The notes under the pieces: model-generated
Databases searched by the model: none
Told to the model about the DNA's origin: nothing
What the model saw: the letters and a program-made list of their open reading frames with translations, nothing else
Translations under genes and position numbers: made by a program
Source of the DNA: Thermococcus sp. CX2
Lineage (GTDB): Archaea; Methanobacteriota_B; Thermococci; Thermococcales; Thermococcaceae
Direction of reading: 5' to 3'
DNA length: 64,000 nucleotides
NCBI RefSeq assembly: GCF_012027555.1
Contig: NZ_SNUQ01000001.1
Span: 558,001 to 622,000, forward strand
Shown: in pieces, positions 1 through 64,000 of the stretch
Position numbering within the stretch: position 1 is the first letter of the stretch
How the letters are laid out: every line of letters begins with the position of its first letter

Positions 1-2
1 TT

Positions 3-227
3 AGAGTGCGTGTAGACGCTGATGACAGCCATGTTGCGGTGGCATATTATCTTAAAAATGAGAAAGGCGAAGAAAAGAACGGAGTTTGCATTTACACGGC
101 AGGCCATTTAATCAAAATTGCCTGCAAGAGCTTTAATGAGCGGCCATATGACGTGAAACTTGATGGAAACATAGTTTACATCAAAACATGGAACAGCGTA
201 AAAGCCTACAAAATAATCGGTCCATGA
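3..227 (+). CDS. C-terminal fragment of an unidentified protein (truncated by window edge)
   Basis: The reading frame is open to the left edge, so only about 75 C-terminal residues are visible and the real start lies outside the window. The fragment alternates short beta-strand-like stretches (AVAYYL, GVCIY, NIVYIK, VKAYKII), which would suit a beta-propeller or similar all-beta fold. No catalytic motif is visible. I do not recognise the family. The gene converges on the aminotransferase gene, with 47 bp between the two stop codons. Confidence 0.5.
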   Translation, partial: RVRVDADDSHVAVAYYLKNEKGEEKNGVCIYTAGHLIKIACKSFNERPYDVKLDGNIVYIKTWNSVKAYKIIGP

Positions 228-274
228 GAACTCCCATTATTTTTCTTTCTCTAACAGAGAAAATGGAGAGGGAA

Positions 275-1471
275 TCAGGAACTCAGCCTCTTCCTCATGA
301 AGGCCTCAAGGCTGTCCATGGCCTGCTCCAGTATCTCAACCGGCGGCAGGAAGACCGCCCTGAAGTGCCCGGTACCGTTCCTTCCGAAGCCGGAGCCGTG
401 GACGAAGAGTACGTGAGCCTCGTGCAGGACGTCGAGGACGAACTCCTTGTCGCTCTTCCACGGGCCCTCTTCAATTTTCGGGAAGATGTAGAAGGCTCCC
501 TGCGGCTTCTGGGTGCTTATTCCCGGCATCTCGTTGAGGCGCTTGTAGATGTAGTCCCTCCTCTCCCTGAGCTTCGCCATGTATTCCCTGAGGTAGTCCA
601 TCGGACCCGTGAGGCCGGCTATGGCTGCCCTCTGAGCAGGGGTGTTTGGACATAGTCTTATCCTTGCCATCTTGTCTATCGCTTCCCTCAGCTCGTCGAG
701 CTTGCCCTCGGGATCGACGTAGTACATGTAGCCCAGCCGCCAGCCGGTGGCGAAGTAGACCTTCGAGAGGCCGTTCATAACTATAACGGGCACGTCCTTA
801 GTGATGGAAGCCGGAGAAACGTGCTCTCCATCGTAGGTCATGAGGTCGTATATCTCGTCGCTTATGACGAAAAGGCCGTGTTCGCCGGCTATATCGAGTA
901 TCTCCTTCAGAACCTTCCTATCGTAGAGGGCACCAGTCGGGTTGTTGGGGTTGATGACGGCTATTGCCTTCGTTCTCTCGGTTATCTTCTTCCTTATGTC
1001 ATCGACGTCGGGCTGCCAGCCTTCTTCTTCGATGGTTCTGTACTCGACGGGGATGCCATCGTAGAACTTTACAAGGCCAACGTAGGGCGGATAGCTCGGA
1101 CCAGGTATGAGAATCTCATCCCCCGGGTCGAGGGCGGCACCGAATATGAACTGCAGGGCTTCCGTAACCGCCGCCGTAACGCGCACATCGTCGGGCGTTA
1201 TATCAACACCGTTCTTTTTCTTCTCGCGTTCAACGATGGCCTTTCTAAGCTCAAAGTCTCCCTCACTCTCTCCGTAGTAGTTGTGGCCTTCCATGATGGC
1301 CTCGCAGTAGGCCTTTCTCATGTGCTCGGGCGGCTGGAAGTCGTATTTGACGGGATCGCCGATGTTGAGTCGTATTACCTTTATTCCCTTCTTTTCGAGC
1401 TCTCTGGCAGGAAGGACAACATCCCTTATGGCGTATTCAATGCCCATGGCCCTCTTAGATGCGCGAATCAT
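275..1471 (-). CDS. aat: Alanine aminotransferase (PLP class I/II)
   Basis: Cytoplasmic pyridoxal-phosphate enzyme interconverting alanine and 2-oxoglutarate with pyruvate and glutamate. In Thermococcales it disposes of pyruvate and reductant as alanine during fermentation. At 398 aa the sequence matches my memory of the characterised Pyrococcus furiosus AlaAT closely from its first residues (MIRASKRA). Visible landmarks are the NPNNPTG loop near residue 174, SDEIYD near 204, and the PLP lysine K237 in NGLSKVYF. A longer GTG start exists three codons upstream, but the ATG at 1471 has a GGTGATG ribosome site just before it and gives the family N-terminus. A TATA-like GGTTTTTATG lies near 1500-1510 on the minus strand. 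Confidence 0.93.
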   Translation of the reverse strand: MIRASKRAMGIEYAIRDVVLPARELEKKGIKVIRLNIGDPVKYDFQPPEHMRKAYCEAIMEGHNYYGESEGDFELRKAIVEREKKKNGVDITPDDVRVTAAVTEALQFIFGAALDPGDEILIPGPSYPPYVGLVKFYDGIPVEYRTIEEEGWQPDVDDIRKKITERTKAIAVINPNNPTGALYDRKVLKEILDIAGEHGLFVISDEIYDLMTYDGEHVSPASITKDVPVIVMNGLSKVYFATGWRLGYMYYVDPEGKLDELREAIDKMARIRLCPNTPAQRAAIAGLTGPMDYLREYMAKLRERRDYIYKRLNEMPGISTQKPQGAFYIFPKIEEGPWKSDKEFVLDVLHEAHVLFVHGSGFGRNGTGHFRAVFLPPVEILEQAMDSLEAFMRKRLSS

Positions 1472-1550
1472 AACCATCACCGGAGACGGTTGAATGCTTC
1501 CTCATAAAAACCTTAGCATAGCTTTAAAAGCGGGGGTGGATAACTAAAAC

Positions 1551-1616
1551 GGGCGATGACGATTAGCAAGCATGCTGAGACGATGCGGAATGATGACGTG
1601 AACACCCACCGAGCCC
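1551..1616 (+). ncRNA. Candidate C/D box guide sRNA (degenerate boxes)
   Basis: The gap between the divergent genes holds a C-like box GCGATGA (1553-1559), a D' box CTGA (1575-1578), a C' box TGATGA (1591-1596) and a D-like CCGA (1609-1612), flanked by complementary GGGC (1551-1554) and GCCC (1613-1616). A TATA-like TTTAAAAG at 1523-1530 lies about 25 bp upstream and is not needed by either neighbour, because the next gene has its own TATA at about 1625. The size (about 66 nt) fits Thermococcales C/D sRNAs. The C and D boxes each deviate at one base and the D'-C' spacing (12 nt) is long, so this is a candidate only. The guide stretches would be 1561-1574 and 1597-1608. Confidence 0.35.
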
Positions 1617-1654
1617 CTCGATACGTTTATTAACCTTCAGAGGAACTTCGCTGC

Positions 1655-1900
1655 ATGAACATATTCATTCCCCTGCTTTTGGGAGTCCTCATAGGGTACC
1701 TTCTAAGGCGGAAGAACAAAAAAGTCAACGTGGACCTCCCAATGAGCGCTGCACTCTTGTTGCTGATATTCTTCATGGGGGTTGAAGCTGGAAAGGTCAA
1801 AATCAACGCCCTATGGCTCTTGACTTCTTCGATAATCTTCGCGGCCTTAACAATAGTCGGTAGCGTCGGCGTGGCACTGCTTCTGGGGGGAAGAAGATGA
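1655..1900 (+). CDS. LysO-type exporter, N-terminal half (split gene)
   Basis: An 81-aa hydrophobic protein with about three membrane segments, resembling the N-terminal part of the LysO/YbjE lysine exporter family (DUF340). The LysO-like C-terminal half is encoded by the next gene, whose ATG overlaps this stop codon (ATGA), so the two are translationally coupled and probably form one transporter. TTTATTAAC at 1625-1633 is a good TATA box about 25 bp before the ATG, so the message is likely nearly leaderless. Lysine specificity is inferred from family membership only. Confidence 0.7.
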   Translation: MNIFIPLLLGVLIGYLLRRKNKKVNVDLPMSAALLLLIFFMGVEAGKVKINALWLLTSSIIFAALTIVGSVGVALLLGGRR

Positions 1901-2478
1901 GGTTCTTGGCTTACGTTTTGACTTCCCTCTTTGTGGGAATCCTGGTCGGTCACTTCTACGCCCCGGACTTCGGTAACCTGTACGAGATAATGCTCTACAT
2001 CCTGATATTCCTGATTGGCATAGACCTCGCCCAGAGCTTCAGGCTCAAAGAGATAAGAAAGCTCGGAAAGCTCGCCCTCAAGCTGCCCCTTGGAACCCTC
2101 GCAGGTTCTCTCCTTGGAGGACTGGCAGCTTCGCTGATCCTCGGGATAGACCTGAAGTGGGGGCTTGCCGTTTCAGCTGGCTGCGGTTGGTACAGCCTAA
2201 CCGGACCGCTGATAGCCCAATACTCGGCAGTCTACGGAACCCTGGGCTTCCTCGTCAACCTGACGAGGGAGATATTCACGGTTCTCCTCTATCCCGTTGC
2301 AATCAAAAGAATTCCCAAGGAGTTAGCGGTCTCAATGGGCGGGGCAACGACCATGGACACAACCCTGCCAATAATGACCAAGTTCGGCGGGAGTGAAGTC
2401 GCTCTAATAGCCTTTGTCCACGGGTTCATCCTCACTGCTCTCGTTCCATTTGTGGTTCCGTTCATCCTTCAGCTTTAA
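1897..2478 (+). CDS. LysO-type exporter, C-terminal half (split gene)
   Basis: A 193-aa integral membrane protein with about six helices. The signature-like stretch SAGCGWYSLTGPL followed by LGFLVNLTREIF is characteristic of LysO (formerly DUF340) lysine exporters, here separated from the N-terminal domain encoded just upstream. Start and stop codons of the pair overlap. It would act in the cytoplasmic membrane exporting lysine or a similar cation. The role is assigned from family resemblance. Confidence 0.75.
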   Translation: MRFLAYVLTSLFVGILVGHFYAPDFGNLYEIMLYILIFLIGIDLAQSFRLKEIRKLGKLALKLPLGTLAGSLLGGLAASLILGIDLKWGLAVSAGCGWYSLTGPLIAQYSAVYGTLGFLVNLTREIFTVLLYPVAIKRIPKELAVSMGGATTMDTTLPIMTKFGGSEVALIAFVHGFILTALVPFVVPFILQL

Positions 2479-2539
2479 CCAATAAGCTTTTAAGTTCAAA
2501 CGTCTTAGGTTCTTTTGACAAACCCCAAAGGTGATGAGA

Positions 2540-2719
2540 ATGAGCGAGGTTGAGCTCGTGTTCAAGGTTTTAAAAGAGGCTGGAAAGCCACTTAAGAGCA
2601 AGGAGATAGCCGAGCTTGCCGGCATCGACAAGAAAGAAGTCGATAAGGCGATAAAGATTCTGAAAAAAGAGGGCAAGATAATCTCGCCGAAGCGCTGCTA
2701 CTACGCGCCGGCCGAGTGA
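2540..2719 (+). CDS. Small winged-helix transcription regulator
   Basis: A 59-aa protein that is almost entirely one helix-turn-helix/winged-helix unit: EVELVFKVLKEAGKPLKSKEIAELAG is followed by a recognition-helix-like KKEVDKAIKILKKEGKI and a short wing ending CYYAPAE. It probably binds DNA as a dimer, but the target is unknown. A GGTGA site at 2530-2534 selects the ATG at 2540 over upstream GTG/ATG codons. CTTTTAAG near 2486-2493 is a likely TATA box. It stands alone between a transporter and ribosomal genes. Confidence 0.7.
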   Translation: MSEVELVFKVLKEAGKPLKSKEIAELAGIDKKEVDKAIKILKKEGKIISPKRCYYAPAE

Positions 2720-2873
2720 GTCAGCCAGGTATTTTTCTTCCAATTTCTCCAGCGGGGTCTTTCTTTCGATTTCCTTCACTCCGCTCTGAGAGCCCACCGG
2801 AATTCGCCCCAGTCGATAGCAAAAACATTTTTAAAGCCTCACGATTAGCGAGGGTTGCAGGATAATCCCTCAC

Positions 2874-2911
2874 GGCTCGGGGGTGTCCGAGGAGAAGGAA
2901 CCCACCGGGCC
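2874..2911 (+). promoter_or_regulatory. Long hairpin in the 5' leader of rpl44e
   Basis: After a TATA box (TTTTTAAAG, 2828-2836) the predicted transcript starts near 2857. Its leader folds into GGCTCGG (2874-2880) with CCGGGCC (2905-2911), GGGT with ACCC, and TCC with GGA, leaving loop GAGGAGAA and single-base bulges G2885 and A2904: 14 base pairs including one G-U. The stem ends about 8 nt before the GGAGGTGAG ribosome site. Its stability and position suggest a translational control element for the L44e-S27e message. No regulator can be named. Confidence 0.5.
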
Positions 2912-2929
2912 CTCTGTGGAGGTGAGAGA

Positions 2930-3214
2930 ATGAAGTATCCAAAGCAGATAAGGACTTACTGTCCGTTTTGTAAGAAGCACACCATCCACAAAGTCGAGAA
3001 GGTCAAGAAGAGGCCAAGGAGCGAGCTCAGCCAGGGTCAGAGGCGTTTCAGGAGAATCATGAAGGGTTACCGCGGTTTCCCGAGGCCGAACCCAGCTGGA
3101 AGGGAAAAGCCAGTCAAGAAGCTCGACCTCAGGTTCAGGTGCACCGTCTGCGGTAAGGCCCACACGAGGGGACAGGGCTTCCGCGTTAAGAAGTTCGAGC
3201 TCGTGGAGGTGTGA
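2930..3214 (+). CDS. rpl44e: 50S ribosomal protein L44e
   Basis: A 94-aa basic zinc protein of the large ribosomal subunit, near the E site. Four zinc-ligand cysteines are visible: CPFC at residues 11-14 and CTVC near 72-75. GGAGGTGAG at 2919-2927 precedes the ATG at 2930. The frame is open further upstream but that extension lacks family resemblance and overlaps the hairpin leader, so I reject it. The next gene, rps27e, starts 3 bp after the stop, a typical archaeal pairing. Confidence 0.95.
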
Positions 3215-3217
3215 TGC

Positions 3218-3415
3218 ATGGCGCTCCCGAAGAACCTCATCCCGATGCCGAGGAGCAGGTTCCTCCGCGTCAAGTGCATCGACTGCGGCAACGAGCAGAT
3301 AGTCTTCAGCAACCCGGCTACCACCGTTAGGTGCCTCGTCTGCGGTGCCACTCTCGTCGAGCCCACTGGCGGTAAGGGCGTTATCAAGGCCAAGATACTC
3401 GAGGTTCTCGAGTGA
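3218..3415 (+). CDS. rps27e: 30S ribosomal protein S27e
   Basis: A 65-aa zinc-ribbon protein of the small ribosomal subunit. The CIDC and CLVC pairs form a C4 zinc site and the tail [13 protein letters not shown] is typical. GGAGGTG at 3205-3211 serves the ATG at 3218. It is co-transcribed with rpl44e. The following T-rich stretch (3419-3440) is a plausible transcript end before the aIF2-alpha promoter. Confidence 0.95.
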
Positions 3416-3510
3416 ACGCCTTTCCTTCTCTTCCCTTTCGGCCTTCTGCTAAACTTTAAAAACCTCTTTCCGTAAATTACTCAGGTAGAGAAAATTTTGA
3501 GGTGGTTAAA

Positions 3511-4338
3511 ATGCCGAGGAAAGCCAAGGAGTATCCCGAGGAGGGAGAGTTTGTCATCGCGACCGTCAAGAGCATCCATCCTTACGGTGCGTTTCTCAAG
3601 CTCGACGAGTACCCCGGTAAGGAGGGATTCATGCACATAAGCGAGGTCGCCTCCACATGGGTTAAGAACATCAGGGACTTCGTCAAGGAGGGCCAGAAGA
3701 TAGTGGCCAAGGTTATCAGGGTAGACCCGAGCAAGGGACACATAGATTTGAGCCTCAAAAGGGTGAACCAGCAGCAGAGAAAGGCCAAGCTCCAGGAGTA
3801 CAAGCGCGCCCAGAAGGCAGAGAACCTTCTCAAGATGGCGGCAGAAAAGCTCGGAAAGGACTTCGATACGGCCTGGCGCGAGGTCTGGGTTCCGCTCGAG
3901 GAGGAGTATGGGGAAGTTTACGCCGCCTTTGAGGACGCGGCCCAGAATGGCATAGAGGTTCTGAAGGGCATAATCCCAGACGAGTGGCTCGAGCCCCTCA
4001 ACGAGGTAGTTACCAACTACGTCGAGGTTCCAACCGTTACCATCGATGCGGAGTTCGAGATAACCGTGCCAAAGCCAAACGGCATTGAGATCATCAAGGA
4101 GGCCCTCATAAGGGCCAGGGACAGGGTGAACGAGGAGAAGGACATCGAGGTCAAGTTCACCTACCAGGGAGCGCCGAGATACAGGATAGACATAACTGCA
4201 CCCGACTACTACAAGGCCGAAGAGGTTCTTGAGGACATCGCCGAGGAGATTCTCAGGGTCATAAAGCAGGCGGGCGGAGAGGCAACTCTCCTGAGGAAGG
4301 AGAAGAGAATCAAGAAGATAAAGAGGAGAGGCGCCTGA
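3511..4338 (+). CDS. Translation initiation factor aIF2 subunit alpha
   Basis: At 275 aa this is the normal size for archaeal aIF2-alpha, which with the beta and gamma subunits delivers initiator Met-tRNA to the small ribosomal subunit. An S1-type OB domain occupies roughly residues 8-85 (GEFVIATVKSIHPYGAFLKLDEYPGKEGFMHISEV), followed by a helical middle domain and a C-terminal alpha/beta domain that binds the gamma subunit. A GTG codon nine bases upstream is in frame, but GAGGTGG at 3499-3505 sits correctly for the ATG at 3511. CTTTAAAAA near 3455-3463 is the likely TATA box. It begins an operon with nop10 and a PAC2 gene. Confidence 0.95.
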   Translation: MPRKAKEYPEEGEFVIATVKSIHPYGAFLKLDEYPGKEGFMHISEVASTWVKNIRDFVKEGQKIVAKVIRVDPSKGHIDLSLKRVNQQQRKAKLQEYKRAQKAENLLKMAAEKLGKDFDTAWREVWVPLEEEYGEVYAAFEDAAQNGIEVLKGIIPDEWLEPLNEVVTNYVEVPTVTIDAEFEITVPKPNGIEIIKEALIRARDRVNEEKDIEVKFTYQGAPRYRIDITAPDYYKAEEVLEDIAEEILRVIKQAGGEATLLRKEKRIKKIKRRGA

Positions 4339-4349
4339 AGGGGATTTGC

Positions 4350-4526
4350 ATGAGGTTCCGCATAAGGAAGTGCCCCGAGTGCGGGCGCTATACTTTAAAG
4401 GAGACCTGCCCCGTCTGCGGGGCCAAGACAAGAGTGGCCCATCCGCCGAGGTTCTCGCCAGAAGACCCCTACGGCGAGTACAGGCGGAGGCTTAAGCGCG
4501 AGCAGTTGGGGCTAACCAAGGGGTGA
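4350..4526 (+). CDS. nop10: H/ACA RNP component Nop10
   Basis: A 58-aa gene, short enough to be missed by length cutoffs. The protein begins MRFRIRKCPECGRYTL, has a four-cysteine zinc site (CPEC and CPVC) and the conserved AHPPRFSPEDPYGEYRR stretch by which Nop10 contacts Cbf5. In H/ACA RNPs it stabilises the pseudouridine synthase active site. It lies 11 bp after aIF2-alpha and 4 bp before the PAC2 gene, a gene order conserved in many archaea. Confidence 0.95.
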   Translation: MRFRIRKCPECGRYTLKETCPVCGAKTRVAHPPRFSPEDPYGEYRRRLKREQLGLTKG

Positions 4527-4530
4527 GAGC

Positions 4531-5331
4531 ATGAAGGAAACCATGATTTACGTCTACGAGAGGCCTCAGCTGAGAGACCCCGTGTTCATCGAGGGGCTCC
4601 CAGGTATAGGCCTCGTTGGAAAGCTTGCCGCAGAACACCTGATTCAGGAGCTTGAGGCAGTCAAGTTCGCCGAACTTTACTCACCGCACTTCATGCACCA
4701 GGTGCTCATCAAGAAGAACTCCGTCGTTGAGCTGATGAAGAACGAGTTCTACTACTGGAAGAATCCCGACGAGAACGGGAGAGACCTCATAATTATCACA
4801 GGTGACCAGCAGGTTCCTCCAACAGACAGTCCCGGCCACTTCGAGGTCGTTGGCAAAATGCTTGACTTCGTGAGCGAGTTCGGGGTAAGGGAAATCATCA
4901 CGATGGGCGGCTACCAGGTGCCAGAGCTTCAAGGCGAGCCGAGGGTTTTAGCGGCGGTAACCCACGAGGAGCTGGTTGAATACTACAAAGCCAAGCTGGA
5001 AGGCTGCCAGGTAGAGGTCGTATGGAGGGAAGACGAGGGAGGCGCTATAGTTGGTGCCGCCGGACTGCTCCTCGGCATGGGCAAGCTCAGGAGCATGTTT
5101 GGGATATCGCTCCTCGGGGAGAGCCTCGGCTACATCGTCGATGCCAAAGCGGCTAAATCCGTCCTCAGTGCCGCAACCAAGATACTCGGCATTGAACTGG
5201 ACATGAGCGCCCTCGATGAGCGTGCAAAAGAAACCGAGGAGATACTCAAGAAGGTTCAGGAAATGCAGAGAGCCATGCTTGAGCAGGCGATGCCCCCCAC
5301 ACCAGAGGAAGAGGACAGGGGCTACCTCTGA
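4531..5331 (+). CDS. PAC2-family proteasome assembly chaperone homolog
   Basis: A 266-aa cytoplasmic protein of the PAC2 family, archaeal homologs of which (PbaA/PbaB) interact with proteasome alpha subunits. The family opening FIEGLPGIGLVGKLAAEHLI is at residues 19-38, and an internal ITMGGYQVPE and GAAGLLLGMG follow. The last 30 or so residues are charged and flexible, and a C-terminal tail ending in a hydrophobic-tyrosine-X type motif (GYL) is seen in proteasome-binding proteins. It is the last gene of the aIF2-alpha operon. A T-rich stretch follows immediately. Confidence 0.85.
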   Translation: MKETMIYVYERPQLRDPVFIEGLPGIGLVGKLAAEHLIQELEAVKFAELYSPHFMHQVLIKKNSVVELMKNEFYYWKNPDENGRDLIIITGDQQVPPTDSPGHFEVVGKMLDFVSEFGVREIITMGGYQVPELQGEPRVLAAVTHEELVEYYKAKLEGCQVEVVWREDEGGAIVGAAGLLLGMGKLRSMFGISLLGESLGYIVDAKAAKSVLSAATKILGIELDMSALDERAKETEEILKKVQEMQRAMLEQAMPPTPEEEDRGYL

Positions 5332-5346
5332 TTTTCTTCCCTTTTT
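5331..5346 (+). terminator. Oligo-T terminator after the aIF2-alpha operon
   Basis: Two T runs (ATTTTC and CTTTTT) directly follow the stop codon. Archaeal termination commonly occurs at such T tracts without a hairpin. The next operon has its own promoter about 65 bp further on. Confidence 0.5.
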
Positions 5347-5375
5347 CAGGTCTCTTACTGGCTTCTGGCACATCC

Positions 5376-5392
5376 AACCTATGGTTAATAAT
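5376..5392 (-). promoter_or_regulatory. SurR-like site (8/9) at the Ni/Co uptake operon
   Basis: AACn5GTTn3AAT, one base off the reverse complement of GTTn3AACn5GTT. It ends 18 bp before the TATA box TTTTATATA at 5411-5419 of the cbiM operon, the same spacing as the FmdE side of the perfect site at 23733. It is embedded in a larger dyad, CCAACC (5374-5379) and GGTTGG (5397-5402), which could instead be the operator of another regulator such as NikR. One-mismatch matches are expected by chance, so only the position supports it. Confidence 0.4.
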
Positions 5393-5471
5393 ACCGGGTT
5401 GGAGAAACACTTTTATATAGTGCTATCTTTTTTGACTTTGATAACACCCTCGGGTTAAGGAGGGAGATAAA

Positions 5472-6086
5472 TTGCACATACCAGACGGGCTGTTGAGCAC
5501 GCCGGTTATAATAGTGACTTACGCAATAACCATAGCGGGCGTTCTGTACTCAATTAAAAAGCTCAGGGACTTCCCGGAAGAGAAGATACCTCTCCTCGGC
5601 CTCTTTGCGGCTGGGATCTTCGCGGCCCAGATGGTCAACTTCCCGATAATCGGGGGAGTCAGTGGGCATCTGCTCGGAGCGACGCTCGTGGCCATACTGC
5701 TCGGCCCGTACGCGGCGGTAGTAGTCATGACTGCGGTGCTGCTCATCCAGACATTGCTCTTCGGCGACGGTGGAATAACGGCCATCGGGGCCAACATCCT
5801 CAACATGGGGCTTATCGGGGCGTTCGTTGGCTACGCCATCTACACCAGGCTGAAGAACATCAATGAGGCTTTCGCCATGGGCTTTGCCGCGTGGCTTTCG
5901 GTTGTCCTGGGGGCAACGATGACTGCTATCGAGATAGGCCTCAGCCAGAGCCTGCCCTTCGCCAAGGTTCTCACCCTGATGATAAGCTATCATGCTATAA
6001 TCGGCATCGGTGAGGCCATACTCACTATACTCATTGTCCAGGCCGTTAGGATGAAGCTTCCCGAGATAGAGGGGGTGACCGCATGA
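5472..6086 (+). CDS. cbiM: ECF transporter substrate-binding membrane protein CbiM/NikM
   Basis: A 204-aa protein with about six or seven membrane helices, the substrate-specific (S) component of an ECF-type Ni2+ or Co2+ importer. The family N-terminus MHIPDG is exact, and in this family the first residues, including His2, coordinate the metal, so the start must be the TTG at 5472. GGAGGGAG just upstream supports this. TATA is TTTTATATA at 5411-5419. Stop and start overlap with the next gene (ATGA). Nickel is the likelier substrate given the hydrogenase genes in the window. Confidence 0.9.
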   Translation: MHIPDGLLSTPVIIVTYAITIAGVLYSIKKLRDFPEEKIPLLGLFAAGIFAAQMVNFPIIGGVSGHLLGATLVAILLGPYAAVVVMTAVLLIQTLLFGDGGITAIGANILNMGLIGAFVGYAIYTRLKNINEAFAMGFAAWLSVVLGATMTAIEIGLSQSLPFAKVLTLMISYHAIIGIGEAILTILIVQAVRMKLPEIEGVTA

Positions 6087-6331
6087 GGGCGATAGTGAAG
6101 GGACTCATCGTCATAGCCGTTATATTGGCCATAGTCCTTCCGCTGGCCTCGAGCAATCCCGATGGTTTAGAGGCCACCATGGAAAAGGTCGGCCTCGAAG
6201 AGAATCCCATCTACCACGCCCCCCTCGATTATGGCGAAAGCTGGGCCCAGAGCTTCGCCATGGGGCTCCTCGGAATAACCTTGACCTTCGTGGTTGGCTA
6301 CGGCTTAGCAAAGCTCGCCAAGGGTGCCTGA
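6083..6331 (+). CDS. PDGLE-domain protein (CbiN/NikN-like subunit)
   Basis: An 82-aa protein with an N-terminal membrane helix (residues 5-24), the diagnostic NPDGLE motif at about 25-30, an external loop, and a second helix near the C-terminus. Such small two-helix proteins pair with CbiM/NikM in ECF metal importers and are needed for metal loading. It overlaps cbiM by 4 bp and the EcfT gene by 8 bp. Confidence 0.88.
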   Translation: MRAIVKGLIVIAVILAIVLPLASSNPDGLEATMEKVGLEENPIYHAPLDYGESWAQSFAMGLLGITLTFVVGYGLAKLAKGA

Positions 6332-6992
6332 AGTGTACCTGCCGTTCATTTTTATTTACGCGATTGGCGTCGTTACCCGAAAAAGCCTGAGTGAGTTAGC
6401 TTATTTTGCCCTCCTGTTCCTTGCGGTAGCCATTATGATGAGGCCTAAGAAGAGAGTTCTCCTCAACCTCGGATTCCTCCTCGGGTTCGAGGGGCTGCTC
6501 TTCATCCTTGCCCTCTTCAATCCTGGAAGACCAATTCTCGATACCCCCCTAGGGTCGATAACCCACGAAGGACTTTATTCCTTCTTCCTGCTCCTCGGGA
6601 AGGCCTTTCTATCCGCGGGAACCGCCGTAGTGATAACCAGCTCGGTCGGCTTTTCAAGGATACTCGCAGAGATGGAGGTTCTGAAGTTTCCGAGGATACT
6701 CATCCTGACGCTCGCGTTCACGTACCGCTACCTCGACCTCTTTGCAGAGGAGGCCGAGAGGATGAAGCGGGCCCTCGATTCCAGGGCTTTTGGAATCGGG
6801 AGAAAGGAATACTACCGGAAACTTGGAGCACTCATAGGCGAGATTTTTGTGAGGGCATACCTTAGAAACGGGAGAATTTATAAGGCAATGCTCTCAAGGG
6901 GCTTTGGCGAGTTCCCAAGGCTTGAAGAACCACGTCCAAACCCCTCAATCGGACTGCTGATGCTCCTCGCCATCGGGGGTCTGCTGATATGA
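6324..6992 (+). CDS. cbiQ: ECF transporter transmembrane coupling protein (CbiQ/EcfT)
   Basis: A 222-aa membrane protein with about five helices, which links the substrate subunit to the ATPase. Two cytoplasmic coupling motifs of the EcfT type are visible near the C-terminus: SRAFG (about residue 152) and SRGFG (about 191). Start is probably the GTG at 6324, overlapping the previous gene; a second GTG at 6333 is possible. It overlaps the ATPase gene by 4 bp. Confidence 0.88.
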   Translation: MPEVYLPFIFIYAIGVVTRKSLSELAYFALLFLAVAIMMRPKKRVLLNLGFLLGFEGLLFILALFNPGRPILDTPLGSITHEGLYSFFLLLGKAFLSAGTAVVITSSVGFSRILAEMEVLKFPRILILTLAFTYRYLDLFAEEAERMKRALDSRAFGIGRKEYYRKLGALIGEIFVRAYLRNGRIYKAMLSRGFGEFPRLEEPRPNPSIGLLMLLAIGGLLI

Positions 6993-7789
6993 TAGGGCTG
7001 AGGGATGTTCACTTCTCGTACGCAGGAAGAGAGGTCCTGAGGGATGTGAACCTCACTATCGAAGGGGGAGAAATTTTCGGAATTCTCGGACCCAATGGGG
7101 CTGGAAAGAGCACGCTTGTTCTTCATCTCAACGGCATACTGAAGCCGAAGAAGGGAAAGGTGATTATAGACGGCCTCGATCCCGCTAAGAACCCCAAGGA
7201 GGTTCGAAGGAAGGTTGGCATCGTCTTTCAGGACCCAAACGACCAGCTGTTCTCGCCGACTGTCTTCGAGGACGTTGCCTTCGGCCCCTACAACCTCGGT
7301 CTCCGTGGGGAGAAGCTGAGGGAGAGAGTCCTGTGGGCACTGAGACAGGTGGGTATGGAGGGCTACGCAGAGAGGGAAACAAAGGAGCTCAGCTTCGGCG
7401 AAAAGAAGAGGATAGCAATAGCCACGATCCTTGCGATGGAACCCGAAATCATCGTCTTTGACGAGCCCTTCGCCAACCTTGATTTCAAGGGAAAACGGCT
7501 CCTCGGGGAGCTGATAAGAGGGATGAAGGAGGAAGGGAAGACGGTAATCCTGGCCTCCCACGAGGCAGAATATCTGACCCTCTGCGACAGGATAGCCCTA
7601 ATGGACAGTGGGAAGATAATAACCGTTGGAACGCCTGAGGAGATACTCGGTAATCCCAGGCTCCTTAGAGAGCACAACCTTGAGGTCCCATCCATCGTGG
7701 AGCTGTTCCTAAGCTTAGGGCTGAAGGTTCCAAGGAACGTTGAAGAGGCAAGAAAAATACTCGAAGAATGGAGAAGGGCTAAGCTATAG
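6989..7789 (+). CDS. cbiO: ECF transporter ATPase (CbiO/EcfA)
   Basis: A 266-aa ABC ATPase that energises the ECF metal importer. It has Walker A GPNGAGKST (about residues 34-42), Q-loop FQDPNDQLF typical of EcfA/CbiO, signature LSFGEKKR, Walker B IIVFDEPF and switch histidine ASHEAEY. It is the last gene of the cbiM operon and its 3' end overlaps the 3' end of the convergent phosphohexomutase gene by 11 bp. Confidence 0.92.
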   Translation: MIGLRDVHFSYAGREVLRDVNLTIEGGEIFGILGPNGAGKSTLVLHLNGILKPKKGKVIIDGLDPAKNPKEVRRKVGIVFQDPNDQLFSPTVFEDVAFGPYNLGLRGEKLRERVLWALRQVGMEGYAERETKELSFGEKKRIAIATILAMEPEIIVFDEPFANLDFKGKRLLGELIRGMKEEGKTVILASHEAEYLTLCDRIALMDSGKIITVGTPEEILGNPRLLREHNLEVPSIVELFLSLGLKVPRNVEEARKILEEWRRAKL

Positions 7790-9146
7790 CCTTCTCCAAA
7801 AGCTCCAGGCCAAGGTCGAGGTATTCCCTTGCCTTTTCTTCGCTCTTCGCCTCGCTGAAAACCCTTATTATCGGCTCCGTTCCGCTGGCCCTGACCAATA
7901 CCCAGCCGTCGTCGAAGAGTATCTTGGTTCCGTCAGTTGTATCGATGGTGTAACCTCCCTCCCTGGCCAACTCAGCTACTTTAGCGACTATCGCCTTCCT
8001 GTCGCCTTCGATGTGCCTTTTCGTCTTGAACTGGTAGTACCTGGGGAGTTCATCTATAAGCTCGCTGAACTTCTTACCGCTTTTCGCGAATATCTCCACG
8101 ATTTTTGCCGCTGTCATGGCCCCGTCCCTGCCGAGGACAAAGTCTGGAAAGATTACGCCGCCGTTCTCCTCGCCACCTATGGTTCCGTCGTGCTCCAACA
8201 AAGCCCTCGCCACTATAAGGTCACCAACCTTCGTGCGCATTACCTTGGCATTGTTCCTCTTGGCTATGTCATCAAGCAGGTAGGAGGTGGCGACGGTTGT
8301 GACAAGCAGCCCGCCGCCGTTTTCTCTGAGAACAGCGTCGGCAACCAGCGCAAAGGTCTTATCACCCTGAACAAAGTTGCCGTTCTCGTCGATGAAAACG
8401 GCTCTGTCGGCATCCCCGTCCTGAGCCACTCCAAAGTCCGCCCCGAGAGCCTTGACAACCTTCATGAAGTCCTTAAGATTTTCCTCGTTGGGCTCAGGAT
8501 TTCTCGCCGGGAAGTGGCCGTCTGGATGGGCGTTTACACTGACAACCTTACAGCCCAGCTCCCTGAGCAGGTAGGGTAAGGTGAGCGAGCCGGCACCGTT
8601 GGACGTATCGACGACTACGAATGGCCTCCTCTTCCTTATTGCCTCAACGTCCACCCTCGATTTTATGGCGTCGAGATATGGCCTTATTATGTCCTCCTTC
8701 CTGACCTCTCCGATTTCGTCCCACTTAGCCCTGTCGAAGTCCTCGTTGAAGAACAGCTCCTCAACTACCACCTCTCTCTCCTTCTTCAAGCCCATGCCGT
8801 TGGGCTCGAGGAGCTTTATGCCGTTGTATTCAGGCGGGTTGTGGCTTGCAGTTATTGCCGCTCCGCCGTCGGCCTTGAAGTACCTGCAGGCAAACTGTAT
8901 GGCTGGAGTTGGAGCGACTCCGACATCGATAACGTCACATCCAACGCTGAGGAGACCGCTTATTAAAGCCTCCTTGAGCATCTCACCGCTAACGCGGGTG
9001 TCTCTGCCAACAACTACCAGCGGCTTCTCCCTTCCTTCCCTCTTCAGCATCGTTCCGAAGGCCATACCCATCCTAAGCGCGAACTCGGGGGTTATCTTCT
9101 CGTTGGCTATCCCCCTGACGCCGAAGGTTCCAAACAGCTTTCCCAT
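7779..9146 (-). CDS. Phosphohexomutase (phosphomannomutase/phosphoglucomutase or GlmM type)
   Basis: A 455-aa alpha-D-phosphohexomutase interconverting 1- and 6-phosphates of hexoses. The phosphoserine loop TASHNPP has Ser101, the Mg2+ loop is DGDADR (243-248), the sugar loop is GEENGG and the phosphate site RASGTEP lies near the C-terminus. GAGGAGGTGAAAG precedes the ATG at 9146, seven codons inside the longest frame. The neighbouring guanylyltransferase, glucokinase and isomerase suggest it feeds mannose-1-P into GDP-mannose; the GlmM (glucosamine) role cannot be excluded. Confidence 0.88.
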   Translation of the reverse strand: MGKLFGTFGVRGIANEKITPEFALRMGMAFGTMLKREGREKPLVVVGRDTRVSGEMLKEALISGLLSVGCDVIDVGVAPTPAIQFACRYFKADGGAAITASHNPPEYNGIKLLEPNGMGLKKEREVVVEELFFNEDFDRAKWDEIGEVRKEDIIRPYLDAIKSRVDVEAIRKRRPFVVVDTSNGAGSLTLPYLLRELGCKVVSVNAHPDGHFPARNPEPNEENLKDFMKVVKALGADFGVAQDGDADRAVFIDENGNFVQGDKTFALVADAVLRENGGGLLVTTVATSYLLDDIAKRNNAKVMRTKVGDLIVARALLEHDGTIGGEENGGVIFPDFVLGRDGAMTAAKIVEIFAKSGKKFSELIDELPRYYQFKTKRHIEGDRKAIVAKVAELAREGGYTIDTTDGTKILFDDGWVLVRASGTEPIIRVFSEAKSEEKAREYLDLGLELLEKAIA

Positions 9147-9159
9147 GTCTTTCACCTCC

Positions 9160-11541
9160 TCAATCAACCCTCATTCCAACGACCTTAAGCGACTTAACCT
9201 CCTCAGACTCCAAAGCCTTAACCATCTCCTCGAAGACTGTGTAGCAGGAGTTTATGGAGCCCAAGTTGGGGCAGGGCGCGGTTCCTTTTCCATCCTTTGA
9301 GAGGAGTCTCAGAGTCTTATCGATGGGGAAGGAGACTATGTAGAAAGTGGGGTCATCGTCATCTAGCAGTTCCGTCCTCATGACCGCCCCCTCAAGGCTC
9401 TTCAGCAGCCCGGGGAGGATCATGGCACCTATGATAGTCGATATGGCTCCTGGATGTCCCGCACCGCTAAGCGTCCAGAAGTCCACTGAGACTTCCCTAG
9501 GCTCAAGCCCGCGGGCCTTCAGCGCATCCCTTGCCCTGAGGACTACCTTGTGGAGCGGACTGTACGGGAAGTAGAGGAACGAGAAAGGTACCATACCCAC
9601 CAGGAAGCAGTTGTTCTCCGTTTCCCTGCCGCACGCGAAGCCCGTCACTATCTTTCTGACCTTGGGATCGTAACCGCTTACAGAGAACTGGAGCGGCCCA
9701 ACGCTCTTGACCGTCAGCCCCTGCCGATATCTCTTCATCCTGAACTCCTCGCAGTCGAAGGGATTCGAGAGGTCATAGATTCCCCTCGCCCTCCCTACCC
9801 ACCTGTTGTGGGCGATAACGTAGTGAATAACGGGGTTTGACTGGATTGAACCCAAAGCAACGACCGCTATCTTGAGCTTTTTCCCATGGGGAGGATTTTT
9901 CTGGGCATAGAGCTCCAGGATTTTCTCCAGGGCACGAACCGAGATGATGGGAACCAGCAGTGGCAGGGGGTACTCGACCGCCCCCTCGGGAAGCTCCTCG
10001 TTGTATCCAAGGATATGAAGGACCACGTGGGGATCCTCGTTATCTCTCTCGCAGAAGTCAGGATGACAAACCGAATAGAAAAGCGCCTCGGAAAGGCCGG
10101 ACTCCCTTAGGTCGTTTATGAAGTCAACGATAATCCCGACGAGCTCCTCCTTGTGGTTCACGGCCTCCCGTATAGCATCTGTGCTCACTTCAAACCTGAC
10201 GTCAACCTTAAGCTTTTCCACGCCGAGTGACTGTCGGACTTCTTCGAGAACGTGTGCAAGTATTGTCGGGGAGTACCCAACCTGTCCGGAACCGAACACC
10301 TCCTTAAAAATACCCTCGAGGTCAACGTTCCCTTCTTTAACTTCGATGGCGAGTTTTAGGGCGTAGGGAAACGTTCCCAGAATTGGGACCGGAGATCCGG
10401 AGACACTCGTAAGGCCCTTCTTAGCGGCTTCTTCCGGCAGGAGAAGGGGAGGGATTAGGTTCATTATCCCGCCGAGTGAATCGTAGCTCTCCACTATAAC
10501 CAGCCTTCCATCGTCACTCTTCCCCACGCCATATATCTCGCTGTCGGGGTATGGAACCTTCCCTGCGAGACCAACGCCCGCTATCATAGCCGCCACTCGG
10601 TCGGTTGAAAGGCTCCGGAAGTAAGTGTTCTTTGGGATTTCCTTGGGCTTGAATTTCCTCAAAACTTTTTCTATTGCCGATATTAGGGAAAAGCTCCTCG
10701 GTATATCTCCATACTCGAATCCCGTCAGGAATATCACGATGTCGTAGTCATCAAGGAGGTGATTACCCAAAGATTCCACCCCCAGCTCATATGACTTCAT
10801 GAAAAACGCCGCGAAAAGGCCCAAAGGTAGCCAGAGAACCAGCGCCAAAGGCACGTACCACCAATCCACACTCCCCACGGAGCCGCCAAGCTGGGTTATA
10901 GAAGAGAACGCAATTCCCATTGATACGAGAAGGGTTATTATAAGACCCGAAACGATAAACGTCTCGTTGCTGAGCCTTCTCACCTTTCTGAGGCTCTGGG
11001 AGAGGTTTACGACGTGCTCCATTTCCTCTGGCCTTTCTCTCGGTAGAATGAGATGGGTCTCCGAAACTTCAACGAAGAGCCTGTACATAAAGTAGATGAA
11101 AAACGCAAAGAGGTTGACTTCAACAATCACAAGGATGTAGGAGTAAAAGAGCAGCAGAGTCCCGTCGTCGAGCAACCTTACTGCCATCGCGGAGAGGACG
11201 AGAAGGAGACCCCCAGTAATGAGCGCCTTTATGAAGTTCCTGAAATCAACAAGCACATTAAGGAGCTTCAGAAAAGATTTTCCACTTCTCTCCAGGAGGC
11301 GGGCGTACACCCAACCGTAAACCCCTGAGGCCATGAGGATAAGGGGAGTAAGTGAAATCAACATCAGGGATGCCCAGTAGGGGGTGGGAAGGATAGAGAG
11401 TATGCTCCCAGTCACCTCAAGGGGGGAAGGTTCCACGGCAAGAATTGCAAGGATTATGCCGAGTATTCCAATGAGCACGTTTCTGAAGGTATCGTCGATC
11501 AGGGTAAAAAGCTCAAAGCTCTTTTCGAAATTTCCCTCCAT
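9160..11541 (-). CDS. Large membrane-anchored protein of unknown function (possibly DUF2070-like)
   Basis: A 793-aa protein. The N-terminal third holds about six or seven hydrophobic helices in clusters (residues about 20-125 and 185-240), and the remaining 550 residues form a soluble domain without a motif I can name. The soluble part contains GVGKSDDGRLVIVESYDSLGG, a cysteine-rich SVCHPDFCERD and SGAGHPGAISTIIG. It may belong to the archaeal DUF2070 membrane family, but I am not sure. GGGGTGATAG supports the ATG at 11541. It sits between a DMT transporter and the phosphohexomutase on the same strand, probably one operon. Confidence 0.6.
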   Translation of the reverse strand: MEGNFEKSFELFTLIDDTFRNVLIGILGIILAILAVEPSPLEVTGSILSILPTPYWASLMLISLTPLILMASGVYGWVYARLLERSGKSFLKLLNVLVDFRNFIKALITGGLLLVLSAMAVRLLDDGTLLLFYSYILVIVEVNLFAFFIYFMYRLFVEVSETHLILPRERPEEMEHVVNLSQSLRKVRRLSNETFIVSGLIITLLVSMGIAFSSITQLGGSVGSVDWWYVPLALVLWLPLGLFAAFFMKSYELGVESLGNHLLDDYDIVIFLTGFEYGDIPRSFSLISAIEKVLRKFKPKEIPKNTYFRSLSTDRVAAMIAGVGLAGKVPYPDSEIYGVGKSDDGRLVIVESYDSLGGIMNLIPPLLLPEEAAKKGLTSVSGSPVPILGTFPYALKLAIEVKEGNVDLEGIFKEVFGSGQVGYSPTILAHVLEEVRQSLGVEKLKVDVRFEVSTDAIREAVNHKEELVGIIVDFINDLRESGLSEALFYSVCHPDFCERDNEDPHVVLHILGYNEELPEGAVEYPLPLLVPIISVRALEKILELYAQKNPPHGKKLKIAVVALGSIQSNPVIHYVIAHNRWVGRARGIYDLSNPFDCEEFRMKRYRQGLTVKSVGPLQFSVSGYDPKVRKIVTGFACGRETENNCFLVGMVPFSFLYFPYSPLHKVVLRARDALKARGLEPREVSVDFWTLSGAGHPGAISTIIGAMILPGLLKSLEGAVMRTELLDDDDPTFYIVSFPIDKTLRLLSKDGKGTAPCPNLGSINSCYTVFEEMVKALESEEVKSLKVVGMRVD

Positions 11542-11545
11542 TCTA

Positions 11546-12418
11546 TCACCCCGCCGAAACCACAAGGGCGTTAGCTATAACAACACCTATCACGGCGGCC
11601 ACCTTATAAGGTGTGATGTTCTCCCCGGCCGATTTAACAAAGGCCCCGAGGATCACTATGAGGGCGGGATAAGAAAGAACCACGACTGTGACTTCCGTCG
11701 CACCCCCCAGAGCCAAGGCCGCGAACCTCATGACGTGGGCCAAAGATAGGGAAACTCCGGCGAAGATTATGGCCCTTCTGGGAGAAAACCTGGGAAATCT
11801 TCCCCGAATCCCCCTGAAAAGGAGCAGGGCCACGAGGGCGACGCCCTGTCCTATGAGGACTCCCGTGGTGGGAAATGCCATCACGCTCGTGAGCGAGAGG
11901 TACCTGAGCATGACCGCGGTTAAGGCCGCTATCGAGCCCGCCCCCATCCCAAGAAGCATGGCTTTCGTAGGACCACTGAAGGACCCAGCTGAGCCCGCGT
12001 GAAGAAGGAACATCGAGAAGGTGGCGAGGACAGCCCCCAAAGCGAGCTTAAGGCCGATAGCCTCACGTATGAGCAGGGCCGCGAGGAGGGCCGTTAGTAT
12101 CGGCTCGGAGGCTGAAGAGGCTGTGGAAGCAACCGAGGCCCCTCCAAGCTCGACAGCCTTGAAGTACGCTATCCTGGAGAGGAAAAACTGAAGCAGACCG
12201 ACGATCAAGTAAAGCAACACCTGGTCACGCGTTATCGCGTAGTGCTTTGAGGAGAGCTCCTGGACGGAAAAGGGCACCAGAACTATCAGTCCCCAAAACA
12301 TGGCTTCGATTATAGTATCCCAGAAATCCCTACCCTTGGCAAACTCAATTCTCATCAGTATGTTCCCCACAGCAAGGAGAAGAGCCGAAAGAAAAGAAAG
12401 CGCGAACCAGGGCTCCAT
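11546..12418 (-). CDS. EamA/DMT-family transporter
   Basis: A 290-aa membrane protein with about ten helices arranged as two EamA repeats. The repeat hallmark at the end of the first half is visible (VASTASSASEPILTALLAALLIRE), and the second half ends in a matching VLSYPALIVILGAFV. Members export metabolites such as amino acids or nucleosides, but the substrate cannot be read from sequence. GTGAGGTG upstream selects the ATG at 12418. It lies 11 bp downstream of the small membrane protein gene. Confidence 0.85.
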   Translation of the reverse strand: MEPWFALSFLSALLLAVGNILMRIEFAKGRDFWDTIIEAMFWGLIVLVPFSVQELSSKHYAITRDQVLLYLIVGLLQFFLSRIAYFKAVELGGASVASTASSASEPILTALLAALLIREAIGLKLALGAVLATFSMFLLHAGSAGSFSGPTKAMLLGMGAGSIAALTAVMLRYLSLTSVMAFPTTGVLIGQGVALVALLLFRGIRGRFPRFSPRRAIIFAGVSLSLAHVMRFAALALGGATEVTVVVLSYPALIVILGAFVKSAGENITPYKVAAVIGVVIANALVVSAG

Positions 12419-12428
12419 GTTCAACACC

Positions 12429-12833
12429 TCACAGAAAGGCGCTGGTGAAATCCAGTATCACCCTCACGAAGATGTAGAGCGCATAGACGAAGACCCCGAC
12501 CTGAAACAGCGATATGGCTATCTTCAGCGGCCTGAGCTTCTCTGAGAAGAGAGGCACTGGCAGTCCCAGGAGTATCGCCCCAAAGAGGTAAATCACCGAA
12601 TTCCTAATCGCCAGAAAGTCTATCGGAACCTTGACTTCAGGATAGTTCACGGTAACGGTCTGTCCCTCCACGGGGATGTTTATTTGAACTCCCTGCAGGC
12701 CCTTCATCATGAAGTAGGAAATCACAAGAATAAAAAGCAGCGTTGAGAGCAGGCTGATGGAGAGGGAAGATATTCCCCCGCTGAACCGTTCCCAGCCATC
12801 GCCGCAGTTTTTGACATTCTCTTCCTTGGCCAT
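12429..12833 (-). CDS. Small three-helix membrane protein of unknown function
   Basis: A 134-aa protein with a hydrophilic N-terminus and hydrophobic helices at about residues 22-45, 75-95 and 107-130, with an external loop (VQINIPVEGQTVTVNYPEVKVP) between helices 1 and 2. I do not recognise the family. It follows the mannose-1-phosphate guanylyltransferase gene by 2 bp, so the two are co-transcribed. A link to glycan export or membrane glycosylation is conceivable from context only. Confidence 0.65.
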   Translation of the reverse strand: MAKEENVKNCGDGWERFSGGISSLSISLLSTLLFILVISYFMMKGLQGVQINIPVEGQTVTVNYPEVKVPIDFLAIRNSVIYLFGAILLGLPVPLFSEKLRPLKIAISLFQVGVFVYALYIFVRVILDFTSAFL

Positions 12834-12835
12834 GA

Positions 12836-14218
12836 CTATTCCCTCCCGAAGTCGTCATCAAAGCGGACTATGTCGTCTTCCCCTAGATATTCACCGATCT
12901 GAGTCTCTATGACCTCAAGGACGACCTTTCCAGGGTTCTCAAGCCTGTGCTTAACTCCAGCGGGAATGAAGGTGCTCTCACCCGGCCGCAGGAGAATCTC
13001 CTCATCGCCAACGAGAACCTTCGCCGTTCCCCTCACGACGACCCAGTGCTCGCTCCTGTGGTAGTGCATCTGGAGGCTGAGCTTTTTGCCGGGCAAAACG
13101 GTCAAGCGTTTTATCTTGTAGCGCTCGCCCTCCTCAAGGACGGTATAGCTTCCCCAGGGCCTGTAGGCAGTTCTGTGGACGAAAACTCTCTCGTCGCCTT
13201 TCTCCTTGAGCCTCCTGTAAACCTCCTTGACCTTCTGACTATCACCGCGATGGGCAACGAGCAGGGCATCGTCGGTGTCTATGATTATCAAATCCTCGAC
13301 ACCAACGGTTGCCGTTAAGCGCTCCGTTAGGATTAGATTGTTCTTTGAATTCACTCCCACATGGTATCCCTTGGCTCCCCTAATCTTTACCGCGTTGTTG
13401 TTCTCATCTTTGTCGAGCACCTCGTAGAGTGCATCAAAACTGCCCAAGTCATTCCAGTAAACGTTGAGCGGAACGACTGCAGCTTTATCAGTCTTCTCCA
13501 TTATTCCGTAGTCAATCGAAAGGTCAGGAACCAGCCCGTATGCATCTTCGACGCTATTGGTACTCTCAAAGGCATCGTAAACTTCCGGAGCCAACCTCTT
13601 GACTTCCTCGATGAAGAGTTCCGTGTCGAACATGAACATGCCGCTGTTCCAGTAGTAGCCTTCCTCGACGTAGCGCTTTGCCGTTTCAAAATCAGGCTTC
13701 TCCTTGAACTCCTCAACCTTATATCCGCCCTCCAGTCTCTCGCCAGGCTTTATGTAGCCGTAGCCCGTGTGGGGTCTCGTTGGTTTTATCCCGAAGGTTA
13801 CGAGGTAATCACGAGCGAGTCTCTCGGCGCTCTGGAAGGCCTTCAGGTAATTTTCGTTGGTCTCTATCATGTGGTCCGACGGGAGAACGGCCACAACGGA
13901 ATCCCCAAATGCCTCCTCTATCTTCATTATTCCCCAGAAGATGGCTGGAAGAGTGTTCTTTCCGACCGGCTCAAGGAGGATGTTCCTTTCTGGAAGCTCA
14001 AGGCCGAGCTCGCGCAGGTCGTCGAGAACCCGGAACTTATACTTATTGTTGGTTACAATAAAGATCTCTTCAGGTCTGGAGAACAGCAGCGCCCTCTGAA
14101 CCGTCTTCTGAAAGAGAGAATAGTTATCCAGTATTCTGATAAACTGCTTGGGCATCAGCTCCCTGCTAAGAGGCCAGAGACGTGTCCCCTTACCCCCCGC
14201 GAGAATCAACGTCTTCAT
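12836..14218 (-). CDS. manC: Mannose-1-phosphate guanylyltransferase / mannose-6-phosphate isomerase
   Basis: A 460-aa bifunctional enzyme for GDP-mannose synthesis. The nucleotidyltransferase domain starts LILAGGKGTRLWPLSRELMPKQF and the C-terminal 110 residues form a cupin with LSLQMHYHRSEHWVVVRGTA and LRPGESTFIPAGVKHRLENPG, the type II isomerase signature. GDP-mannose supplies glycolipids, N-glycans and possibly the compatible solute mannosylglycerate. It lies upstream of the small membrane protein gene and has a TATA-like TTAAAAAC at about 14265-14273 on the minus strand. Confidence 0.93.
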   Translation of the reverse strand: MKTLILAGGKGTRLWPLSRELMPKQFIRILDNYSLFQKTVQRALLFSRPEEIFIVTNNKYKFRVLDDLRELGLELPERNILLEPVGKNTLPAIFWGIMKIEEAFGDSVVAVLPSDHMIETNENYLKAFQSAERLARDYLVTFGIKPTRPHTGYGYIKPGERLEGGYKVEEFKEKPDFETAKRYVEEGYYWNSGMFMFDTELFIEEVKRLAPEVYDAFESTNSVEDAYGLVPDLSIDYGIMEKTDKAAVVPLNVYWNDLGSFDALYEVLDKDENNNAVKIRGAKGYHVGVNSKNNLILTERLTATVGVEDLIIIDTDDALLVAHRGDSQKVKEVYRRLKEKGDERVFVHRTAYRPWGSYTVLEEGERYKIKRLTVLPGKKLSLQMHYHRSEHWVVVRGTAKVLVGDEEILLRPGESTFIPAGVKHRLENPGKVVLEVIETQIGEYLGEDDIVRFDDDFGRE

Positions 14219-14293
14219 TGAACCACCCCACCAGTTTAACTCTGAGTATCTTTGTTCTTCAAAGTTTTTAACTTTAGGGGGAAAGAAGGAAAC

Positions 14294-15655
<1,362 letters not shown>

Positions 15656-15658
15656 TTA

Positions 15659-15675
15659 TATCACCGGGAGTGGTA
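15659..15675 (-). promoter_or_regulatory. TGM (Thermococcales glycolytic motif) at glkA
   Basis: TATCAC-N5-GTGGTA, one mismatch from the TGM consensus TATCAC-N5-GTGATA recognised by Tgr/TrmBL1. It lies between the TATA box (15685-15695, minus strand) and the glkA ATG, the position associated with repression of glycolytic genes when sugar is absent. Confidence 0.8.
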
Positions 15676-15723
15676 TAATCGAGCAAGTTAATAAGGATTG
15701 CGGTAAGAAAAAAGGAGAAGAGC

Positions 15724-16293
15724 TCAGACCTTCCACTTCGGGTTGTCGATGACCTTGACCTCCCCGTCCTCCTCAACCACCAGCTTCGAGAAGCCCTTCT
15801 CCTTTATACTGCCGTAGTCGTGGCCGGCATCGGCTGGATAGATAGCCAGGAATATGAATGGCTCATCCCCAGTGTTCACCGTCCTGTGGGCCCAGTAGGG
15901 CGGGACGTAAACGATGGTTCCAGGCTCCATCGGAATCCACTCGGCCTTTCCCTCTGGCGTCTGGAGGAGCATGCCGCCTCTGCCCTTGATGGCGTAGTAT
16001 ATCTCCGCCCTGTCAGCCTTCGAGTGGTAGTGGCCCTTGGTGAAGAAGAACTCGTTGCCGACCTTGCCAGGATAGAGAACCGTCGTGGCAAAGTTCAAAT
16101 CGCCGTCCTTTTCTTCCTGCTCAATCGCGTAGACCTCGTAGACAACGGGGTCATCCTTGAGGAGTTCTTCGTAGGCTTTTTCATCGAGGAAATAGCCCTT
16201 GAGGTCACTCAGGCGCCTAACGAGCTTTTTGGCACCCGGGATGACCCCAGTTTCGAGGTCGATCTTAACACCAATCGGGGCCTTGTACTCCAT
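15724..16293 (-). CDS. pgiA: Glucose-6-phosphate isomerase, cupin type
   Basis: A 189-aa metal-dependent cupin isomerase converting glucose-6-P and fructose-6-P, the archaeal non-orthologous replacement of classical PGI. Metal ligands fall at His88, His90, Glu97 and His136, the same numbering I recall for P. furiosus PGI. GGTGAT five bases before the ATG at 16293 selects this start. TATA is GGTTAAATAA (minus strand, 16324-16335). It lies upstream of glkA but each gene has its own promoter and TGM. Confidence 0.95.
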   Translation of the reverse strand: MEYKAPIGVKIDLETGVIPGAKKLVRRLSDLKGYFLDEKAYEELLKDDPVVYEVYAIEQEEKDGDLNFATTVLYPGKVGNEFFFTKGHYHSKADRAEIYYAIKGRGGMLLQTPEGKAEWIPMEPGTIVYVPPYWAHRTVNTGDEPFIFLAIYPADAGHDYGSIKEKGFSKLVVEEDGEVKVIDNPKWKV

Positions 16294-16345
16294 CCATATC
16301 ACCACTCAAAAATCGCTATTTGGCTTATTTAACCTTTCGCTTCTA

Positions 16346-16362
16346 TATCACTGCGAGTGTTA
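16346..16362 (-). promoter_or_regulatory. TGM element upstream of the pgiA TATA box
   Basis: TATCAC-N5-GTGTTA, one mismatch from the TGM consensus. It lies about 11 bp upstream of the pgiA TATA box (16324-16335, minus strand) and overlaps the stop codon of the upstream M50 gene by 3 bp. This upstream position is associated with activation by Tgr/TrmBL1, unlike the glkA element. Confidence 0.75.
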
Positions 16363-16974
16363 TATGAAGGCCCTGAGGAGGTAGGCAACGCCTATGGCTA
16401 TTGCCCAGTAGCCGGTGTTCCAGCGGAGCACTTTCCAGCCATCAAGCGGGGGAACGGGCAGGAGGTTGAAGAAGGCCAGCCAGAGGTTCACACCGGCGGT
16501 CACCCTTAGGACATACCAGGGTATCGTGAAAGGTGTAAGGAGGCGCATCAGGACTATAGCAACGATTCCAACGGCTATGTTCGTCAGGGGTCCCGCGAGG
16601 CCTATTTTGCCGTAGGCCTCCTTGTCGTACCAGTACTGGTAGGGTGCGTAGATGTGGACCGCCCCGAGTGCTGCAAATATCCACGTATTGCCCGTGAGCA
16701 GCTTGGTGAAGATGCCGATTAGCAGAGCGAGGGCTATTCCAGTATCCCAGCGCTTGTAAAAGGCGATGTAGCCATAGCGCCTCGCCACTTCCCTGTGGGC
16801 CAGCTCGTGGAAGATGAACGCAGTGAGAACCGCGACGAGCACGTAGGGGATGTCGTACGGGTCGAAGTTGGAAAATAACAAGACAAGGACGAGGAAGGAC
16901 ACCGCTAAGTCTTCCAGCTCCCTCCCGTGGAGGTACGCCCTTCCGGGGAGATGCTCCCCTGTGGGGAGATTCAT
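16360..16974 (-). CDS. M50 family (site-2-protease-like) membrane metalloprotease
   Basis: A 204-aa polytopic membrane protein. The zinc motif HELAH is at residues 56-60 within a helix, and the third ligand region NLLPVPPLDG lies near residue 170, as in site-2 proteases that cleave substrates within the membrane. It is a minimal form without PDZ or CBS domains. It overlaps the KH-domain gene by 4 bp, so the two are translationally coupled. The substrate is unknown. Confidence 0.9.
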   Translation of the reverse strand: MNLPTGEHLPGRAYLHGRELEDLAVSFLVLVLLFSNFDPYDIPYVLVAVLTAFIFHELAHREVARRYGYIAFYKRWDTGIALALLIGIFTKLLTGNTWIFAALGAVHIYAPYQYWYDKEAYGKIGLAGPLTNIAVGIVAIVLMRLLTPFTIPWYVLRVTAGVNLWLAFFNLLPVPPLDGWKVLRWNTGYWAIAIGVAYLLRAFI

Positions 16975-17150
16975 CTACCTTTCACCTCAATCCTCTTGCC
17001 GATGACGAGCTCGGCGGCCTTCACAGCTGCCCCGCCGCTGCCAACGGCTATCCTTACCTGGTCCTCCGGGACGTAGACGATTATCTTGTCGTCGAGCTCC
17101 TCTATCTCCAAGACCCTAACGTTGAGCATTTTCTCGAGTCTGTCCTTCAT
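16971..17150 (-). CDS. Small single-KH-domain protein
   Basis: A 59-aa protein that is essentially one KH-like RNA-binding unit: IIVYVPEDQVRIAVGSGGAAVKAAELVIGKRIEVKG, with GSGG in the place of the GxxG loop, as in NusA-type KH domains. The frame is open to 17207, but CTTTTATATTGG (minus strand, about 17183-17194) looks like the TATA box and would lie inside that extension, so I choose the ATG at 17150. It overlaps the M50 protease gene. An RNA-binding role is inferred from the fold. Confidence 0.7.
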   Translation of the reverse strand: MKDRLEKMLNVRVLEIEELDDKIIVYVPEDQVRIAVGSGGAAVKAAELVIGKRIEVKGR

Positions 17151-17199
17151 GGTGAATCCCCAGAAATCCTCCTCACTTCCCAATATAAAAGTAACGAAA

Positions 17200-17376
17200 T
17201 CAGTCAAAGTCCCAAATGGTCCTGCCCTTGTAGAACATCATCACGTAGCCACAGTTCCTGCAGATTACTATCTTAACCTTGTGGGCAGTTAAACCCCACT
17301 TGCTGTCGAGCTTTCCCTCCTCAACTCGGAAGTCGGTCCCCCCACAGAGGGGGCACTTAAGCTGCCTGTGTTCCAC
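17200..17376 (-). CDS. Small zinc-ribbon protein
   Basis: A 58-aa protein with two CxxC knuckles, CPLCGG near residue 7 and CRNCGY near 39, forming a C4 zinc ribbon, then a hydrophobic-aromatic tail. GGTGAT four bases upstream points to the GTG at 17376 as start. It lies 19 bp downstream of the TraB-like gene and is probably in its operon. Function unknown; nucleic-acid binding is common for such ribbons. Confidence 0.7.
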   Translation of the reverse strand: MEHRQLKCPLCGGTDFRVEEGKLDSKWGLTAHKVKIVICRNCGYVMMFYKGRTIWDFD

Positions 17377-17395
17377 GTGGATCACCAATTGCCTA

Positions 17396-18079
17396 TTACC
17401 CAGTTGTGGGTAAAAACTTTCCCCTCTCCCTGTCTAGTATGTGCTCGATGCCCGGTTTATGGCCAAGGCCCACAACCGCAATAACCTTCGGCTTCTTAAC
17501 GCCCCGGGTTCTCAGGGAATCCACGATCGAGATTAGATTGCGAGCCATTATCTCGTTGCGCTCCTCCACGAGGACGTGATAGAGGTAGGGGTAGCGACGC
17601 TTGAATTGGAGCATCATCACCCTGTAGTCTGCCATTGGATCAGAGCTTTCTCCGAGATTTAAGGGCAGAAATATGCTGAGGCTCTCAAGCGCCATCAGGA
17701 GCTTCTCGCGCGATGGTGCGGCGGCTATCTTGGCGAGTGTGACGTTGATGTCCTCATCGATGAGGTATAACGGGACGCCGAGGGTTTGGGCGGCGCTTAT
17801 CGCGGCCTTCATTTCCTCTCCGGGCTTCATCCCGAACTCTTCTCCGAGTTTCTCCTCGACCTTAGCCAGAACGTAGTTTATAAGCCCCCTCTTTCCGTAG
17901 CGGAGGGCATCCTCGAGGCTAACTTTACGGTTCTGGCTCATGGCCAAAAAGCGCGTCCTGTCGAGTTCTATCGCAACTGCATGAGGTTTCTCAGAGAGAA
18001 TGGTCCTTATTACCTCCTCTCTACTCTTTGGGGAGACGTGCATGGTTCCGATAAGCTTGACGTAGCGCAGGTAGCTCAT
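17396..18079 (-). CDS. TraB/PrgY-family protein
   Basis: A 227-aa protein with the conserved features of the TraB/GumN fold: IGTMHVSPKSREEV at the N-terminus, AIELDRTRF, and a C-terminal VVGLGHKPGIEHIL in which the second conserved histidine sits. Family members are thought to act as metal-dependent hydrolases; the bacterial members block pheromone activity, and the archaeal role is unknown. GGGAGGATTGAC precedes the ATG at 18079. It starts 2 bp after the RNase Z stop, so it is co-transcribed with it. Confidence 0.82.
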   Translation of the reverse strand: MSYLRYVKLIGTMHVSPKSREEVIRTILSEKPHAVAIELDRTRFLAMSQNRKVSLEDALRYGKRGLINYVLAKVEEKLGEEFGMKPGEEMKAAISAAQTLGVPLYLIDEDINVTLAKIAAAPSREKLLMALESLSIFLPLNLGESSDPMADYRVMMLQFKRRYPYLYHVLVEERNEIMARNLISIVDSLRTRGVKKPKVIAVVGLGHKPGIEHILDRERGKFLPTTG

Positions 18080-18081
18080 TG

Positions 18082-19011
18082 TCAATCCTCCCGAAGGTTT
18101 CTCATCTCCCAGCGCCCAGATTTGAAGGTCAGAACGTCGAAGTCCCTAGGGACCACAAAGGGGACATCGCACAATTCCCTCGCCTTTGCCACGTATTCGT
18201 CATAAGTATAGCGGAAGGCCCTGTGGAACAACGCCAAAAGCTTAACCTTGGCCTTTTTGGCCGTCTGACAGGCTTCTTCGACGGTCGAGTGGTAGCTCTC
18301 GCCCCTGTCGTCCGAAGTTAGGTAAGTCGCCTCATGGATGAGCAGGTCGGCGTTTTCAGAGAAGAGCCGCACCCTCTCGCATGGCTCCGTGTCACCTGTG
18401 TAAACGACTTTAACCCCCTTCCTCCGCGGCCCAGTAACGTCTTCGAGGTGGATTATCCTTCCGTTCCACTCGATTTTACCCTCCCGCTCAAGCTTTCCCA
18501 GAATCGGCCCCTCGCTCAGGCCGTATTCTGCGAGCTTCTCCGGCAGAAATTTGCCCCTCCGGTCTTTCTCCTTGAAAACGTAGCCGAGGGCAGGAACGCC
18601 ATGCTCAACCTTAAAGCTCCAGATTTCGTAGTCCCCGAACTTCAGTCTGGTCTCGCCGAGCTCGTGGACGTGTATATCAAAGCCGGGCCTGAAGAAGCCG
18701 CTGTTCAGGAAGTTCTGGACAAACTGGAAGGTGTACTTTGGCCCGTAGATATGGAGGGGCTTTTCCCTGCCCCAGAGGTTCATGGTCTGTATCAGTGCGG
18801 CCAGGCCGAGGTAGTGGTCACCGTGAAAGTGGGTGATGAATATCTTTTCAACCTTCATCGGGCTGAGCTTTGCGGTGTTCATCTGTCTCATCGTGCCTTC
18901 TCCAACATCGAAGAGTATTATCTCACCCTTATAGCGGAGCGCTATGGTTGGAACGTTCCTCTCGAGGGTGGGCATTATCCCGCCGGTACCCAGGAAGATC
19001 ACTTCAAGCAT
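18082..19011 (-). CDS. rnz: Ribonuclease Z (tRNA 3' endonuclease)
   Basis: A 309-aa metallo-beta-lactamase-fold nuclease that cuts precursor tRNA after the discriminator base. The zinc motif THFHGDH is at residues 60-66 and later ligands lie in YTGDTEP and ALFHRAF. Length and layout match the short form (RNase Z-S). It is divergent from the TPR gene with 89 bp between the starts. Confidence 0.93.
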   Translation of the reverse strand: MLEVIFLGTGGIMPTLERNVPTIALRYKGEIILFDVGEGTMRQMNTAKLSPMKVEKIFITHFHGDHYLGLAALIQTMNLWGREKPLHIYGPKYTFQFVQNFLNSGFFRPGFDIHVHELGETRLKFGDYEIWSFKVEHGVPALGYVFKEKDRRGKFLPEKLAEYGLSEGPILGKLEREGKIEWNGRIIHLEDVTGPRRKGVKVVYTGDTEPCERVRLFSENADLLIHEATYLTSDDRGESYHSTVEEACQTAKKAKVKLLALFHRAFRYTYDEYVAKARELCDVPFVVPRDFDVLTFKSGRWEMRNLRED

Positions 19012-19100
19012 GGTTTCATCTCGGTGGGAGGGGTTAAAAAGTTAGCAGTGGCCAAACCGTTAAATATGTCTAGGCGAACTAATTTTTGAGGTGTATCTAG

Positions 19101-20060
19101 ATGGAGGAAATTCTGAAGGCAATTGAGGAGAAGGACTGCAAAAAAGTGGCGAGCCTCCTCTACTACAAGGTGGACGGGCTGAGCGATGAGGAGCTCATGG
19201 AGATTCTTGAAAAAGCTGAAAAGCTCGCCCTTGAGTGTAAGGACCCCGAACTCTACAAGCTCATCGTTTACTACTTCCACGAGCTGCTCGGTGTGGATAA
19301 GATAAGCGAGTTCGAGAAGATGGCCGAGGAGGAGGACACCTTCGAAGCCAAATTCCAGCTTGCTGATCTCTACTACCTCCTCGGCGAGTTTGAGAAGAGC
19401 CTCGACCTCTACAGGGCTCTCCTGGAGGAAGAGACCGAGAAGGGCAACAAGGAGAACATAGCGAAGATTTACTACAACATGGCGCTCATCCACGAGGAGA
19501 TCCAGGAGTACGAAAAGGCCCTCGAACTCATGGAGAAGGCCGAGGAGATTTACAGAGAGCTCGGAAAGGAGGAAGAGGTGCTGCACATAGCGGTCTACAA
19601 GGCATACGTAACCTTCGAGATGGGTGAGCCTTACAAGGCCAAGGCCATGCTCGCTGGAGTCATCCCCAAAGCTATGGGCAACGATAAACTCCTGGCTGAG
19701 ATACACCTCTCCTACGAGGAGATATTCGAGGACGACGAGAACTACGATGCCGCCCTGCAGGAGTGCCTCTACGCCCTGATGAGGGCAAAGGGTACGGAGT
19801 ACTACGACGTGGCATTCGACGCGCTCATCGACGTCATCTGGCAGCTGATGCTCGAGGACGACTTCGAAACGGTTTATCTCCACATGGACATGTTCGCCAA
19901 CGCTCTGCCAGAGCTCAAGGAGTTCTTCGAAGGTGTTAAGGCCATAGCCCTCTACAAGGATGGCAGGGTTGACATGGAAGAGGCCAGAAAAGTCATCGAG
20001 AAAGTCAAAGACAGAAAGCTGCTTGACTTACTTGAATTCCTCGGAGAGGCCGAGATGTGA
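19101..20060 (+). CDS. TPR-repeat protein
   Basis: A 319-aa acidic, all-helical protein. At least three tetratricopeptide-like repeats are visible between residues 70 and 200 (for example KFQLADLYYLLGEFEKSLDLY, IYYNMALIHEEIQEYEKALELM, AVYKAYVTFEMGEPYKAKAML). Such proteins are scaffolds and the partner is unknown. TTAAATATG at about 19060-19068 is a plausible TATA. Its 3' end overlaps the 3' end of the convergent ABC ATPase gene by 33 bp. Confidence 0.85.
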   Translation: MEEILKAIEEKDCKKVASLLYYKVDGLSDEELMEILEKAEKLALECKDPELYKLIVYYFHELLGVDKISEFEKMAEEEDTFEAKFQLADLYYLLGEFEKSLDLYRALLEEETEKGNKENIAKIYYNMALIHEEIQEYEKALELMEKAEEIYRELGKEEEVLHIAVYKAYVTFEMGEPYKAKAMLAGVIPKAMGNDKLLAEIHLSYEEIFEDDENYDAALQECLYALMRAKGTEYYDVAFDALIDVIWQLMLEDDFETVYLHMDMFANALPELKEFFEGVKAIALYKDGRVDMEEARKVIEKVKDRKLLDLLEFLGEAEM

Positions 20061-20804
20061 GAGGGGAACGACCACTGGGATTCCCCTTATTTCTTCCACC
20101 TCAACTTTTACGCCGTAGACCTCTTCGAAGAGCTCTGGCTTGAGGATTTTCCTCCCGCCATCAGCGACTATTTCTCCATCCTTCATGAAAACAAACCTCT
20201 CGGCGAAGCGCAGGGCCAAGTTGACGTCGTGCATGACCACTATCGAAGTTCCTCCCGAGAGCGCGAAATCCCTGGCTATCTCCATGACCTCAAGCTGGCT
20301 CTTCAGGTCGAGGTTGTTGGTGGGCTCGTCCATCATGAGGATTCTCGGCTCCTGAGCTAACGCTCTCGCTATACTAACCTTCTGGAGCTCACCGCCGCTG
20401 AGCCTGTTGGTAGGCTTGAGGGCGAGGTGAGATATACCGAGCTTTTTGAGGGTTTTCATTACAATCTCAATGTCCCTTTTCGAAGGCCTCAACCCCATGT
20501 AGGGCCTCCTGCCGAGGAGAACCGTGTCGAAGACCGTCATGAAGCCGGGCTCACTCCTCTGGGGGACGTAGGCCAGAACCTTGGCCAGCTCGTTCCTCGA
20601 GTAGCTGCTAAGAGGCCTTTCCAGAACCTCAATTCCCTCACAGTGAAGGATTCCCGCGATGCATCTCAGGAGCGTGCTCTTTCCGGCGCCGTTCGGCCCG
20701 AGGATTGCTATGAACTCGCCCTCCTCGACCTCAAGGTCTATTCCCCTCAGCACCTCGGAGCCATTGTAGGTGAAGCGCAGGTTTCTGACTTTTACTGCCT
20801 TCAT
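20028..20804 (-). CDS. ABC transporter ATPase, iron/cobalamin/heme type
   Basis: A 258-aa FecE/BtuD-like ATPase: Walker A GPNGAGKST at about residues 36-44, Q-loop YVPQRSEPGF, signature LSGGELQK, Walker B ILMMDEPT and switch MHDVN. It powers the adjacent FecCD-type permease. It is the last gene of a four-gene operon that begins with an FmdE-like protein and overlaps the permease gene by 4 bp. Confidence 0.9.
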   Translation of the reverse strand: MKAVKVRNLRFTYNGSEVLRGIDLEVEEGEFIAILGPNGAGKSTLLRCIAGILHCEGIEVLERPLSSYSRNELAKVLAYVPQRSEPGFMTVFDTVLLGRRPYMGLRPSKRDIEIVMKTLKKLGISHLALKPTNRLSGGELQKVSIARALAQEPRILMMDEPTNNLDLKSQLEVMEIARDFALSGGTSIVVMHDVNLALRFAERFVFMKDGEIVADGGRKILKPELFEEVYGVKVEVEEIRGIPVVVPLSHLGLSEEFK

Positions 20805-21835
20805 CGCCGCCCCTCCATCCTTATGAGGAGGTATATGAATGTCGGCGCACCGAGGAAGGAGGTTACAACGCCAACGGGCAGGATCATCGGTGAGAAAGCC
20901 AGCCTCGCGACTGTATCCGCCGCGAGGAGGAGCAGAGCGCCGGTTAAAGCAGACAGCGGGATGAGAAAGCGATAATCACCCCCAACGATGAGCCTGATGG
21001 CATGGGGAGCTATTAAGCCGACGAAGCCTATTACTCCAACGAAGGCCACACTGACTGCCGTTATCAGCGCAGCCAAAAACGTCGAGATGAGCCTGACCCT
21101 CTCGACCTCAACCCCGACCGATTTGGCGACATCGTCTCCCATGGCCGAAGCACTCAGGTCCCACCTCTTGAGCACGAAGTAGGCAAAAACGGGAAGGAAG
21201 ATGGCAAACATTATTCCATCTTCCCTCCACGTCGCCCTGCCAAGGTCGCCGAAGCTCCAGTAGACCATTGCAGCCAGCTGCAGCTCGTCGGCGAAGTACT
21301 GGACGAGTGTCGTTAGGGCCACAAAGAGGGAGCTCATGGCCACTCCGGCGAGAATTATGGCCTCAGGACTGAGGCCTTTGAGTTTGGCTAGGGCAAGGAT
21401 AACCGCGGTAGCACTTATCGCCCCGAGAAAGGCGAAGATAACCACCGCGTAAGGGTTGTTGAGTGAAATCCTGCCCGAGCTTTCCGCATAGCCAGCACCG
21501 AGGAGTATCGCCAGAGAGGCGCCGAACATCGCCCCGTGAGAAACGCCCATCGTGAACGGAGTGGCTAGAGGGTTCCTGAGGAAGCCCTGCATGACCGCTC
21601 CGGCTATGGCAAGGGAAGCCCCCACGAGAAGTGCCGCGACAATCCTCGGCAGGCGGATGTTCCAGATGACGAGCTTAGAGCTCTCGCTCCCGTTACCGAG
21701 AAGGGCATCGATGACCTCCCGGACTGAGAGGCTGTAGGCTCCGTTTGCCAGAGAGTAGAGACTAACCAGGATGAGAAGGAAAAGAAGGGAGAAGCCTATG
21801 AGCCACCTCCTGGCAACGTAGCCCTCGTAGTCCAT
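20801..21835 (-). CDS. ABC transporter permease, FecCD type
   Basis: A 344-aa membrane protein of the FecCD/BtuC family with about ten helices. The family stretch WNIRLPRIVAALLVGASLAIAGAVMQG is near the N-terminus and GVIGFVGLIAPHAIRLIVG near residue 270 contains the coupling-helix region. The family imports iron-siderophores, heme or cobalamin. GTGATGGCC precedes the ATG at 21835; a GTG three codons upstream is possible and would overlap the binding-protein gene. Confidence 0.9.
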   Translation of the reverse strand: MDYEGYVARRWLIGFSLLFLLILVSLYSLANGAYSLSVREVIDALLGNGSESSKLVIWNIRLPRIVAALLVGASLAIAGAVMQGFLRNPLATPFTMGVSHGAMFGASLAILLGAGYAESSGRISLNNPYAVVIFAFLGAISATAVILALAKLKGLSPEAIILAGVAMSSLFVALTTLVQYFADELQLAAMVYWSFGDLGRATWREDGIMFAIFLPVFAYFVLKRWDLSASAMGDDVAKSVGVEVERVRLISTFLAALITAVSVAFVGVIGFVGLIAPHAIRLIVGGDYRFLIPLSALTGALLLLAADTVARLAFSPMILPVGVVTSFLGAPTFIYLLIRMEGRR

Positions 21836-21840
21836 GGCCA

Positions 21841-22974
21841 TCACGGTGAAGTAGGCAGTGAGTACTTAACGGTTCCGTTGGCGAGGTCGATCTTTCCAAA
21901 GCCGCCGAACTGCTCGGCCATCTCCTTATAGACGGGCTTTCCGACGAGGAAGGTGTATATCTCGTCGGCCTTCTCGGCGGGGTCTATGTCTTCAAAGCGG
22001 TCCGGATAGAGAACCGTGCCGATGAAGTAGGCATCCGCTAAAGCGGTTCCGATGTTGGTAGTGTAGAAGTTGTACGGAAGGATTCCGTAAACGTTGCCCT
22101 CCTTAACGGCCTTGAGCGAGTTGTAGAAGTCTGGGTCCTTGCTGTAGTCGTCAAGAACGAGCTTTAAGCCACCTTCGTCGATGAAGATGTAGTCGGGGTT
22201 CCACTCCAGGAGCTTCTCCTTGTCGATGAACTTGTGACCCTCGCCGAGCTCATCGGCAACGTTCTTTGCGTGGAGAACCACGAAGGGCGGATAATCAGCC
22301 TCGGTGCTCTCTATGCCGTGGGCTCCCTTGTAGCCTATTCCCCCAACGTAAACAGCCGGGCTTTCAACGTTCTCAGTGCGCTTCGTGAGGTCGTCCTGAA
22401 TGCCCTTGATGAAGTTGATGACCTCCTTGGCGCGCTCCTCCTTTCCGAGTATCTTTCCAGCAAGCTCGAGAGACCTGAAGAGCTCCTCGTCCTCGAAGGT
22501 AGCTAATTGGCCATAGCTGAGGACAACGACTGGAATGCCGGTCTTCTCCTGAATATCGTCGGCGGTCTTGGCATCGACGTAGGTGATGAATATCACGTCA
22601 GGCTTGAGCTTAACCAGTGCTTCCAAATCGGGAAGCTTTCCTGGGCCACCCGGCCCTATGGTGGGCAGCTCCTTGAGCTCGGGATGGGCGATTATGTAGG
22701 GCCTGCCGTAGTTATAGCGCTTCTCGAAGTCCTCCACGCCCACCACCATGTCGCTCGCGTTGAGATAGACGATGAGCCTGAGTGCACCCGGCCCAGCGGC
22801 GACGATGCTTTCAACTTTTTCTGGAACTTTGACTTCCCTTCCGAGCATGTCAGTGACCGTTACATACGCCGGAGTTTGAGTTGAGCTCTGAGTCGGGCTT
22901 TGGCTTGTGTTGCCTATACACCCGCTTATTGGAACGAGGAGCAGTATCAAGAGAAAAGCAAGAACCCTCCTCAT
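21841..22974 (-). CDS. ABC transporter substrate-binding lipoprotein, iron/cobalamin type
   Basis: A 377-aa extracellular binding protein with a signal peptide and lipobox ending at Cys19 (PISGC), then a Ser/Thr/Gln/Pro-rich linker typical of archaeal lipoproteins. The domain is the cluster A BtuF/FhuD type: [59 protein letters not shown]. The ligand is not evident. The operon is headed by an FmdE-like gene and a perfect SurR site, which points to a metal or cofactor needed for hydrogenase or Fe-S metabolism rather than to a known siderophore. Confidence 0.9.
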
Positions 22975-22975
22975 C

Positions 22976-23677
22976 TCAGCACCCCCTCATATAGTCGTTG
23001 GCTTCCACTATACCCCTACCTATGAGCGCGTGGTATCTCTCACCAGCACAGCGGAGGCAGAAGGGCTCGTCGTTAATGTAGACCACCCTCGTCGCCATAA
23101 CCAGTTCCCCGCAGCGGGAGCAGCGAACGCTCTCGAAGATGGGGGCCTGCTCAACAGGCGGAACCTTAACGCGCTCGATTTTGAACTCCTCCCTCGGGAG
23201 GTGGAGCATGGTTTTTGCCATCTCCTCCCACAGCTCCCAAAGGCGCTCCCTTTCCTCCTCAGTCCCCCTCCGCTCCTTGACAACCTTGTTAAAGAGCTCG
23301 GTCGCCTCTGGGGGGTAGTACTTCCTCAGCCTTTCGGCGTCTGCGTAAACCCTGACTCCCTCCCATGTGGAGCGCTTGACCAGTGTTAGGGCCGTTTTGC
23401 CGAGGTCGAGGTATACCAGGGAGTTGTTCCCGAGGGTGCAGCCCGTTGTAACCTGAACGCCATCTGTGAAGCAGCTGTTGACCTCGACTATGGCCAAGAC
23501 GGACTCATCGACACTGCTGGAGTAGTCAAGCCTGCCAACGCCGAGCTCTTCCATGGCTATCAACGATGCCCTTATTCCAAGGGCCAAATAGGGGCAGACG
23601 TGACCGTGAAATTCCCTTGCGATTTCGAGGATTCCCTCCGCGTTGCGCTCCTCCACGAGGCGGTTGAGCGCGAGCAT
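22976..23677 (-). CDS. FmdE-like protein with C-terminal zinc ribbon
   Basis: A 233-aa cytoplasmic protein. The FmdE domain opens with [25 protein letters not shown] (residues about 18-42) and continues with [24 protein letters not shown], both containing metal-ligand candidates. The last 50 residues form a treble-clef/zinc ribbon (CSRCG, CLRCAGE). The FmdE name comes from tungsten formylmethanofuran dehydrogenase operons of methanogens, but the biochemical role is not established. It starts the ABC-transporter operon (2 bp before the lipoprotein gene). The ATG at 23677 has GGTGAT upstream. TATA is TTAAAAA on the minus strand (23708-23714). Confidence 0.85.
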
Positions 23678-23732
23678 GGTATCACCGAGCTCCAATACAG
23701 TAACACATTTTTAATCCTTTTTGAATCTTGGT

Positions 23733-23749
23733 GTTATCAACCTTTGGTT
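23733..23749 (+). promoter_or_regulatory. Perfect SurR consensus site between FmdE-ABC and NifX-like genes
   Basis: GTT-ATC-AAC-CTTTG-GTT, a perfect GTTn3AACn5GTT. It ends 8 bp before the NifX-like TATA (TTTTTAAT, 23758-23765) and begins 18 bp upstream of the FmdE TATA on the other strand. It could therefore control both divergent transcripts, and the positions predict activation when SurR is reduced (no elemental sulfur). Confidence 0.8.
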
Positions 23750-23796
23750 GCGGCAGGTTTTTAATGAAGAACTATTCATACATGAACGGTGATAGT

Positions 23797-24171
23797 ATGA
23801 GGATAGCTGTACCCATCAAGGACGATAGCGGCCTCGAAAGCGAGGTCTGCGAGCATTTCGGAAAGGCCAGATACTTCGTCTTCGTTGATCTTGAGGATGG
23901 AGAGATCAAGGGCTCTGAGGTCGTTCAGGTGCCCTTCGAGGAGCACAGCCCTGGAGACCTGCCAGAGTTCATCAAACAACACGGGGGAGAGATGGTTCTC
24001 GCTTACGGCATGGGTAGACGGGCCATCGCATACTTCAACGCCATGGGGGTTCAGGTAATCACTGGTGTGAGCGGAAAAGTTAGAGATGTTCTCGAAGGGC
24101 TCGCCAAGGGCACGCTGAAGGCCGACCCCGACTGGAGAAGCAAAGGAGACTTTGGAAGACACGAGTTCTGA
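23797..24171 (+). CDS. NifX/NifB-type dinitrogenase FeMo-cofactor-like domain protein
   Basis: A 124-aa protein of the NifX/NafY superfamily: MRIAVPIKDD, SEVCEHFGKARYFVFVDLEDGEI and MVLAYGMGRRAIAYFNAMGVQVITG are the family core. Homologs bind or carry Fe-S or metal clusters; many archaea without nitrogenase have them, and the role is unsettled. GGTGAT upstream selects the ATG at 23797; the open frame extends 23 codons further but overlaps the TATA box. It is divergent from the FmdE-ABC operon and shares a perfect SurR site with it. Confidence 0.88.
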   Translation: MRIAVPIKDDSGLESEVCEHFGKARYFVFVDLEDGEIKGSEVVQVPFEEHSPGDLPEFIKQHGGEMVLAYGMGRRAIAYFNAMGVQVITGVSGKVRDVLEGLAKGTLKADPDWRSKGDFGRHEF

Positions 24172-24181
24172 ACCTTCTGTT
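24165..24181 (+). promoter_or_regulatory. Perfect SurR consensus site upstream of the TDT transporter
   Basis: GTT-CTG-AAC-CTTCT-GTT, a perfect GTTn3AACn5GTT that spans the stop codon of the NifX-like gene. It ends 9 bp before the TATA box TTTTTATAT (24191-24199) of the downstream transporter, so activation by reduced SurR is predicted. Confidence 0.75.
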
Positions 24182-24230
24182 TTGGCAAGGTTTTTATATG
24201 AAATTTTTTTCATTTGTTTTGGTGATATGT

Positions 24231-25235
24231 GTGAAGCTGAACGTGAAGGATTTTGCTCCAAGCTGGTTCGCCAGTGTTATGGGCACCGGAGCGTTAGCTT
24301 TGGTGAGCAAAGCGTACTCCTCAAAGCTTTCAGCCCTGGGGAGCTTCGCAGAGTTACTCGTTTATCTGAACACCGGGCTCTTCCTCGTCCTGCTCGTCCC
24401 ATGGGTTCTCCGCTGGGTTAAATACCGCGAGAACGCGCTTGCGGATTTACACCATCCCATCCTCTGCAACTTCTACGGGACGATAGCAATAGCGATGCTC
24501 GTGCTCTCGGCCGATTACCTGACTGTCTTCGGGAACACGAAGGTAGCGTGGCTCTTTTGGCTTGCTGGGACTCCACTAACGGTGTTCTTTGCCCTGCTGA
24601 TTCCCTACATGGTCTTCACGGGCGACGGAGTTGATACAGAGGCCATAACACCGGCCTGGTTCATTCCGCCGGTGGGGCTGATAGTAATCCCGATAAGCGG
24701 GGCAAAGCTTATGACTCTGACCAGCGGGGCTGCTAGAGAGCTAATGACCTTTATCAACTACTTTGCTTGGGGCTCGGGCTTCTTCCTGTATCTAGCCCTG
24801 TTTGCGATAGTCATGTACAGACTTATAACCCACGAGCCCATGCCCTGCGGCATAGCGCCGTCGATATGGATAAACCTCGGTCCAATTGGCGCCGGAACCT
24901 CAACGCTCTACGCCCTCATCAAAGCCTCGGACTTCGTAACGGCCAAGGAAGCCTTTCTGACCTTTGGACTGCTCTTCTGGGGCTTCGGCGTCTGGTGGTT
25001 CATCATGGCCGTCTTGCTGACCATCCACTACATCAGAAAGCTCAATCTGCCCTATAGTTTAGCCTGGTGGGCCTTCATATTCCCCCTTGGTGCCTACGTG
25101 AGCGCCACATACAACGTGGGGACGACCTTTGGAATAGGCGCCATCACGGACTTCGGCTTCGCCATCTACTGGCTCCTCCTGGCCATGTGGACTGTAACGG
25201 GGGTCAGAACCCTTGGGCACGTGCTCTCCGAGTGA
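24231..25235 (+). CDS. TDT-family transporter (TehA/Mae1/SLAC1 type)
   Basis: A 334-aa protein with ten membrane helices of the tellurite-resistance/dicarboxylate transporter family. APSWFASVMGTGALA at the start and PSIWINLGPIGAGTSTLYAL near residue 225 are the conserved pore stretches. Family members move malate, anions or (SSU1) sulfite, and the substrate here is unknown. The GTG at 24231 is chosen because GGTGAT lies just before it and the TATA box TTTTTATAT (24191-24199) would otherwise fall at or within the first codons. A perfect SurR site precedes the TATA, so a sulfur-related or anion role is worth considering. Confidence 0.85.
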   Translation: MKLNVKDFAPSWFASVMGTGALALVSKAYSSKLSALGSFAELLVYLNTGLFLVLLVPWVLRWVKYRENALADLHHPILCNFYGTIAIAMLVLSADYLTVFGNTKVAWLFWLAGTPLTVFFALLIPYMVFTGDGVDTEAITPAWFIPPVGLIVIPISGAKLMTLTSGAARELMTFINYFAWGSGFFLYLALFAIVMYRLITHEPMPCGIAPSIWINLGPIGAGTSTLYALIKASDFVTAKEAFLTFGLLFWGFGVWWFIMAVLLTIHYIRKLNLPYSLAWWAFIFPLGAYVSATYNVGTTFGIGAITDFGFAIYWLLLAMWTVTGVRTLGHVLSE

Positions 25236-25275
25236 CAGGGATAAAGTATAAGTGTTTCAGCCCCTCCTTAAATAC

Positions 25276-25575
25276 ATGGACGAGAACACCAAAGTTGCAC
25301 TCACGCTTTCCCTATTGTCTCCCTTTTTCGCCGAAGTGCTCAGCGGCTCCACGCCTCCCCTCGATCGATTAACCCTCTGACATTCCTTTCCCTCTGGGCA
25401 TACCACGGCGGTGGGATTTCGTGGGTGAGGAAGAATATCTGAGGTTCGTGCTCCTCAGGGCTGTTTACGGTACAGTTGAGTCGAGTCCGTTCTCGGGATA
25501 GCAAGCTTTGCATACCTCTTCAAAAAGAGAGCCAAGCACAGCCAGAACAAGAAGTGTAGGAAGGAGCATAAATAG
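25276..25575 (+). pseudogene. Decayed membrane-protein gene with frameshifts and internal deletion
   Basis: An ATG at 25276 opens MDENTKVALTLSLLSPFFAEVLSG and runs into a stop at 25380. A different frame continues sensibly at about 25370 (NPLTFLSLWAYHGGGISWVRK) until another stop, then fragments such as LLRAVYGTVES and a final SFAYLFKKRAKHSQNKK with stop at 25575 follow. The opening resembles a Thermococcus multi-spanning membrane protein of several hundred residues that I recall only vaguely. The remains suggest frameshifts plus loss of the central part. A TATA-like TTAAATAC just before the ATG suggests the promoter survives. This explains the 350-bp gene-free stretch. Confidence 0.6.
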
Positions 25576-25586
25576 GGACTTCTCTG

Positions 25587-26474
25587 TTAGCCCCTGCATA
25601 TAACCCCATCGTCCCCGCAGCGGTTCACCTCGAGTTGAACCGTTACGTGGGTTATGCCGTGTCTTTTAAGGCGCTCCTCAATCTCGTCGATTATCCTCTG
25701 GGCCTCGCTCACGGGCATATCGTTGACCTCAACGTGGCACTCAAAGTGTATCTCCCTCTCTCCTATGCGCCACGCGTGGAAGTGGTGGGCGTTCTTCACG
25801 CCGGGAATAGACTCAATCTCCGCCTTGATGGCATGGAAGTCGAGCTCAGGCGATGCCTCCATGAGAACCTCGACGCTTTCCTTCAGTATCTCGTAGCCCT
25901 CACGGAGGATGTAGAGGGAAATGAGTACGGTAACGAGGGGATCGATCCAGATGAGGTCGTAGTATCTTATGGCCAGACCGCCGGCCACTACTGCCACCGA
26001 AGACAGCGTGTCGCTCACGAGATGAAGGTAAGCGGAGCGGACGTTGATGCTCTCGTGGGCGTGCTCGTGGAGGAGGAGAACGGAGAGAAGGTTCGCCAGA
26101 AGTCCAATAACCGCCACCACAAGCATGAGGCCGGTGTCTATAGGATTGGGATCCCTGAATCGCTTGTAGGCCTCCACGAGCAGGAAGAGGGCAACGCCGA
26201 CGAGGACGGCAGAGTTGACAAAGGCGACGAGTATCTCGGCCCTCTTGTAGCCAAAGGTGTACTTCTCGTTCCTCTCGCGTTCGCCGATTCTTATTGCTAT
26301 GTAGCTCGCTAAAAGACTCATCGCGTCGCTGAAGTTGTGGAGCGAGTCGCTCAGGAGAGCTAAACTCCCGGAGAGGATTCCTCCTATGACCTCGGCGAGC
26401 GTTATTACGAAGTTCAGAACTATGGAGAAGACAATCCTGGATTTCATGCCCTCGTGGGAGTGGTCGTGTACCAT
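25587..26474 (-). CDS. Cation diffusion facilitator (Zn2+/Fe2+-type) exporter
   Basis: A 295-aa CDF protein with six membrane helices. The N-terminal signature GSLALLSDSLHNFSDAMSLLASYIA carries the metal-site Asp/His residues (HNFSD), the second site is LVSDTLSSVAVV, and a histidine-rich loop (HEHAHES) lies between helices 4 and 5. The C-terminal cytoplasmic domain (about residues 205-290) is the ferredoxin-like dimerisation domain. The frame is open 49 codons upstream, but GCTTTTAAGCC (about 26500-26510) and GGGGAGGGG place promoter and ribosome site before the ATG at 26474. It is divergent from hypA. Confidence 0.9.
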   Translation of the reverse strand: MVHDHSHEGMKSRIVFSIVLNFVITLAEVIGGILSGSLALLSDSLHNFSDAMSLLASYIAIRIGERERNEKYTFGYKRAEILVAFVNSAVLVGVALFLLVEAYKRFRDPNPIDTGLMLVVAVIGLLANLLSVLLLHEHAHESINVRSAYLHLVSDTLSSVAVVAGGLAIRYYDLIWIDPLVTVLISLYILREGYEILKESVEVLMEASPELDFHAIKAEIESIPGVKNAHHFHAWRIGEREIHFECHVEVNDMPVSEAQRIIDEIEERLKRHGITHVTVQLEVNRCGDDGVICRG

Positions 26475-26557
26475 TCCCCTCCCCAGAAGCAGTCGGGGGA
26501 GAGGCTTAAAAGCATTTTGAGGCCAAAATTGGGAAGTTCCAAGTGAAAGATAACGTA

Positions 26558-26574
26558 AACATAACGTTGGAAAC
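26558..26574 (-). promoter_or_regulatory. Perfect SurR consensus site upstream of hypA
   Basis: AAC-ATAAC-GTT-GGA-AAC, the exact reverse complement form of GTTn3AACn5GTT. It ends 7 bp before the hypA TATA box (TTTTTAAG, 26582-26589), predicting activation of the hypA-hypB-hycI operon in the absence of sulfur. Longer flanking dyads (TTCCAA at 26537 and TTGGAA at 26567) overlap it. Confidence 0.8.
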
Positions 26575-26619
26575 TCAACACTTTTTAAGGGAACTACCCA
26601 GAAAGTTAGCGGTGATACC

Positions 26620-27039
26620 ATGCACGAGTGGGCTCTGGCTGATGGAATAGTTAGGACCGCCCTCGACTACGCCCAAAGGGAGGGCGCAAAAAAGCTTCTG
26701 GCAATCCAGGTAGTCCTCGGAGAGCTCCAGGATGTCAACGCCGAGATAGTCGAGTTTGCCATGAGGGAACTCCTCAAGGGCACCATAGGAGAAGGAGCCG
26801 AGATAGAGTTCATCGAGGAAGAGGCAGTCTTCAGGTGCAGGAGCTGCGGCCACGAGTGGAAGCTCAAGGAAGTCAGGGACAGATTTGACGAACGCATAAA
26901 AGAGGACATACACTTCATTCCAGAGGTTGTTCACGCCTTTTTAGCGTGTCCGAAGTGCGGTAGCCACGATTTCGAAGTCATCCAGGGCAGGGGAGTTTAC
27001 ATAAGCGGGATAAAAATCGAGAAGGAGGGAGAGGCATGA
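26620..27039 (+). CDS. hypA: Hydrogenase nickel-insertion protein HypA
   Basis: A 139-aa nickel metallochaperone. The N-terminal MHEWALADGIV holds the Ni ligand His2, and the zinc domain has CRSCG and CPKCG with a long insert between the two pairs, as in Thermococcus kodakarensis HypA. It hands Ni2+ to hydrogenase large subunits together with the ATPase encoded next. It overlaps that gene by 4 bp. GGTGATACC precedes the ATG; TATA and a perfect SurR site lie upstream. Confidence 0.96.
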   Translation: MHEWALADGIVRTALDYAQREGAKKLLAIQVVLGELQDVNAEIVEFAMRELLKGTIGEGAEIEFIEEEAVFRCRSCGHEWKLKEVRDRFDERIKEDIHFIPEVVHAFLACPKCGSHDFEVIQGRGVYISGIKIEKEGEA

Positions 27040-27767
27040 TAGCCATAGACCCCCGCGTCAAGGGCATAGAGGCGAGGCTCGAAAGGGTGGAGCGGATAAT
27101 CCCAGTTGTCAGCGGCAAGGGTGGCGTTGGAAAGTCCCTAACCGCGACAACTCTCGCCCTCGTTCTTGCCGAGAAGGGCTACAAAGTTGGCCTCCTCGAC
27201 CTCGACTTCCACGGGGCGAGCGACCACGTAGTCCTCGGCTTCGAGCCGAAGGAGTTCCCGGAGGAGGACAGGGGCGTCGTTCCTCCGACGGTTCACGGAA
27301 TAAAGTTCATGAGCATTGTGTACTACTCAGAGGATAAGCCAACCCCCATGAGGGGAATGGAGGTAAGCGACGCTCTCATAGAGCTCCTCACCATAACGCG
27401 CTGGGATGAGCTGGACTACCTCATCATTGATATGCCTCCAGGTCTGGGAGATCAGTTCCTCGACGTGCTGAGGTTCCTTAAGGGAGGAGAATTCATCGTC
27501 GTTGCAACGCCGTCAAAGCTGGCCCTCAACGTAGTGAGGAAGCTGATAGAGCTCCTCAAGGAGGAGAAGCACAAGGTCGTTGGTGTTATCGAGAACATGA
27601 AACTAAACGATGAGAATGACGTGAAGGAGCTGGCGGAGAAGCTTGACGTCCCGTACTTAGCAGGGATTCCGTTCTACACTGACCTGGAGGAGAAGATAGG
27701 GAAACCAGAGGAGCTCCTGAAGACGAAGTTCGCGGAAAAGATAAGGGAAGTGGCAGAGAAGCTCTGA
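27036..27767 (+). CDS. hypB: Mrp/MinD-type HypB ATPase (nickel insertion partner of HypA)
   Basis: A 243-aa SIMIBI-class ATPase with deviant Walker A SGKGGVGKS (residues 26-34) and LIIDMPPGLGDQ. In Thermococcales this Mrp/MinD-type protein, unrelated in detail to the bacterial GTPase HypB, regulates nickel affinity of HypA by forming an ATP-dependent complex, as shown for T. kodakarensis. Overlap with hypA and the hycI gene 27 bp downstream support this role. Confidence 0.9.
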   Translation: MIAIDPRVKGIEARLERVERIIPVVSGKGGVGKSLTATTLALVLAEKGYKVGLLDLDFHGASDHVVLGFEPKEFPEEDRGVVPPTVHGIKFMSIVYYSEDKPTPMRGMEVSDALIELLTITRWDELDYLIIDMPPGLGDQFLDVLRFLKGGEFIVVATPSKLALNVVRKLIELLKEEKHKVVGVIENMKLNDENDVKELAEKLDVPYLAGIPFYTDLEEKIGKPEELLKTKFAEKIREVAEKL

Positions 27768-27794
27768 TTTCCTATTTTCTTCTGGGGTGAAACG

Positions 27795-28271
27795 ATGGAA
27801 CTTGAAAAGCTCTTCCAAAACGCAAAACGAATCGTGATCTGTGGCATAGGAAACGACATAAGGGGAGACGACGCCTTTGGCGTTCTCGTGGCAGAGAGGC
27901 TGAAGGAACTCGTCAAGAAAGAAAACGTCCTCGTACTCAACTGCGGGGAAGTGCCAGAGAACTACACGGGCAGGATAGCGGAGTTCAAGCCCGACTTAGT
28001 GGTCTTCATTGATGCCGTGGACTTCGGCGGAAAGCATGGAGAGCTCGTCGTAGCCGACCCTGAGGGAACCTTGGGCGAGGCAGTGTCTACCCACGGGCTT
28101 CCCCTCAAGTTCATAACGCGGTTCATGAAGACGATGGTAAATGCTGAGTTCGTCCTTATCGGCTGCCAGCCCCGCTTGATGGGCCTCTTCGAGGAGCCGA
28201 CCGAGGTGATAAAGGAAAAAGCCGAGCTGCTCGCTGAGGCCATTGCCGAAATTCTCAACTCACAGGGATGA
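27795..28271 (+). CDS. hycI: Hydrogenase maturation endopeptidase HycI
   Basis: A 158-aa protease that removes the C-terminal tail of [NiFe]-hydrogenase large subunits after nickel insertion. The family opening VICGIGNDIRGDDAFGVLVAERL (residues 14-36) carries the acidic metal-sensing residues, and FIDAVDFGG and STHGLPL follow. The large subunit encoded at 35313-37064 has the matching cleavage site. It lies 27 bp after hypB in the same operon under the SurR site. Confidence 0.93.
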   Translation: MELEKLFQNAKRIVICGIGNDIRGDDAFGVLVAERLKELVKKENVLVLNCGEVPENYTGRIAEFKPDLVVFIDAVDFGGKHGELVVADPEGTLGEAVSTHGLPLKFITRFMKTMVNAEFVLIGCQPRLMGLFEEPTEVIKEKAELLAEAIAEILNSQG

Positions 28272-28484
28272 AGGAATGACCTGAGGATTATTTTCATCCC
28301 CGCATCCGTTGCTTCCTTCGTTTTCTTCCTGCTCGACTTCATGGAAGAGACCAGCAACGGGGAGAAGCTGAAAGACGGTCTCTTAACTTTGTGTTCCCGA
28401 CTTGCCACCTCGACAGAATTCTTCTCGGCTCGTTCCCCCCTTCTGGCCTCGACCGTAGCATATTTGCCAGAGGCCAAGAAATAG
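28272..28484 (+). pseudogene. Possible decayed coding remnant without a start codon
   Basis: Directly after the hycI stop and in the same frame, about 70 codons run open to the stop at 28484. The beginning looks protein-like and membrane-associated (LRIIFIPASVASFVFFLLDFMEE), but there is no ATG, GTG or TTG at a useful position; the first Leu codon is CTG. It may be a truncated gene whose start was lost or simply a chance open frame. I cannot name a family. Confidence 0.3.
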
Positions 28485-28488
28485 TGGA

Positions 28489-29070
28489 TTAGAAAGAGGG
28501 CTTAGGAAACTTTCTCAAATCCTCCTTCCTGTTCACGTTGAAAAAGCTCTCGCGCCACCTCTCCGGGAGCTCCTCTATCGGCAGGTAGCAGGTGTTGATC
28601 CTCTCTATGGCTTTCCTTATCATATAGTCCCCGCTGGTAATCTGCTCCTCGAGGATTTTTCTGAACTCCGCCGAGTAGGTCGCATGCAGTGGCTCTAGGT
28701 AGCCGTTGCTCCAGCGCGGAACGCAGACCGCTTTTCCACTTTTCCTGAATTCACTAATTATGTAATCAACGAATTCTGTGACTATTAGGGGCATGTCCCC
28801 AGCTACCACGAAGGCATCACCGAGGCTCAATGCAGTGTAGATGCCCCCTATGGGACCGACCATCAGCCCGTCAACGATGACCTCGTAGCCGAGTTTTTCC
28901 ATGTTTCCCGCATTCTTTGGAGAGGCAACTATCACGACTTCGTCTATCTCCCTAGCGGCCTCTAGGCTCTCGATGGCATAAGCTATGAGGGGCTTTCCGT
29001 CTATCCTGAAGAGCAGCTTATCACCCCCGAAACGCCTTCCCCGTCCCCCCGCCAGAACGGCTCCTATCAT
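28489..29070 (-). CDS. mobA: Molybdenum/tungsten cofactor guanylyltransferase MobA
   Basis: A 193-aa nucleotidyltransferase that attaches GMP to molybdopterin, making the bis-guanine dinucleotide cofactor used by formate dehydrogenases. Motifs: [16 protein letters not shown] at the N-terminus, VVAGDMPLI near residue 92 and the PLHATYS stretch. It overlaps the nucleotidyltransferase-domain gene by 4 bp and lies at the end of the formate-hydrogenase-antiporter operon, which contains its likely client FdhA. Confidence 0.92.
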
Positions 29071-29507
29071 TTCTCCTCCCTTTGCTCCTTTTCCACCGGG
29101 ATGTACTCGATGGTGCTTATGTACTTCACGTACTCTATAGTCTTCTTCGGATTTAGCATCTCTCTGAGCAGGTTCTGGAAGTAGTTGTCCCTGTCGTAAG
29201 CTATCTCATAGGCCTTGGCAACGTCGAGGAAGGACGAGTGGAAGTTCTCCGCCTCTTCCCTCGTGTAGAGCTCAAAGGCTATGAAGTGGCCGTACTCCTC
29301 CTCAACGGGCTCCTTGATGTTTTCTATAAAGTCCGCCACCCGGTTGATCTTGACCGGGTCGTAGGGTTCATCGATTATAACCAGCACATCAATCTCATCA
29401 AGCCCTCCCTTCAGATGTGCCCCGTAGAAGACCACGGAGAGCAGGTTATCGCCGTAGAATTCCCTTATCCGCTGAAGAAGACTCTGCTTTGCCGCCTCAA
29501 TGCTCAT
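29067..29507 (-). CDS. Nucleotidyltransferase-fold (MNT-like) protein
   Basis: A 146-aa protein with a pol-beta-type nucleotidyltransferase core: [23 protein letters not shown] at residues 24-46, where the usual GS-x-DxD pattern is altered ([13 protein letters not shown]), so activity is uncertain. The rest is helical. Such proteins occur as minimal nucleotidyltransferases, often paired with HEPN proteins, but no HEPN partner is adjacent. It lies between the antiporter MnhD gene and mobA on the same strand and may be co-transcribed with them. Confidence 0.65.
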
Positions 29508-29532
29508 TCCAACACCTCCAAAAATTGAGAGG

Positions 29533-31098
29533 TTAGAGGAGTTTTAATCTTGACGCATACTCTAGGGCAGTCTGGATGTAAAGCCTGTAGTCCATCGTCT
29601 GGGCCGCGGCAGGTTCGATGTAGTGCTGGAGTATCACCGGCGCGGCAAGGCCTATCACAACAACCGCAGCCGCCAGCAGGAGCACCACGAATGCCATGCT
29701 CCTAGATTCTCCCACTGCCACTTCTCTGGACGGCTTGCCGAGCCATACCCTGTAGAGGACGCGCATGTAAGCAACGAGCGCAATAACTGAGCTGACAACT
29801 ATGACCATTGCCAGGGTAAGGCTCTTCTCCATCAGTGCATCGAAGAGCAGTAACTTGCTGAAGAAGACGTTGAGCGGTGGGATCCCCACGAGGCTCAGCG
29901 TTGCTATTGCCAGGCTGAAGGTGGCGACGGGCATCTGCCTGCCAAGGCCGGCCAAATCGCCGATGTCCCTGGAGCCAGCGGCGTGGATGAACATCCCAGC
30001 GGCGAGGAAGAGGAGGGCCTTGGCGATGGCATGGTTAATGATATGGAAAAGTGCCGCCTGGAGTCCAAGCTGGGTGCCGAGGCCAACGGCCATGAACAGG
30101 TAGCCCATGTGCATTATCGTGGAGTAGGCGATGAGCTTCTTGACGTCTCTCTGGGCGTTCATCATAAGGGCACCGAAGAGTGCCGAGATTGCACCGAGGG
30201 CAATGAGCACCGTTCCAAGGGTACCAACTACTTTCGCCAAGCCCGGCGCGAGTTCGCCGCCGTAGACGGTGTAGATGAACCTGATGAGTGAGTAGACACC
30301 GACGTTGACGACCAGTCCGGAGAGTACGGCCGAGATTGGACTCGGCGCTGCTGGGTGCGCTTCTGGAAGCCAGAAGTGGTTCGGGACTATGGCGGACTTA
30401 ATCAAGAACGCCCAGGTTGCCAAGGCCAAGGCAACACCCGAGGCAACCACGATATCCCCAACTGGAGCACCAGTTAGAGGGAAGTCCATTCCGTGAACCT
30501 TTGCCGTCAAATCGGCAAGATTAACCGTGCCGAAGGCGCCGTAGAGTATTCCAAGCGCGAGGAAGTACATGGTGGTTCCTATGGCACCTATGAATGCGTA
30601 CTTAAGGGCAGCGTGCACGGCATCCCTCCTTCCCCTGTAGAACGCCACGAGGGCATACGCTGCGATGCTGGTGACCTCTATCATGACGAAGAGGTTGAAG
30701 GCGTCGCCAGTGAGGAGAACTCCCAGGAGTCCAGCCTCAAGGCCGAGGTAGAGCGTGTAGTACCACTCTAAGCCCTCCTCGTGCTCCAGGTAGCGGTAGC
30801 TGTAAATCGCAATGAGGAACATCAGCGCCGCAGTAACCAGGGCTATGAGAGCGCCGGTCCTGTCAACCTCATAGATTATGCCTATTGGAGCCACCCACTT
30901 ACCAAAGGTGTAAATCAGGGGCTTATCCGAAGAGTAGACCAGCTGGAAGAGCTTAAAGGCACTGATTAAAGTTAAACCCGTTCCCAGGAGGGCATACGCC
31001 TGGATTATCTTCCTGTTGCCCTTGATAATAATCGACGTGAGGGGAAGGCCAAAGGCAAACAGTACTGGAATGATTGGTGTCAGTCCGACCACATCCAT
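29533..31098 (-). CDS. mnhD: Na+/H+ antiporter subunit MnhD/MrpD-like
   Basis: A 521-aa proton-translocating membrane protein of the MrpD/NuoN type with about 14 helices. Landmarks are FNLFVMIEVTSIAAYALVAFYRG, WAFLIKSAIVPNHFWLPEAHPAAPSPISAVLSG and HIINHAIAKALLFLAAG, which carry the conserved Glu, Lys and His residues of the ion channel. GTGAGGTGAGAGG supports the ATG at 31098 rather than a start 14 codons upstream. It is the last antiporter gene of the operon. Confidence 0.9.
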   Translation of the reverse strand: MDVVGLTPIIPVLFAFGLPLTSIIIKGNRKIIQAYALLGTGLTLISAFKLFQLVYSSDKPLIYTFGKWVAPIGIIYEVDRTGALIALVTAALMFLIAIYSYRYLEHEEGLEWYYTLYLGLEAGLLGVLLTGDAFNLFVMIEVTSIAAYALVAFYRGRRDAVHAALKYAFIGAIGTTMYFLALGILYGAFGTVNLADLTAKVHGMDFPLTGAPVGDIVVASGVALALATWAFLIKSAIVPNHFWLPEAHPAAPSPISAVLSGLVVNVGVYSLIRFIYTVYGGELAPGLAKVVGTLGTVLIALGAISALFGALMMNAQRDVKKLIAYSTIMHMGYLFMAVGLGTQLGLQAALFHIINHAIAKALLFLAAGMFIHAAGSRDIGDLAGLGRQMPVATFSLAIATLSLVGIPPLNVFFSKLLLFDALMEKSLTLAMVIVVSSVIALVAYMRVLYRVWLGKPSREVAVGESRSMAFVVLLLAAAVVVIGLAAPVILQHYIEPAAAQTMDYRLYIQTALEYASRLKLL

Positions 31099-31108
31099 GC
31101 CTCTCACC

Positions 31109-31594
31109 TCACTCGAATATTCTCTTCGCGAACCTCTCAAAGTCCGCCGAGATTTCTCCCTTAGCCTTCTCAGGGTCCAGAGTCGTCACGTCAATCCAGT
31201 TCACGTAGAGGTAGTTCTCGTCCATGTCTACCACGACCGTTCCGGGGGTGTTGGTTATCGAGTTCGCCACGAGGGTCTTGGCGTAGCTCGTCTCGACACC
31301 AATAGGCACCTTCACTATTCCGGGATTGTAGTTGCCGGTGATAATCCTGATTATGACGTCTATGTGGGACTTCGTCTCTGCCACGAGCATATACCAGAGG
31401 AAGTACACGAGTCCCCACAGCCACCTCACTGGATTTATGGCCTTGGCATCATTCTGAACAACGTATTTCCCCATCAGCAGCCCCACACCTATTGCCACAA
31501 CAGCTCCAGTGAACAGGTCGTAGGGACTGCTTGAACCAGTGAAGATTATGTACGTGATGAACGCGAGCAGGGCCGTTGGAATGACCCCCCTCAT
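31109..31594 (-). CDS. mnhE: Na+/H+ antiporter subunit MnhE/MrpE
   Basis: A 161-aa protein with N-terminal membrane helices and a soluble domain. The MrpE signature is visible: FLWYMLVAETKSHIDVIIRIITG, then GIVKVPIGVETSYAKTLVANSITNTPGTVVVDM. MrpE subunits are needed for assembly of the antiporter. It overlaps mnhC by 4 bp and ends 10 bp before mnhD. Confidence 0.92.
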   Translation of the reverse strand: MRGVIPTALLAFITYIIFTGSSSPYDLFTGAVVAIGVGLLMGKYVVQNDAKAINPVRWLWGLVYFLWYMLVAETKSHIDVIIRIITGNYNPGIVKVPIGVETSYAKTLVANSITNTPGTVVVDMDENYLYVNWIDVTTLDPEKAKGEISADFERFAKRIFE

Positions 31595-31983
31595 TCCTCA
31601 CCACCCCTCTTCGCTATCTCCCTCACGTCGAGCGTGCCGTAGAGGCGGTAGAGCTGTATCGCCAGCACCGCGAGGAGCATGTTCACCGCCATTCCTATGA
31701 CGACGGCGGTAATCACTAGTGCCTGCGGAAGTGGATCAACGGCAGAGCTCACGAACCCTTCCAATGCTTCCTTTGAGAGCGATGGCAGTATCGGTGGGGC
31801 GATTGGATAGGTGAGGCGGTAGCCTATGAGAACGACCATGACGTTGACGGCATCGCCGAGTATCGTGAGGGATATGATTTTCTTCAGCATGTTCGGCCTA
31901 GCGATTATGCCGTACAGCGATACCGCCAGCGTGAGCAGTAAGACGACCCAGAGGTAAGCCCACAGGAACTCTGAAGTGCTCAT
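31591..31983 (-). CDS. mnhC: Na+/H+ antiporter subunit MnhC/MrpC (NuoK-like)
   Basis: A 130-aa three-helix membrane protein related to NuoK: LYGIIARPNMLKKIISLTILGDAVNVMVVLIG and DPLPQALVITAVVIGMAVNMLLAVLAI, the latter being the conserved PQALVLTAIVIG region. It overlaps its neighbours on both sides by 4 bp. Confidence 0.93.
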   Translation of the reverse strand: MSTSEFLWAYLWVVLLLTLAVSLYGIIARPNMLKKIISLTILGDAVNVMVVLIGYRLTYPIAPPILPSLSKEALEGFVSSAVDPLPQALVITAVVIGMAVNMLLAVLAIQLYRLYGTLDVREIAKRGGEE

Positions 31984-32753
31984 TTCTTCACCCCCAGGAT
32001 TTTCTTGAACTTCTCCTCCGGTATGCTCAGGAGGAGGAATACCGCCGTGAATCCAGCGCCAACAGCCAGGAACTCGAAGAAGTTGTAGTAGATTAGGGAA
32101 CCACCGATAAGCTGGCCTCCAATCTCAGCCGGGAATATTGGCTGGTTCTGCATGATGAAGCCGTCGCTGAGGAGCGGAACCAGAGCAACCAGAGCTATGC
32201 CAAGCAGTCCGATGGAACGAAGGATTAAAGCCCTGGTTTTGTCCATGCCGTGGCCTTCCAGAGTGTATTTTGAGTATGCCGCTATTATGAGAAGCGGTGC
32301 CACAGCCAATGCCGAACCGCCCTGGAAGCCTCCTCCGGGCGTTAAGTGACCGTGCAGAGCAATCGAGGCCGAGACGGCAAGAATCATGACGACGATGACT
32401 TTAGTAACGTCCTTCACTATTGGCGTCAGCTCGGTTGGAGCGCTTTCAACCTTCTTGACCTCTTTCTCCTGCTCCCTGGTGAGCCTGAAGACCGTAAGGC
32501 TGCCTATTATCGCGAGGAAGAACACTGCAGTCTCGAAGAGCGTGTCAATGCCACGATAGTCCCAGAGGATTGAGGTAACAACTTCAGGGCTCCTGGCAGA
32601 GTAATCCCCGAAATAGCTGTTTTTAAGGTAAAACTCGCCAAGGGGTCTAACTCCAGTACCCTCACCGAAGACCTGGAGGGAGACAACAGCGTAAGTCATG
32701 AGCGCGGCGAAGGTCAGGATTATAACCGCCGTGATGAGGCCCTTGCCCCTCAT
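31980..32753 (-). CDS. mnhB: MbhE-like segment fused to antiporter subunit MnhB/MrpB
   Basis: A 257-aa protein that appears to join two units. The first 100 residues, with two helices and TSILWDYRGIDTLFETAVFFLAIIGSLTVF, resemble MbhE or the C-terminal part of MrpA; the second half carries the MrpB motif LHGHLTPGGGFQGGSALAVAPLLII near residues 133-157. In the related Mbh hydrogenase these parts are separate genes (mbhE and mbhF). It directly follows the DUF4040 gene. Confidence 0.88.
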   Translation of the reverse strand: MRGKGLITAVIILTFAALMTYAVVSLQVFGEGTGVRPLGEFYLKNSYFGDYSARSPEVVTSILWDYRGIDTLFETAVFFLAIIGSLTVFRLTREQEKEVKKVESAPTELTPIVKDVTKVIVVMILAVSASIALHGHLTPGGGFQGGSALAVAPLLIIAAYSKYTLEGHGMDKTRALILRSIGLLGIALVALVPLLSDGFIMQNQPIFPAEIGGQLIGGSLIYYNFFEFLAVGAGFTAVFLLLSIPEEKFKKILGVKK

Positions 32754-33008
32754 TCACACCACCTCGTACCTCTCGGTCTTGCTGATGGCGAATATCAGCA
32801 GGGCAGAGTATATTCCCACGGCTATCGCTATGTAGGCGAGAACTATGTCCGGCGCCATTAGGATGTAGAAGGCTATGGCGTAGGCTATGGCCTGGACGGA
32901 GGAAAAGCCCACTGCCTTAAGCAGATCCCTCTCCATCACCGCTAGATAGCTGGCTATGAATCCCAGGATGAGGGCGAGGCTGAGGATGAGCAGGTGAACT
33001 TCAATCAC
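32754..33008 (-). CDS. DUF4040/MbhD-like small antiporter subunit
   Basis: An 84-aa three-helix membrane protein corresponding to MbhD or the DUF4040 segment of MrpA: ILGFIASYLAVMERDLLKAVGFSSVQAIAYAIAFYILMAPDIVLAYIAIAVG. It contributes to the ion channel beside MrpB. The start is the GTG at 33008, overlapping the mnhG stop by 8 bp. Confidence 0.88.
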   Translation of the reverse strand: MIEVHLLILSLALILGFIASYLAVMERDLLKAVGFSSVQAIAYAIAFYILMAPDIVLAYIAIAVGIYSALLIFAISKTERYEVV

Positions 33009-33357
33009 TCCCCCTCACCTCCCCGAGATGGTCCACTTTGGGCTCCCACTCCACGAGTTTGGCCCTGTGGGCGGCGTAGGCCAAAGCGTGGCTTCCAGCG
33101 GGTGAGGCAAGGAGCACTATCACCCCGGTGATGAAGCTTGCTCCCGCTATGGCGTACCTGTTGGGCAGAAAGTCAGCACCGAGAGCAAGCAGGGCAACGC
33201 CGAAGAGCGGAACCGCTGCACCGCCGATGATGCCCACGGTCGCGGCGTGCAGCCTAACGTAGAAGTTCGGGAAGCGGAGTAATCCCAACGCTCCGAAGAA
33301 ATCGCAGAGGGCGCCTATGACTATCAGGAGCGCCCCTATGTAGAACAGAACGCTCAT
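33001..33357 (-). CDS. mnhG: Na+/H+ antiporter subunit MnhG/MrpG
   Basis: A 118-aa membrane protein with three helices and the MrpG core FFGALGLLRFPNFYVRLHAATVGIIGG. AAGGAGGTGGGAGC precedes the ATG at 33357, which overlaps the mnhF stop codon (ATGA), so the longer frame to 33417 is not used. Confidence 0.92.
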   Translation of the reverse strand: MSVLFYIGALLIVIGALCDFFGALGLLRFPNFYVRLHAATVGIIGGAAVPLFGVALLALGADFLPNRYAIAGASFITGVIVLLASPAGSHALAYAAHRAKLVEWEPKVDHLGEVRGSD

Positions 33358-33638
33358 GCTCCCACCTCCTTGCTCACCAGGTGCTTGGCGATGTAGATAT
33401 CCAGCAGATAGCCCCACAGTGCCAGAATCATCGCCCCGCTCACTAAGTAAACGCTCTTGAAGTAAACCGCAAGGATGGCCATGAACGCTGCCACATCGAA
33501 GGAGAGACAGTCAACGGCGAGGATTATATCCGCTATCGTTGGGCCCTTGAAGGCTCTGACGGCATAGATGATGAAAGCCAGCAGATAAACCGGTATCACA
33601 AACTTCATCAGCAGGAAGAACTGGGACTCAAGGCTCAT
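33354..33638 (-). CDS. mnhF: Na+/H+ antiporter subunit MnhF/MrpF
   Basis: A 94-aa three-helix membrane protein with the MrpF signature AVRAFKGPTIADIILAVDCLSFDVAAF. It starts the antiporter half of the operon, 4 bp after the small hydrogenase-associated gene. Confidence 0.92.
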   Translation of the reverse strand: MSLESQFFLLMKFVIPVYLLAFIIYAVRAFKGPTIADIILAVDCLSFDVAAFMAILAVYFKSVYLVSGAMILALWGYLLDIYIAKHLVSKEVGA

Positions 33639-33642
33639 ACCC

Positions 33643-33948
33643 TCACCTCCTCACTATCTTGAGCTTGGCGTCCGCCCCAAGCTCCTGGGCGACCTTTAAG
33701 AGGAGCTTCCTATCGTCTTCGGGCAGCCTTTCCACTGGTATCAGTATCAGGTCGCGTATAGACAGGTCTATCTCGTTTCCCTTTGCCCCGAGGCTCTCCT
33801 TGATTATCTCGATGGTTTTCTCCTTCAGCGTGCCTATTTCCTCTAACACGGCCATGTCGCCGGCGAAATGCGCCATCGCCTTCGAGACGTAAGGTGGATT
33901 AACGTACACTAGCTTTAACAAGTGCCAGGTGCCTCTTTTCGTAGGCAT
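33643..33948 (-). CDS. Small hydrogenase-cluster protein of unknown function
   Basis: A soluble protein of 101 aa if it starts at the ATG 33948, or 88 aa if at the GTG 33909. The ATG has a strong-looking GGAGGTTGAAGG before it but overlaps the small-subunit gene by 50 bp; the GTG gives MYVNPPYVSKAMAHF and a short overlap. The body is helical with a basic C-terminus. Its place between the NuoB-like subunit and MnhF corresponds to MbhI in the Mbh hydrogenase or HycH in E. coli, but I cannot show homology. Confidence 0.6.
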   Translation of the reverse strand: MPTKRGTWHLLKLVYVNPPYVSKAMAHFAGDMAVLEEIGTLKEKTIEIIKESLGAKGNEIDLSIRDLILIPVERLPEDDRKLLLKVAQELGADAKLKIVRR

Positions 33949-34699
33949 CCTTCAACCTCCAGTACTCGTTTTCGAGGAACCTTATCGCGAACTTCACACG
34001 GGAGTCCTTCTCCCTCAGGAAGTAGCCGATGACCAGCTCGTGGAGCCTCTCCCTCGGGTTCTCGCTCTCCTGGGCCTTCTCCACAAGGGCCATGAAGTCC
34101 TCGAGAACCTTCTCCCTGTCAAAGTATCCCACGACGCGCCTCAGGGATTCTCTGAGCGTCAGGTAAATCCTCTCCTCAATCGGCCTGTCGGGCAGGACGA
34201 ACTCAATCTCGTCTGCATAGTAGTACTCGCCCTTCATCTTCTTCTCCTTCAGGCCGAGGAGCTGGGCCAGTCCATAGAGTATCTCCTCCGGACTCGGTGG
34301 GCATCCTGGTATGTACATGTCGGGCTTTTTCCCGTACTCCGCCAAAAGAACCTCTATTCCGCCCGTCCTGAGCCTGTCGCTTCCCCTCTCCGGGTTCGGG
34401 TTGTAGATTGGGTAACCGTTGTAGAATATACCCCCGCTGGACGCGCAGGTGCCTATGGCCACAACTATCCTCGGCTTCGGCGGCATCGCCTCGTAGGCGG
34501 CTTTGACAGCGTAGTAAGTCTGCCTCGTGAGTGGGCCTGAAACGAGGAGGGCATCGGCATGTCTTGGACTCGGCACGAGCTTTATTCCGAGCCTCTCGGC
34601 GTCGTAGTAGGGCGTGAGCACGTCGAGTATCTCTATGTCGCAGCCGTTGCAGCTCCCACTGTCAACGTGGAAGACCCAAACGGACTTCAACCCGCTCAT
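33899..34699 (-). CDS. [NiFe] hydrogenase small subunit (HycG/NuoB-like)
   Basis: A 266-aa iron-sulfur subunit carrying the proximal [4Fe-4S] cluster. The four ligands are C17 and C20 (SGSCNGCD), C85 (GTCASSGG) and C133 (PGCPPSPE). It transfers electrons to the Ni-Fe site of the large subunit for H2 evolution. The last 110 residues are an extra helical, charged extension relative to NuoB. It overlaps the ferredoxin-like subunit gene by 4 bp. Confidence 0.93.
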   Translation of the reverse strand: MSGLKSVWVFHVDSGSCNGCDIEILDVLTPYYDAERLGIKLVPSPRHADALLVSGPLTRQTYYAVKAAYEAMPPKPRIVVAIGTCASSGGIFYNGYPIYNPNPERGSDRLRTGGIEVLLAEYGKKPDMYIPGCPPSPEEILYGLAQLLGLKEKKMKGEYYYADEIEFVLPDRPIEERIYLTLRESLRRVVGYFDREKVLEDFMALVEKAQESENPRERLHELVIGYFLREKDSRVKFAIRFLENEYWRLKDAYEKRHLALVKASVR

Positions 34700-35313
34700 C
34701 TCCTCTCACCCGTCACCTTTGAGCCTCTCGGATAGAGGGAAAGGAGAAGGCTATCCGCATAGGGCCCTTGAACCGCCAAGGTCTTGGCGCTCTCCTCCAT
34801 CCTGCACTCCCTGCAGAGAAAAGCCCTCTCGGCTATGCCGTGCTGGTCAATGACTTCCTTCGGCAGAATCTGGAACATCTTCCCTATCTGCCTCTCGGTG
34901 AACTCCTCGTACCGCCCACAGCGCGGGCATCTGTAGAGCTTGTGGTCAACAACCTCGATGAGGTCCTCCTTGTTCGGCGTCGCTATCTCGAACCTCGTTG
35001 TGCCCTGCATCGCACCGGTTGGACAAACCTCGACGCAGCGGTGGCACCTTATGCAGCGCGCGGCGTTGAAGACTATCCTCTTCCTCCCGTTCTCGAAGTC
35101 CCACTCTATCGTGAGCGCGTCTGGTGGACAGGCCCTAACACAGGCGCCACAGCCAATGCAGAGGTTGGGGTCTATGTGGGGTATGCCCCTGTACTCCGGC
35201 GGCTTTTCGATATCAACAAAAGGATAAGGAGTCGTGACGGGAGCCTTCTTAACGTCCTCCTCGGGCCGCTTCCAGAACTTGAGCCTGTCGGTGAACGAAA
35301 TCGCCTGGGCCAT
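34696..35313 (-). CDS. Hydrogenase ferredoxin-like subunit (HycF/NuoI-like) with extra zinc-ribbon tail
   Basis: A 205-aa protein with two [4Fe-4S] motifs, CIGCGACVRACPPDA and CIRCHRCVEVCPTGA, linking the four-cluster ferredoxin to the small subunit. After these, CPRCGRYEEF and CRECRMEE form an additional C4 metal site that plain NuoI lacks but HycF-type proteins have. It overlaps the large-subunit gene by one base. Confidence 0.92.
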   Translation of the reverse strand: MAQAISFTDRLKFWKRPEEDVKKAPVTTPYPFVDIEKPPEYRGIPHIDPNLCIGCGACVRACPPDALTIEWDFENGRKRIVFNAARCIRCHRCVEVCPTGAMQGTTRFEIATPNKEDLIEVVDHKLYRCPRCGRYEEFTERQIGKMFQILPKEVIDQHGIAERAFLCRECRMEESAKTLAVQGPYADSLLLSLYPRGSKVTGERR

Positions 35314-37064
35314 CAGGCCACCTCCTTGCCCTTCTTTATTGAGAGCATGTTGAACTGCTGCTCGTTCAGGGTCTGGGCCTTTCCGGTCTCAACGTCCACT
35401 ATCTGGACCCTCTCCGTACAGGAGTAGCACGGATCTATGCTCGCTATGATGAGCGGAGCATCGGCGACGCTGTAGCCCTTGAGCATCTCTGGAACGGCGG
35501 GCAGGTTGTTGTAAGTCGGCGCCCTGACCTTCCAGCGGTAGACCTTGTTCTTTCTGTCAGTCATGACGTAATGGACGACCTCACCCCTTGGAGCTTCACT
35601 GTAGCCAAGGGCCTCTTCATACTCCGGAAGTTCCCCTATCGGCACGAAGACGTCTCCTCCGGGCATTTGGTCGATGGCCTGCTCAATTATCCATATGCTC
35701 TCGAACACCTCGTCCATCCTGATGAGGAACCTCGCCAAGACGTCGCCCTCCTTGTAAACCGGCACCTTGAAGTCCAGATCCTTGTAGGCCGCGAAGGGCT
35801 GGTCTCTCCTAACGTCAATGTTCCTTCCGCTGGCCCTGCCGTTCGGGCCGAGAACAGAATATGCCTTGGCAACTTTGTACGGCAGAATTCCAACCCCCTC
35901 GGCCCTCTTGACGAAGGTTGCCGTACCGGTCGCTATCTCGATGAACTCCTCGACCTGCTTCCTGAGCTCCCTGATCTTCTCCATTATCATCTCCTTGCGG
36001 TAGTCGAGGAAGTCCCTCCTAACTCCTCCGACGATGTTGATTCCGTAGGTCTTCCTGTTTCCTGTGAGCCTCTCTGCGAGCCACATGACGGGCTCCCTGA
36101 TGCGCCAGGCGTGCATGAAGCCAGTGTCAAAGCCAGTCAGGTGAGCCGCAACACCAGCCCAGAGCATGTGGGAGTGAATCCTCTCTATCTCAAGCATTAT
36201 CGTCCTTATGTACATGGCCCTCTCGGGGATTTCAACGCCGGCTATGTTTTCAACCGCCTGAGCGTAGCTCGTCGAGTGCTGGAAGCCACAGATTCCGCAG
36301 ATCCTCTCGGCTATGAAGAGCACCTGGTTGTAGGTCAGCCTCCCCTCTCCTATCTTCTCGATTCCCCTGTGGGAGTAGAAGCCGCGGTAGTCAACGTCAA
36401 CTACCGTTTCCCCCTTGACGAATATCCTGAAGTGTGCCGGCTCGTCGAGCGCCAGGTGGTACGGACCAATCGGAACCGTCATCGTGTCGGGCGGCCCAGG
36501 CTTGTAGTAGCACTTTGGCGTGTCCATCGGCGAGGCCTTGTAGTCATGGTCCTTCCTGAGCGGGTAGACACCTTCCGGCCAGTCCTCCGGCAGGACGAGC
36601 CTCCTCAGGTCGGGGTGGCCTTTGGGGTTGAAGCCAAGCAGGTCGTAGACTTCCCTCTCCGCCCAGAGGGCTGCTGGAAGCTCCGCAGCTATGGAGGGGA
36701 ACTCCGGGTTGTCCTCGTCGAGGTAGGCCTTCAGAATAACCCAGTAGTTCCTCTCCCCGTTTCCAGGCTCAACGGCAACGTTTATCACCGGAGCGTAGGC
36801 GAACTTTCCGGCGATGCTCCTCTCATCGGTTCCTATTCCCATCGAGAAGTGGGTTTCTTTCAGTTCGGGATGGTTGTGCCAGTGGAGGACCATCTCCGGA
36901 AGTGCCTCCCTATCAACGACGAACAGGTACTGGTTCCTCGTCAGCTTCTTGCACTCGAAGATTGCCTTCCTAAACTTCTCCACGAATTCCTTTAGATGAC
37001 CATCCTCAAGGACGTCCTCAACTTCAGCTGATCTGCATCCACCTGCACATACGCTGCACTCCAT
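35313..37064 (-). CDS. [NiFe] hydrogenase large subunit, fused NuoC-NuoD (HycE type, group 4)
   Basis: A 583-aa fusion. Residues about 20-185 are the NuoC-like part and the rest is the catalytic large subunit. Ni-Fe ligands are C256 and C259 (RICGIC) and C546 and C549 (DPCYSC). The sequence continues TER and then 31 further residues, so it carries the removable C-terminal tail cut by HycI-type proteases. The fused architecture and tail are those of E. coli HycE rather than the split MbhK/MbhL. An additional CSVCAGGC motif lies at residues 3-10. GGTGGTGAATT precedes the ATG. Confidence 0.95.
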   Translation of the reverse strand: MECSVCAGGCRSAEVEDVLEDGHLKEFVEKFRKAIFECKKLTRNQYLFVVDREALPEMVLHWHNHPELKETHFSMGIGTDERSIAGKFAYAPVINVAVEPGNGERNYWVILKAYLDEDNPEFPSIAAELPAALWAEREVYDLLGFNPKGHPDLRRLVLPEDWPEGVYPLRKDHDYKASPMDTPKCYYKPGPPDTMTVPIGPYHLALDEPAHFRIFVKGETVVDVDYRGFYSHRGIEKIGEGRLTYNQVLFIAERICGICGFQHSTSYAQAVENIAGVEIPERAMYIRTIMLEIERIHSHMLWAGVAAHLTGFDTGFMHAWRIREPVMWLAERLTGNRKTYGINIVGGVRRDFLDYRKEMIMEKIRELRKQVEEFIEIATGTATFVKRAEGVGILPYKVAKAYSVLGPNGRASGRNIDVRRDQPFAAYKDLDFKVPVYKEGDVLARFLIRMDEVFESIWIIEQAIDQMPGGDVFVPIGELPEYEEALGYSEAPRGEVVHYVMTDRKNKVYRWKVRAPTYNNLPAVPEMLKGYSVADAPLIIASIDPCYSCTERVQIVDVETGKAQTLNEQQFNMLSIKKGKEVA

Positions 37065-37067
37065 AAT

Positions 37068-37970
37068 TCACCACCCCACCAGCGCTATTATCAGGACAGC
37101 AAGGGACATCAGGAAGACCTTCTTGTTAAGGGAAACCGCCTGGTCGATCCTCAGGCGGGCGTTTGCAGCCTCAACGGCCACGGCAAGCGAATAAAGCAGA
37201 AACGTAACGACCAGCTGGGCGACGAGCAGTGCCACTGGACCCGTTATACCGAGAGACCTCATGGCGGGAATCACAATCATAGACGCCAGCAACCAGAGCA
37301 GGACAACCCTCTTGACGAGCAGGGCGTACTTGAAGACTCCGAGGAGCCTTCCGCTGTACTCGGTGAGCGGGCCCCCGATTACTTCGGTTTCCGCCTCAGC
37401 TATGTCAAATGGAACGAAGCCGCCCTCAACGTAGACCGCGTAAGCCAGCAGGATGTAAGCGAGGGCAACGGAAAGCGAAAGGCCAGCGCTGAAGGGCATC
37501 TCAGCGACGTTGAGCGTTCCAAGCTTGAATGCCAGGACACCGAAGACGACGGCCAGCACTGGCTCAATCGAGAGTATCAGCATGACCTCCCTGTGTCCGC
37601 CTATGTGCGAGAACGCGTTCTGGACGGAGAAAGCAGCAAGTATCATCACTATACTGACCATCGCCATGACGTAGAAGAACACTATGAGGCTCTTTCCAAA
37701 AGCCAACACCGGCTCGCTTCCGAAGGGAAGCATTAGGCCGCCGGCAATGGCAGATGCCAGGGCTATGTACGGGGCCAGCCTGAAGATTGGGCTGTCAGTG
37801 GGGAGCACTGACGACAGCTTGAGAAGCTTTTCGAGGTCGTAGAACGTCTGCATTATAGGCGGTCCTCTCCGGTACTGAATCCTTGCTTTTATTCTTCTCC
37901 CTATTCCGTCAAGGAACGGTGGAAGGAGGAAGAGGACGATTGGAGCGGCGATAATGCTTACGTAGTCCAT
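37068..37970 (-). CDS. Hydrogenase membrane anchor subunit (HycD/NuoH-like)
   Basis: A 300-aa membrane protein with about eight helices, connecting the soluble hydrogenase arm to the ion-pumping modules. Conserved NuoH elements: PFLDGIGRRIKARIQYRRGPPIMQTFYDLEKLLK near the N-terminus and EGGFVPFDIAEAETEVIGGPLTEYSG with the acidic loop. The ATG at 37970 has GGTGATGGTG upstream. Confidence 0.92.
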   Translation of the reverse strand: MDYVSIIAAPIVLFLLPPFLDGIGRRIKARIQYRRGPPIMQTFYDLEKLLKLSSVLPTDSPIFRLAPYIALASAIAGGLMLPFGSEPVLAFGKSLIVFFYVMAMVSIVMILAAFSVQNAFSHIGGHREVMLILSIEPVLAVVFGVLAFKLGTLNVAEMPFSAGLSLSVALAYILLAYAVYVEGGFVPFDIAEAETEVIGGPLTEYSGRLLGVFKYALLVKRVVLLWLLASMIVIPAMRSLGITGPVALLVAQLVVTFLLYSLAVAVEAANARLRIDQAVSLNKKVFLMSLAVLIIALVGW

Positions 37971-37980
37971 CACCATCACC

Positions 37981-39960
37981 TCACAACACGAGGAGTGCGA
38001 GTATTATCACCGTGGTCAGCATTGAAGCCAGGAAGAGCTCGTCCATGGACACCGAGATGCCCGCTGCCAGCACGGCGATGTTTTTGACTAGATCCATTAT
38101 CGGCGCGAAGAATGCCTCGTCCAGGTACCTGACGGTGCGGTGGCGAAGCTCGTCAAGGGTGAAGGAGCGCTTCTTCTCCCTGCCGGTGTAGACGAGGCCC
38201 CTGGCGAGAACGAGGTAGACGGACATCAGAGCAGAGAGAAGGACCCTTCCGACCTTGCCAGCGGCGCTTCCAAGCTTATAGAGGCCCCCCATCTCGGTAA
38301 AGTACTGCCTGTAATAGTCCCTGGCCTTCGCTCCATACCTCTCCTCCGGCAGGAAGAGCGCTCCAGTGTTCCAAGGTTTGACATCGGCGGTCTTTGGTCT
38401 GAAGACGAAGTATGAAGCAACCGCAATGAATGAAACCGCAAGGAGCAGGGCTATTGGTGAGAAGTACTCAAAGTCAGTGGATATCGAGCCCATTGTAACG
38501 GTGACGTCGCCGCCATTCAATGAAATCGTTAATATCGGGTAAGCGATAGCTGGAAGTATTCCAACGGCAAGCGAGGTTAAGGCAAGGATTCCCTCACCGA
38601 GGAGCATGCCCGACGGGACTTCCCTGGCGTTCTCAGTCTTCTCGTTCGGTTCACCTCCAAAGGCGGAAGTATAGAGCTTGAGCGAGTACGCCAGGGTTAC
38701 GGCGCTCATGAACACCGCCATTACGGAGCCAAAGACGAAGAGGCCGATTCCAGAGTAGTAGCCGGCCTGGTAAATCATCCACTTGGAGAGGAAGCCGCTG
38801 AAGAGGGGCACTCCAGCGAGGGAGAGCGCACCTATGACGGTGAAGAGCGACGAGTACGGCATTGCCCTCCTCAAGCCACCAAGCTCGTTGAGGTCAGCCG
38901 TTCCGGCGGAGTACTCGAAGTTGCCCGAAATGAGGAAGAGCAGCCCCTTGAAGAGGGTGTGGTTGAAGGAGTGGAAGACTCCAGCGAGGAAGGCCAGGTA
39001 GGCCAGGCTCTCCATGCCCCTCGTCAGGAAGACCATACCCATGCCCACCGCGAACCAGATGTAGCCCATTTGTCCAACGCTTGAGTACGCGAGGAGTCTC
39101 TTTGCGTGGGTTTCTCTGAGGGCATAGAGGGTTCCGAAGGTCAAGGTGAGTATGCCGACGATGACGAGAACGTAGCCAACGCTCTCACTGCATGGCAGGG
39201 CGTTGCAGAGGAGCCTTATCAGACCGTAAACCGCCATCTTCTCCATGACGCCGGCCATCAGCGAGGCTATATTGCTGGGAGCTGCCTCGTAGGCATCAGG
39301 TACCCAGAACTGGAAGGGCACGCTTCCAGATTTCGCAAGGAAAGTTACGAGGAACATTGCGTAGAGCAGCTTGAGCTGGATCGGAGAAAGGGACGATGAA
39401 ACCTCCTTAAGCGTGGCGTAATCAACGCTGAAGCTTCCAGTGGCGGAGTAGATTATGCCGAGGGCCACGAAGAGGGGCACGGTGTTGGCGAGCTGCATGG
39501 TAAGGAGGTATTTAATTCCAGCGTCCTGCTCCCTCCAGCTCACGAAGACGAAGGAAGTTAGAGTCATCAGCTCCCAGAAAAAGACGAACCAGAGCAGGTT
39601 TGACGTCAGAGCCACGAATACAATCGACAGCACGAACGTGCCGTAGAGGAGGGTGTACGCCAGTGGTCTTCCGGTATCTCTGTGGACTTCCATATAAGAG
39701 ATGGAGTACACCGAAACCACGAGGCTGAGCAGGGCGATGATGAACAGGAACGGGAGGGAGAGGCTGTCTATGATTAGGGGAATGCCCAAAAAGCTCTCCT
39801 GAACGGGGAGTCCTCTAGATAGGGCATCAGCAGCTATGCCCAGGAGGGATAAGGATGCCATGGCTGAGAGGACGCTCGAAATCTTAATGCTCCGCTTAAA
39901 GTCCCCAACCAGGCCGGAAATCGCTGAGAGTGAGTAGAGCGAGATCGGAATTTCCATCAT
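37981..39960 (-). CDS. Hydrogenase membrane subunit, HycC/HyfB (NuoL-like antiporter type)
   Basis: A 659-aa polytopic membrane protein with about 16 helices. Antiporter-family landmarks are LLWFVFFWELMTLTSFVFVSW, FLAKSGSVPFQFWVPDAYEAAPSNIASLMAGVMEKM and FHSFNHTLFKGLLFLISG. The long C-terminal part after residue 520 matches the HycC/HyfB extension and ends with a membrane helix. It likely pumps H+ or Na+ during formate-driven H2 evolution. Confidence 0.9.
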   Translation of the reverse strand: MMEIPISLYSLSAISGLVGDFKRSIKISSVLSAMASLSLLGIAADALSRGLPVQESFLGIPLIIDSLSLPFLFIIALLSLVVSVYSISYMEVHRDTGRPLAYTLLYGTFVLSIVFVALTSNLLWFVFFWELMTLTSFVFVSWREQDAGIKYLLTMQLANTVPLFVALGIIYSATGSFSVDYATLKEVSSSLSPIQLKLLYAMFLVTFLAKSGSVPFQFWVPDAYEAAPSNIASLMAGVMEKMAVYGLIRLLCNALPCSESVGYVLVIVGILTLTFGTLYALRETHAKRLLAYSSVGQMGYIWFAVGMGMVFLTRGMESLAYLAFLAGVFHSFNHTLFKGLLFLISGNFEYSAGTADLNELGGLRRAMPYSSLFTVIGALSLAGVPLFSGFLSKWMIYQAGYYSGIGLFVFGSVMAVFMSAVTLAYSLKLYTSAFGGEPNEKTENAREVPSGMLLGEGILALTSLAVGILPAIAYPILTISLNGGDVTVTMGSISTDFEYFSPIALLLAVSFIAVASYFVFRPKTADVKPWNTGALFLPEERYGAKARDYYRQYFTEMGGLYKLGSAAGKVGRVLLSALMSVYLVLARGLVYTGREKKRSFTLDELRHRTVRYLDEAFFAPIMDLVKNIAVLAAGISVSMDELFLASMLTTVIILALLVL

Positions 39961-39966
39961 CCCGCA

Positions 39967-41418
39967 TCACCCCATGAACCCTATCTGAGTCACGAGCTTC
40001 ACGCTCAGGAACGGCGCAACGATGGACAGGACTATTAGGACTACGAGGACAAAGCGCATCAGAGGAGAAACTTCTGCACTCTCCTGGAGGGGCTCGCTGA
40101 ACACCATCCTCTTAATCCACCCGAGCGATACCGCAAGGAAAACCGTGGCATCGGCCAGCACTAGGAAGAGCGGAATCCAGCCGACCCAATTGGCTATCGC
40201 TGAGGCGTTCATGAAGAGGTACGCCTTGCTGAAGAACAGGCCGAGCGGAGGAACTCCAGCCAGGCCGAGAAGGGCCAAGAACCAGCTCGCGCCAACGACC
40301 GGAACGAGCTTTCCGAGGCCCTTAATCCTCTCCATGTCGAGCGTTCCAAAGGCGTAGCTGAAGGTTCCCGCGGTGAGGAAGGCGAGCCCCTTGACGAAGG
40401 CATGGTTGGCCAGCTGGAACATGGCCGCTTGGAGGCCGTATGCAGAGCCGAGCACGGCATAGAGCACGCCGACGTACATCACTCCGGCCTCTGCTATGGT
40501 GGAGTAAGCAAGGAGTCTCTTGGCGTCCTTCTGGAGCGGGTAGTAGAGAATTGCTACGAGCAGGGTCAGCGAGACGAAGACGAGCATAACGTAGAAAGCT
40601 GTCTCTGGAATCGGCTGCATGAACTGAGTAACCCTGGCGAGCAGATAGACGCCCATCTCAACCATCGCTGCACCGTGGAGGAAGGCACTCGCTGGGGTAG
40701 GAGCGGCCATCGCGTCCGGAAGCCATGAATAGAGCGGGAACTGGGCGCTCTTAGTAAAGGCCGCAACCATTACGCCGAGGAACACGAGAAGCTTGAGCTC
40801 ATCATTCAGGTTCTGGAGCGCATAGATGCTCAAATCATGGAGCTTGAGGATGCCAATGCCAACGGTGGTGTAGAGGCCCACCATGGCACCGAAGTTCGGC
40901 ACGAGCAGGGCCTTGTATGCAGCCCTCTCGGCTTTCGGGCTCTTATAATACCCAACGACACCCCAGCAGGCGAGTCCCATTATCTCGAAGAATATGAGCA
41001 GCTGAAGCGTCGTGGAGGAGTATATGAACGCCAGCGTAGCCCCAACGAAGATGACCATCCAGGCGTAGAACCTGCCCTTATCAGAGTAGACAGGGTGCTG
41101 CTTGTTCCTCTCGCTCATGTAGTCCACCGCGTAGAGAAGGAACAGCACGCCAGCCAAGCTCACGACAAAACCGACCAAAACGCTCATCGGGTCGATTATA
41201 ACGCCGTAGACTTCACCGAGGGAAGAAGTTTCGAGGTAAACGATGTGATAAGCGCCACCGACCTTTAGGTATTCAAGGACTCCAACCAGATTAGCCAGGA
41301 AGGAAGACACAACGGCGATGAGCATGAATACATCGGCCTTTCTACCGTCTAATTTGAACAGGAGCGGACCGAGGAGCAGGGGGATCAAAAAAGATATGAT
41401 GAAGGGAGAGGCGTTCAT
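39967..41418 (-). CDS. Second NuoL/MrpD-like membrane subunit
   Basis: A 483-aa proton-antiporter-like protein with about 14 helices: LLIFFEIMGLACWGVVGYYKS, AAFTKSAQFPLYSWLPDAMAAPTPASAFLHGAAMVEMGVYLLAR and QLANHAFVKGLAFLTAG carry the conserved Glu, Lys and His. E. coli formate hydrogenlyase-1 has only one such subunit, so this cluster has an additional potential pump besides MnhD and the HycC-like protein. GGAGGTGCCGGG precedes the ATG at 41418. Confidence 0.9.
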   Translation of the reverse strand: MNASPFIISFLIPLLLGPLLFKLDGRKADVFMLIAVVSSFLANLVGVLEYLKVGGAYHIVYLETSSLGEVYGVIIDPMSVLVGFVVSLAGVLFLLYAVDYMSERNKQHPVYSDKGRFYAWMVIFVGATLAFIYSSTTLQLLIFFEIMGLACWGVVGYYKSPKAERAAYKALLVPNFGAMVGLYTTVGIGILKLHDLSIYALQNLNDELKLLVFLGVMVAAFTKSAQFPLYSWLPDAMAAPTPASAFLHGAAMVEMGVYLLARVTQFMQPIPETAFYVMLVFVSLTLLVAILYYPLQKDAKRLLAYSTIAEAGVMYVGVLYAVLGSAYGLQAAMFQLANHAFVKGLAFLTAGTFSYAFGTLDMERIKGLGKLVPVVGASWFLALLGLAGVPPLGLFFSKAYLFMNASAIANWVGWIPLFLVLADATVFLAVSLGWIKRMVFSEPLQESAEVSPLMRFVLVVLIVLSIVAPFLSVKLVTQIGFMG

Positions 41419-41432
41419 CCCGGCACCTCCTT

Positions 41433-41930
41433 TCATCTGATGAGGTAGGCCTCGAGGACGTTGGTCCTGTCACCAATGTCCTTAAGCTCGGCGACTATCT
41501 TTCCTTCTCTGGCCCAGAGGACATCGTTTATGTCGCCGTACTTGAGGGCCTCAGTTGGGCACGCTGAGACACAAGCCGGAAGCTTTCCTTCGGCTCTCCT
41601 GTGGGCACAGAGGTCGCACTTGTCCATTATCTTGTTGTACTCGTCTATCTTCGGAATGCCGAATGGACAGGCGAGGCCGCACATGAGACAGCCGATACAC
41701 TTGAGGGGGTCGAGAACGACTGCGCCATCATCGTCCTTGGAGAGCGCGTTAACTGGACACACTTCCATACATGGAGCCTTTTCACAGTGGCGGCAGTTGA
41801 AGGCGACGCTGGTCAGATCGGGGAACTCAAAAACCCTAATCCTCGCTTCCCCGTGCTCCATTTCACAGGCGACTTCACAGGCCTTACAGGCGATGCAGCG
41901 CTTAAAATCAATAAATATCTTCTTGCTCAT
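41433..41930 (-). CDS. Four-cluster ferredoxin electron carrier (HycB/FdhB-like)
   Basis: A 165-aa protein with sixteen cysteines arranged for four [4Fe-4S] clusters: CIACKACEVAC, CRHCEKAPCMEVCP, CIGCLMCGLACP and CDLCAH-x-CVSACP. This DMSO-reductase-type electron transfer subunit carries electrons from FdhA to the hydrogenase, like HycB. It lies 5 bp after fdhA and overlaps the predicted ribosome-site region of the next gene. Confidence 0.93.
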   Translation of the reverse strand: MSKKIFIDFKRCIACKACEVACEMEHGEARIRVFEFPDLTSVAFNCRHCEKAPCMEVCPVNALSKDDDGAVVLDPLKCIGCLMCGLACPFGIPKIDEYNKIMDKCDLCAHRRAEGKLPACVSACPTEALKYGDINDVLWAREGKIVAELKDIGDRTNVLEAYLIR

Positions 41931-41935
41931 TTAAA

Positions 41936-43999
41936 TCACCCCTCAACCTTGGAGATTCTACATGCGGCCGTCTTCAGCTCGGGCATCTTGGCGTATTCGT
42001 CAAGGACGTCCTTGGTCAGATAGTTGAAGTCCCAGTGCCACGGCGCGGCAACGACGCCCTCCCTGATGTGCGGTGTGACCTTAGCCTTGAAGACGAGCGC
42101 TGCCCTCCTGGTCTCGACCCTCACGAGGTCGCCGTCCTTTATGCCGAGCCTCTTCGCGTCGTTCTCGTTGATCTCAATGTACTCCTCCGGCCACCTCTTG
42201 CTCAGGCTCTTGCTCCTGTGGCTCATGGTTCCGGTGTGGAAGTGGCCAACGAGCCTGTAGTTGGTGAGCCAGAACGGGTACTCCTCATCGGGGACTTCTC
42301 CAGGCTCTTTATACTCCACAGGTATGAGCTGGGCCTTTCCGTTTGGCGTGAGGAAGCCCTGGACAAAGAGTCTCGGAACCTCAGTGTTCTCGTCTGGGCA
42401 GGGTATCATACAGCCTTTGAGGTTCTTCTTGAGCCTCTCGGGTGTCGCGCCAGCAAGGGGCGGAATGATTCTGTTTATTTCTCTCAGGATGTCGTCTGCA
42501 TCAGAGTAGTTGAAGTACTCTCCAAAGCCGAGCTCCTTAGCGAGCATAACAAGGATTTCCCAGTCAGGCTTGGCCTCTCCCGGTGCGTCAGCAGCCTTAA
42601 AGCTCCTCTGGACCCTTCTCTCGAAGCTTATGGCGGTTCCGTCCTTCTCAAACCATGCAGCCGCTGGAAGTACTATGTCGGCGTATTTCGCGGTCTCAGT
42701 AAGGAAGATATCCTGGACGACGAGGAACTCGATGTTCTTAAAGGCCTCCTCAGCCTTCTTGAGGTTCGGAAGGGCCTTGGCAGGGTTGGTTCCCATGACG
42801 TAGAGGGCCTTGAGCTTGCCCTCAAGGATTGCGTCAATCATTTCAACGTAAGTGATTCCAGGCTTCTCTGGGATCTTGAAGCCCCATGCCTCCTCAATTC
42901 TCCTCTTGTGCTCCTCGGCGTGGAGCGGGAATCTTCCTGGCAGTTCGTGTGGTCCAATACCCATGAGGCCAGCGCCCATACCGTTGTGGGCACCGGGTAT
43001 AGCTCCAGACATAACGCCCTCCTTTCCAAAGTAGCCGCAGAGAACCATCATCTCAGTGATAGCCATAACAGTCCTCGTTCCGTTGGCGTGCTGGTTCACA
43101 CCCTCGTTCGTCAGCAGGGCGGCGGTTCCGGCCGTTGCAAAGGTGATTGCAGCCTTCCTTATGAGTTCAGCCGGAACACCGCTGACCTTTTCAGCCCACT
43201 CCGGGGTGTACTTTTCGACGGTCTTGGCGAGCTCCTCAAAGCCTTCCGTGCGCTCCGCCACGAAGTCCTTATCATAGAGCTCCTCGGTGATTATGACGTT
43301 GAGCATAGCCAAGGCAACAGCAAGGTCAGTTCCAGGATAGGGCTGTATGTGTATGTCCGCGTACTTCGCGGTCTTTGTCTTCCTCGGGTCAACGACGATT
43401 AGCTTGGCACCGTTGTCGAGGATTGCTTTCTCAATGTACTGGCCGAAGAAGACCGGGTTGGTCGCAGCCGGATTGTATCCCCAGAGGACAATGACCTTGG
43501 CCTTGAGAATGTCCTCGAAGGGGTTCGTCAGGCCGGGGTGTCCAAGAACCATTCCTTTACCTGCAACGGCGGTTGACTGACACATCCTACATACATACTC
43601 GATGTTGTTGGTTCCCAAAGCCCTTGCCAGCTTCTGGAGAACGTAGTTCTCCTCTATGGAGCACCTTTCACTTCCGAGAAAAGCAAGAGCCTCCGGGCCG
43701 TACTTCTCCTTGATTTCCTTGAGCTTCTGGGCGATTTCCTTAATAGCTTCCTCCCAGCTTATCTCCACGAATTTGCCCTCGCCTCTCTCGCCGACTCTCT
43801 TGAGAGGCCTCTTAAGCCTGTCTGGGTGCCTGAGGTACTGGAAGGCAGCGACACCTTTCGGACAGAGCTTGCCGTGGTTCCTGGTGTCATGTTCGTAGTC
43901 AAACTCAATTTTCTTGGGGTATCCATTCACATTTACTATGTAGAACCTACAACCAACGGAACACCACGGGCAGACCACTGGCACCAACTTCTCTGCCAT
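41936..43999 (-). CDS. fdhA: Formate dehydrogenase catalytic subunit (Mo/W-bisPGD, Cys type)
   Basis: A 687-aa molybdopterin oxidoreductase that oxidises formate to CO2 in the formate-hydrogenlyase complex. The N-terminal [4Fe-4S] ligands are C10, C13, C17 and C46, and K48 (LCPKG) is the electron-relay lysine. The metal ligand is C140 in CRMCQSTAV, the position of selenocysteine 140 in E. coli FdhF. The next residue is Gln instead of the usual His141, and by eye the loop GAIPGAHNGMGAG has no counterpart of E. coli Arg333. Operon context argues for formate, but another substrate is possible. GGTGATGCAT precedes the ATG at 43999; the TATA box is at 44064-44071. Confidence 0.9.
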   Translation of the reverse strand: MAEKLVPVVCPWCSVGCRFYIVNVNGYPKKIEFDYEHDTRNHGKLCPKGVAAFQYLRHPDRLKRPLKRVGERGEGKFVEISWEEAIKEIAQKLKEIKEKYGPEALAFLGSERCSIEENYVLQKLARALGTNNIEYVCRMCQSTAVAGKGMVLGHPGLTNPFEDILKAKVIVLWGYNPAATNPVFFGQYIEKAILDNGAKLIVVDPRKTKTAKYADIHIQPYPGTDLAVALAMLNVIITEELYDKDFVAERTEGFEELAKTVEKYTPEWAEKVSGVPAELIRKAAITFATAGTAALLTNEGVNQHANGTRTVMAITEMMVLCGYFGKEGVMSGAIPGAHNGMGAGLMGIGPHELPGRFPLHAEEHKRRIEEAWGFKIPEKPGITYVEMIDAILEGKLKALYVMGTNPAKALPNLKKAEEAFKNIEFLVVQDIFLTETAKYADIVLPAAAWFEKDGTAISFERRVQRSFKAADAPGEAKPDWEILVMLAKELGFGEYFNYSDADDILREINRIIPPLAGATPERLKKNLKGCMIPCPDENTEVPRLFVQGFLTPNGKAQLIPVEYKEPGEVPDEEYPFWLTNYRLVGHFHTGTMSHRSKSLSKRWPEEYIEINENDAKRLGIKDGDLVRVETRRAALVFKAKVTPHIREGVVAAPWHWDFNYLTKDVLDEYAKMPELKTAACRISKVEG

Positions 44000-44020
44000 A
44001 TGCATCACCCAAGTCGGCTA

Positions 44021-44034
44021 TGACTGACTGGTCA
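44021..44034. promoter_or_regulatory. TGAC-N6-GTCA operator at the fdh operon
   Basis: TGACTGACTGGTCA, containing an inner perfect dyad ACTGAC-TG-GTCAGT (44023-44036). It lies in the predicted start region of the fdh operon, 30-50 bp downstream of the TATA box on the minus strand. The same TGACTG-N4-GTCA pattern with identical length recurs at 44990-45003 in front of the TetR gene, so it is the likely binding site of that repressor. Confidence 0.6.
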
Positions 44035-44063
44035 GTTTACTCGAACGCAGTGAGTAATGAATC

Positions 44064-44098
44064 ATTTAAATAGTTTTCCTTAACGTTGTGTTGTACAC
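44064..44098 (-). promoter_or_regulatory. fdh operon core promoter with SurR-like site (8/9)
   Basis: On the minus strand ATTTAAAT at 44064-44071 is the TATA box. Ten bp upstream, 44082-44098 reads on the plus strand AAC-GTTGT-GTT-GTA-CAC, one base off AACn5GTTn3AAC, the SurR consensus in reverse. The spacing matches the four perfect sites that precede TATA boxes in this window, which predicts activation in the absence of sulfur. Confidence 0.5.
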
Positions 44099-44414
44099 AC
44101 AGTTGGTTTTTTAGTGCAAGTTCGTGTTCTTTGGCCAATTGATAACAAAAAGTATGGATTTTGTTGTCCACCAAAATCATATTATTCAGATCGGAATGAG
44201 AATGCTAAAATGGGTAACAATTCGCGTATATGGAGCTGCACTTTGAACTACAATAACGAGATGAACACAAAAAAGCATCCTTAAGTTAAACAGATTTTCC
44301 AAATGAGAAAGGGCCCATTTAGTGATTACGTTTACCACCTCCGGACAACAACGCCCAAATGCACAAAGATGCTCAAGAAAAAGGGATTATGCAAAAAATT
44401 ATTCACAGCACCGC
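44099..44414. other. AT-rich intergenic stretch without a gene
   Basis: About 315 bp between the fdh promoter and the end of the TetR gene. It is visibly richer in A and T than its surroundings and contains no supported open frame, RNA gene, CRISPR repeat or transposase motif that I can see. It may be a remnant of DNA gained or lost when the operon was inserted. Confidence 0.5.
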
Positions 44415-44966
44415 CTAGTTTTTCAAACTTTTCTCTATTAACTTGATAAGTTCTGAAACGTAATCCACATCCGGGGTGCACGAATATTCAACAAAAACCA
44501 ATCTCGAAAAGAGGGCACCATAAAACGCCTTAAAAACCACCATGGCAGTTTTTTCATCCACGTTTGCGAGCTGAGATATCTTCTTGGCACCCTTGGAAAT
44601 CGCCTCTGTGCAGAATGTCCTGTGGATTTCCTCAACCTCTTTTATTTTGCTTCTCACCGCCAGCGTGTAGAAGAATAGGGATCGCAAGACCGGATCGCAG
44701 TAATATACAATGTACGCCTTTGCAATACTGTGCAGAAACTCCGTAAGGCTCTCGTGCTCTCTTTCAAGCTCCTCCCTTATTGCGGAGTACGGCAGGGACT
44801 GGAGAGCAACGATTTTTATCAGCTCCTCTTTACTCTTAAAGTAGTTGTAGAAAGTGCCCTTAGCAACCCCTGCCTTCTCAACGATTTCATCAACGGTAGT
44901 CTTATCATAGCCCTTCTCGGCAAAGAGTTCCTCTGCAGCTTTCAGTATCCGCTCTCTGGTGTCCAT
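44415..44966 (-). CDS. TetR-family transcription repressor
   Basis: A 183-aa regulator. The N-terminal HTH is typical: RILKAAEELFAEKGYDKTTVDEIVEKAGVAKGTFYNYFKSKEELI (residues 5-49). The helical C-terminal domain would bind an unknown effector. The ATG at 44966 follows GGGGAGTGCTGGGA. TATA on the minus strand is TTTATATAA near 45011-45019, and a TGAC-N6-GTCA operator overlaps the start region, implying autoregulation. It is adjacent to the fdh operon, which carries the same operator. Confidence 0.9.
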   Translation of the reverse strand: MDTRERILKAAEELFAEKGYDKTTVDEIVEKAGVAKGTFYNYFKSKEELIKIVALQSLPYSAIREELEREHESLTEFLHSIAKAYIVYYCDPVLRSLFFYTLAVRSKIKEVEEIHRTFCTEAISKGAKKISQLANVDEKTAMVVFKAFYGALFSRLVFVEYSCTPDVDYVSELIKLIEKSLKN

Positions 44967-44989
44967 TCCCAGCACTCCCCGCGTTATAC

Positions 44990-45003
44990 TGACTGCGAGG
45001 TCA
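44990..45003. promoter_or_regulatory. TGAC-N6-GTCA operator at the TetR gene
   Basis: TGACTGCGAGGTCA, matching the element at 44021-44034 in 11 of 14 bases. It lies between the TATA box (about 45011-45019, minus strand) and the TetR ATG, suggesting negative autoregulation. Confidence 0.55.
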
Positions 45004-45024
45004 TTGGCGTTATATAAAAAAGTT

Positions 45025-45262
45025 ACGGCAATTCAAATAATTCGCGGGGAAGACCTGTGTTCATCATGGAGGTAAGAAGAGCTCCTAAAGGAGGACAAGC
45101 CCCTTAGTCTTTGAGAATTTTTGGTTTGCGAGTTTAATCAGGTCTTGAGGTGGAACTGTAATCTCCAGTTGGAGAGATTATCCTTTTAGTTGAAGTTACA
45201 TGAAATTCTTTTTTATGCAACATTTAAAAAGCCCCCGGCAAACCTAGAAACAGGTGAGAGAA
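45025..45262. other. Intergenic region with possible mobile-element trace and hypC promoter
   Basis: The frame ending ATGGAGGTAAGAAGAGCTCC, stop at about 45105, encodes GRPVFIMEVRRAPKGGQAP, faintly like C-termini of TnpB-type proteins but too short to assign. AATCTC and GAGATT around 45163-45182 form a small hairpin. TTTAAAAAG at 45223-45231 is the TATA box of hypC, with no SurR-like site in front of it. Confidence 0.3.
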
Positions 45263-45508
45263 ATGTGTCTGGCGGTTCCAGCTAAGGTTCTCGAAATCAA
45301 CGGAAACGTTGCGATTGTTGATTTCGGAGGCGTAAAGAGGGAAGCGCGCCTTGACCTGCTTCCTGATGTCGAGGTTGGCGATTACGTGATTGTGCACACG
45401 GGCTTCGCAATAGAGAAGCTGGACGAGGAGCGCGCTAAGGAGATACTCGAAGCATGGGACGAAGTCTTTAGAATAACCCGGGGCGGAGGACTCCCGCGGA
45501 GGGATTGA
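45263..45508 (+). CDS. hypC: Hydrogenase assembly chaperone HypC
   Basis: An 81-aa chaperone that, with HypD, carries the Fe(CN)2CO unit and delivers it to the large subunit. The essential N-terminus MCLAVPAKV places the iron-binding Cys2 at the ATG 45263; the upstream GTG at 45254 would bury it and is rejected. GGTGAGAGAA is the ribosome site. It is followed 1 bp later by hypD. Confidence 0.95.
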   Translation: MCLAVPAKVLEINGNVAIVDFGGVKREARLDLLPDVEVGDYVIVHTGFAIEKLDEERAKEILEAWDEVFRITRGGGLPRRD

Positions 45509-45509
45509 A

Positions 45510-46613
45510 ATGCTCGAAAAGTTCAGGGACAAGGAACTCGCCCAGAAGATAGTCAGGGAAATCCACGAAGAGGCAAAGGGCCTCGAAGAGGTTCGTTTCA
45601 TGCACGTCTGCGGAACCCACGAGGACACGGTAACGAGGAGCGGAATTCGATCACTGCTTCCAGAGAATGTCAAAATCGTCAGCGGCCCCGGCTGTCCCGT
45701 CTGCATAACGCCGGTCGAGGACATAGTCAAGATGCAGGAGATAATGCGCCAGGCCTATGAGGAAGGGGACAAGATAATCCTCACTACCTTCGGCGACATG
45801 TACAAGATACCAACGCCAAGAGGAAGCTTCGCCGACCTGAAGAGCGAAGGCTACGACGTCAGGGTGGTATATTCCATCTTTGACGCCTACAAGCTCGCCA
45901 AGGAAAATCCCGACAGAACAGTGGTTCACTTCAGCCCTGGCTTTGAAACCACCACTGCACCAGCCGCTGGAATGCTCAACGCGGTCGTTGAAGAAGGACT
46001 TGAAAACTTCAAAATCTACTCCGTTCACCGCTTAACGCCCCCAGCAGTTGAGGCTCTGGTGAAGCAGGGCACGAGGTTCCACGGATTAATAGACCCCGGC
46101 CACGTCTCCACAATAATAGGAGTGAAAGGCTGGGAATACATAACCACCGAGTACGGTGTTCCCCAGGTTGTTGCCGGCTTCGAGCCGGTTGACATGCTCC
46201 TCGCGATCCTGCTCCTGATAAGGATGGTCAAGGAAGGCAGAGTTGAGATAATCAACGAGTACACGAGGGCCGTCAAGTACGAGGGCAACATCACCGCTCA
46301 GGCTCTCATCGAGAAATTCTTTGAGGTAACGGACGCGAAATGGCGCGCCCTAGGGGTTATTCCCAAGAGCGGACTTGAGCTGAAGGACGAGTGGAAGGAG
46401 CTGGAGATAAGAACCTACTATAACCCAGAGGTTCCCAAGCTACCAGACCTGGAGAAGGGCTGTCTCTGCGGGGCAATACTGCGCGGCTTGGCACTTCCAC
46501 CGCAGTGCCCGCACTTTGGGAAGACGTGCACTCCGAGACATCCGGTTGGCCCATGCATGGTGTCCTACGAGGGAACCTGCAGCATCTTCTACAAGTACGG
46601 GGCGTTATTCTGA
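45510..46613 (+). CDS. hypD: Hydrogenase cofactor assembly protein HypD
   Basis: A 367-aa iron-sulfur protein forming the scaffold for the Fe(CN)2CO cofactor with HypC. Conserved motifs: CGTHE with C34, GPGCPVC with C62 and C65, FSPGFETTTAP, and a cysteine-rich C-terminal domain (KGCLCGAILRG, CPHFGKTCTP, GPCMVSYEGTC) for the [4Fe-4S] cluster and redox disulfide. It is co-transcribed with hypC. Confidence 0.95.
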   Translation: MLEKFRDKELAQKIVREIHEEAKGLEEVRFMHVCGTHEDTVTRSGIRSLLPENVKIVSGPGCPVCITPVEDIVKMQEIMRQAYEEGDKIILTTFGDMYKIPTPRGSFADLKSEGYDVRVVYSIFDAYKLAKENPDRTVVHFSPGFETTTAPAAGMLNAVVEEGLENFKIYSVHRLTPPAVEALVKQGTRFHGLIDPGHVSTIIGVKGWEYITTEYGVPQVVAGFEPVDMLLAILLLIRMVKEGRVEIINEYTRAVKYEGNITAQALIEKFFEVTDAKWRALGVIPKSGLELKDEWKELEIRTYYNPEVPKLPDLEKGCLCGAILRGLALPPQCPHFGKTCTPRHPVGPCMVSYEGTCSIFYKYGALF

Positions 46614-46621
46614 CACCAAAG

Positions 46622-46656
46622 GTTTAGAACTCGCTCCTAGTTTTTAACTTTTGGTT
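46622..46656 (+). promoter_or_regulatory. SurR half-site and perfect SurR site upstream of hypF
   Basis: 46640-46656 reads GTT-TTT-AAC-TTTTG-GTT, a perfect GTTn3AACn5GTT, ending 9 bp before the TATA box TATAAAG (46666-46672). Another GTTn3AAC core (GTTTAGAAC) lies at 46622-46630, ten bp upstream. The arrangement predicts activation of hypF by reduced SurR, possibly with cooperative binding. Confidence 0.8.
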
Positions 46657-46705
46657 TTAGAAACGTATAAAGGCTGTAAACATTAAAGAGAAACCGGTGA
46701 GAGGA

Positions 46706-49018
46706 ATGAAAGCTTACCGGATTCACGTTCAGGGTATCGTTCAGGCCGTTGGTTTCAGGCCATTCGTCTACAGGATCGCTCACGAGCATGATTTGAAGGG
46801 CTACGTCAAGAACCTCGGAGATGCAGGAGTGGAGATAGTAGTTGAAGGCCACGAAAAGAACATCAACGCTTTTCTGCGCGATTTAAGGGAGAAGCTCCCC
46901 CCTCTCGCTAGAATTGAAAGGATCAAGAAAAGGGAGATTCCAGTTCAAGGTTTCGACCGATTCTATATTGAAAAGAGTTCCCCTGGCGGCTCTGGAGGAG
47001 ACTCAATAATTCCACCCGATGTGAGCATCTGCGACGACTGCGTCAGAGAGCTCTTTGACCCCACCAACAAGCGCTACATGTATCCCTTCATCGTCTGCAC
47101 TAACTGCGGGCCAAGGTTCACGATAATTGAGGATCTGCCCTACGACCGTGAGAACACAACCATGAAGGAATTCCCGATGTGTGACTTCTGCGAGAGTGAG
47201 TACAAAGACCCCCTCAACCGGCGCTATCACGCCGAACCGGTATGCTGCCCCGTCTGCGGGCCAAGTTACAGGCTCTATACAAACGACGGCGAGGAGATAA
47301 TCGGCGACCCCCTGAAGAAAGCCGCCGAGCTGATAGACAAGGGTTACATCGTGGCTATCAAGGGAATCGGCGGAATTCACCTCGCCTGTGACGCCACTAG
47401 AGAAGACGTCGTCGAGGAGCTCAGGAAAAGGACCCTCCGCCCCCAAAAGCCCTTCGCGATAATGGCAAAGGATATCGAGACAATAAAGGAGTTCGCCTTT
47501 ATCGGTCCAGAAGAGCTGGAGGAACTCACGAGCTACCGCAAGCCCATCGTGACGCTCCGCAAGAAGGAACCCTTCCCACTCCCGGAGATACTCGCACCTG
47601 GGCTCCACACCATCGGAGTCATGCTCCCCTACGCGGGGACGCATTATATACTCTTCCACTACTCAAAAACCCCCGTTTACGTCATGACCTCCGCCAACTA
47701 CCCCGGAATGCCGATGGTCAAGGACAATGAGAAGGCCTTCGAGGAACTGAAAGAGATGGCTGATTACCTCCTGCTCCACAACAGGAAGATACTTAACAGA
47801 GCCGACGACAGCGTAGTCCGCTTTGTGGACGGCAAGAGGGCCATTATCAGGCGCTCCCGCGGCTTTGTTCCACTCTCGATAGAGATACCCTTCGGGTACA
47901 GCGGGTTAGCCATGGGAGCAGAGCTCATGAACGCCTTCGGCTTTTCCAAGAACGGAAAAATCTACCCAAGCCAGTACATAGGCAACACCTCAAAGGTTGA
48001 AGTCTTGGAGTTCATGCGGCAAGCCATAGAGCACTTCAAGAAGATACTCCGCATCAAAAAGCTGGATTTAATCGTGGCCGACCTTCACCCCTCATACAAC
48101 ACCACTAAGCTCGCGATGGAGATGGCCAACGAGCTTGGCGTCGAGTTCCTGCAGGTTCAGCACCACTACGCGCATATAGCCTCAGTGATGGCCGAGCACA
48201 ACCTCGACGAGATAGTGGGCATAGCGGTCGACGGCGTCGGCTACGGAACCGACGGCCACACCTGGGGTGGCGAGGTGATATATCTCAGCTACGAGGATGT
48301 CGAGCGCTTGGCCCACATTGACTACTATCCACTTCCAGGCGGGGATCTAGCCAGTTACTACCCACTCAGGGCGTTAATGGGAATCCTCAGCAAGGTTTAC
48401 GGCATAGATGAGCTTGAGGAAATTATCGAGAAGTGCTGCCCGAAGGCGGTAGAGAGCCTCCCCTATGGAAGGGTCGAGTTCAACGTCATCCTCACCCAGC
48501 TGGCAAAGGAAGTGAACACTACCTACGCCTCCTCAACTGGAAGGGTGCTCGATGCCTTCTCCGTCCTGCTTAACGTGGCCTACAGGAGGCACTACGAGGG
48601 TGAACCGGCTATGAAGCTTGAGAGCTTCGCCATGCGCGGCAAGAACGACCTCGGCTTTACTGTTCCGGTGGAGGGTGAACTGATAAAGGTCGAGGAGCTG
48701 TTCAGGCAGGCCCTAGAAGTGAACGCCGCACCCGCTGATGTCGCCTATTCGGTTCACCTCGCCCTCGCGAGGTCTTTCGGTGAGATAGCTGTGGAAAAAG
48801 CTAAAGAGTTCGGGGTCAAGAACGTTGGAATCAGCGGTGGCGTTGCATTCAACGAACTCATCGTAAAGACAGTAAGGAAGATCGTTGAGGCCAACGGTCT
48901 GAAGTTCTACTCAACCTACGAAGTTCCAAGGGGAGACAACGGAATAAACGTTGGCCAGGCCTTCCTCGGGGGATTGTACCTTGAGGGATACCTGAGTGGA
49001 GAGGACCTCATGCTGTGA
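46706..49018 (+). CDS. hypF: Carbamoyltransferase HypF
   Basis: A 770-aa enzyme that uses carbamoyl phosphate and ATP to carbamoylate the HypE C-terminal cysteine, the source of the cyanide ligands. Domains in order: acylphosphatase (about 1-90, VQGIVQAVGFRPFVYRIA), two zinc fingers (CDDC...CTNCG and CDFC...CCPVCG, 108-195), YrdC-like (about 205-385) and Kae1-like with the metal motif HHYAHIASVMAEH near 487. GGTGAGAGGA places the ATG at 46706. The hypE gene follows after a 160-bp gap. Confidence 0.95.
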   Translation: MKAYRIHVQGIVQAVGFRPFVYRIAHEHDLKGYVKNLGDAGVEIVVEGHEKNINAFLRDLREKLPPLARIERIKKREIPVQGFDRFYIEKSSPGGSGGDSIIPPDVSICDDCVRELFDPTNKRYMYPFIVCTNCGPRFTIIEDLPYDRENTTMKEFPMCDFCESEYKDPLNRRYHAEPVCCPVCGPSYRLYTNDGEEIIGDPLKKAAELIDKGYIVAIKGIGGIHLACDATREDVVEELRKRTLRPQKPFAIMAKDIETIKEFAFIGPEELEELTSYRKPIVTLRKKEPFPLPEILAPGLHTIGVMLPYAGTHYILFHYSKTPVYVMTSANYPGMPMVKDNEKAFEELKEMADYLLLHNRKILNRADDSVVRFVDGKRAIIRRSRGFVPLSIEIPFGYSGLAMGAELMNAFGFSKNGKIYPSQYIGNTSKVEVLEFMRQAIEHFKKILRIKKLDLIVADLHPSYNTTKLAMEMANELGVEFLQVQHHYAHIASVMAEHNLDEIVGIAVDGVGYGTDGHTWGGEVIYLSYEDVERLAHIDYYPLPGGDLASYYPLRALMGILSKVYGIDELEEIIEKCCPKAVESLPYGRVEFNVILTQLAKEVNTTYASSTGRVLDAFSVLLNVAYRRHYEGEPAMKLESFAMRGKNDLGFTVPVEGELIKVEELFRQALEVNAAPADVAYSVHLALARSFGEIAVEKAKEFGVKNVGISGGVAFNELIVKTVRKIVEANGLKFYSTYEVPRGDNGINVGQAFLGGLYLEGYLSGEDLML

Positions 49019-49039
49019 AAAGGTTAAATGCCGAAAGGG

Positions 49040-49157
49040 CGATAGGCTGCAAAGGTGGGAGGATGAAGAGGAACCGAGCCGTGAAATCGCAGAGGAGAAT
49101 AAAATCCTCGCCGCTGTTAGGAGAGAACTCCCCATAGCCTCGTTAGTCTTGAACTAA
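49040..49157 (+). pseudogene. Possible decayed coding remnant between hypF and hypE
   Basis: One frame reads LQRWEDEEEPSREIAEENKILAAVRRELPIASLVLN up to a stop at 49157, with no start codon in that frame; a shifted frame beginning at a GTG near 49015 reads KRLNAERAIG before it. Together they look like the start of a helical protein broken by a frameshift. I cannot name the family with confidence; a minimal-nucleotidyltransferase-like protein is one possibility. Confidence 0.3.
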
Positions 49158-49178
49158 AAGCCTGTTGGAGGGATAAAA

Positions 49179-50189
49179 ATGAAAATCAAGCTCGAGCACG
49201 GTGCCGGTGGAGAAATAATGGAAGAGCTCCTGAGGGATGTGATACTGAAGAACCTGAGCCTCAATAGTGCGGGAGGAATAGGGCTGGACGCTTTAGACGA
49301 CGGTGCAACGATACCCTTCGGGGATAAGCACGTCGTCTTCACTATCGACGGCCACACGGTTAGGCCCATATTCTTCCCTGGCGGCGATATAGGACGCCTG
49401 GCAATCAGCGGAACGGTCAACGATTTAGCCGTTATGGGGGCCCAGCCCATAGCCTTGGCAAACTCAATGATAATCGAGGAAGGCTTCGACGGTGAGGACT
49501 TCATTAAAATCCTCCGTTCGATGGACGAGACGGCAAAGGAAGTGCCCGTTCCAATAGTTACTGGCGACACCAAAGTTGTGGAGGACGACATAGGCATCTT
49601 CGTCATCACCGCAGGCATAGGAATAGCTGAGAGGCCGATAAGCGACGCTGGGGCCAAAGTGGGGGACGTTGTTTTAGTTAGCGGGACGATAGGAGACCAC
49701 GGAATAGCCCTGATGAGCCACCGCGAGGGAATTGCCTTTGAGACCGAGCTGAAGAGTGACGTGGCGCCTGTTTGGGAAGTGGTTAAATCTGTGGCAGACG
49801 CAATAGGCTGGGAGAACATCCACGCCATGAAGGACCCGACGAGGGGTGGTTTAAGCAACGCCCTCAACGAGATGGCCAGAAAGGCCAACGTGGGCATACT
49901 CATCCGCGAGGCGGACGTGCCTATAAGGCCGGAGGTAAGGGCAGCCAGTGAGATGCTCGGAATAAGCCCCTTCGATGTGGCCAATGAGGGCAAGGTCGTG
50001 ATGATAGTTCCAAAAGAGCACGCTGAGGATGCTCTTGAAGCGATGAGGAAGACGGAGAAAGGAAGGAACGCTGCCATAATCGGCGAGGTTATTGAAGACT
50101 ACCGCGGAAAGGTCTTAGTTGAGACGGGCATAGGCGGAAAGAGGTTTTTGGAACCACCAGCTGGAGACCCGGTTCCGAGGGTCTGCTGA
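49179..50189 (+). CDS. hypE: Hydrogenase maturation protein HypE
   Basis: A 336-aa PurM-like enzyme that dehydrates the thiocarboxamide on its C-terminal cysteine to thiocyanate. Family motifs: HGAGGEIMEELL at residues 7-18, VVFTIDGHTVRPIFFPGGDIGRLAISGTVNDLAVMGA, and the essential C-terminal PRVC ending in Cys336. GGAGGGATAAAA precedes the ATG. It may be read through from hypF or from a weak local promoter; a T tract follows. Confidence 0.95.
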   Translation: MKIKLEHGAGGEIMEELLRDVILKNLSLNSAGGIGLDALDDGATIPFGDKHVVFTIDGHTVRPIFFPGGDIGRLAISGTVNDLAVMGAQPIALANSMIIEEGFDGEDFIKILRSMDETAKEVPVPIVTGDTKVVEDDIGIFVITAGIGIAERPISDAGAKVGDVVLVSGTIGDHGIALMSHREGIAFETELKSDVAPVWEVVKSVADAIGWENIHAMKDPTRGGLSNALNEMARKANVGILIREADVPIRPEVRAASEMLGISPFDVANEGKVVMIVPKEHAEDALEAMRKTEKGRNAAIIGEVIEDYRGKVLVETGIGGKRFLEPPAGDPVPRVC

Positions 50190-50204
50190 TTTTTCCCATT
50201 TTTG
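50190..50204 (+). terminator. Oligo-T terminator after hypE
   Basis: TTTTTCCCATTTTTG directly after the hypE stop codon, before a new promoter (TATAAAT at 50230-50236) for the next operon. Confidence 0.45.
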
Positions 50205-50268
50205 TCCTTAACCTTGAGTTTAGGAAAGCTATAAATCGTCCTTCTTCGAGATTTCAATTGGTGAGAGC

Positions 50269-50562
50269 ATGATAATAGCGAAACCCTGTGTTACTATGAA
50301 GGGGACTGTAATAAGCGGGTATTCCTGGGATAAAAAGATTGAAGTGGACATTACCAAGACCGCCCAATGTCTAAAGGAAAGAGGCTATACTATCAAGAGG
50401 CTCTTCCCCGGGATGATGCTGATCTTGGAGATGGACGGCTATGAGGTCAGCGTTTATCCCAGCGGCAAAATAATCGTCAAGCTCCTCGAGGACTCAAAGA
50501 AAGGCGAGGAGATTGCTAGAATCATATACGACTGTGCTGGAGTTCTGGAGGTGGTATCGTGA
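50269..50562 (+). CDS. Small alpha/beta protein of unknown function, coupled to a cysteine desulfurase
   Basis: A 97-aa protein. The sequence alternates strands and helices (MMLILEMDGYEVSVYPSGKIIVKLLEDSKKGEEIARIIY) in a pattern like half of a TBP-type fold, and holds three cysteines (C7, C34, C89). GTGA overlap with the desulfurase start means tight translational coupling, so a role in sulfur transfer is a reasonable guess. I do not recognise a characterised family. Confidence 0.6.
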   Translation: MIIAKPCVTMKGTVISGYSWDKKIEVDITKTAQCLKERGYTIKRLFPGMMLILEMDGYEVSVYPSGKIIVKLLEDSKKGEEIARIIYDCAGVLEVVS

Positions 50563-51758
50563 GGATTCCCGACGATGTTAGAAAGGACATACCCCTGACG
50601 AGCGAGGTTATCTACTTCGACAACACGGCGACTTCACTCACGCCGAAGCCCGTAATAGAGGCGATGGATGAGTACTACCTCAGGTACAGAGCAAACGTCC
50701 ACAGGGGAGTTCACAGGCTCTCCCAGATGGCGACCCACAAGTACGAGGAGTCCAGAAAGATCGTGGCAGATTTCATCGGGGCAAAGTTCGAAGAGATAGT
50801 CTTTACAAAGAACACGAGCGAGAGCCTGAACCTGGTTGCGCTTGGCCTTGAGCATCTCTTCAAGAAGGGAGACAGAATCGTGACCACACCCTACGAGCAC
50901 CACTCCGATTTACTGCCCTGGCAGCGTCTGGCCAAAAAACTGGGCCTCAAACTGGAGTTCATAGAGGGCGACGACGAGGGCAACCTCGATTTAAGTGATG
51001 CAGAAAAGAAGATAAAGGGAGCGAAGCTTGTCGCTGTTCAGCACGTCTCCAACGCTCTCGGTGTTATCCACGAGGTCGAGGAGCTCGGGAAGATGGCCAA
51101 GGATGAAGGCGCGATATTCGTAGTCGACGCCGCCCAGAGCGCCGGCCACATGGAGGTAGACGTCAAGAAGCTCCACGCCGATTTCCTGGCCTTCTCCGGT
51201 CACAAAGGCCCGATGGGGCCAACTGGAATAGGCGTGCTCTACATCAGGGAGGAGTTCTTTGAGACCTTCGAGCCGCCTTTCATTGGAGGCGGAACGATAG
51301 AGGACGTATCGCTCGACGGCTACAAGCTCACCGAGCCACCGGAGCGCTTCGAGGCCGGAACGCCAAACATCGGCGGTGCGATCGGTTTGGCCGCCGGAAT
51401 CCGCTACATCGAGAGGATTGGACTGGACAGAATCGAGAAGCAGGAGTACAAGCTCGTTAAGAGGACCACCGAAGGCCTCGATGAGCTCGAGATTCCATGG
51501 TACGGGCCGCGCAATTTGAAAAAGCACGCAGGTGTTGTCAGCTTCAACGTGCCACCGCTTCATCCACACGACGTCGCGGCCATACTCGACGACCACGACA
51601 TCATGGTTCGCTCGGGCCACCACTGTGCGCTGCCCGTGATGAAGAAACTGGGAATAAACGGGACGGTGAGGGCATCGTTCCACGTCTACAACAGCATTGA
51701 AGAGGTCGAGACCTTCCTGAGCGTTATGGAAGAGCTCGTGAGGAATCTCAGGGAGTGA
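50559..51758 (+). CDS. Cysteine desulfurase, SufS/CsdA type
   Basis: A 399-aa PLP enzyme that removes sulfur from cysteine for Fe-S cluster or cofactor synthesis. Motifs: IYFDNTATSLTPKPVIEAM at the N-terminus, VVDAAQSAGH, the PLP lysine in FSGHKGPMGPTG, and the reactive loop RSGHHCALP with its cysteine near residue 360. The start is the GTG at 50559, overlapping the previous stop codon. It sits next to hyp genes, which may reflect Fe-S demand of the hydrogenase and formate dehydrogenase. Confidence 0.92.
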   Translation: MRIPDDVRKDIPLTSEVIYFDNTATSLTPKPVIEAMDEYYLRYRANVHRGVHRLSQMATHKYEESRKIVADFIGAKFEEIVFTKNTSESLNLVALGLEHLFKKGDRIVTTPYEHHSDLLPWQRLAKKLGLKLEFIEGDDEGNLDLSDAEKKIKGAKLVAVQHVSNALGVIHEVEELGKMAKDEGAIFVVDAAQSAGHMEVDVKKLHADFLAFSGHKGPMGPTGIGVLYIREEFFETFEPPFIGGGTIEDVSLDGYKLTEPPERFEAGTPNIGGAIGLAAGIRYIERIGLDRIEKQEYKLVKRTTEGLDELEIPWYGPRNLKKHAGVVSFNVPPLHPHDVAAILDDHDIMVRSGHHCALPVMKKLGINGTVRASFHVYNSIEEVETFLSVMEELVRNLRE

Positions 51759-51766
51759 CCCGACCC

Positions 51767-51777
51767 TTTTTCTATTT
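51767..51777 (+). terminator. Oligo-T terminator after the cysteine desulfurase gene
   Basis: A TTTTTCTATTT tract lies 9 bp after the stop codon in the convergent gap before the CooC-like gene. Confidence 0.4.
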
Positions 51778-51823
51778 CTCCGCAAACGCATGCCAAGGCG
51801 GCTTGAAAAAGAGAAAAATAACT

Positions 51824-52552
51824 TCATCCGCTTATTTTCATCCACAGCTCCTCCACCTGCGAAACAGGTCTGATCTCCCTGCCTTCAAGGCTTTCTATGA
51901 TAAAGCGCTGGTCATAGGGTATAACGACATCGGGTTTAACGGGGAGCTTGTCCTCTATGCCAGGCAGGGCCTTGTTGAGAACCAGGACGTGCTTGAGACC
52001 GAGGCTCCCGGCCAGACCCTCAATCTTCTTTGACAGTTCGAGAGACTCGGCCGAAGGCTCGGCAACGTCTACGATGACGTCAACGTACCTGTCAATACCC
52101 CTTCCAAAGTGCTCTATTCCAGCCTCAGTATCAACGATGAGTACCTCGTTGTCATCCAGATTTATACCCTCAAGGAGCTTTCTGGCAAGGAAGCCGTAGG
52201 GACAGGCACAGCCCTCTTCTGCTTCCTCTATCTTACCTATGGTCAGAACGGCGAGGTTGCCCTTCCTTGCGAGTATTTCCCCCGGAATGTCATCAAGGGT
52301 CCAGTTGAAGAGCTCCTCGTCGAGCTCTCCCTTACCCTCCGCCGCCATGAGAATCTTTGCTCCCCGTCTGCCACCCAGATGCTCAGCCAGAGTCTTAACC
52401 TTCGGCAATCCAAGCATCCTGTAGAGACCCGGGTTAGATTCATCGGCGTCGATTATCAGGACCCTGTAGCCCTTATCCTCCAAGTATTTACCGAGCATGG
52501 CCGTTATGGTGCTCTTCCCACAGCCACCTTTACCGCTGACGAGAATCTTCAT
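51824..52552 (-). CDS. CooC-type nickel-cofactor maturation ATPase
   Basis: A 242-aa MinD/ArsA-fold ATPase close to CooC, which loads nickel into carbon monoxide dehydrogenase. Deviant P-loop SGKGGCGKS is at residues 6-14. EEGCACPYGFLARKLL provides the cysteine pair that binds metal at the dimer interface, and VDTEAGIEHFGRG is diagnostic. GGTGATACGA precedes the ATG at 52552. No CODH gene is in the window, so its client lies elsewhere or it serves another metalloenzyme. Confidence 0.85.
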   Translation of the reverse strand: MKILVSGKGGCGKSTITAMLGKYLEDKGYRVLIIDADESNPGLYRMLGLPKVKTLAEHLGGRRGAKILMAAEGKGELDEELFNWTLDDIPGEILARKGNLAVLTIGKIEEAEEGCACPYGFLARKLLEGINLDDNEVLIVDTEAGIEHFGRGIDRYVDVIVDVAEPSAESLELSKKIEGLAGSLGLKHVLVLNKALPGIEDKLPVKPDVVIPYDQRFIIESLEGREIRPVSQVEELWMKISG

Positions 52553-52601
52553 TCGTATCACCAAACGCAAAAAAAGTAACACAATTTAAAAGGTCTTTGG
52601 T

Positions 52602-53744
52602 TCAGCTCTTTATGACCCGCACCATCTTCTCCATCCACGGACTCACGCGCACCTTTATGTAGCCAGTCAGCTTTTCGTCCACGTCTCTGTCACCAGTGTA
52701 AACCCTGATAATCCCGTCCCGTATCTTTGAGGGCAATGCCACAACGATTATATTCTCCTTGGGGATTCTCCTCAGCACCTCCGCCGAGAACTGCTGATTG
52801 CCCCTGCCGAACAGGAAGCCGAGGCCGCCGATGACGGTAACAACTATCTTGGGGTTCTTATCGACGAACTTAAGGAGGTCTTTTTCAGCCGCATCCTTCA
52901 CAAGAAGCCGGGCCTTTCCGTCCTTAACTTCAATGACGTCCACGCCTAGGAGGGTTCCATCAATGCCAAGATTATCTTTGATGCGTTTTATCGTCGAGCC
53001 GGCACCGAGGAAGTAGATCCCATCGCTTTCGAGGATTTCCTCGGCCAATGCCTCGGCTATTGCTTCAAGCTCCTCTCCTTCATCCAGAGGGGTGGCCTCC
53101 TTGCTCCCCTGCACAAGGGTCTCGACACACGGAACGAGGGCTTTGCCGTAGTGTCTCGGCTTTACTTCATCATGCCTGTAGGCCTCTTCGTCGAGGTCCA
53201 TAACTTCTCTCTCGACGATTCGAGCATTTCCTCTGATGAGCCCCACGATAATCTTTGCTGCGTTCTCTGGTGAGGTTGCGAATACTCCAGAATACATCTT
53301 CACCCCTGTCGGGATGCCGAGGATTGGGACTTCCTTTCCAACGGCGGAGTAAACGTCCCTCGCCGTTCCGTCGCCACCGGCAAAGACGATAAGTTCAACT
53401 TTCCCGAGCATCTCCCTGGCGAGCTTTTGGGTGTCTTCTGCGGTCGTATCCGGGAGCTTGAGCCCGCTAATTTCACGGTAGGAAACGTCCCTATGCCTGA
53501 TAACACCAAAGGAAAAATTGAACTCCTCCAGCACTTCTTCGCCGAGGCCATCCGGGCCTGTGAGGAACTCAATTGAACGGGACTCTTCGTAATGAGACAG
53601 CTCCCCAAGAAAAAGCCTCACGATATCTTTAGCTATCGGCTTGGCCCCCCTCCTCACAGCCTCTTCGACAACCCCATCAGTTCCCTTCAGGGCCACCCTG
53701 CCCCCCATTCCGGCTATGGGGTTTATGATTAAACCGATCCTCAT
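52602..53744 (-). CDS. ATP-NAD kinase-like protein (AcoX/NAD kinase family)
   Basis: A 380-aa protein with the kinase core IGLIINPIAGMGGRVALKGTDG at the N-terminus and the nucleotide motif FAGGDGTARDVYSAVG near residues 128-143. It is longer than canonical NAD kinase and matches the ATP-NAD/AcoX subfamily, some members of which phosphorylate NAD; the substrate is unproven. It starts 4 bp after the end of the channel gene on the same strand, so the two are probably co-transcribed. Confidence 0.82.
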   Translation of the reverse strand: MRIGLIINPIAGMGGRVALKGTDGVVEEAVRRGAKPIAKDIVRLFLGELSHYEESRSIEFLTGPDGLGEEVLEEFNFSFGVIRHRDVSYREISGLKLPDTTAEDTQKLAREMLGKVELIVFAGGDGTARDVYSAVGKEVPILGIPTGVKMYSGVFATSPENAAKIIVGLIRGNARIVEREVMDLDEEAYRHDEVKPRHYGKALVPCVETLVQGSKEATPLDEGEELEAIAEALAEEILESDGIYFLGAGSTIKRIKDNLGIDGTLLGVDVIEVKDGKARLLVKDAAEKDLLKFVDKNPKIVVTVIGGLGFLFGRGNQQFSAEVLRRIPKENIIVVALPSKIRDGIIRVYTGDRDVDEKLTGYIKVRVSPWMEKMVRVIKS

Positions 53745-53748
53745 GGGC

Positions 53749-55194
53749 TCACCTCATGTACTTCCTCGCGAAGACCGTTAGGAACACAGCCCACATGAAC
53801 ATTCCGAATAGTGCCTCGACGGATGCAATAGCCCTACCAACTCCCACCGGGTGGTAGTCACCATAGCCGAGGGTCGTTGCAGTGACAACGCTGAAGTACT
53901 CATAGTCAAAGAACCCCATCGTCCCACTGAGGCCCTGGACGCTCTTAGTCAGGAAGAACAGAAGGGGAAAGAAAATGTTCACTGCGGCAAGCCACAGAAG
54001 TATGGGCCGCTTCCAGTCCGTTCCATATTTGCACGTCAGGTCAGCGAAGAGCCACTCGAATATTCCCTCCAGCTTTAGGAGGGCCTTTTTAAGACCCCTA
54101 ACCCTCGCAGTTAGCCGCGCATGCCTCTTGGCGACCATCTCAAGGTAGTAGTATTCATCCGCACGTTCAAGGTCCCCGTTTCTCTCCCAGCTCGTCCTGG
54201 CGATGCGGTAGAATATCTCAGACATCCTCGGGTTGTTGAAGCGGCACTCCTCGACGACCACAAAACCCTCAACGTTGAGCTCAAGGGGCAGATGGGGGAG
54301 AACGGTTACGTTCCAGGTTGCATCGCCGTAGAAACTAACCCGCCGGAATATGAAGTTCCCCATCACGGTGACGTGGACGAACTCAGGAATCTTTATTCTG
54401 CCACCGAGCACCTCCGCGTGCCCGAACACGTGGAGATTCTCGAGAACAATCTGGCCGTGGAAGTGCCTCACGCTCAGCCTGACCTGCCTCTTAAAGCGCG
54501 CGGACTGGTCAAACTGGACGTCCCTGAGGACGAGGGCCGTTGCTTTGACGGTTCTCTCCGCGGAACTCGAGATCTTTATCCCGTGCTCTTCGAGGAGACG
54601 CTTCATGAGGGGATACCGGACGTTTATGCCTATCCTCCGTACATCCCTCAGGTTGGCTAGTTCTATTCTTCCTGTTGCTGTTTTTCTCTCACCGTATTCC
54701 TCTTCACCTTTCTCCGCCTTTCCGATGTACTCCGTCGAATTCAGCATGAAGTAGCGGACGCTGGAGTCCTTAATGTATATCGAGTTCGAAAATTTCACGC
54801 GGAGAATGTTGAGGCCGAAAATCCGTGAGCCGTGAACGAGGAGCGTTCCGACTTCACTCCCAAAGACCACAATCCTTCCAGCCGAAGAGTTGTAGAAGGT
54901 CAGCCCAGGAATGCTCACGTCATCGAAGAGCAACGTCTTGACGTGAGAGTTCTTGAAGACTATCGGCTTCTTGGCCCTGAAATCGCTTATCTTGACCTCG
55001 TAGAGGTAGACACCCTCAAAATACGTCTGGCCCGACTTTAACCTCTTCAGAAACGTCTCCTCCTTAATGTGCCTTATTTCATCCCCAAATAAACGCTCAC
55101 CTTCCTCGTACGGTATGTGGAGGGCACAGTACTGGGAGCCTTCTAGAGCCTTTAGTCTACACTTCCTACCGTTCTCATATGTGTACTCGCACAT
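53749..55194 (-). CDS. Pentapeptide-like/zinc domain fused to a two-helix K+ channel
   Basis: A 481-aa fusion. Residues 2-26 form a small Cys/His zinc motif (C2, C12, C23, H26). Residues about 40-330 are a right-handed repeat of short strands (VFKNSHVKTLLFDDVSIPGLTFYNSSAGRI and similar) like pentapeptide-repeat proteins. The C-terminal 90 residues are a two-helix channel with selectivity filter TLGYGD at 441-446. The cytoplasmic repeat domain may gate or anchor the channel. It is co-transcribed with the NAD-kinase-like gene. Confidence 0.85.
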   Translation of the reverse strand: MCEYTYENGRKCRLKALEGSQYCALHIPYEEGERLFGDEIRHIKEETFLKRLKSGQTYFEGVYLYEVKISDFRAKKPIVFKNSHVKTLLFDDVSIPGLTFYNSSAGRIVVFGSEVGTLLVHGSRIFGLNILRVKFSNSIYIKDSSVRYFMLNSTEYIGKAEKGEEEYGERKTATGRIELANLRDVRRIGINVRYPLMKRLLEEHGIKISSSAERTVKATALVLRDVQFDQSARFKRQVRLSVRHFHGQIVLENLHVFGHAEVLGGRIKIPEFVHVTVMGNFIFRRVSFYGDATWNVTVLPHLPLELNVEGFVVVEECRFNNPRMSEIFYRIARTSWERNGDLERADEYYYLEMVAKRHARLTARVRGLKKALLKLEGIFEWLFADLTCKYGTDWKRPILLWLAAVNIFFPLLFFLTKSVQGLSGTMGFFDYEYFSVVTATTLGYGDYHPVGVGRAIASVEALFGMFMWAVFLTVFARKYMR

Positions 55195-55227
55195 AATCCT
55201 CCCGGATAAACTCGCTGTGGGAAGTAA

Positions 55228-56178
55228 TTAAGGTTTTCTCCTGCTCCTCAGTGAACGCATGTAGAATTTCCTTCCGTTGTAGTCCAGTTCTATGAGCAGC
55301 CCCGCACTCAAAAGCTTCTCAACAGTGTCCCAGTCGGCGTTGGCCCTCCTAAGGAGTTCCCTAACTGCCTCTTCGCGCATTGGGTGGACGGCAGTGATGC
55401 TCAGCAGATCCTCTTCAATGTTCCCAGAGAATGCAAAAGCGTTCCCTTCATAGCCGATAAGATACTCAACGTGTTCATCTCCGAGAACTTCAGCGAATGC
55501 CTGGAATGCGCGGTTTATTGTCTCTTCATCAGCGGGTCTTACCCATGACTCGGCCGGTGGCCTCGTGGGGATGGCTATGTAAGCTTTATCCGGCCTAAGT
55601 TCCTTCAAAAATTCGGCAAGCTTCCCAAACTCGTTTCCATAGTCGAGGTTGATGAGCATGGTCTCAGTAACGAGGGTTCCGTCGAAGCCGTCCCTAAACT
55701 CAAGCATTCCATTGAGTATTTTCTCAAGGCTCAGGCTCTTGTGGGGCCTGTCTATGCGCCTCCAGAGGGGTTCACTCACGGCGTCGAGCTTTAACGAAAC
55801 GAAATTGAGCTGGGACAGTTCCTCCCTTACGTCCTCACGCCATATTAGCGATGAGTTCGTGATTACCGCGAGCGGAATTCCAAGGTCTTTCAAAAGCTCT
55901 ATTTCCTTCCCGAGGTTAGAGTCGAGGGTCGGCTCGCCGTCGGGCACGAAGGTTATATAGTCGATTCTCTCGCCCCTCTCTTCGGCGGCCTCAACCTTCT
56001 TGCGGACCTCCCCGAATATGAAGGAGGGCTCGTAGAAGGGCCTCCTCTCGACCTCCATCCTAACGGTTCTCCCAATCTGACAGTAGATGCAGGCATAAGA
56101 GCAGACTTTATCTGGAATATTGTTCACTCCGAGGCTCTTTCCTAACCGTCTCGAAGGGACCGGACCGAAGGCTATCAT
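55228..56178 (-). CDS. Radical SAM protein of unknown substrate
   Basis: A 316-aa radical SAM enzyme: MIAFGPVPSRRLGKSLGVNNIP at the N-terminus, cluster motif CSYACIYC with C26, C30 and C33, then FVPDGEPTLDSNLG. The family (COG0731-like) includes wybutosine-type and uncharacterised enzymes. The last 80 residues form a winged-helix-like domain (AVRELLRRANADWDTVEKLLSAGLLIELDYNGRKFYMRS). GGGTGGTGAC precedes the ATG. A DtxR-like palindrome between TATA and start suggests metal-dependent repression. Confidence 0.88.
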   Translation of the reverse strand: MIAFGPVPSRRLGKSLGVNNIPDKVCSYACIYCQIGRTVRMEVERRPFYEPSFIFGEVRKKVEAAEERGERIDYITFVPDGEPTLDSNLGKEIELLKDLGIPLAVITNSSLIWREDVREELSQLNFVSLKLDAVSEPLWRRIDRPHKSLSLEKILNGMLEFRDGFDGTLVTETMLINLDYGNEFGKLAEFLKELRPDKAYIAIPTRPPAESWVRPADEETINRAFQAFAEVLGDEHVEYLIGYEGNAFAFSGNIEEDLLSITAVHPMREEAVRELLRRANADWDTVEKLLSAGLLIELDYNGRKFYMRSLRSRRKP

Positions 56179-56191
56179 GTCACCACCCGAA

Positions 56192-56205
56192 TTAGGTTAA
56201 CCTAA
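56192..56205. promoter_or_regulatory. DtxR-like palindrome at the radical SAM promoter
   Basis: TTAGGTTAACCTAA, a perfect 14-bp palindrome resembling the half sites of DtxR/IdeR/MntR operators. It starts directly downstream of the TATA-like TTTATACG (about 56206-56214, minus strand) and overlaps the expected transcription start region, so binding would repress the radical SAM gene. Confidence 0.6.
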
Positions 56206-56222
56206 AAGCGTATAAACTTTGC

Positions 56223-56465
56223 TCACGAGCGGAGCTTCCTGAAGTAAGCCTTCATCGCCGACCAGTTGAGGGCTATGTGGACGAATGACAGCCCGAAGAA
56301 GGCGAAGCCAAGGTAAGTATGGAGCGTATCCGCCAGATCAACGGGCAGGTTGAACCCAAGCTGGGCCGCGAGAGGACCAATGAGCAGAATAATTCCAGTT
56401 ATCCCCGTAATCAGCCACAGGACGAAGAGCGTCAGCGAGACCCACATCCTCAGTTTATAGCTCAT
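56223..56465 (-). CDS. Small DUF4405-like membrane protein
   Basis: An 80-aa protein with two membrane helices and two histidines placed for heme or metal binding (HTYLGFAFFGLSFVHIALNW), as in DUF4405 proteins. It lies 4 bp after the secreted-protein gene and is probably co-transcribed. Function unknown. Confidence 0.75.
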   Translation of the reverse strand: MSYKLRMWVSLTLFVLWLITGITGIILLIGPLAAQLGFNLPVDLADTLHTYLGFAFFGLSFVHIALNWSAMKAYFRKLRS

Positions 56466-56469
56466 GGCA

Positions 56470-57261
56470 CTACCCCCTTACAAACCTCTGGCCGTTTATG
56501 ATTATGACGTCGGCCTTCAGCTCGCCATTTTCATAGCTCGCGAGGACTTCGACCCTCTCCCCAACGTGGAGAAGGAGAAGCATGTCCTTCCAAGTGTATT
56601 CAACCCCGTTTGGTCCCGTCCACCTGCCCCTCACCCATATCGCCTTCCCATCCACGACGAAGTAGCGATCGACCAAGTTGATCTCCTCGACGATGCCTGT
56701 GATGTTCATAGTCGTGATGTTGAACAGTTCCTCGGGATTCGTTGAAGTGGCATTGATGTTCTCTGGGGGCTGTCCAATGTAGAACTCAATGGTTACCCTC
56801 TCCTCAGTCCCGTAGGGACATCCAGTGCCGTATTTGAAAACGACATCGAGGGTGCCGTTGCCAAGAACTTTGACGGTGTACTGCTTAAACGCCGTGTAGG
56901 GGTCAAGAAGCTTAGTCTCAGTTTCGTTCACGATTTCAACGTTGTTGGGATTCTCGGTTATTATTTCCCAGTCCGAGTAGGGACAGGGCTGGGCGTGTTT
57001 GAACTTCACGGTAACATTGAGGATAACCTCCGTCCCAGGCTCAGGAACGTAGGCCTTCTCAGGGACAACGCAGAGGAGGTCAGAACCCTCATGGGAAACG
57101 GCGGAGCCAACATAGAGAACGCCGTTAGAAGAGAGCACCGAGGAGTCTTCAGAAGGAAGGGAAGTAGCGCTGGAAAGCCTTCCCTCTTCCCACCTAACCG
57201 CGAAGGGAAGGGCAGTGAACAGGATGCACAGGATGAAGGCCGCGATGAGTTTCCGTTCCAT
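56470..57261 (-). CDS. Secreted or membrane-anchored protein with C-terminal OB-like domain
   Basis: A 263-aa protein with an N-terminal signal/anchor helix (MERKLIAAFILCILFTALPFAV), a middle beta-rich domain containing C-x-Y pairs (QPCPYSDWE, TGCPYGTEERV), and a C-terminal 80 residues (ITGIVEEINLVDRYFVVDGKAIWVRGRW, GERVEVLASYENGELKADVIIINGQ) with an OB-type pattern. The ATG at 57261 is chosen because the upstream extension lacks a signal and overlaps the divergent remnant gene. It precedes the DUF4405-like gene; a shared role in an extracytoplasmic redox or binding process is only a guess. Confidence 0.7.
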   Translation of the reverse strand: MERKLIAAFILCILFTALPFAVRWEEGRLSSATSLPSEDSSVLSSNGVLYVGSAVSHEGSDLLCVVPEKAYVPEPGTEVILNVTVKFKHAQPCPYSDWEIITENPNNVEIVNETETKLLDPYTAFKQYTVKVLGNGTLDVVFKYGTGCPYGTEERVTIEFYIGQPPENINATSTNPEELFNITTMNITGIVEEINLVDRYFVVDGKAIWVRGRWTGPNGVEYTWKDMLLLLHVGERVEVLASYENGELKADVIIINGQRFVRG

Positions 57262-57278
57262 ACATCGAAAACTTACAT

Positions 57279-57620
57279 ATGAAAGAGAATTTAAGCTTTT
57301 TGGTACAATTGTCCGTAAACGAAACACTGAGCGACTCGCTGGAGTACTGGCTTTTGCCAGAGGTCGACGCGGTAATGGCAAGTGCAACCTGCATCCTGAA
57401 CGGAACCATCGACATGCTGCTTGACAGGGCTAAAAACGCCAGAATCTTCCTCTTGACCGGTCCAACAGGCCAGGTTCTTCCCGAGTTCTTTAAGGGCACA
57501 GGGGTAACACACATAGCCTCGATGAAGGTTGTGAACATCGAAAATGCAATACTCCAGCTGAAGCTTGGCTGCTTCAGGGGATTCTCCGACGAGAACGAGA
57601 AGTACGTCGTTGAGCCTTGA
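57279..57620 (+). pseudogene. 5'-truncated DUF364 (putative heavy-metal chelation) gene
   Basis: The 113 residues from the ATG at 57279 match only the C-terminal part of DUF364-type proteins: LLPEVDAVMASATCILNGTIDMLLDRAKNARIFLLTGPTGQVLPEFFKGTGVTHIASMKVVN. The N-terminal half is missing, and the divergent secreted-protein gene begins immediately upstream, so the remainder was probably deleted. It could still be expressed as a short protein, but no ribosome site precedes the ATG. A strong T tract follows. Confidence 0.6.
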
Positions 57621-57625
57621 TGGAG

Positions 57626-57639
57626 TTTTTTTCTTTTTT
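57626..57639 (+). terminator. Oligo-T terminator
   Basis: A run of 13 T residues interrupted by one C (TTTTTTTCTTTTTT) follows the DUF364 remnant, a typical archaeal intrinsic terminator. Confidence 0.6.
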
Positions 57640-57748
57640 GTCGTTTCTTCCACACATATTCAATGAACAATTCTGAACATTATAGCCTTCTCCGCGTCAC
57701 AAATCTTTTTAAACCAAAAGCGACTCCCGAAGGCTCCAAGGTGAGAAA

Positions 57749-58993
57749 ATGAGTCAGAGAGTTTCGGTTGCGGTTAGAAACACAATGGTCTCGAACCGCT
57801 ACCGCTACGTTCCCAAGATGCCGCGGTGGTTTTACTCCTTCGTGCCCTTCAAGGTAGCCACTGGTGGGAGCTCAGCCCTGGTCAGCCTGTATCTCCTTGA
57901 GCTTGGCGGGAACGCCTCGACCGTTGGCTTAACTTTCGCCCTTGCTAGTTTAGCCTCAATGCTCGGCGCTTTATTCTGGGGAAAGCTCAGCGATAAGACC
58001 CTGAGAAGGAAGCCCTTTATACTGCTCGGCTTCGCGAGCGTGCCAGTTTTCCTAACGCTCATGGCATTCGTCAAAACACCGGCTCAGCTCATAGCTGTAA
58101 ACACTGTCTACGCATTCTTCCTTGCATCGACGCTCTCCGTACCGATAGCCCTAGTTTTAAGGAGCGTCAGAAAGCACAACTGGGACTACGGCATAGGGAA
58201 GTTCAACGAGATAAGCGGCTGGGGCTGGGTGCTCGGTCTGGTTCTCGGCTTCGGCCTGTCAAGGTTTCTCACGATTCCCCAGCTGTTCGTGGCTTTCGCC
58301 CTCCTCGGCCTGCCATCGGTGTTCATGGCCCAAAGGATGATACGCGAGGTCCCGATATACGTCAACAGGAAGGCGATACGGGCCTTCTGCAACTACGTTA
58401 TCGAGAAGGCTCGCTACTTCCCGAGCTTCATCCTCCACACCAACTTCAGCCTTCCAAATGGTCTGAAAAGGTTCTACATCTCGTTCCTGCTCTTCTGGAT
58501 AGCGGCAGGACTGTATTTCCCACAGGTTCCCGTGCTCCTTACGGAGAGCGGCTACACGAGGGAGCTCATCTACCTTGCCCTGATCGTCAACTCCACCATA
58601 GCAGCCCTCAACTACACCCGCGTCGGAATGAGCATGGGTGAAAACAAGGAAGGAACACTCAGAAAAGGCCTCCTTCTCAGGACGGGGGCGTTCGTGGCAA
58701 TCACTGCCGGCGCGCTGGTCTCTCCAGCACTGTTCCCTCTGGCGTTCGCCTCATACGCTCTGGCTGGCTACTCCTGGACCTTCATAGGCGTCTCATCGAC
58801 GGCCATAGTTAGTGAAAAGGCCGGTGAAAAGGAAAATGGACGCGCCATGGGAACCTACAACGTGATAAGCTCAGCAGGGTACATAGCCGGGAGTGCCCTC
58901 GGCGGATATGTCGTCTCGGCCTTCGGCTTTGGCATGACCTTTGGCCTCGGAGTGGCCCTTTTGGGTGGGAGCGTGCTGCTGCTGAGAAGGTAA
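57749..58993 (+). CDS. Major facilitator superfamily transporter
   Basis: A 414-aa protein with twelve membrane helices in two halves. The loop-2 signature is present in FWGKLSDKTLRRKPFILLGF and the matching stretch in the second half is AGSALGGYVVSAFGFG. Substrate unknown. TTTTTAAAC near 57706-57714 is the TATA box and AAGGTGAGAAA the ribosome site. It converges on the Nsr gene. Confidence 0.88.
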   Translation: MSQRVSVAVRNTMVSNRYRYVPKMPRWFYSFVPFKVATGGSSALVSLYLLELGGNASTVGLTFALASLASMLGALFWGKLSDKTLRRKPFILLGFASVPVFLTLMAFVKTPAQLIAVNTVYAFFLASTLSVPIALVLRSVRKHNWDYGIGKFNEISGWGWVLGLVLGFGLSRFLTIPQLFVAFALLGLPSVFMAQRMIREVPIYVNRKAIRAFCNYVIEKARYFPSFILHTNFSLPNGLKRFYISFLLFWIAAGLYFPQVPVLLTESGYTRELIYLALIVNSTIAALNYTRVGMSMGENKEGTLRKGLLLRTGAFVAITAGALVSPALFPLAFASYALAGYSWTFIGVSSTAIVSEKAGEKENGRAMGTYNVISSAGYIAGSALGGYVVSAFGFGMTFGLGVALLGGSVLLLRR

Positions 58994-59014
58994 AAAGGGC
59001 TGTAAAAAAGAGCT

Positions 59015-60343
59015 TCAGAACTTAAGAACTCTTGCGAGAACGATCAGCGGGTCCCAGACCGGGGCGAACGGTGGAGCGTAAGCCAGATCCGTGAAGAAGA
59101 CATCTTTGGTTGTGAAGCCAGCCTGAAGCATCGCCGCGGCAGCGTCAATCCTCGGCAGTATCTCTGCACCCACCGCCTGAACGCCGAGCAGCCTGTTGGT
59201 CTCGTTGTCAACGACGCCCTTGAGGTGAATCTCCCTTCCGCCGGGGTAGTAGTGGGGCTTCGTCCTGGCCTTTATGACGGCTGTCCTGACATCGTAGCCC
59301 TCCTTTATTGCCTCAGCCTCGGTGAGGCCGGTCTTTCCAATCTCAAGATCAAGGAACTTGGTTATGCTCGTTCCCAGGACGCCGGGGAAGCTTATCTCCT
59401 TTCCGGCTATGTTGCTTCCAGCGACGTAGCCCATCTTGTTTCCTGCCGGGGCGAGCGGAATCCAGACGTGCCTGCCGGTTATTATGTGCCTTGTCTCTGC
59501 CACATCTCCGGCAGCGTAAACGTTCTCAACGCTCGTCTGCATCTTCTCGTTCGTCCATATGGCACCAGTCTCACCTATCTTCACTCCCAGCTGCCTTGCG
59601 AGCTCGGTGTTTGGCTTTATGCCCGTGGCAATTATTACGAGATCCGCTGGATATTCAGCGGTATCAGTTACCACTTTCTCGACCTTTCCATCGCCCTCTA
59701 TGCGTATCGTCAGCTCCTGGAGGCGGAGGTTTAAATGCTTCCTAAGCTTCTCCTCGACGATGTCGGTTATCTCCTTGTCAAAGGTCTTTCTCAGAATCCT
59801 CTCGCTCCGCCCGATGAGTGTTACGTTCTTGTCCTGGGCGACGAAGGCCTCGGCCATCTCGAGGGCTATGTAACCCGTTCCGATGACGACGACGTTTTTA
59901 ACGTCGTTCTTCTCAAGGTACTCCTTTATGGCGACGGCATCGGGCGGCAAATCTGCGGTGAAAACCCCCTCAAGCTCGGTTCCCTCTATGGGCGGAACTT
60001 GTGGCGAGGCTCCGTTGGCGAAAACCAAATAGTCCCACTCGTACGTGTGCTCTCCATCCTCCTCCCGAACCCTAACGGTTCCCTGCTCCACCTCGATGAC
60101 CTCAGCCCTGAGGTGCAGGTCTATACCGCGCTTCTTGATGAAAACTTCTGGTGGATAGTGCATGAGCTTTTCCTTTGGTGAGATGCCCTCGACGACGTAG
60201 GGGACGCCACAGGGTGCATGGCTCACCCATTCGGTCGCCTCAAAGACCTTAACGTCCCACTCGGGCTTAAGCCTCTTCACGCGAGAGGCTGCGCTCATTC
60301 CGGCGGCACCACCACCTATGATAACGACCGTCTTTCTCTCCAT
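59015..60343 (-). CDS. nsr: CoA-disulfide reductase / CoA-dependent NAD(P)H sulfur oxidoreductase
   Basis: A 442-aa two-dinucleotide-binding flavoprotein. FAD motif [17 protein letters not shown] is at residues 6-22, the single redox cysteine is C45 in [13 protein letters not shown], and the NAD(P)H motif is [17 protein letters not shown] near 155. In Thermococcales the SurR-controlled member reduces elemental sulfur with NAD(P)H and CoA. A perfect SurR site overlaps the TATA box (TTAAAAA complement, 60376-60382), the repressing position, supporting Nsr rather than a plain NADH oxidase. GGTGGTGTTC precedes the ATG at 60343. Confidence 0.9.
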
Positions 60344-60360
60344 GAACACCACCAAAAAAG

Positions 60361-60377
60361 GTTCAAAACCACTGGTT
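60361..60377 (+). promoter_or_regulatory. Perfect SurR site overlapping the nsr TATA box
   Basis: GTT-CAA-AAC-CACTG-GTT, a perfect GTTn3AACn5GTT. On the minus strand the nsr TATA box is at 60376-60382 and the site runs from it toward the start codon, so bound SurR would block transcription. Release on exposure to sulfur would induce nsr, as known for Pyrococcus. Confidence 0.85.
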
Positions 60378-60403
60378 AAAAAGGTTGGCGGGACAAAAGC
60401 GGG

Positions 60404-61570
60404 TCATTCCATTCTCCGCAGGAAGTACTTTCTACCCTTCACCTCGACCATCCTGTAGACCTCGCCCTCTCTAAGCTCTATCCCGGGCTTTTCAAGCTCA
60501 TAGGTCTCGTAGGTCTCCATGTCCATGAGCTGAACCTCGTTCGGAGTTATGCTCGTTACCATGGCCTCGCTCTCCTCGTGATCTGCCCAGTCTATGCCGT
60601 CCCTCTTCACGGTCTTCCAGTCTCTGTGCTCGCTTTCGTTGGTCGAGAGGTTCCTGAGACTCATTCCCCTGCCGTCAACCTTCTCGACCTCGTAAACGTT
60701 GCCATGCTTATCCTCGACTATGTCCCCCTTCTGGAACTTCGGAATTCTCACACTGACGCTCGTGCGGTAAACTTCCCTGCTCGTCTGTCTGTCCACTCCA
60801 ACGAGCTCGTAGGCCTCGCTTATGGTTCCGCCGAAACGCTCCTTTATGGCCTGGGCGAGCTTTCTGGCACTTGAGGTAGAGCCCATGTAGAAATCGAGGC
60901 CCTCCTCCTTCTCTATGGTGTCCTGAATGAAGCCCATCCTGTCCTTGCGCATTATCTCATCGACCTTCTCCTCAACGAGCTTCCCAATGACCTTGCGCTC
61001 CTCTTCCGTCAGGGGCCTACCTTCGGCGCGGACCTGGAGGATGGCCTCAAAATAGCCGCCAAGGAACTTCTGACATCGAGGGCAGACGGTCTGGCGGACG
61101 TAGACAGTAACGTACTTCGTCTCATCGTGGAGCTCGTGCTGGAGCTCGTGTATTCTGGCCTTAACGCGAACCTCGTAGGTTATTATAGCAGGGAAATACT
61201 CGATGTGCCAGTCCACCGGCTGGAAAGCCACAAGGGCTCCCCCGACCGGGAGTTCTTCAACCTCCTCGAGCTCTTCCATTGAAACTACTTCAAAGCTCCT
61301 CACGCGTTCATCGAGGGAATCCCCAAGCTCCTCAAGGAGAGCACTGTCAGCAACTTCGAAAATAAGCTCCTCAAGCTCGTAGGTGCTTGGATCAACCCAG
61401 ACTCCCCTTTTCTTGTAGCTTCCGCAGTTCTGGCACAGCTCTGTGTTTATCTCTCCTTCCATGAGGAGAACCGGATTCTCCTTCCGGAAGCATACCTGGC
61501 AGAGGCCCTCGATGAGGGGACCCCCCTCCTCCTCACTTATCCCGCAGCGGTAGCAGAAGCGTTCACTCAT
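60404..61570 (-). CDS. Nmd3-family protein (60S export/NMD3 archaeal homolog)
   Basis: A 388-aa protein with N-terminal paired zinc fingers (CYRCG and CQVC, then CQNCG) and a further CPRC near residue 163, followed by an eIF5A/OB-like region (FQKGDIVEDKHGNVYEVEKVDGRG). Eukaryotic Nmd3 is a large-subunit assembly factor and the archaeal form is assumed to act on ribosomes too. GGTGATGGCC precedes the ATG at 61570. The gene starts 5 bp after the DUF424 gene ends. Confidence 0.9.
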   Translation of the reverse strand: MSERFCYRCGISEEEGGPLIEGLCQVCFRKENPVLLMEGEINTELCQNCGSYKKRGVWVDPSTYELEELIFEVADSALLEELGDSLDERVRSFEVVSMEELEEVEELPVGGALVAFQPVDWHIEYFPAIITYEVRVKARIHELQHELHDETKYVTVYVRQTVCPRCQKFLGGYFEAILQVRAEGRPLTEEERKVIGKLVEEKVDEIMRKDRMGFIQDTIEKEEGLDFYMGSTSSARKLAQAIKERFGGTISEAYELVGVDRQTSREVYRTSVSVRIPKFQKGDIVEDKHGNVYEVEKVDGRGMSLRNLSTNESEHRDWKTVKRDGIDWADHEESEAMVTSITPNEVQLMDMETYETYELEKPGIELREGEVYRMVEVKGRKYFLRRME

Positions 61571-61575
61571 GGCCA

Positions 61576-61875
61576 TCACCACTTCATCTTCGCCATCTGA
61601 GCGTGGGGTACTCCTTCAATCCGCAAAACGCGATTTTCGTCGACGTAGCCCAGCTCTATGGCCTTCCCCACGCACCTCTCACCGACTAGATTGGCTATCG
61701 TCGCCTCCTCGAGGAGCTCCTCTAAGGTGTCGAGCTCAACGAGTTCGCCCTTGTAAAAGCGCTCCTTTACCTCTAATTTGAGCTCCCCCTCTCGGAAGGT
61801 TTTCCCCAGGAGCTCCTTGTCGCAGGCGGCCAATAAAACCTCCCCTTGAACGCGATAAACTTTGATGTATATCAT
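61576..61875 (-). CDS. DUF424 family protein
   Basis: A 99-aa archaeal protein matching DUF424: MIYIKVYRVQGEVLLAACDKELLGKTFREGELKLEVKERFY and a C-terminal NLVGERCVGKAIELGYVDENRVLRIEGVPHAQ. Such genes neighbour translation factors, and the linkage to nmd3 suggests a role in ribosome function. GGTGACGCTC selects the ATG at 61875 over an upstream extension. Confidence 0.85.
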   Translation of the reverse strand: MIYIKVYRVQGEVLLAACDKELLGKTFREGELKLEVKERFYKGELVELDTLEELLEEATIANLVGERCVGKAIELGYVDENRVLRIEGVPHAQMAKMKW

Positions 61876-61950
61876 GAGCGTCACCAGTTGGAGAAAAGCG
61901 CGGCAGTTTAAAAGCATTGGGTAGAAAAACTAAGGGAAAGAAAGAGGGCA

Positions 61951-64000
61951 TCAGCCCTCAGAACCTTCGAGTTCCTTAATAGCCTCCTCGAGTATCTTGT
62001 AGGCCTTGAGGATGTTGAGGTAGGCATTCCTGACGTACGGAAGTGCTGCGACGGCGAGGCTCTCCCTCATCGGGTTCATGTACTTCTTGCCCTCCTCGTA
62101 GTAGCTGTCGGCGAGCTCCTTGTAGTACATGGCCTCCTGGAGGGTCTCGTTGTCGACGCCAAGCTCAACTGCCTTCTGGTAGAGTGGGTCGAACTTCTGG
62201 TCGTACCTCCAGTAGAGCATGTACCAGACGTAGTTCCAGGTGCTGACTATGTAGCGGGCGGTCTTGTACTCGATGGTAACTGTAACCGGGGAGGCATACT
62301 GGACCTCGATTACTAGGTATATTGCGTTGTTACCCATAGTGGTGTAATAGCTGAGGACGTGGTCACCGCTGACTGTGACGTACTGGGTATCAATTGGGAG
62401 AGTGACGATGAGATAGGCAGTGTATCCACTTGGACCATCTGCGATTATCGTCATTGTCGTAGTCTCTACACTCACATCCGTTATGGTCCCACTGCCAATC
62501 GCGATAAATGGCTCGAGATCAGTTGAGCTGAGGACTTCGCCTGGAGCAATGTCCACAACATTGTATGTCAGCGTCTTTGATAGTGGCACATATCCTTCTC
62601 TCTCGATGGTGACTTCAATGTCGTGCTTGCCAATCTCCAGCATATCTGGATCAAGATCGAGCTGGAGCCTGCCTTCTTCGTCAGTGAGGCCGTAGTATTC
62701 TCCATTGATGAAGACCGCCGCTCCTGGGACGGCAACTCCCGTCAGGGCGTCCTTGACGATTATAGTCGGGCTCTCCATACCGAGCGTGAGGTCGGTCTTC
62801 TCAAGGCCGACTGCGAATGATGAACCTCCGATTCTAACGAACATTGGGACGCTGAAGAACTCAACTACACCGTCCTCCATGTACGGCTCGTTGAGAAGGA
62901 ACCCAACGAGGCCTATGTTGACACCTGGATAGACCTCTTCATTGGCGTTAAGCACGAGGGTTATGTTCGATATATCTCCTGGGGCAAGGTAGATGCTGTC
63001 GTCGTAGCTTCCAAGGTAGCCGTCCCTAAGGGCGTACTTCGTGAGCATGAAGTTAGTTTCGCCGCTTGGAACACTCCATCCATAGACGCTGATTGTGTAA
63101 ACTCCAGGAGTCGGGTCTTCGATGTCAATGGCCTCGTTGGAAGTTGGAGATTCACTTGAGTACACCTCGCCATCTGGGGTTATCACATAAAGGTCAAGGT
63201 CAGCCTCGGGGTCTCCTGGGTTGCCTATCTCAACGTGGAACTGCAGGGTGCCGTTCGGCACAGTGTACTGCTCAACGTACCATGCCCGATCACCAACGTT
63301 CCTGATGCTGGAGTTGTATGGACCAACACCGATGGTGAGGACAGTGGCGTTTATTGCAGCGTAGAGGTTTTCGATAGTGTAGTTGAATATTACAAGTCCT
63401 TCATTGTATGGAACTAACGGAACGTAGTCTCCAGACTTCACACCGTAGAGGGTGACGTTGAAGTCAATCTCAGCCTGCTGCGGGCTCGCGAATACGTCCC
63501 AAACCCAGGAGTTGAAGTAGTCATTGGAGGAGTATATCTCCCAGATTCCTCCGGAGGGATACTCTATATATCTCCTGTCCCTTGGGCCTCCCATGTCCCA
63601 GTAGTAAGTACAGTTGTCGCTGCTCGGCATGTCTGGACCAACGGTTCCAATGAACATGTAGTACATTCCATCGGGGTCGTAAACAAAGCTGGCCACATCC
63701 ACACCGGTTCTCTGGTAGACCTCAATGTCAATCAGCTGGGCATCACTCGGCACGTTGAAGAGGAGCCTCCTCTCGTTGGCGATTCCTTCCTCTCCGGGGC
63801 TTACGGTGAGGGCCTCGCTGATTCTGTAGCCATTGTCAGCGGTGAACTCGTAGGGAACGACGATGGTAATCGGGGCCCTCATGTCGATTATCTTTGTAGT
63901 CGGGTCGTCGCCGATTATCATGGCCTCGTGGACTCCTGGGGCAAGGGTCTCATTGAAGTAGTACGGCGTCGTGAAGAACAATGTAGTTATGTCATTAGCA
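61951..64000 (-). CDS. C-terminal part of a large secreted protein, probably pyrolysin-like subtilase
   Basis: The frame is open through the right window edge (no supported start before 64000), giving at least 683 C-terminal residues. The visible part is beta-rich with a bacterial pre-peptidase C-terminal-like domain (ADLDLYVITPDGEVYSSESPT, GVYTISVYGWSVPSGETNFML), a carboxypeptidase-regulatory-type segment (VPGAAVFINGEYYGLTDEEGRLQLDLDP) and a helical tail of about 100 residues. This resembles the region downstream of the protease domain in pyrolysin-type S8 proteases, but the catalytic domain is outside the window, so another S-layer or secreted enzyme is possible. Confidence 0.6.
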   Translation of the reverse strand, partial: ANDITTLFFTTPYYFNETLAPGVHEAMIIGDDPTTKIIDMRAPITIVVPYEFTADNGYRISEALTVSPGEEGIANERRLLFNVPSDAQLIDIEVYQRTGVDVASFVYDPDGMYYMFIGTVGPDMPSSDNCTYYWDMGGPRDRRYIEYPSGGIWEIYSSNDYFNSWVWDVFASPQQAEIDFNVTLYGVKSGDYVPLVPYNEGLVIFNYTIENLYAAINATVLTIGVGPYNSSIRNVGDRAWYVEQYTVPNGTLQFHVEIGNPGDPEADLDLYVITPDGEVYSSESPTSNEAIDIEDPTPGVYTISVYGWSVPSGETNFMLTKYALRDGYLGSYDDSIYLAPGDISNITLVLNANEEVYPGVNIGLVGFLLNEPYMEDGVVEFFSVPMFVRIGGSSFAVGLEKTDLTLGMESPTIIVKDALTGVAVPGAAVFINGEYYGLTDEEGRLQLDLDPDMLEIGKHDIEVTIEREGYVPLSKTLTYNVVDIAPGEVLSSTDLEPFIAIGSGTITDVSVETTTMTIIADGPSGYTAYLIVTLPIDTQYVTVSGDHVLSYYTTMGNNAIYLVIEVQYASPVTVTIEYKTARYIVSTWNYVWYMLYWRYDQKFDPLYQKAVELGVDNETLQEAMYYKELADSYYEEGKKYMNPMRESLAVAALPYVRNAYLNILKAYKILEEAIKELEGSEG

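Follow-up and report, generated by a model that had tools for sequence, protein, structure and literature searches.

A conserved FmdE-FecBCD operon with SurR and NikR-like promoter elements is a candidate nickel importer in Thermococcaceae

Background

All Thermococcales need nickel for their hydrogenases, and known nickel/cobalt importers were present in only half of those surveyed in 2009 (Zhang 2009, PMC2667541): the four Thermococcales of that survey all have a NiFe hydrogenase, Nik/CbiMNQO was assigned in only two of them and no other Ni/Co importer was found in the four. The 64,000-nucleotide stretch of the 1.8-Mb Thermococcus sp. CX2 genome analysed here (the window, C1:558001-622000) is a hydrogenase island carrying hypA, an Mrp-type ATPase gene that we read as encoding the archaeal HypB, hycI, a formate-hydrogenlyase/Mrp cluster, hypD, hypF and hypE. 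It also contains a divergent promoter with a SurR site, leading on one side to a transporter operon headed by an FmdE-family gene and on the other to a NifX-like gene. What does this operon import, and under which conditions is it switched on? The original prediction tied the FmdE-like protein, a FecBCD-type importer and the NifX-like protein to sulfur control, as a module supplying a metal or cofactor for hydrogenase or Fe-S synthesis.

Results

An exact SurR site is conserved at FmdE promoters

The SurR site GTTATCAACCTTTGGTT lies at 23733-23749 on the forward strand and matches GTTn3AACn5GTT without a mismatch. It is upstream of both TATA boxes, 8 bp from that on the NifX side and about 17-18 bp from that of the FmdE operon, a TATA-like box (ATTAAAAA, 23708-23715, minus strand) whose position is kept across the listing of FmdE promoters. 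Both the exact motif and the predicted TATA distances were borne out when the sequence was scanned again.

The window holds five exact SurR motifs against 0.31 expected from dinucleotide shuffles, none of which reached five, and genome-wide the motif occurs 39 times compared to 22 for a reversed control pattern. Motif scanning places further exact sites before hypA (26558-26574, minus strand), before hypF (46640) and before the gene of an NSR-like oxidoreductase (60361), in keeping with the published link of SurR to hydrogen and sulfur metabolism (PMC12162507). The same genome has a gene for SurR itself (match to P. furiosus SurR PF0095, PDB 2qlz, E 3e-93), and this gene adjoins a PDO-like gene and an exact SurR site.

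The original prediction implied that the site should be conserved at orthologous promoters, and this was found: of the 58 orthologous promoters, which are non-independent samples, 40 have an exact motif no more than 110 bp from the FmdE start, whereas 300 shuffling runs on these promoters produced 0.2 on average and never more than 2. None of the 57 far-upstream control segments contains the exact motif. In related Thermococcaceae the motif usually lies 55-63 bp before the FmdE start, it is frequently part of a long site readable on both strands, and many promoters of the substrate-binding lipoprotein (SBP) that lack FmdE retain a SurR-like site. Taken together, conservation over five genera, neighbourhood and promoter architecture support a predicted SurR control of the FmdE-transporter operon.

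The operon encodes a FecBCD-type importer

The four genes are all on the minus strand. The first encodes an FmdE-family protein (PF02663) with a C-terminal C4 zinc-ribbon domain (22976-23677, start ATG at 23677), in which H24, H26, C28, C69, C80 and the four ribbon cysteines are conserved. It is followed by the SBP (PF01497, 21841-22974; closest solved chain T. maritima 2etv), with conserved H97 and H219, by a FecCD-type permease (PF01032, FecD, 20801-21844) that is nearest to BtuC models, and by a FecE-type ABC ATPase (20028-20804). A Peripla_BP_2 lipoprotein, a FecCD permease and an ABC ATPase in a single operon identify a FecBCD-type ABC importer.

FmdE orthologues were found in 57 of the 94 genomes of the family, followed by SBP, FecD and FecE in nearly all, and MobA is a frequent neighbour of these loci. 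The SurR-FmdE system is not universal, since one close relative has a degenerate SurR site together with an in-frame TAG in FmdE (G029:C1:1291880-1292557); this suggests a decaying locus, and the genome concerned also has CbiM/NikM. Some genomes have a further gene, TrmO/TsaA-like by eye, that adjoins FmdE or replaces it before SBP. Outside Thermococcaceae, five loci in Archaeoglobales, Bathyarchaeota and Thermoplasmatota MAGs have the gene of a CooC-like ATPase within the operon of SBP, FecD and FecE, and other loci combine SBP-FecD-FecE with FmdE.

A NikR-like box lies next to the FmdE start codon

The listing of FmdE promoters revealed a second constant element, GTGnTAC-N14-GTGATAC, whose end is close beside the start codon. 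In the window it reads GTGTTAC-N14-GTGATAC (23679-23706, minus strand) and is located between the TATA-like box and the FmdE start codon. The NikR consensus predicted for delta-proteobacteria is GTGTTAC-N13/14-GTAACAC (PMC545781), and it is to this delta-proteobacterial operator that the FmdE box was compared; it matches only in the degenerate form GTRNYAC-N14-GTRNYAC and is otherwise direct-repeat-like, with halves GTGnTAC and GTGATAC where the delta-proteobacterial operator is a clean inverted repeat. No description of a NikR-like box at the FmdE promoter was found in the literature searched, Rodionov 2006 lying outside its scope.

Across 1.06 Mb of fetched loci the degenerate form has 53 matches and none in shuffles; 39 of them are directly before FmdE, and others are before SBP or HypA. 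Genome-wide, the box is no more frequent than its reversed pattern, so the argument rests on location and not on number, and we discarded box counts alone as proof. Because the right half of the FmdE box overlaps the GGTGAT ribosome-binding site, the left half-site was scored separately. Among starts with GGTGAT, it is present at 49 of 67 FmdE, SBP or HypA starts compared to 0 of 119 others, which rules out that the box is an artefact of the ribosome-binding site. NikR itself is available in most of these organisms, with a gene in 91 of the 94 genomes including that of CX2 (match to P. horikoshii NikR, E 2e-70).

Nickel genes share the promoter elements

Only three boxes of the form GTRNYAC-N14-GTRNYAC were found in the CX2 genome: at FmdE, at a CooC-like ATPase and at a second FecB-type lipoprotein. 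The CooC-like box (52555-52582, minus strand) lies directly before the gene of a predicted nickel-insertion ATPase (51824-52552, minus strand) that matches CooC1 (3kje, E 4e-19) along almost the entire protein, CXC motif included, which places it in the CooC family. In several genomes a NikR-like box precedes this gene and orthologues of hypA, the nickel metallochaperone gene (26620-27039, forward strand, in the window). The second FecB-type lipoprotein/permease/ATPase operon (G000:C3:8000-17000; L088:1617-4608) carries two overlapping SurR sites in addition to its NikR-like box.

CbiM/NikM, a component of the ECF nickel/cobalt transporter, is encoded in the window at 5472-6086 on the forward strand. 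Its promoter (5380-5471, forward strand) has a SurR-like site with one mismatch, a TATA-like box and the box GTGCTAT-N14-ATAACAC. The same order of SurR-like site, TATA-like box and NikR-like box was found in all 21 CbiM/NikM promoters examined, that of the window included, with spacing similar to the FmdE promoter; most of these boxes have one or two mismatches to GTRNYAC-N14-GTRNYAC. This likeness, a comparison of promoter sequences, is the strongest cross-check of the nickel reading.

The importer and CbiM/NikM have complementary distributions

In 74 well-sequenced genomes, 39 have both SBP and CbiM/NikM, 20 SBP only, 14 CbiM/NikM only and one, a draft, neither (one-sided p 0.03 for complementarity, not corrected for descent). 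HypF has a match in all 94 genomes. T. gammatolerans has no complete CbiMNQO (PMC3407056) and has the SBP operon. NiCoT (PF03824) is absent from the CX2 genome and is thus ruled out as a hidden importer there.

Discussion

A probable nickel importer with two proposed inputs

We hypothesize that FmdE-SBP-FecD-FecE (23677 to 20028) is probably an importer of nickel or a nickel chelate under an AND gate of SurR and NikR. The metal-supply role first predicted for hydrogenase stands on conservation, neighbourhood and promoter architecture, and it is the NikR-like operator, missed at that time, that points further to nickel as the metal. Most likely the importer would be a FecBCD-type system that can stand in for the ECF transporter NikMNQO and that feeds [NiFe]-hydrogenase maturation.

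Judging from the position of the site and the known behaviour of SurR, reduced SurR would bind upstream of BRE/TATA when there is no elemental sulfur and activate transcription. When nickel is plentiful, Ni-NikR would bind GTGnTAC-N14-GTGATAC between TATA and start and block transcription. The lipoprotein would capture nickel for import by FecD and FecE, and FmdE, with its conserved histidines and cysteines, may receive the metal for HypA/CooC. Such an AND gate would confine nickel import to hydrogen production under nickel shortage. More tentatively, as an idea to which we give slightly less than even weight, the two inputs may form a nickel uptake code common to both importers, which are unrelated, and FmdE may be a new nickel-handling protein of the cytosol that connects the FecBCD system with HypA and CooC.

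Several known systems come close. Analogous to the proposed importer, H. pylori NiuBDE is a FecBCD-type ABC importer with a separate binding protein; it carries nickel and supplies the NiFe hydrogenase (PMC5140060), a role that we only infer for the present, archaeal operon; NiuBDE has no FmdE partner and no known SurR. NikMNQO/CbiMNQO shares with the FmdE operon the promoter of SurR site, TATA and NikR-like box in Thermococcaceae as well as a complementary distribution, but is built differently, as an unrelated ECF-type system that has no binding lipoprotein. As in the Thermococcales SurR regulon (Lipscomb 2009, 2017, as cited in PMC12162507), the exact site lies upstream of TATA, an activating position, whereas the FmdE operon adds a second, nickel-type operator; the SurR literature searched, to which the Lipscomb originals did not belong, gave no mention of the operon. 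The delta-proteobacterial NikR regulon (PMC545781) likewise has 7-bp half-sites, a 13/14-bp spacer and nickel transporter genes downstream, while here the box lies in an archaeal promoter between TATA and start.

The operon is a concrete candidate for the missing nickel importer, open to experimental test, and belongs to hosts used for biohydrogen. If the proposal is true, Pyrococcus and many Thermococcus species would gain that importer, nickel supply would be tied to the sulfur/hydrogen switch at a single promoter, and the poorly understood FmdE family would have a function to test.

Alternative cargoes and contrary data

It is conceivable that the operon instead imports iron, as a Fe(III)-chelate, siderophore or heme, and is induced while H2 is made, to serve the assembly of Fe-S clusters and hydrogenase. 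The family annotation of SBP, FecD and FecE agrees with this, and annotation and papers label such genes Fe(III) transporters. By RT-qPCR in T. gammatolerans, tg0819, which is FecE of the orthologous operon by gene counting from tg0841, tg0849 and tg0857, rose 9.5-fold at 250 uM Ni, 30-fold with Zn and 14-fold with Cd, a response the authors interpret as iron stress (PMC3407056). The rise under nickel is contrary to nickel repression, which predicts a fall. It may reflect a general metal-stress response, since hydrogenase genes were up in the same treatments (PMC3407056); no exact SurR site was found at the T. gammatolerans operon. Against iron, CbiM/NikM, hypA and the CooC-like gene all share the NikR-like box, a CooC-like gene accompanies the operon in other archaea, and iron uptake, feoB for example, is reported to go up with sulfur and not in its absence (PMC6981617). 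The iron transporter tags named in that sulfur transcriptome of Pa. pacificus do not match the estimated position of the operon. On balance we consider an iron importer unlikely.

About equally unlikely, in our estimate, is that a hydrogenase-linked regulator other than NikR acts at the box and that the cargo is cobalt, a corrinoid, tungsten/molybdenum or the like. The FmdE family name, the frequent MobA neighbour and the likeness of the permease to BtuC models speak for it, and NiuBDE also moves cobalt (PMC5140060). However, the box agrees with the published NikR consensus in both form and spacing (PMC545781), the genes that carry the box are nickel genes (HypA, CooC-like, CbiM/NikM), and MobA may merely reflect a place in the formate hydrogenlyase island.

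T. maritima relies on [FeFe] hydrogenase, and the binding lipoprotein is closely related to its protein 2etv, which is a caution against a nickel role. In the T. onnurineus proteome HypE, HypF and HycI are reported down on sulfur, and the main text has no mention of the FmdE operon (PMC4463584).

The NifX-like gene accompanies only some FmdE loci

That the SurR site chiefly serves the divergent NifX-like gene, with the FmdE operon a bystander, is very improbable: 8 bp separate the site from the NifX-side TATA, but it is kept 55-63 bp before FmdE, or before SBP where there is no FmdE, in many genomes without a NifX-like neighbour. The NifX-like gene (PF02579, 23797-24171, forward strand, start ATG at 23797) lies downstream of the SurR site and is the divergent neighbour in about 15 of the 57 fetched FmdE loci, and no NikR-like box was found on its side of the promoter; both rule it out as a core partner in general. 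Of the three-way tie first proposed, the link between FmdE and FecBCD therefore holds as a conserved operon and that to the NifX-like gene is weak, the latter being, by gene order and promoter content, an occasional neighbour and no core partner.

Another exact SurR motif (24165-24181) overlaps the end of the NifX-like gene and precedes a TDT/SLAC1-family transporter gene (24198-25235). In T. gammatolerans, gene counting places tg0841, an ArsR-type regulator gene reported as 39-fold nickel-induced, immediately ahead of the genes for the NifX-like protein and the TDT transporter (789796-791680, L096-L099).
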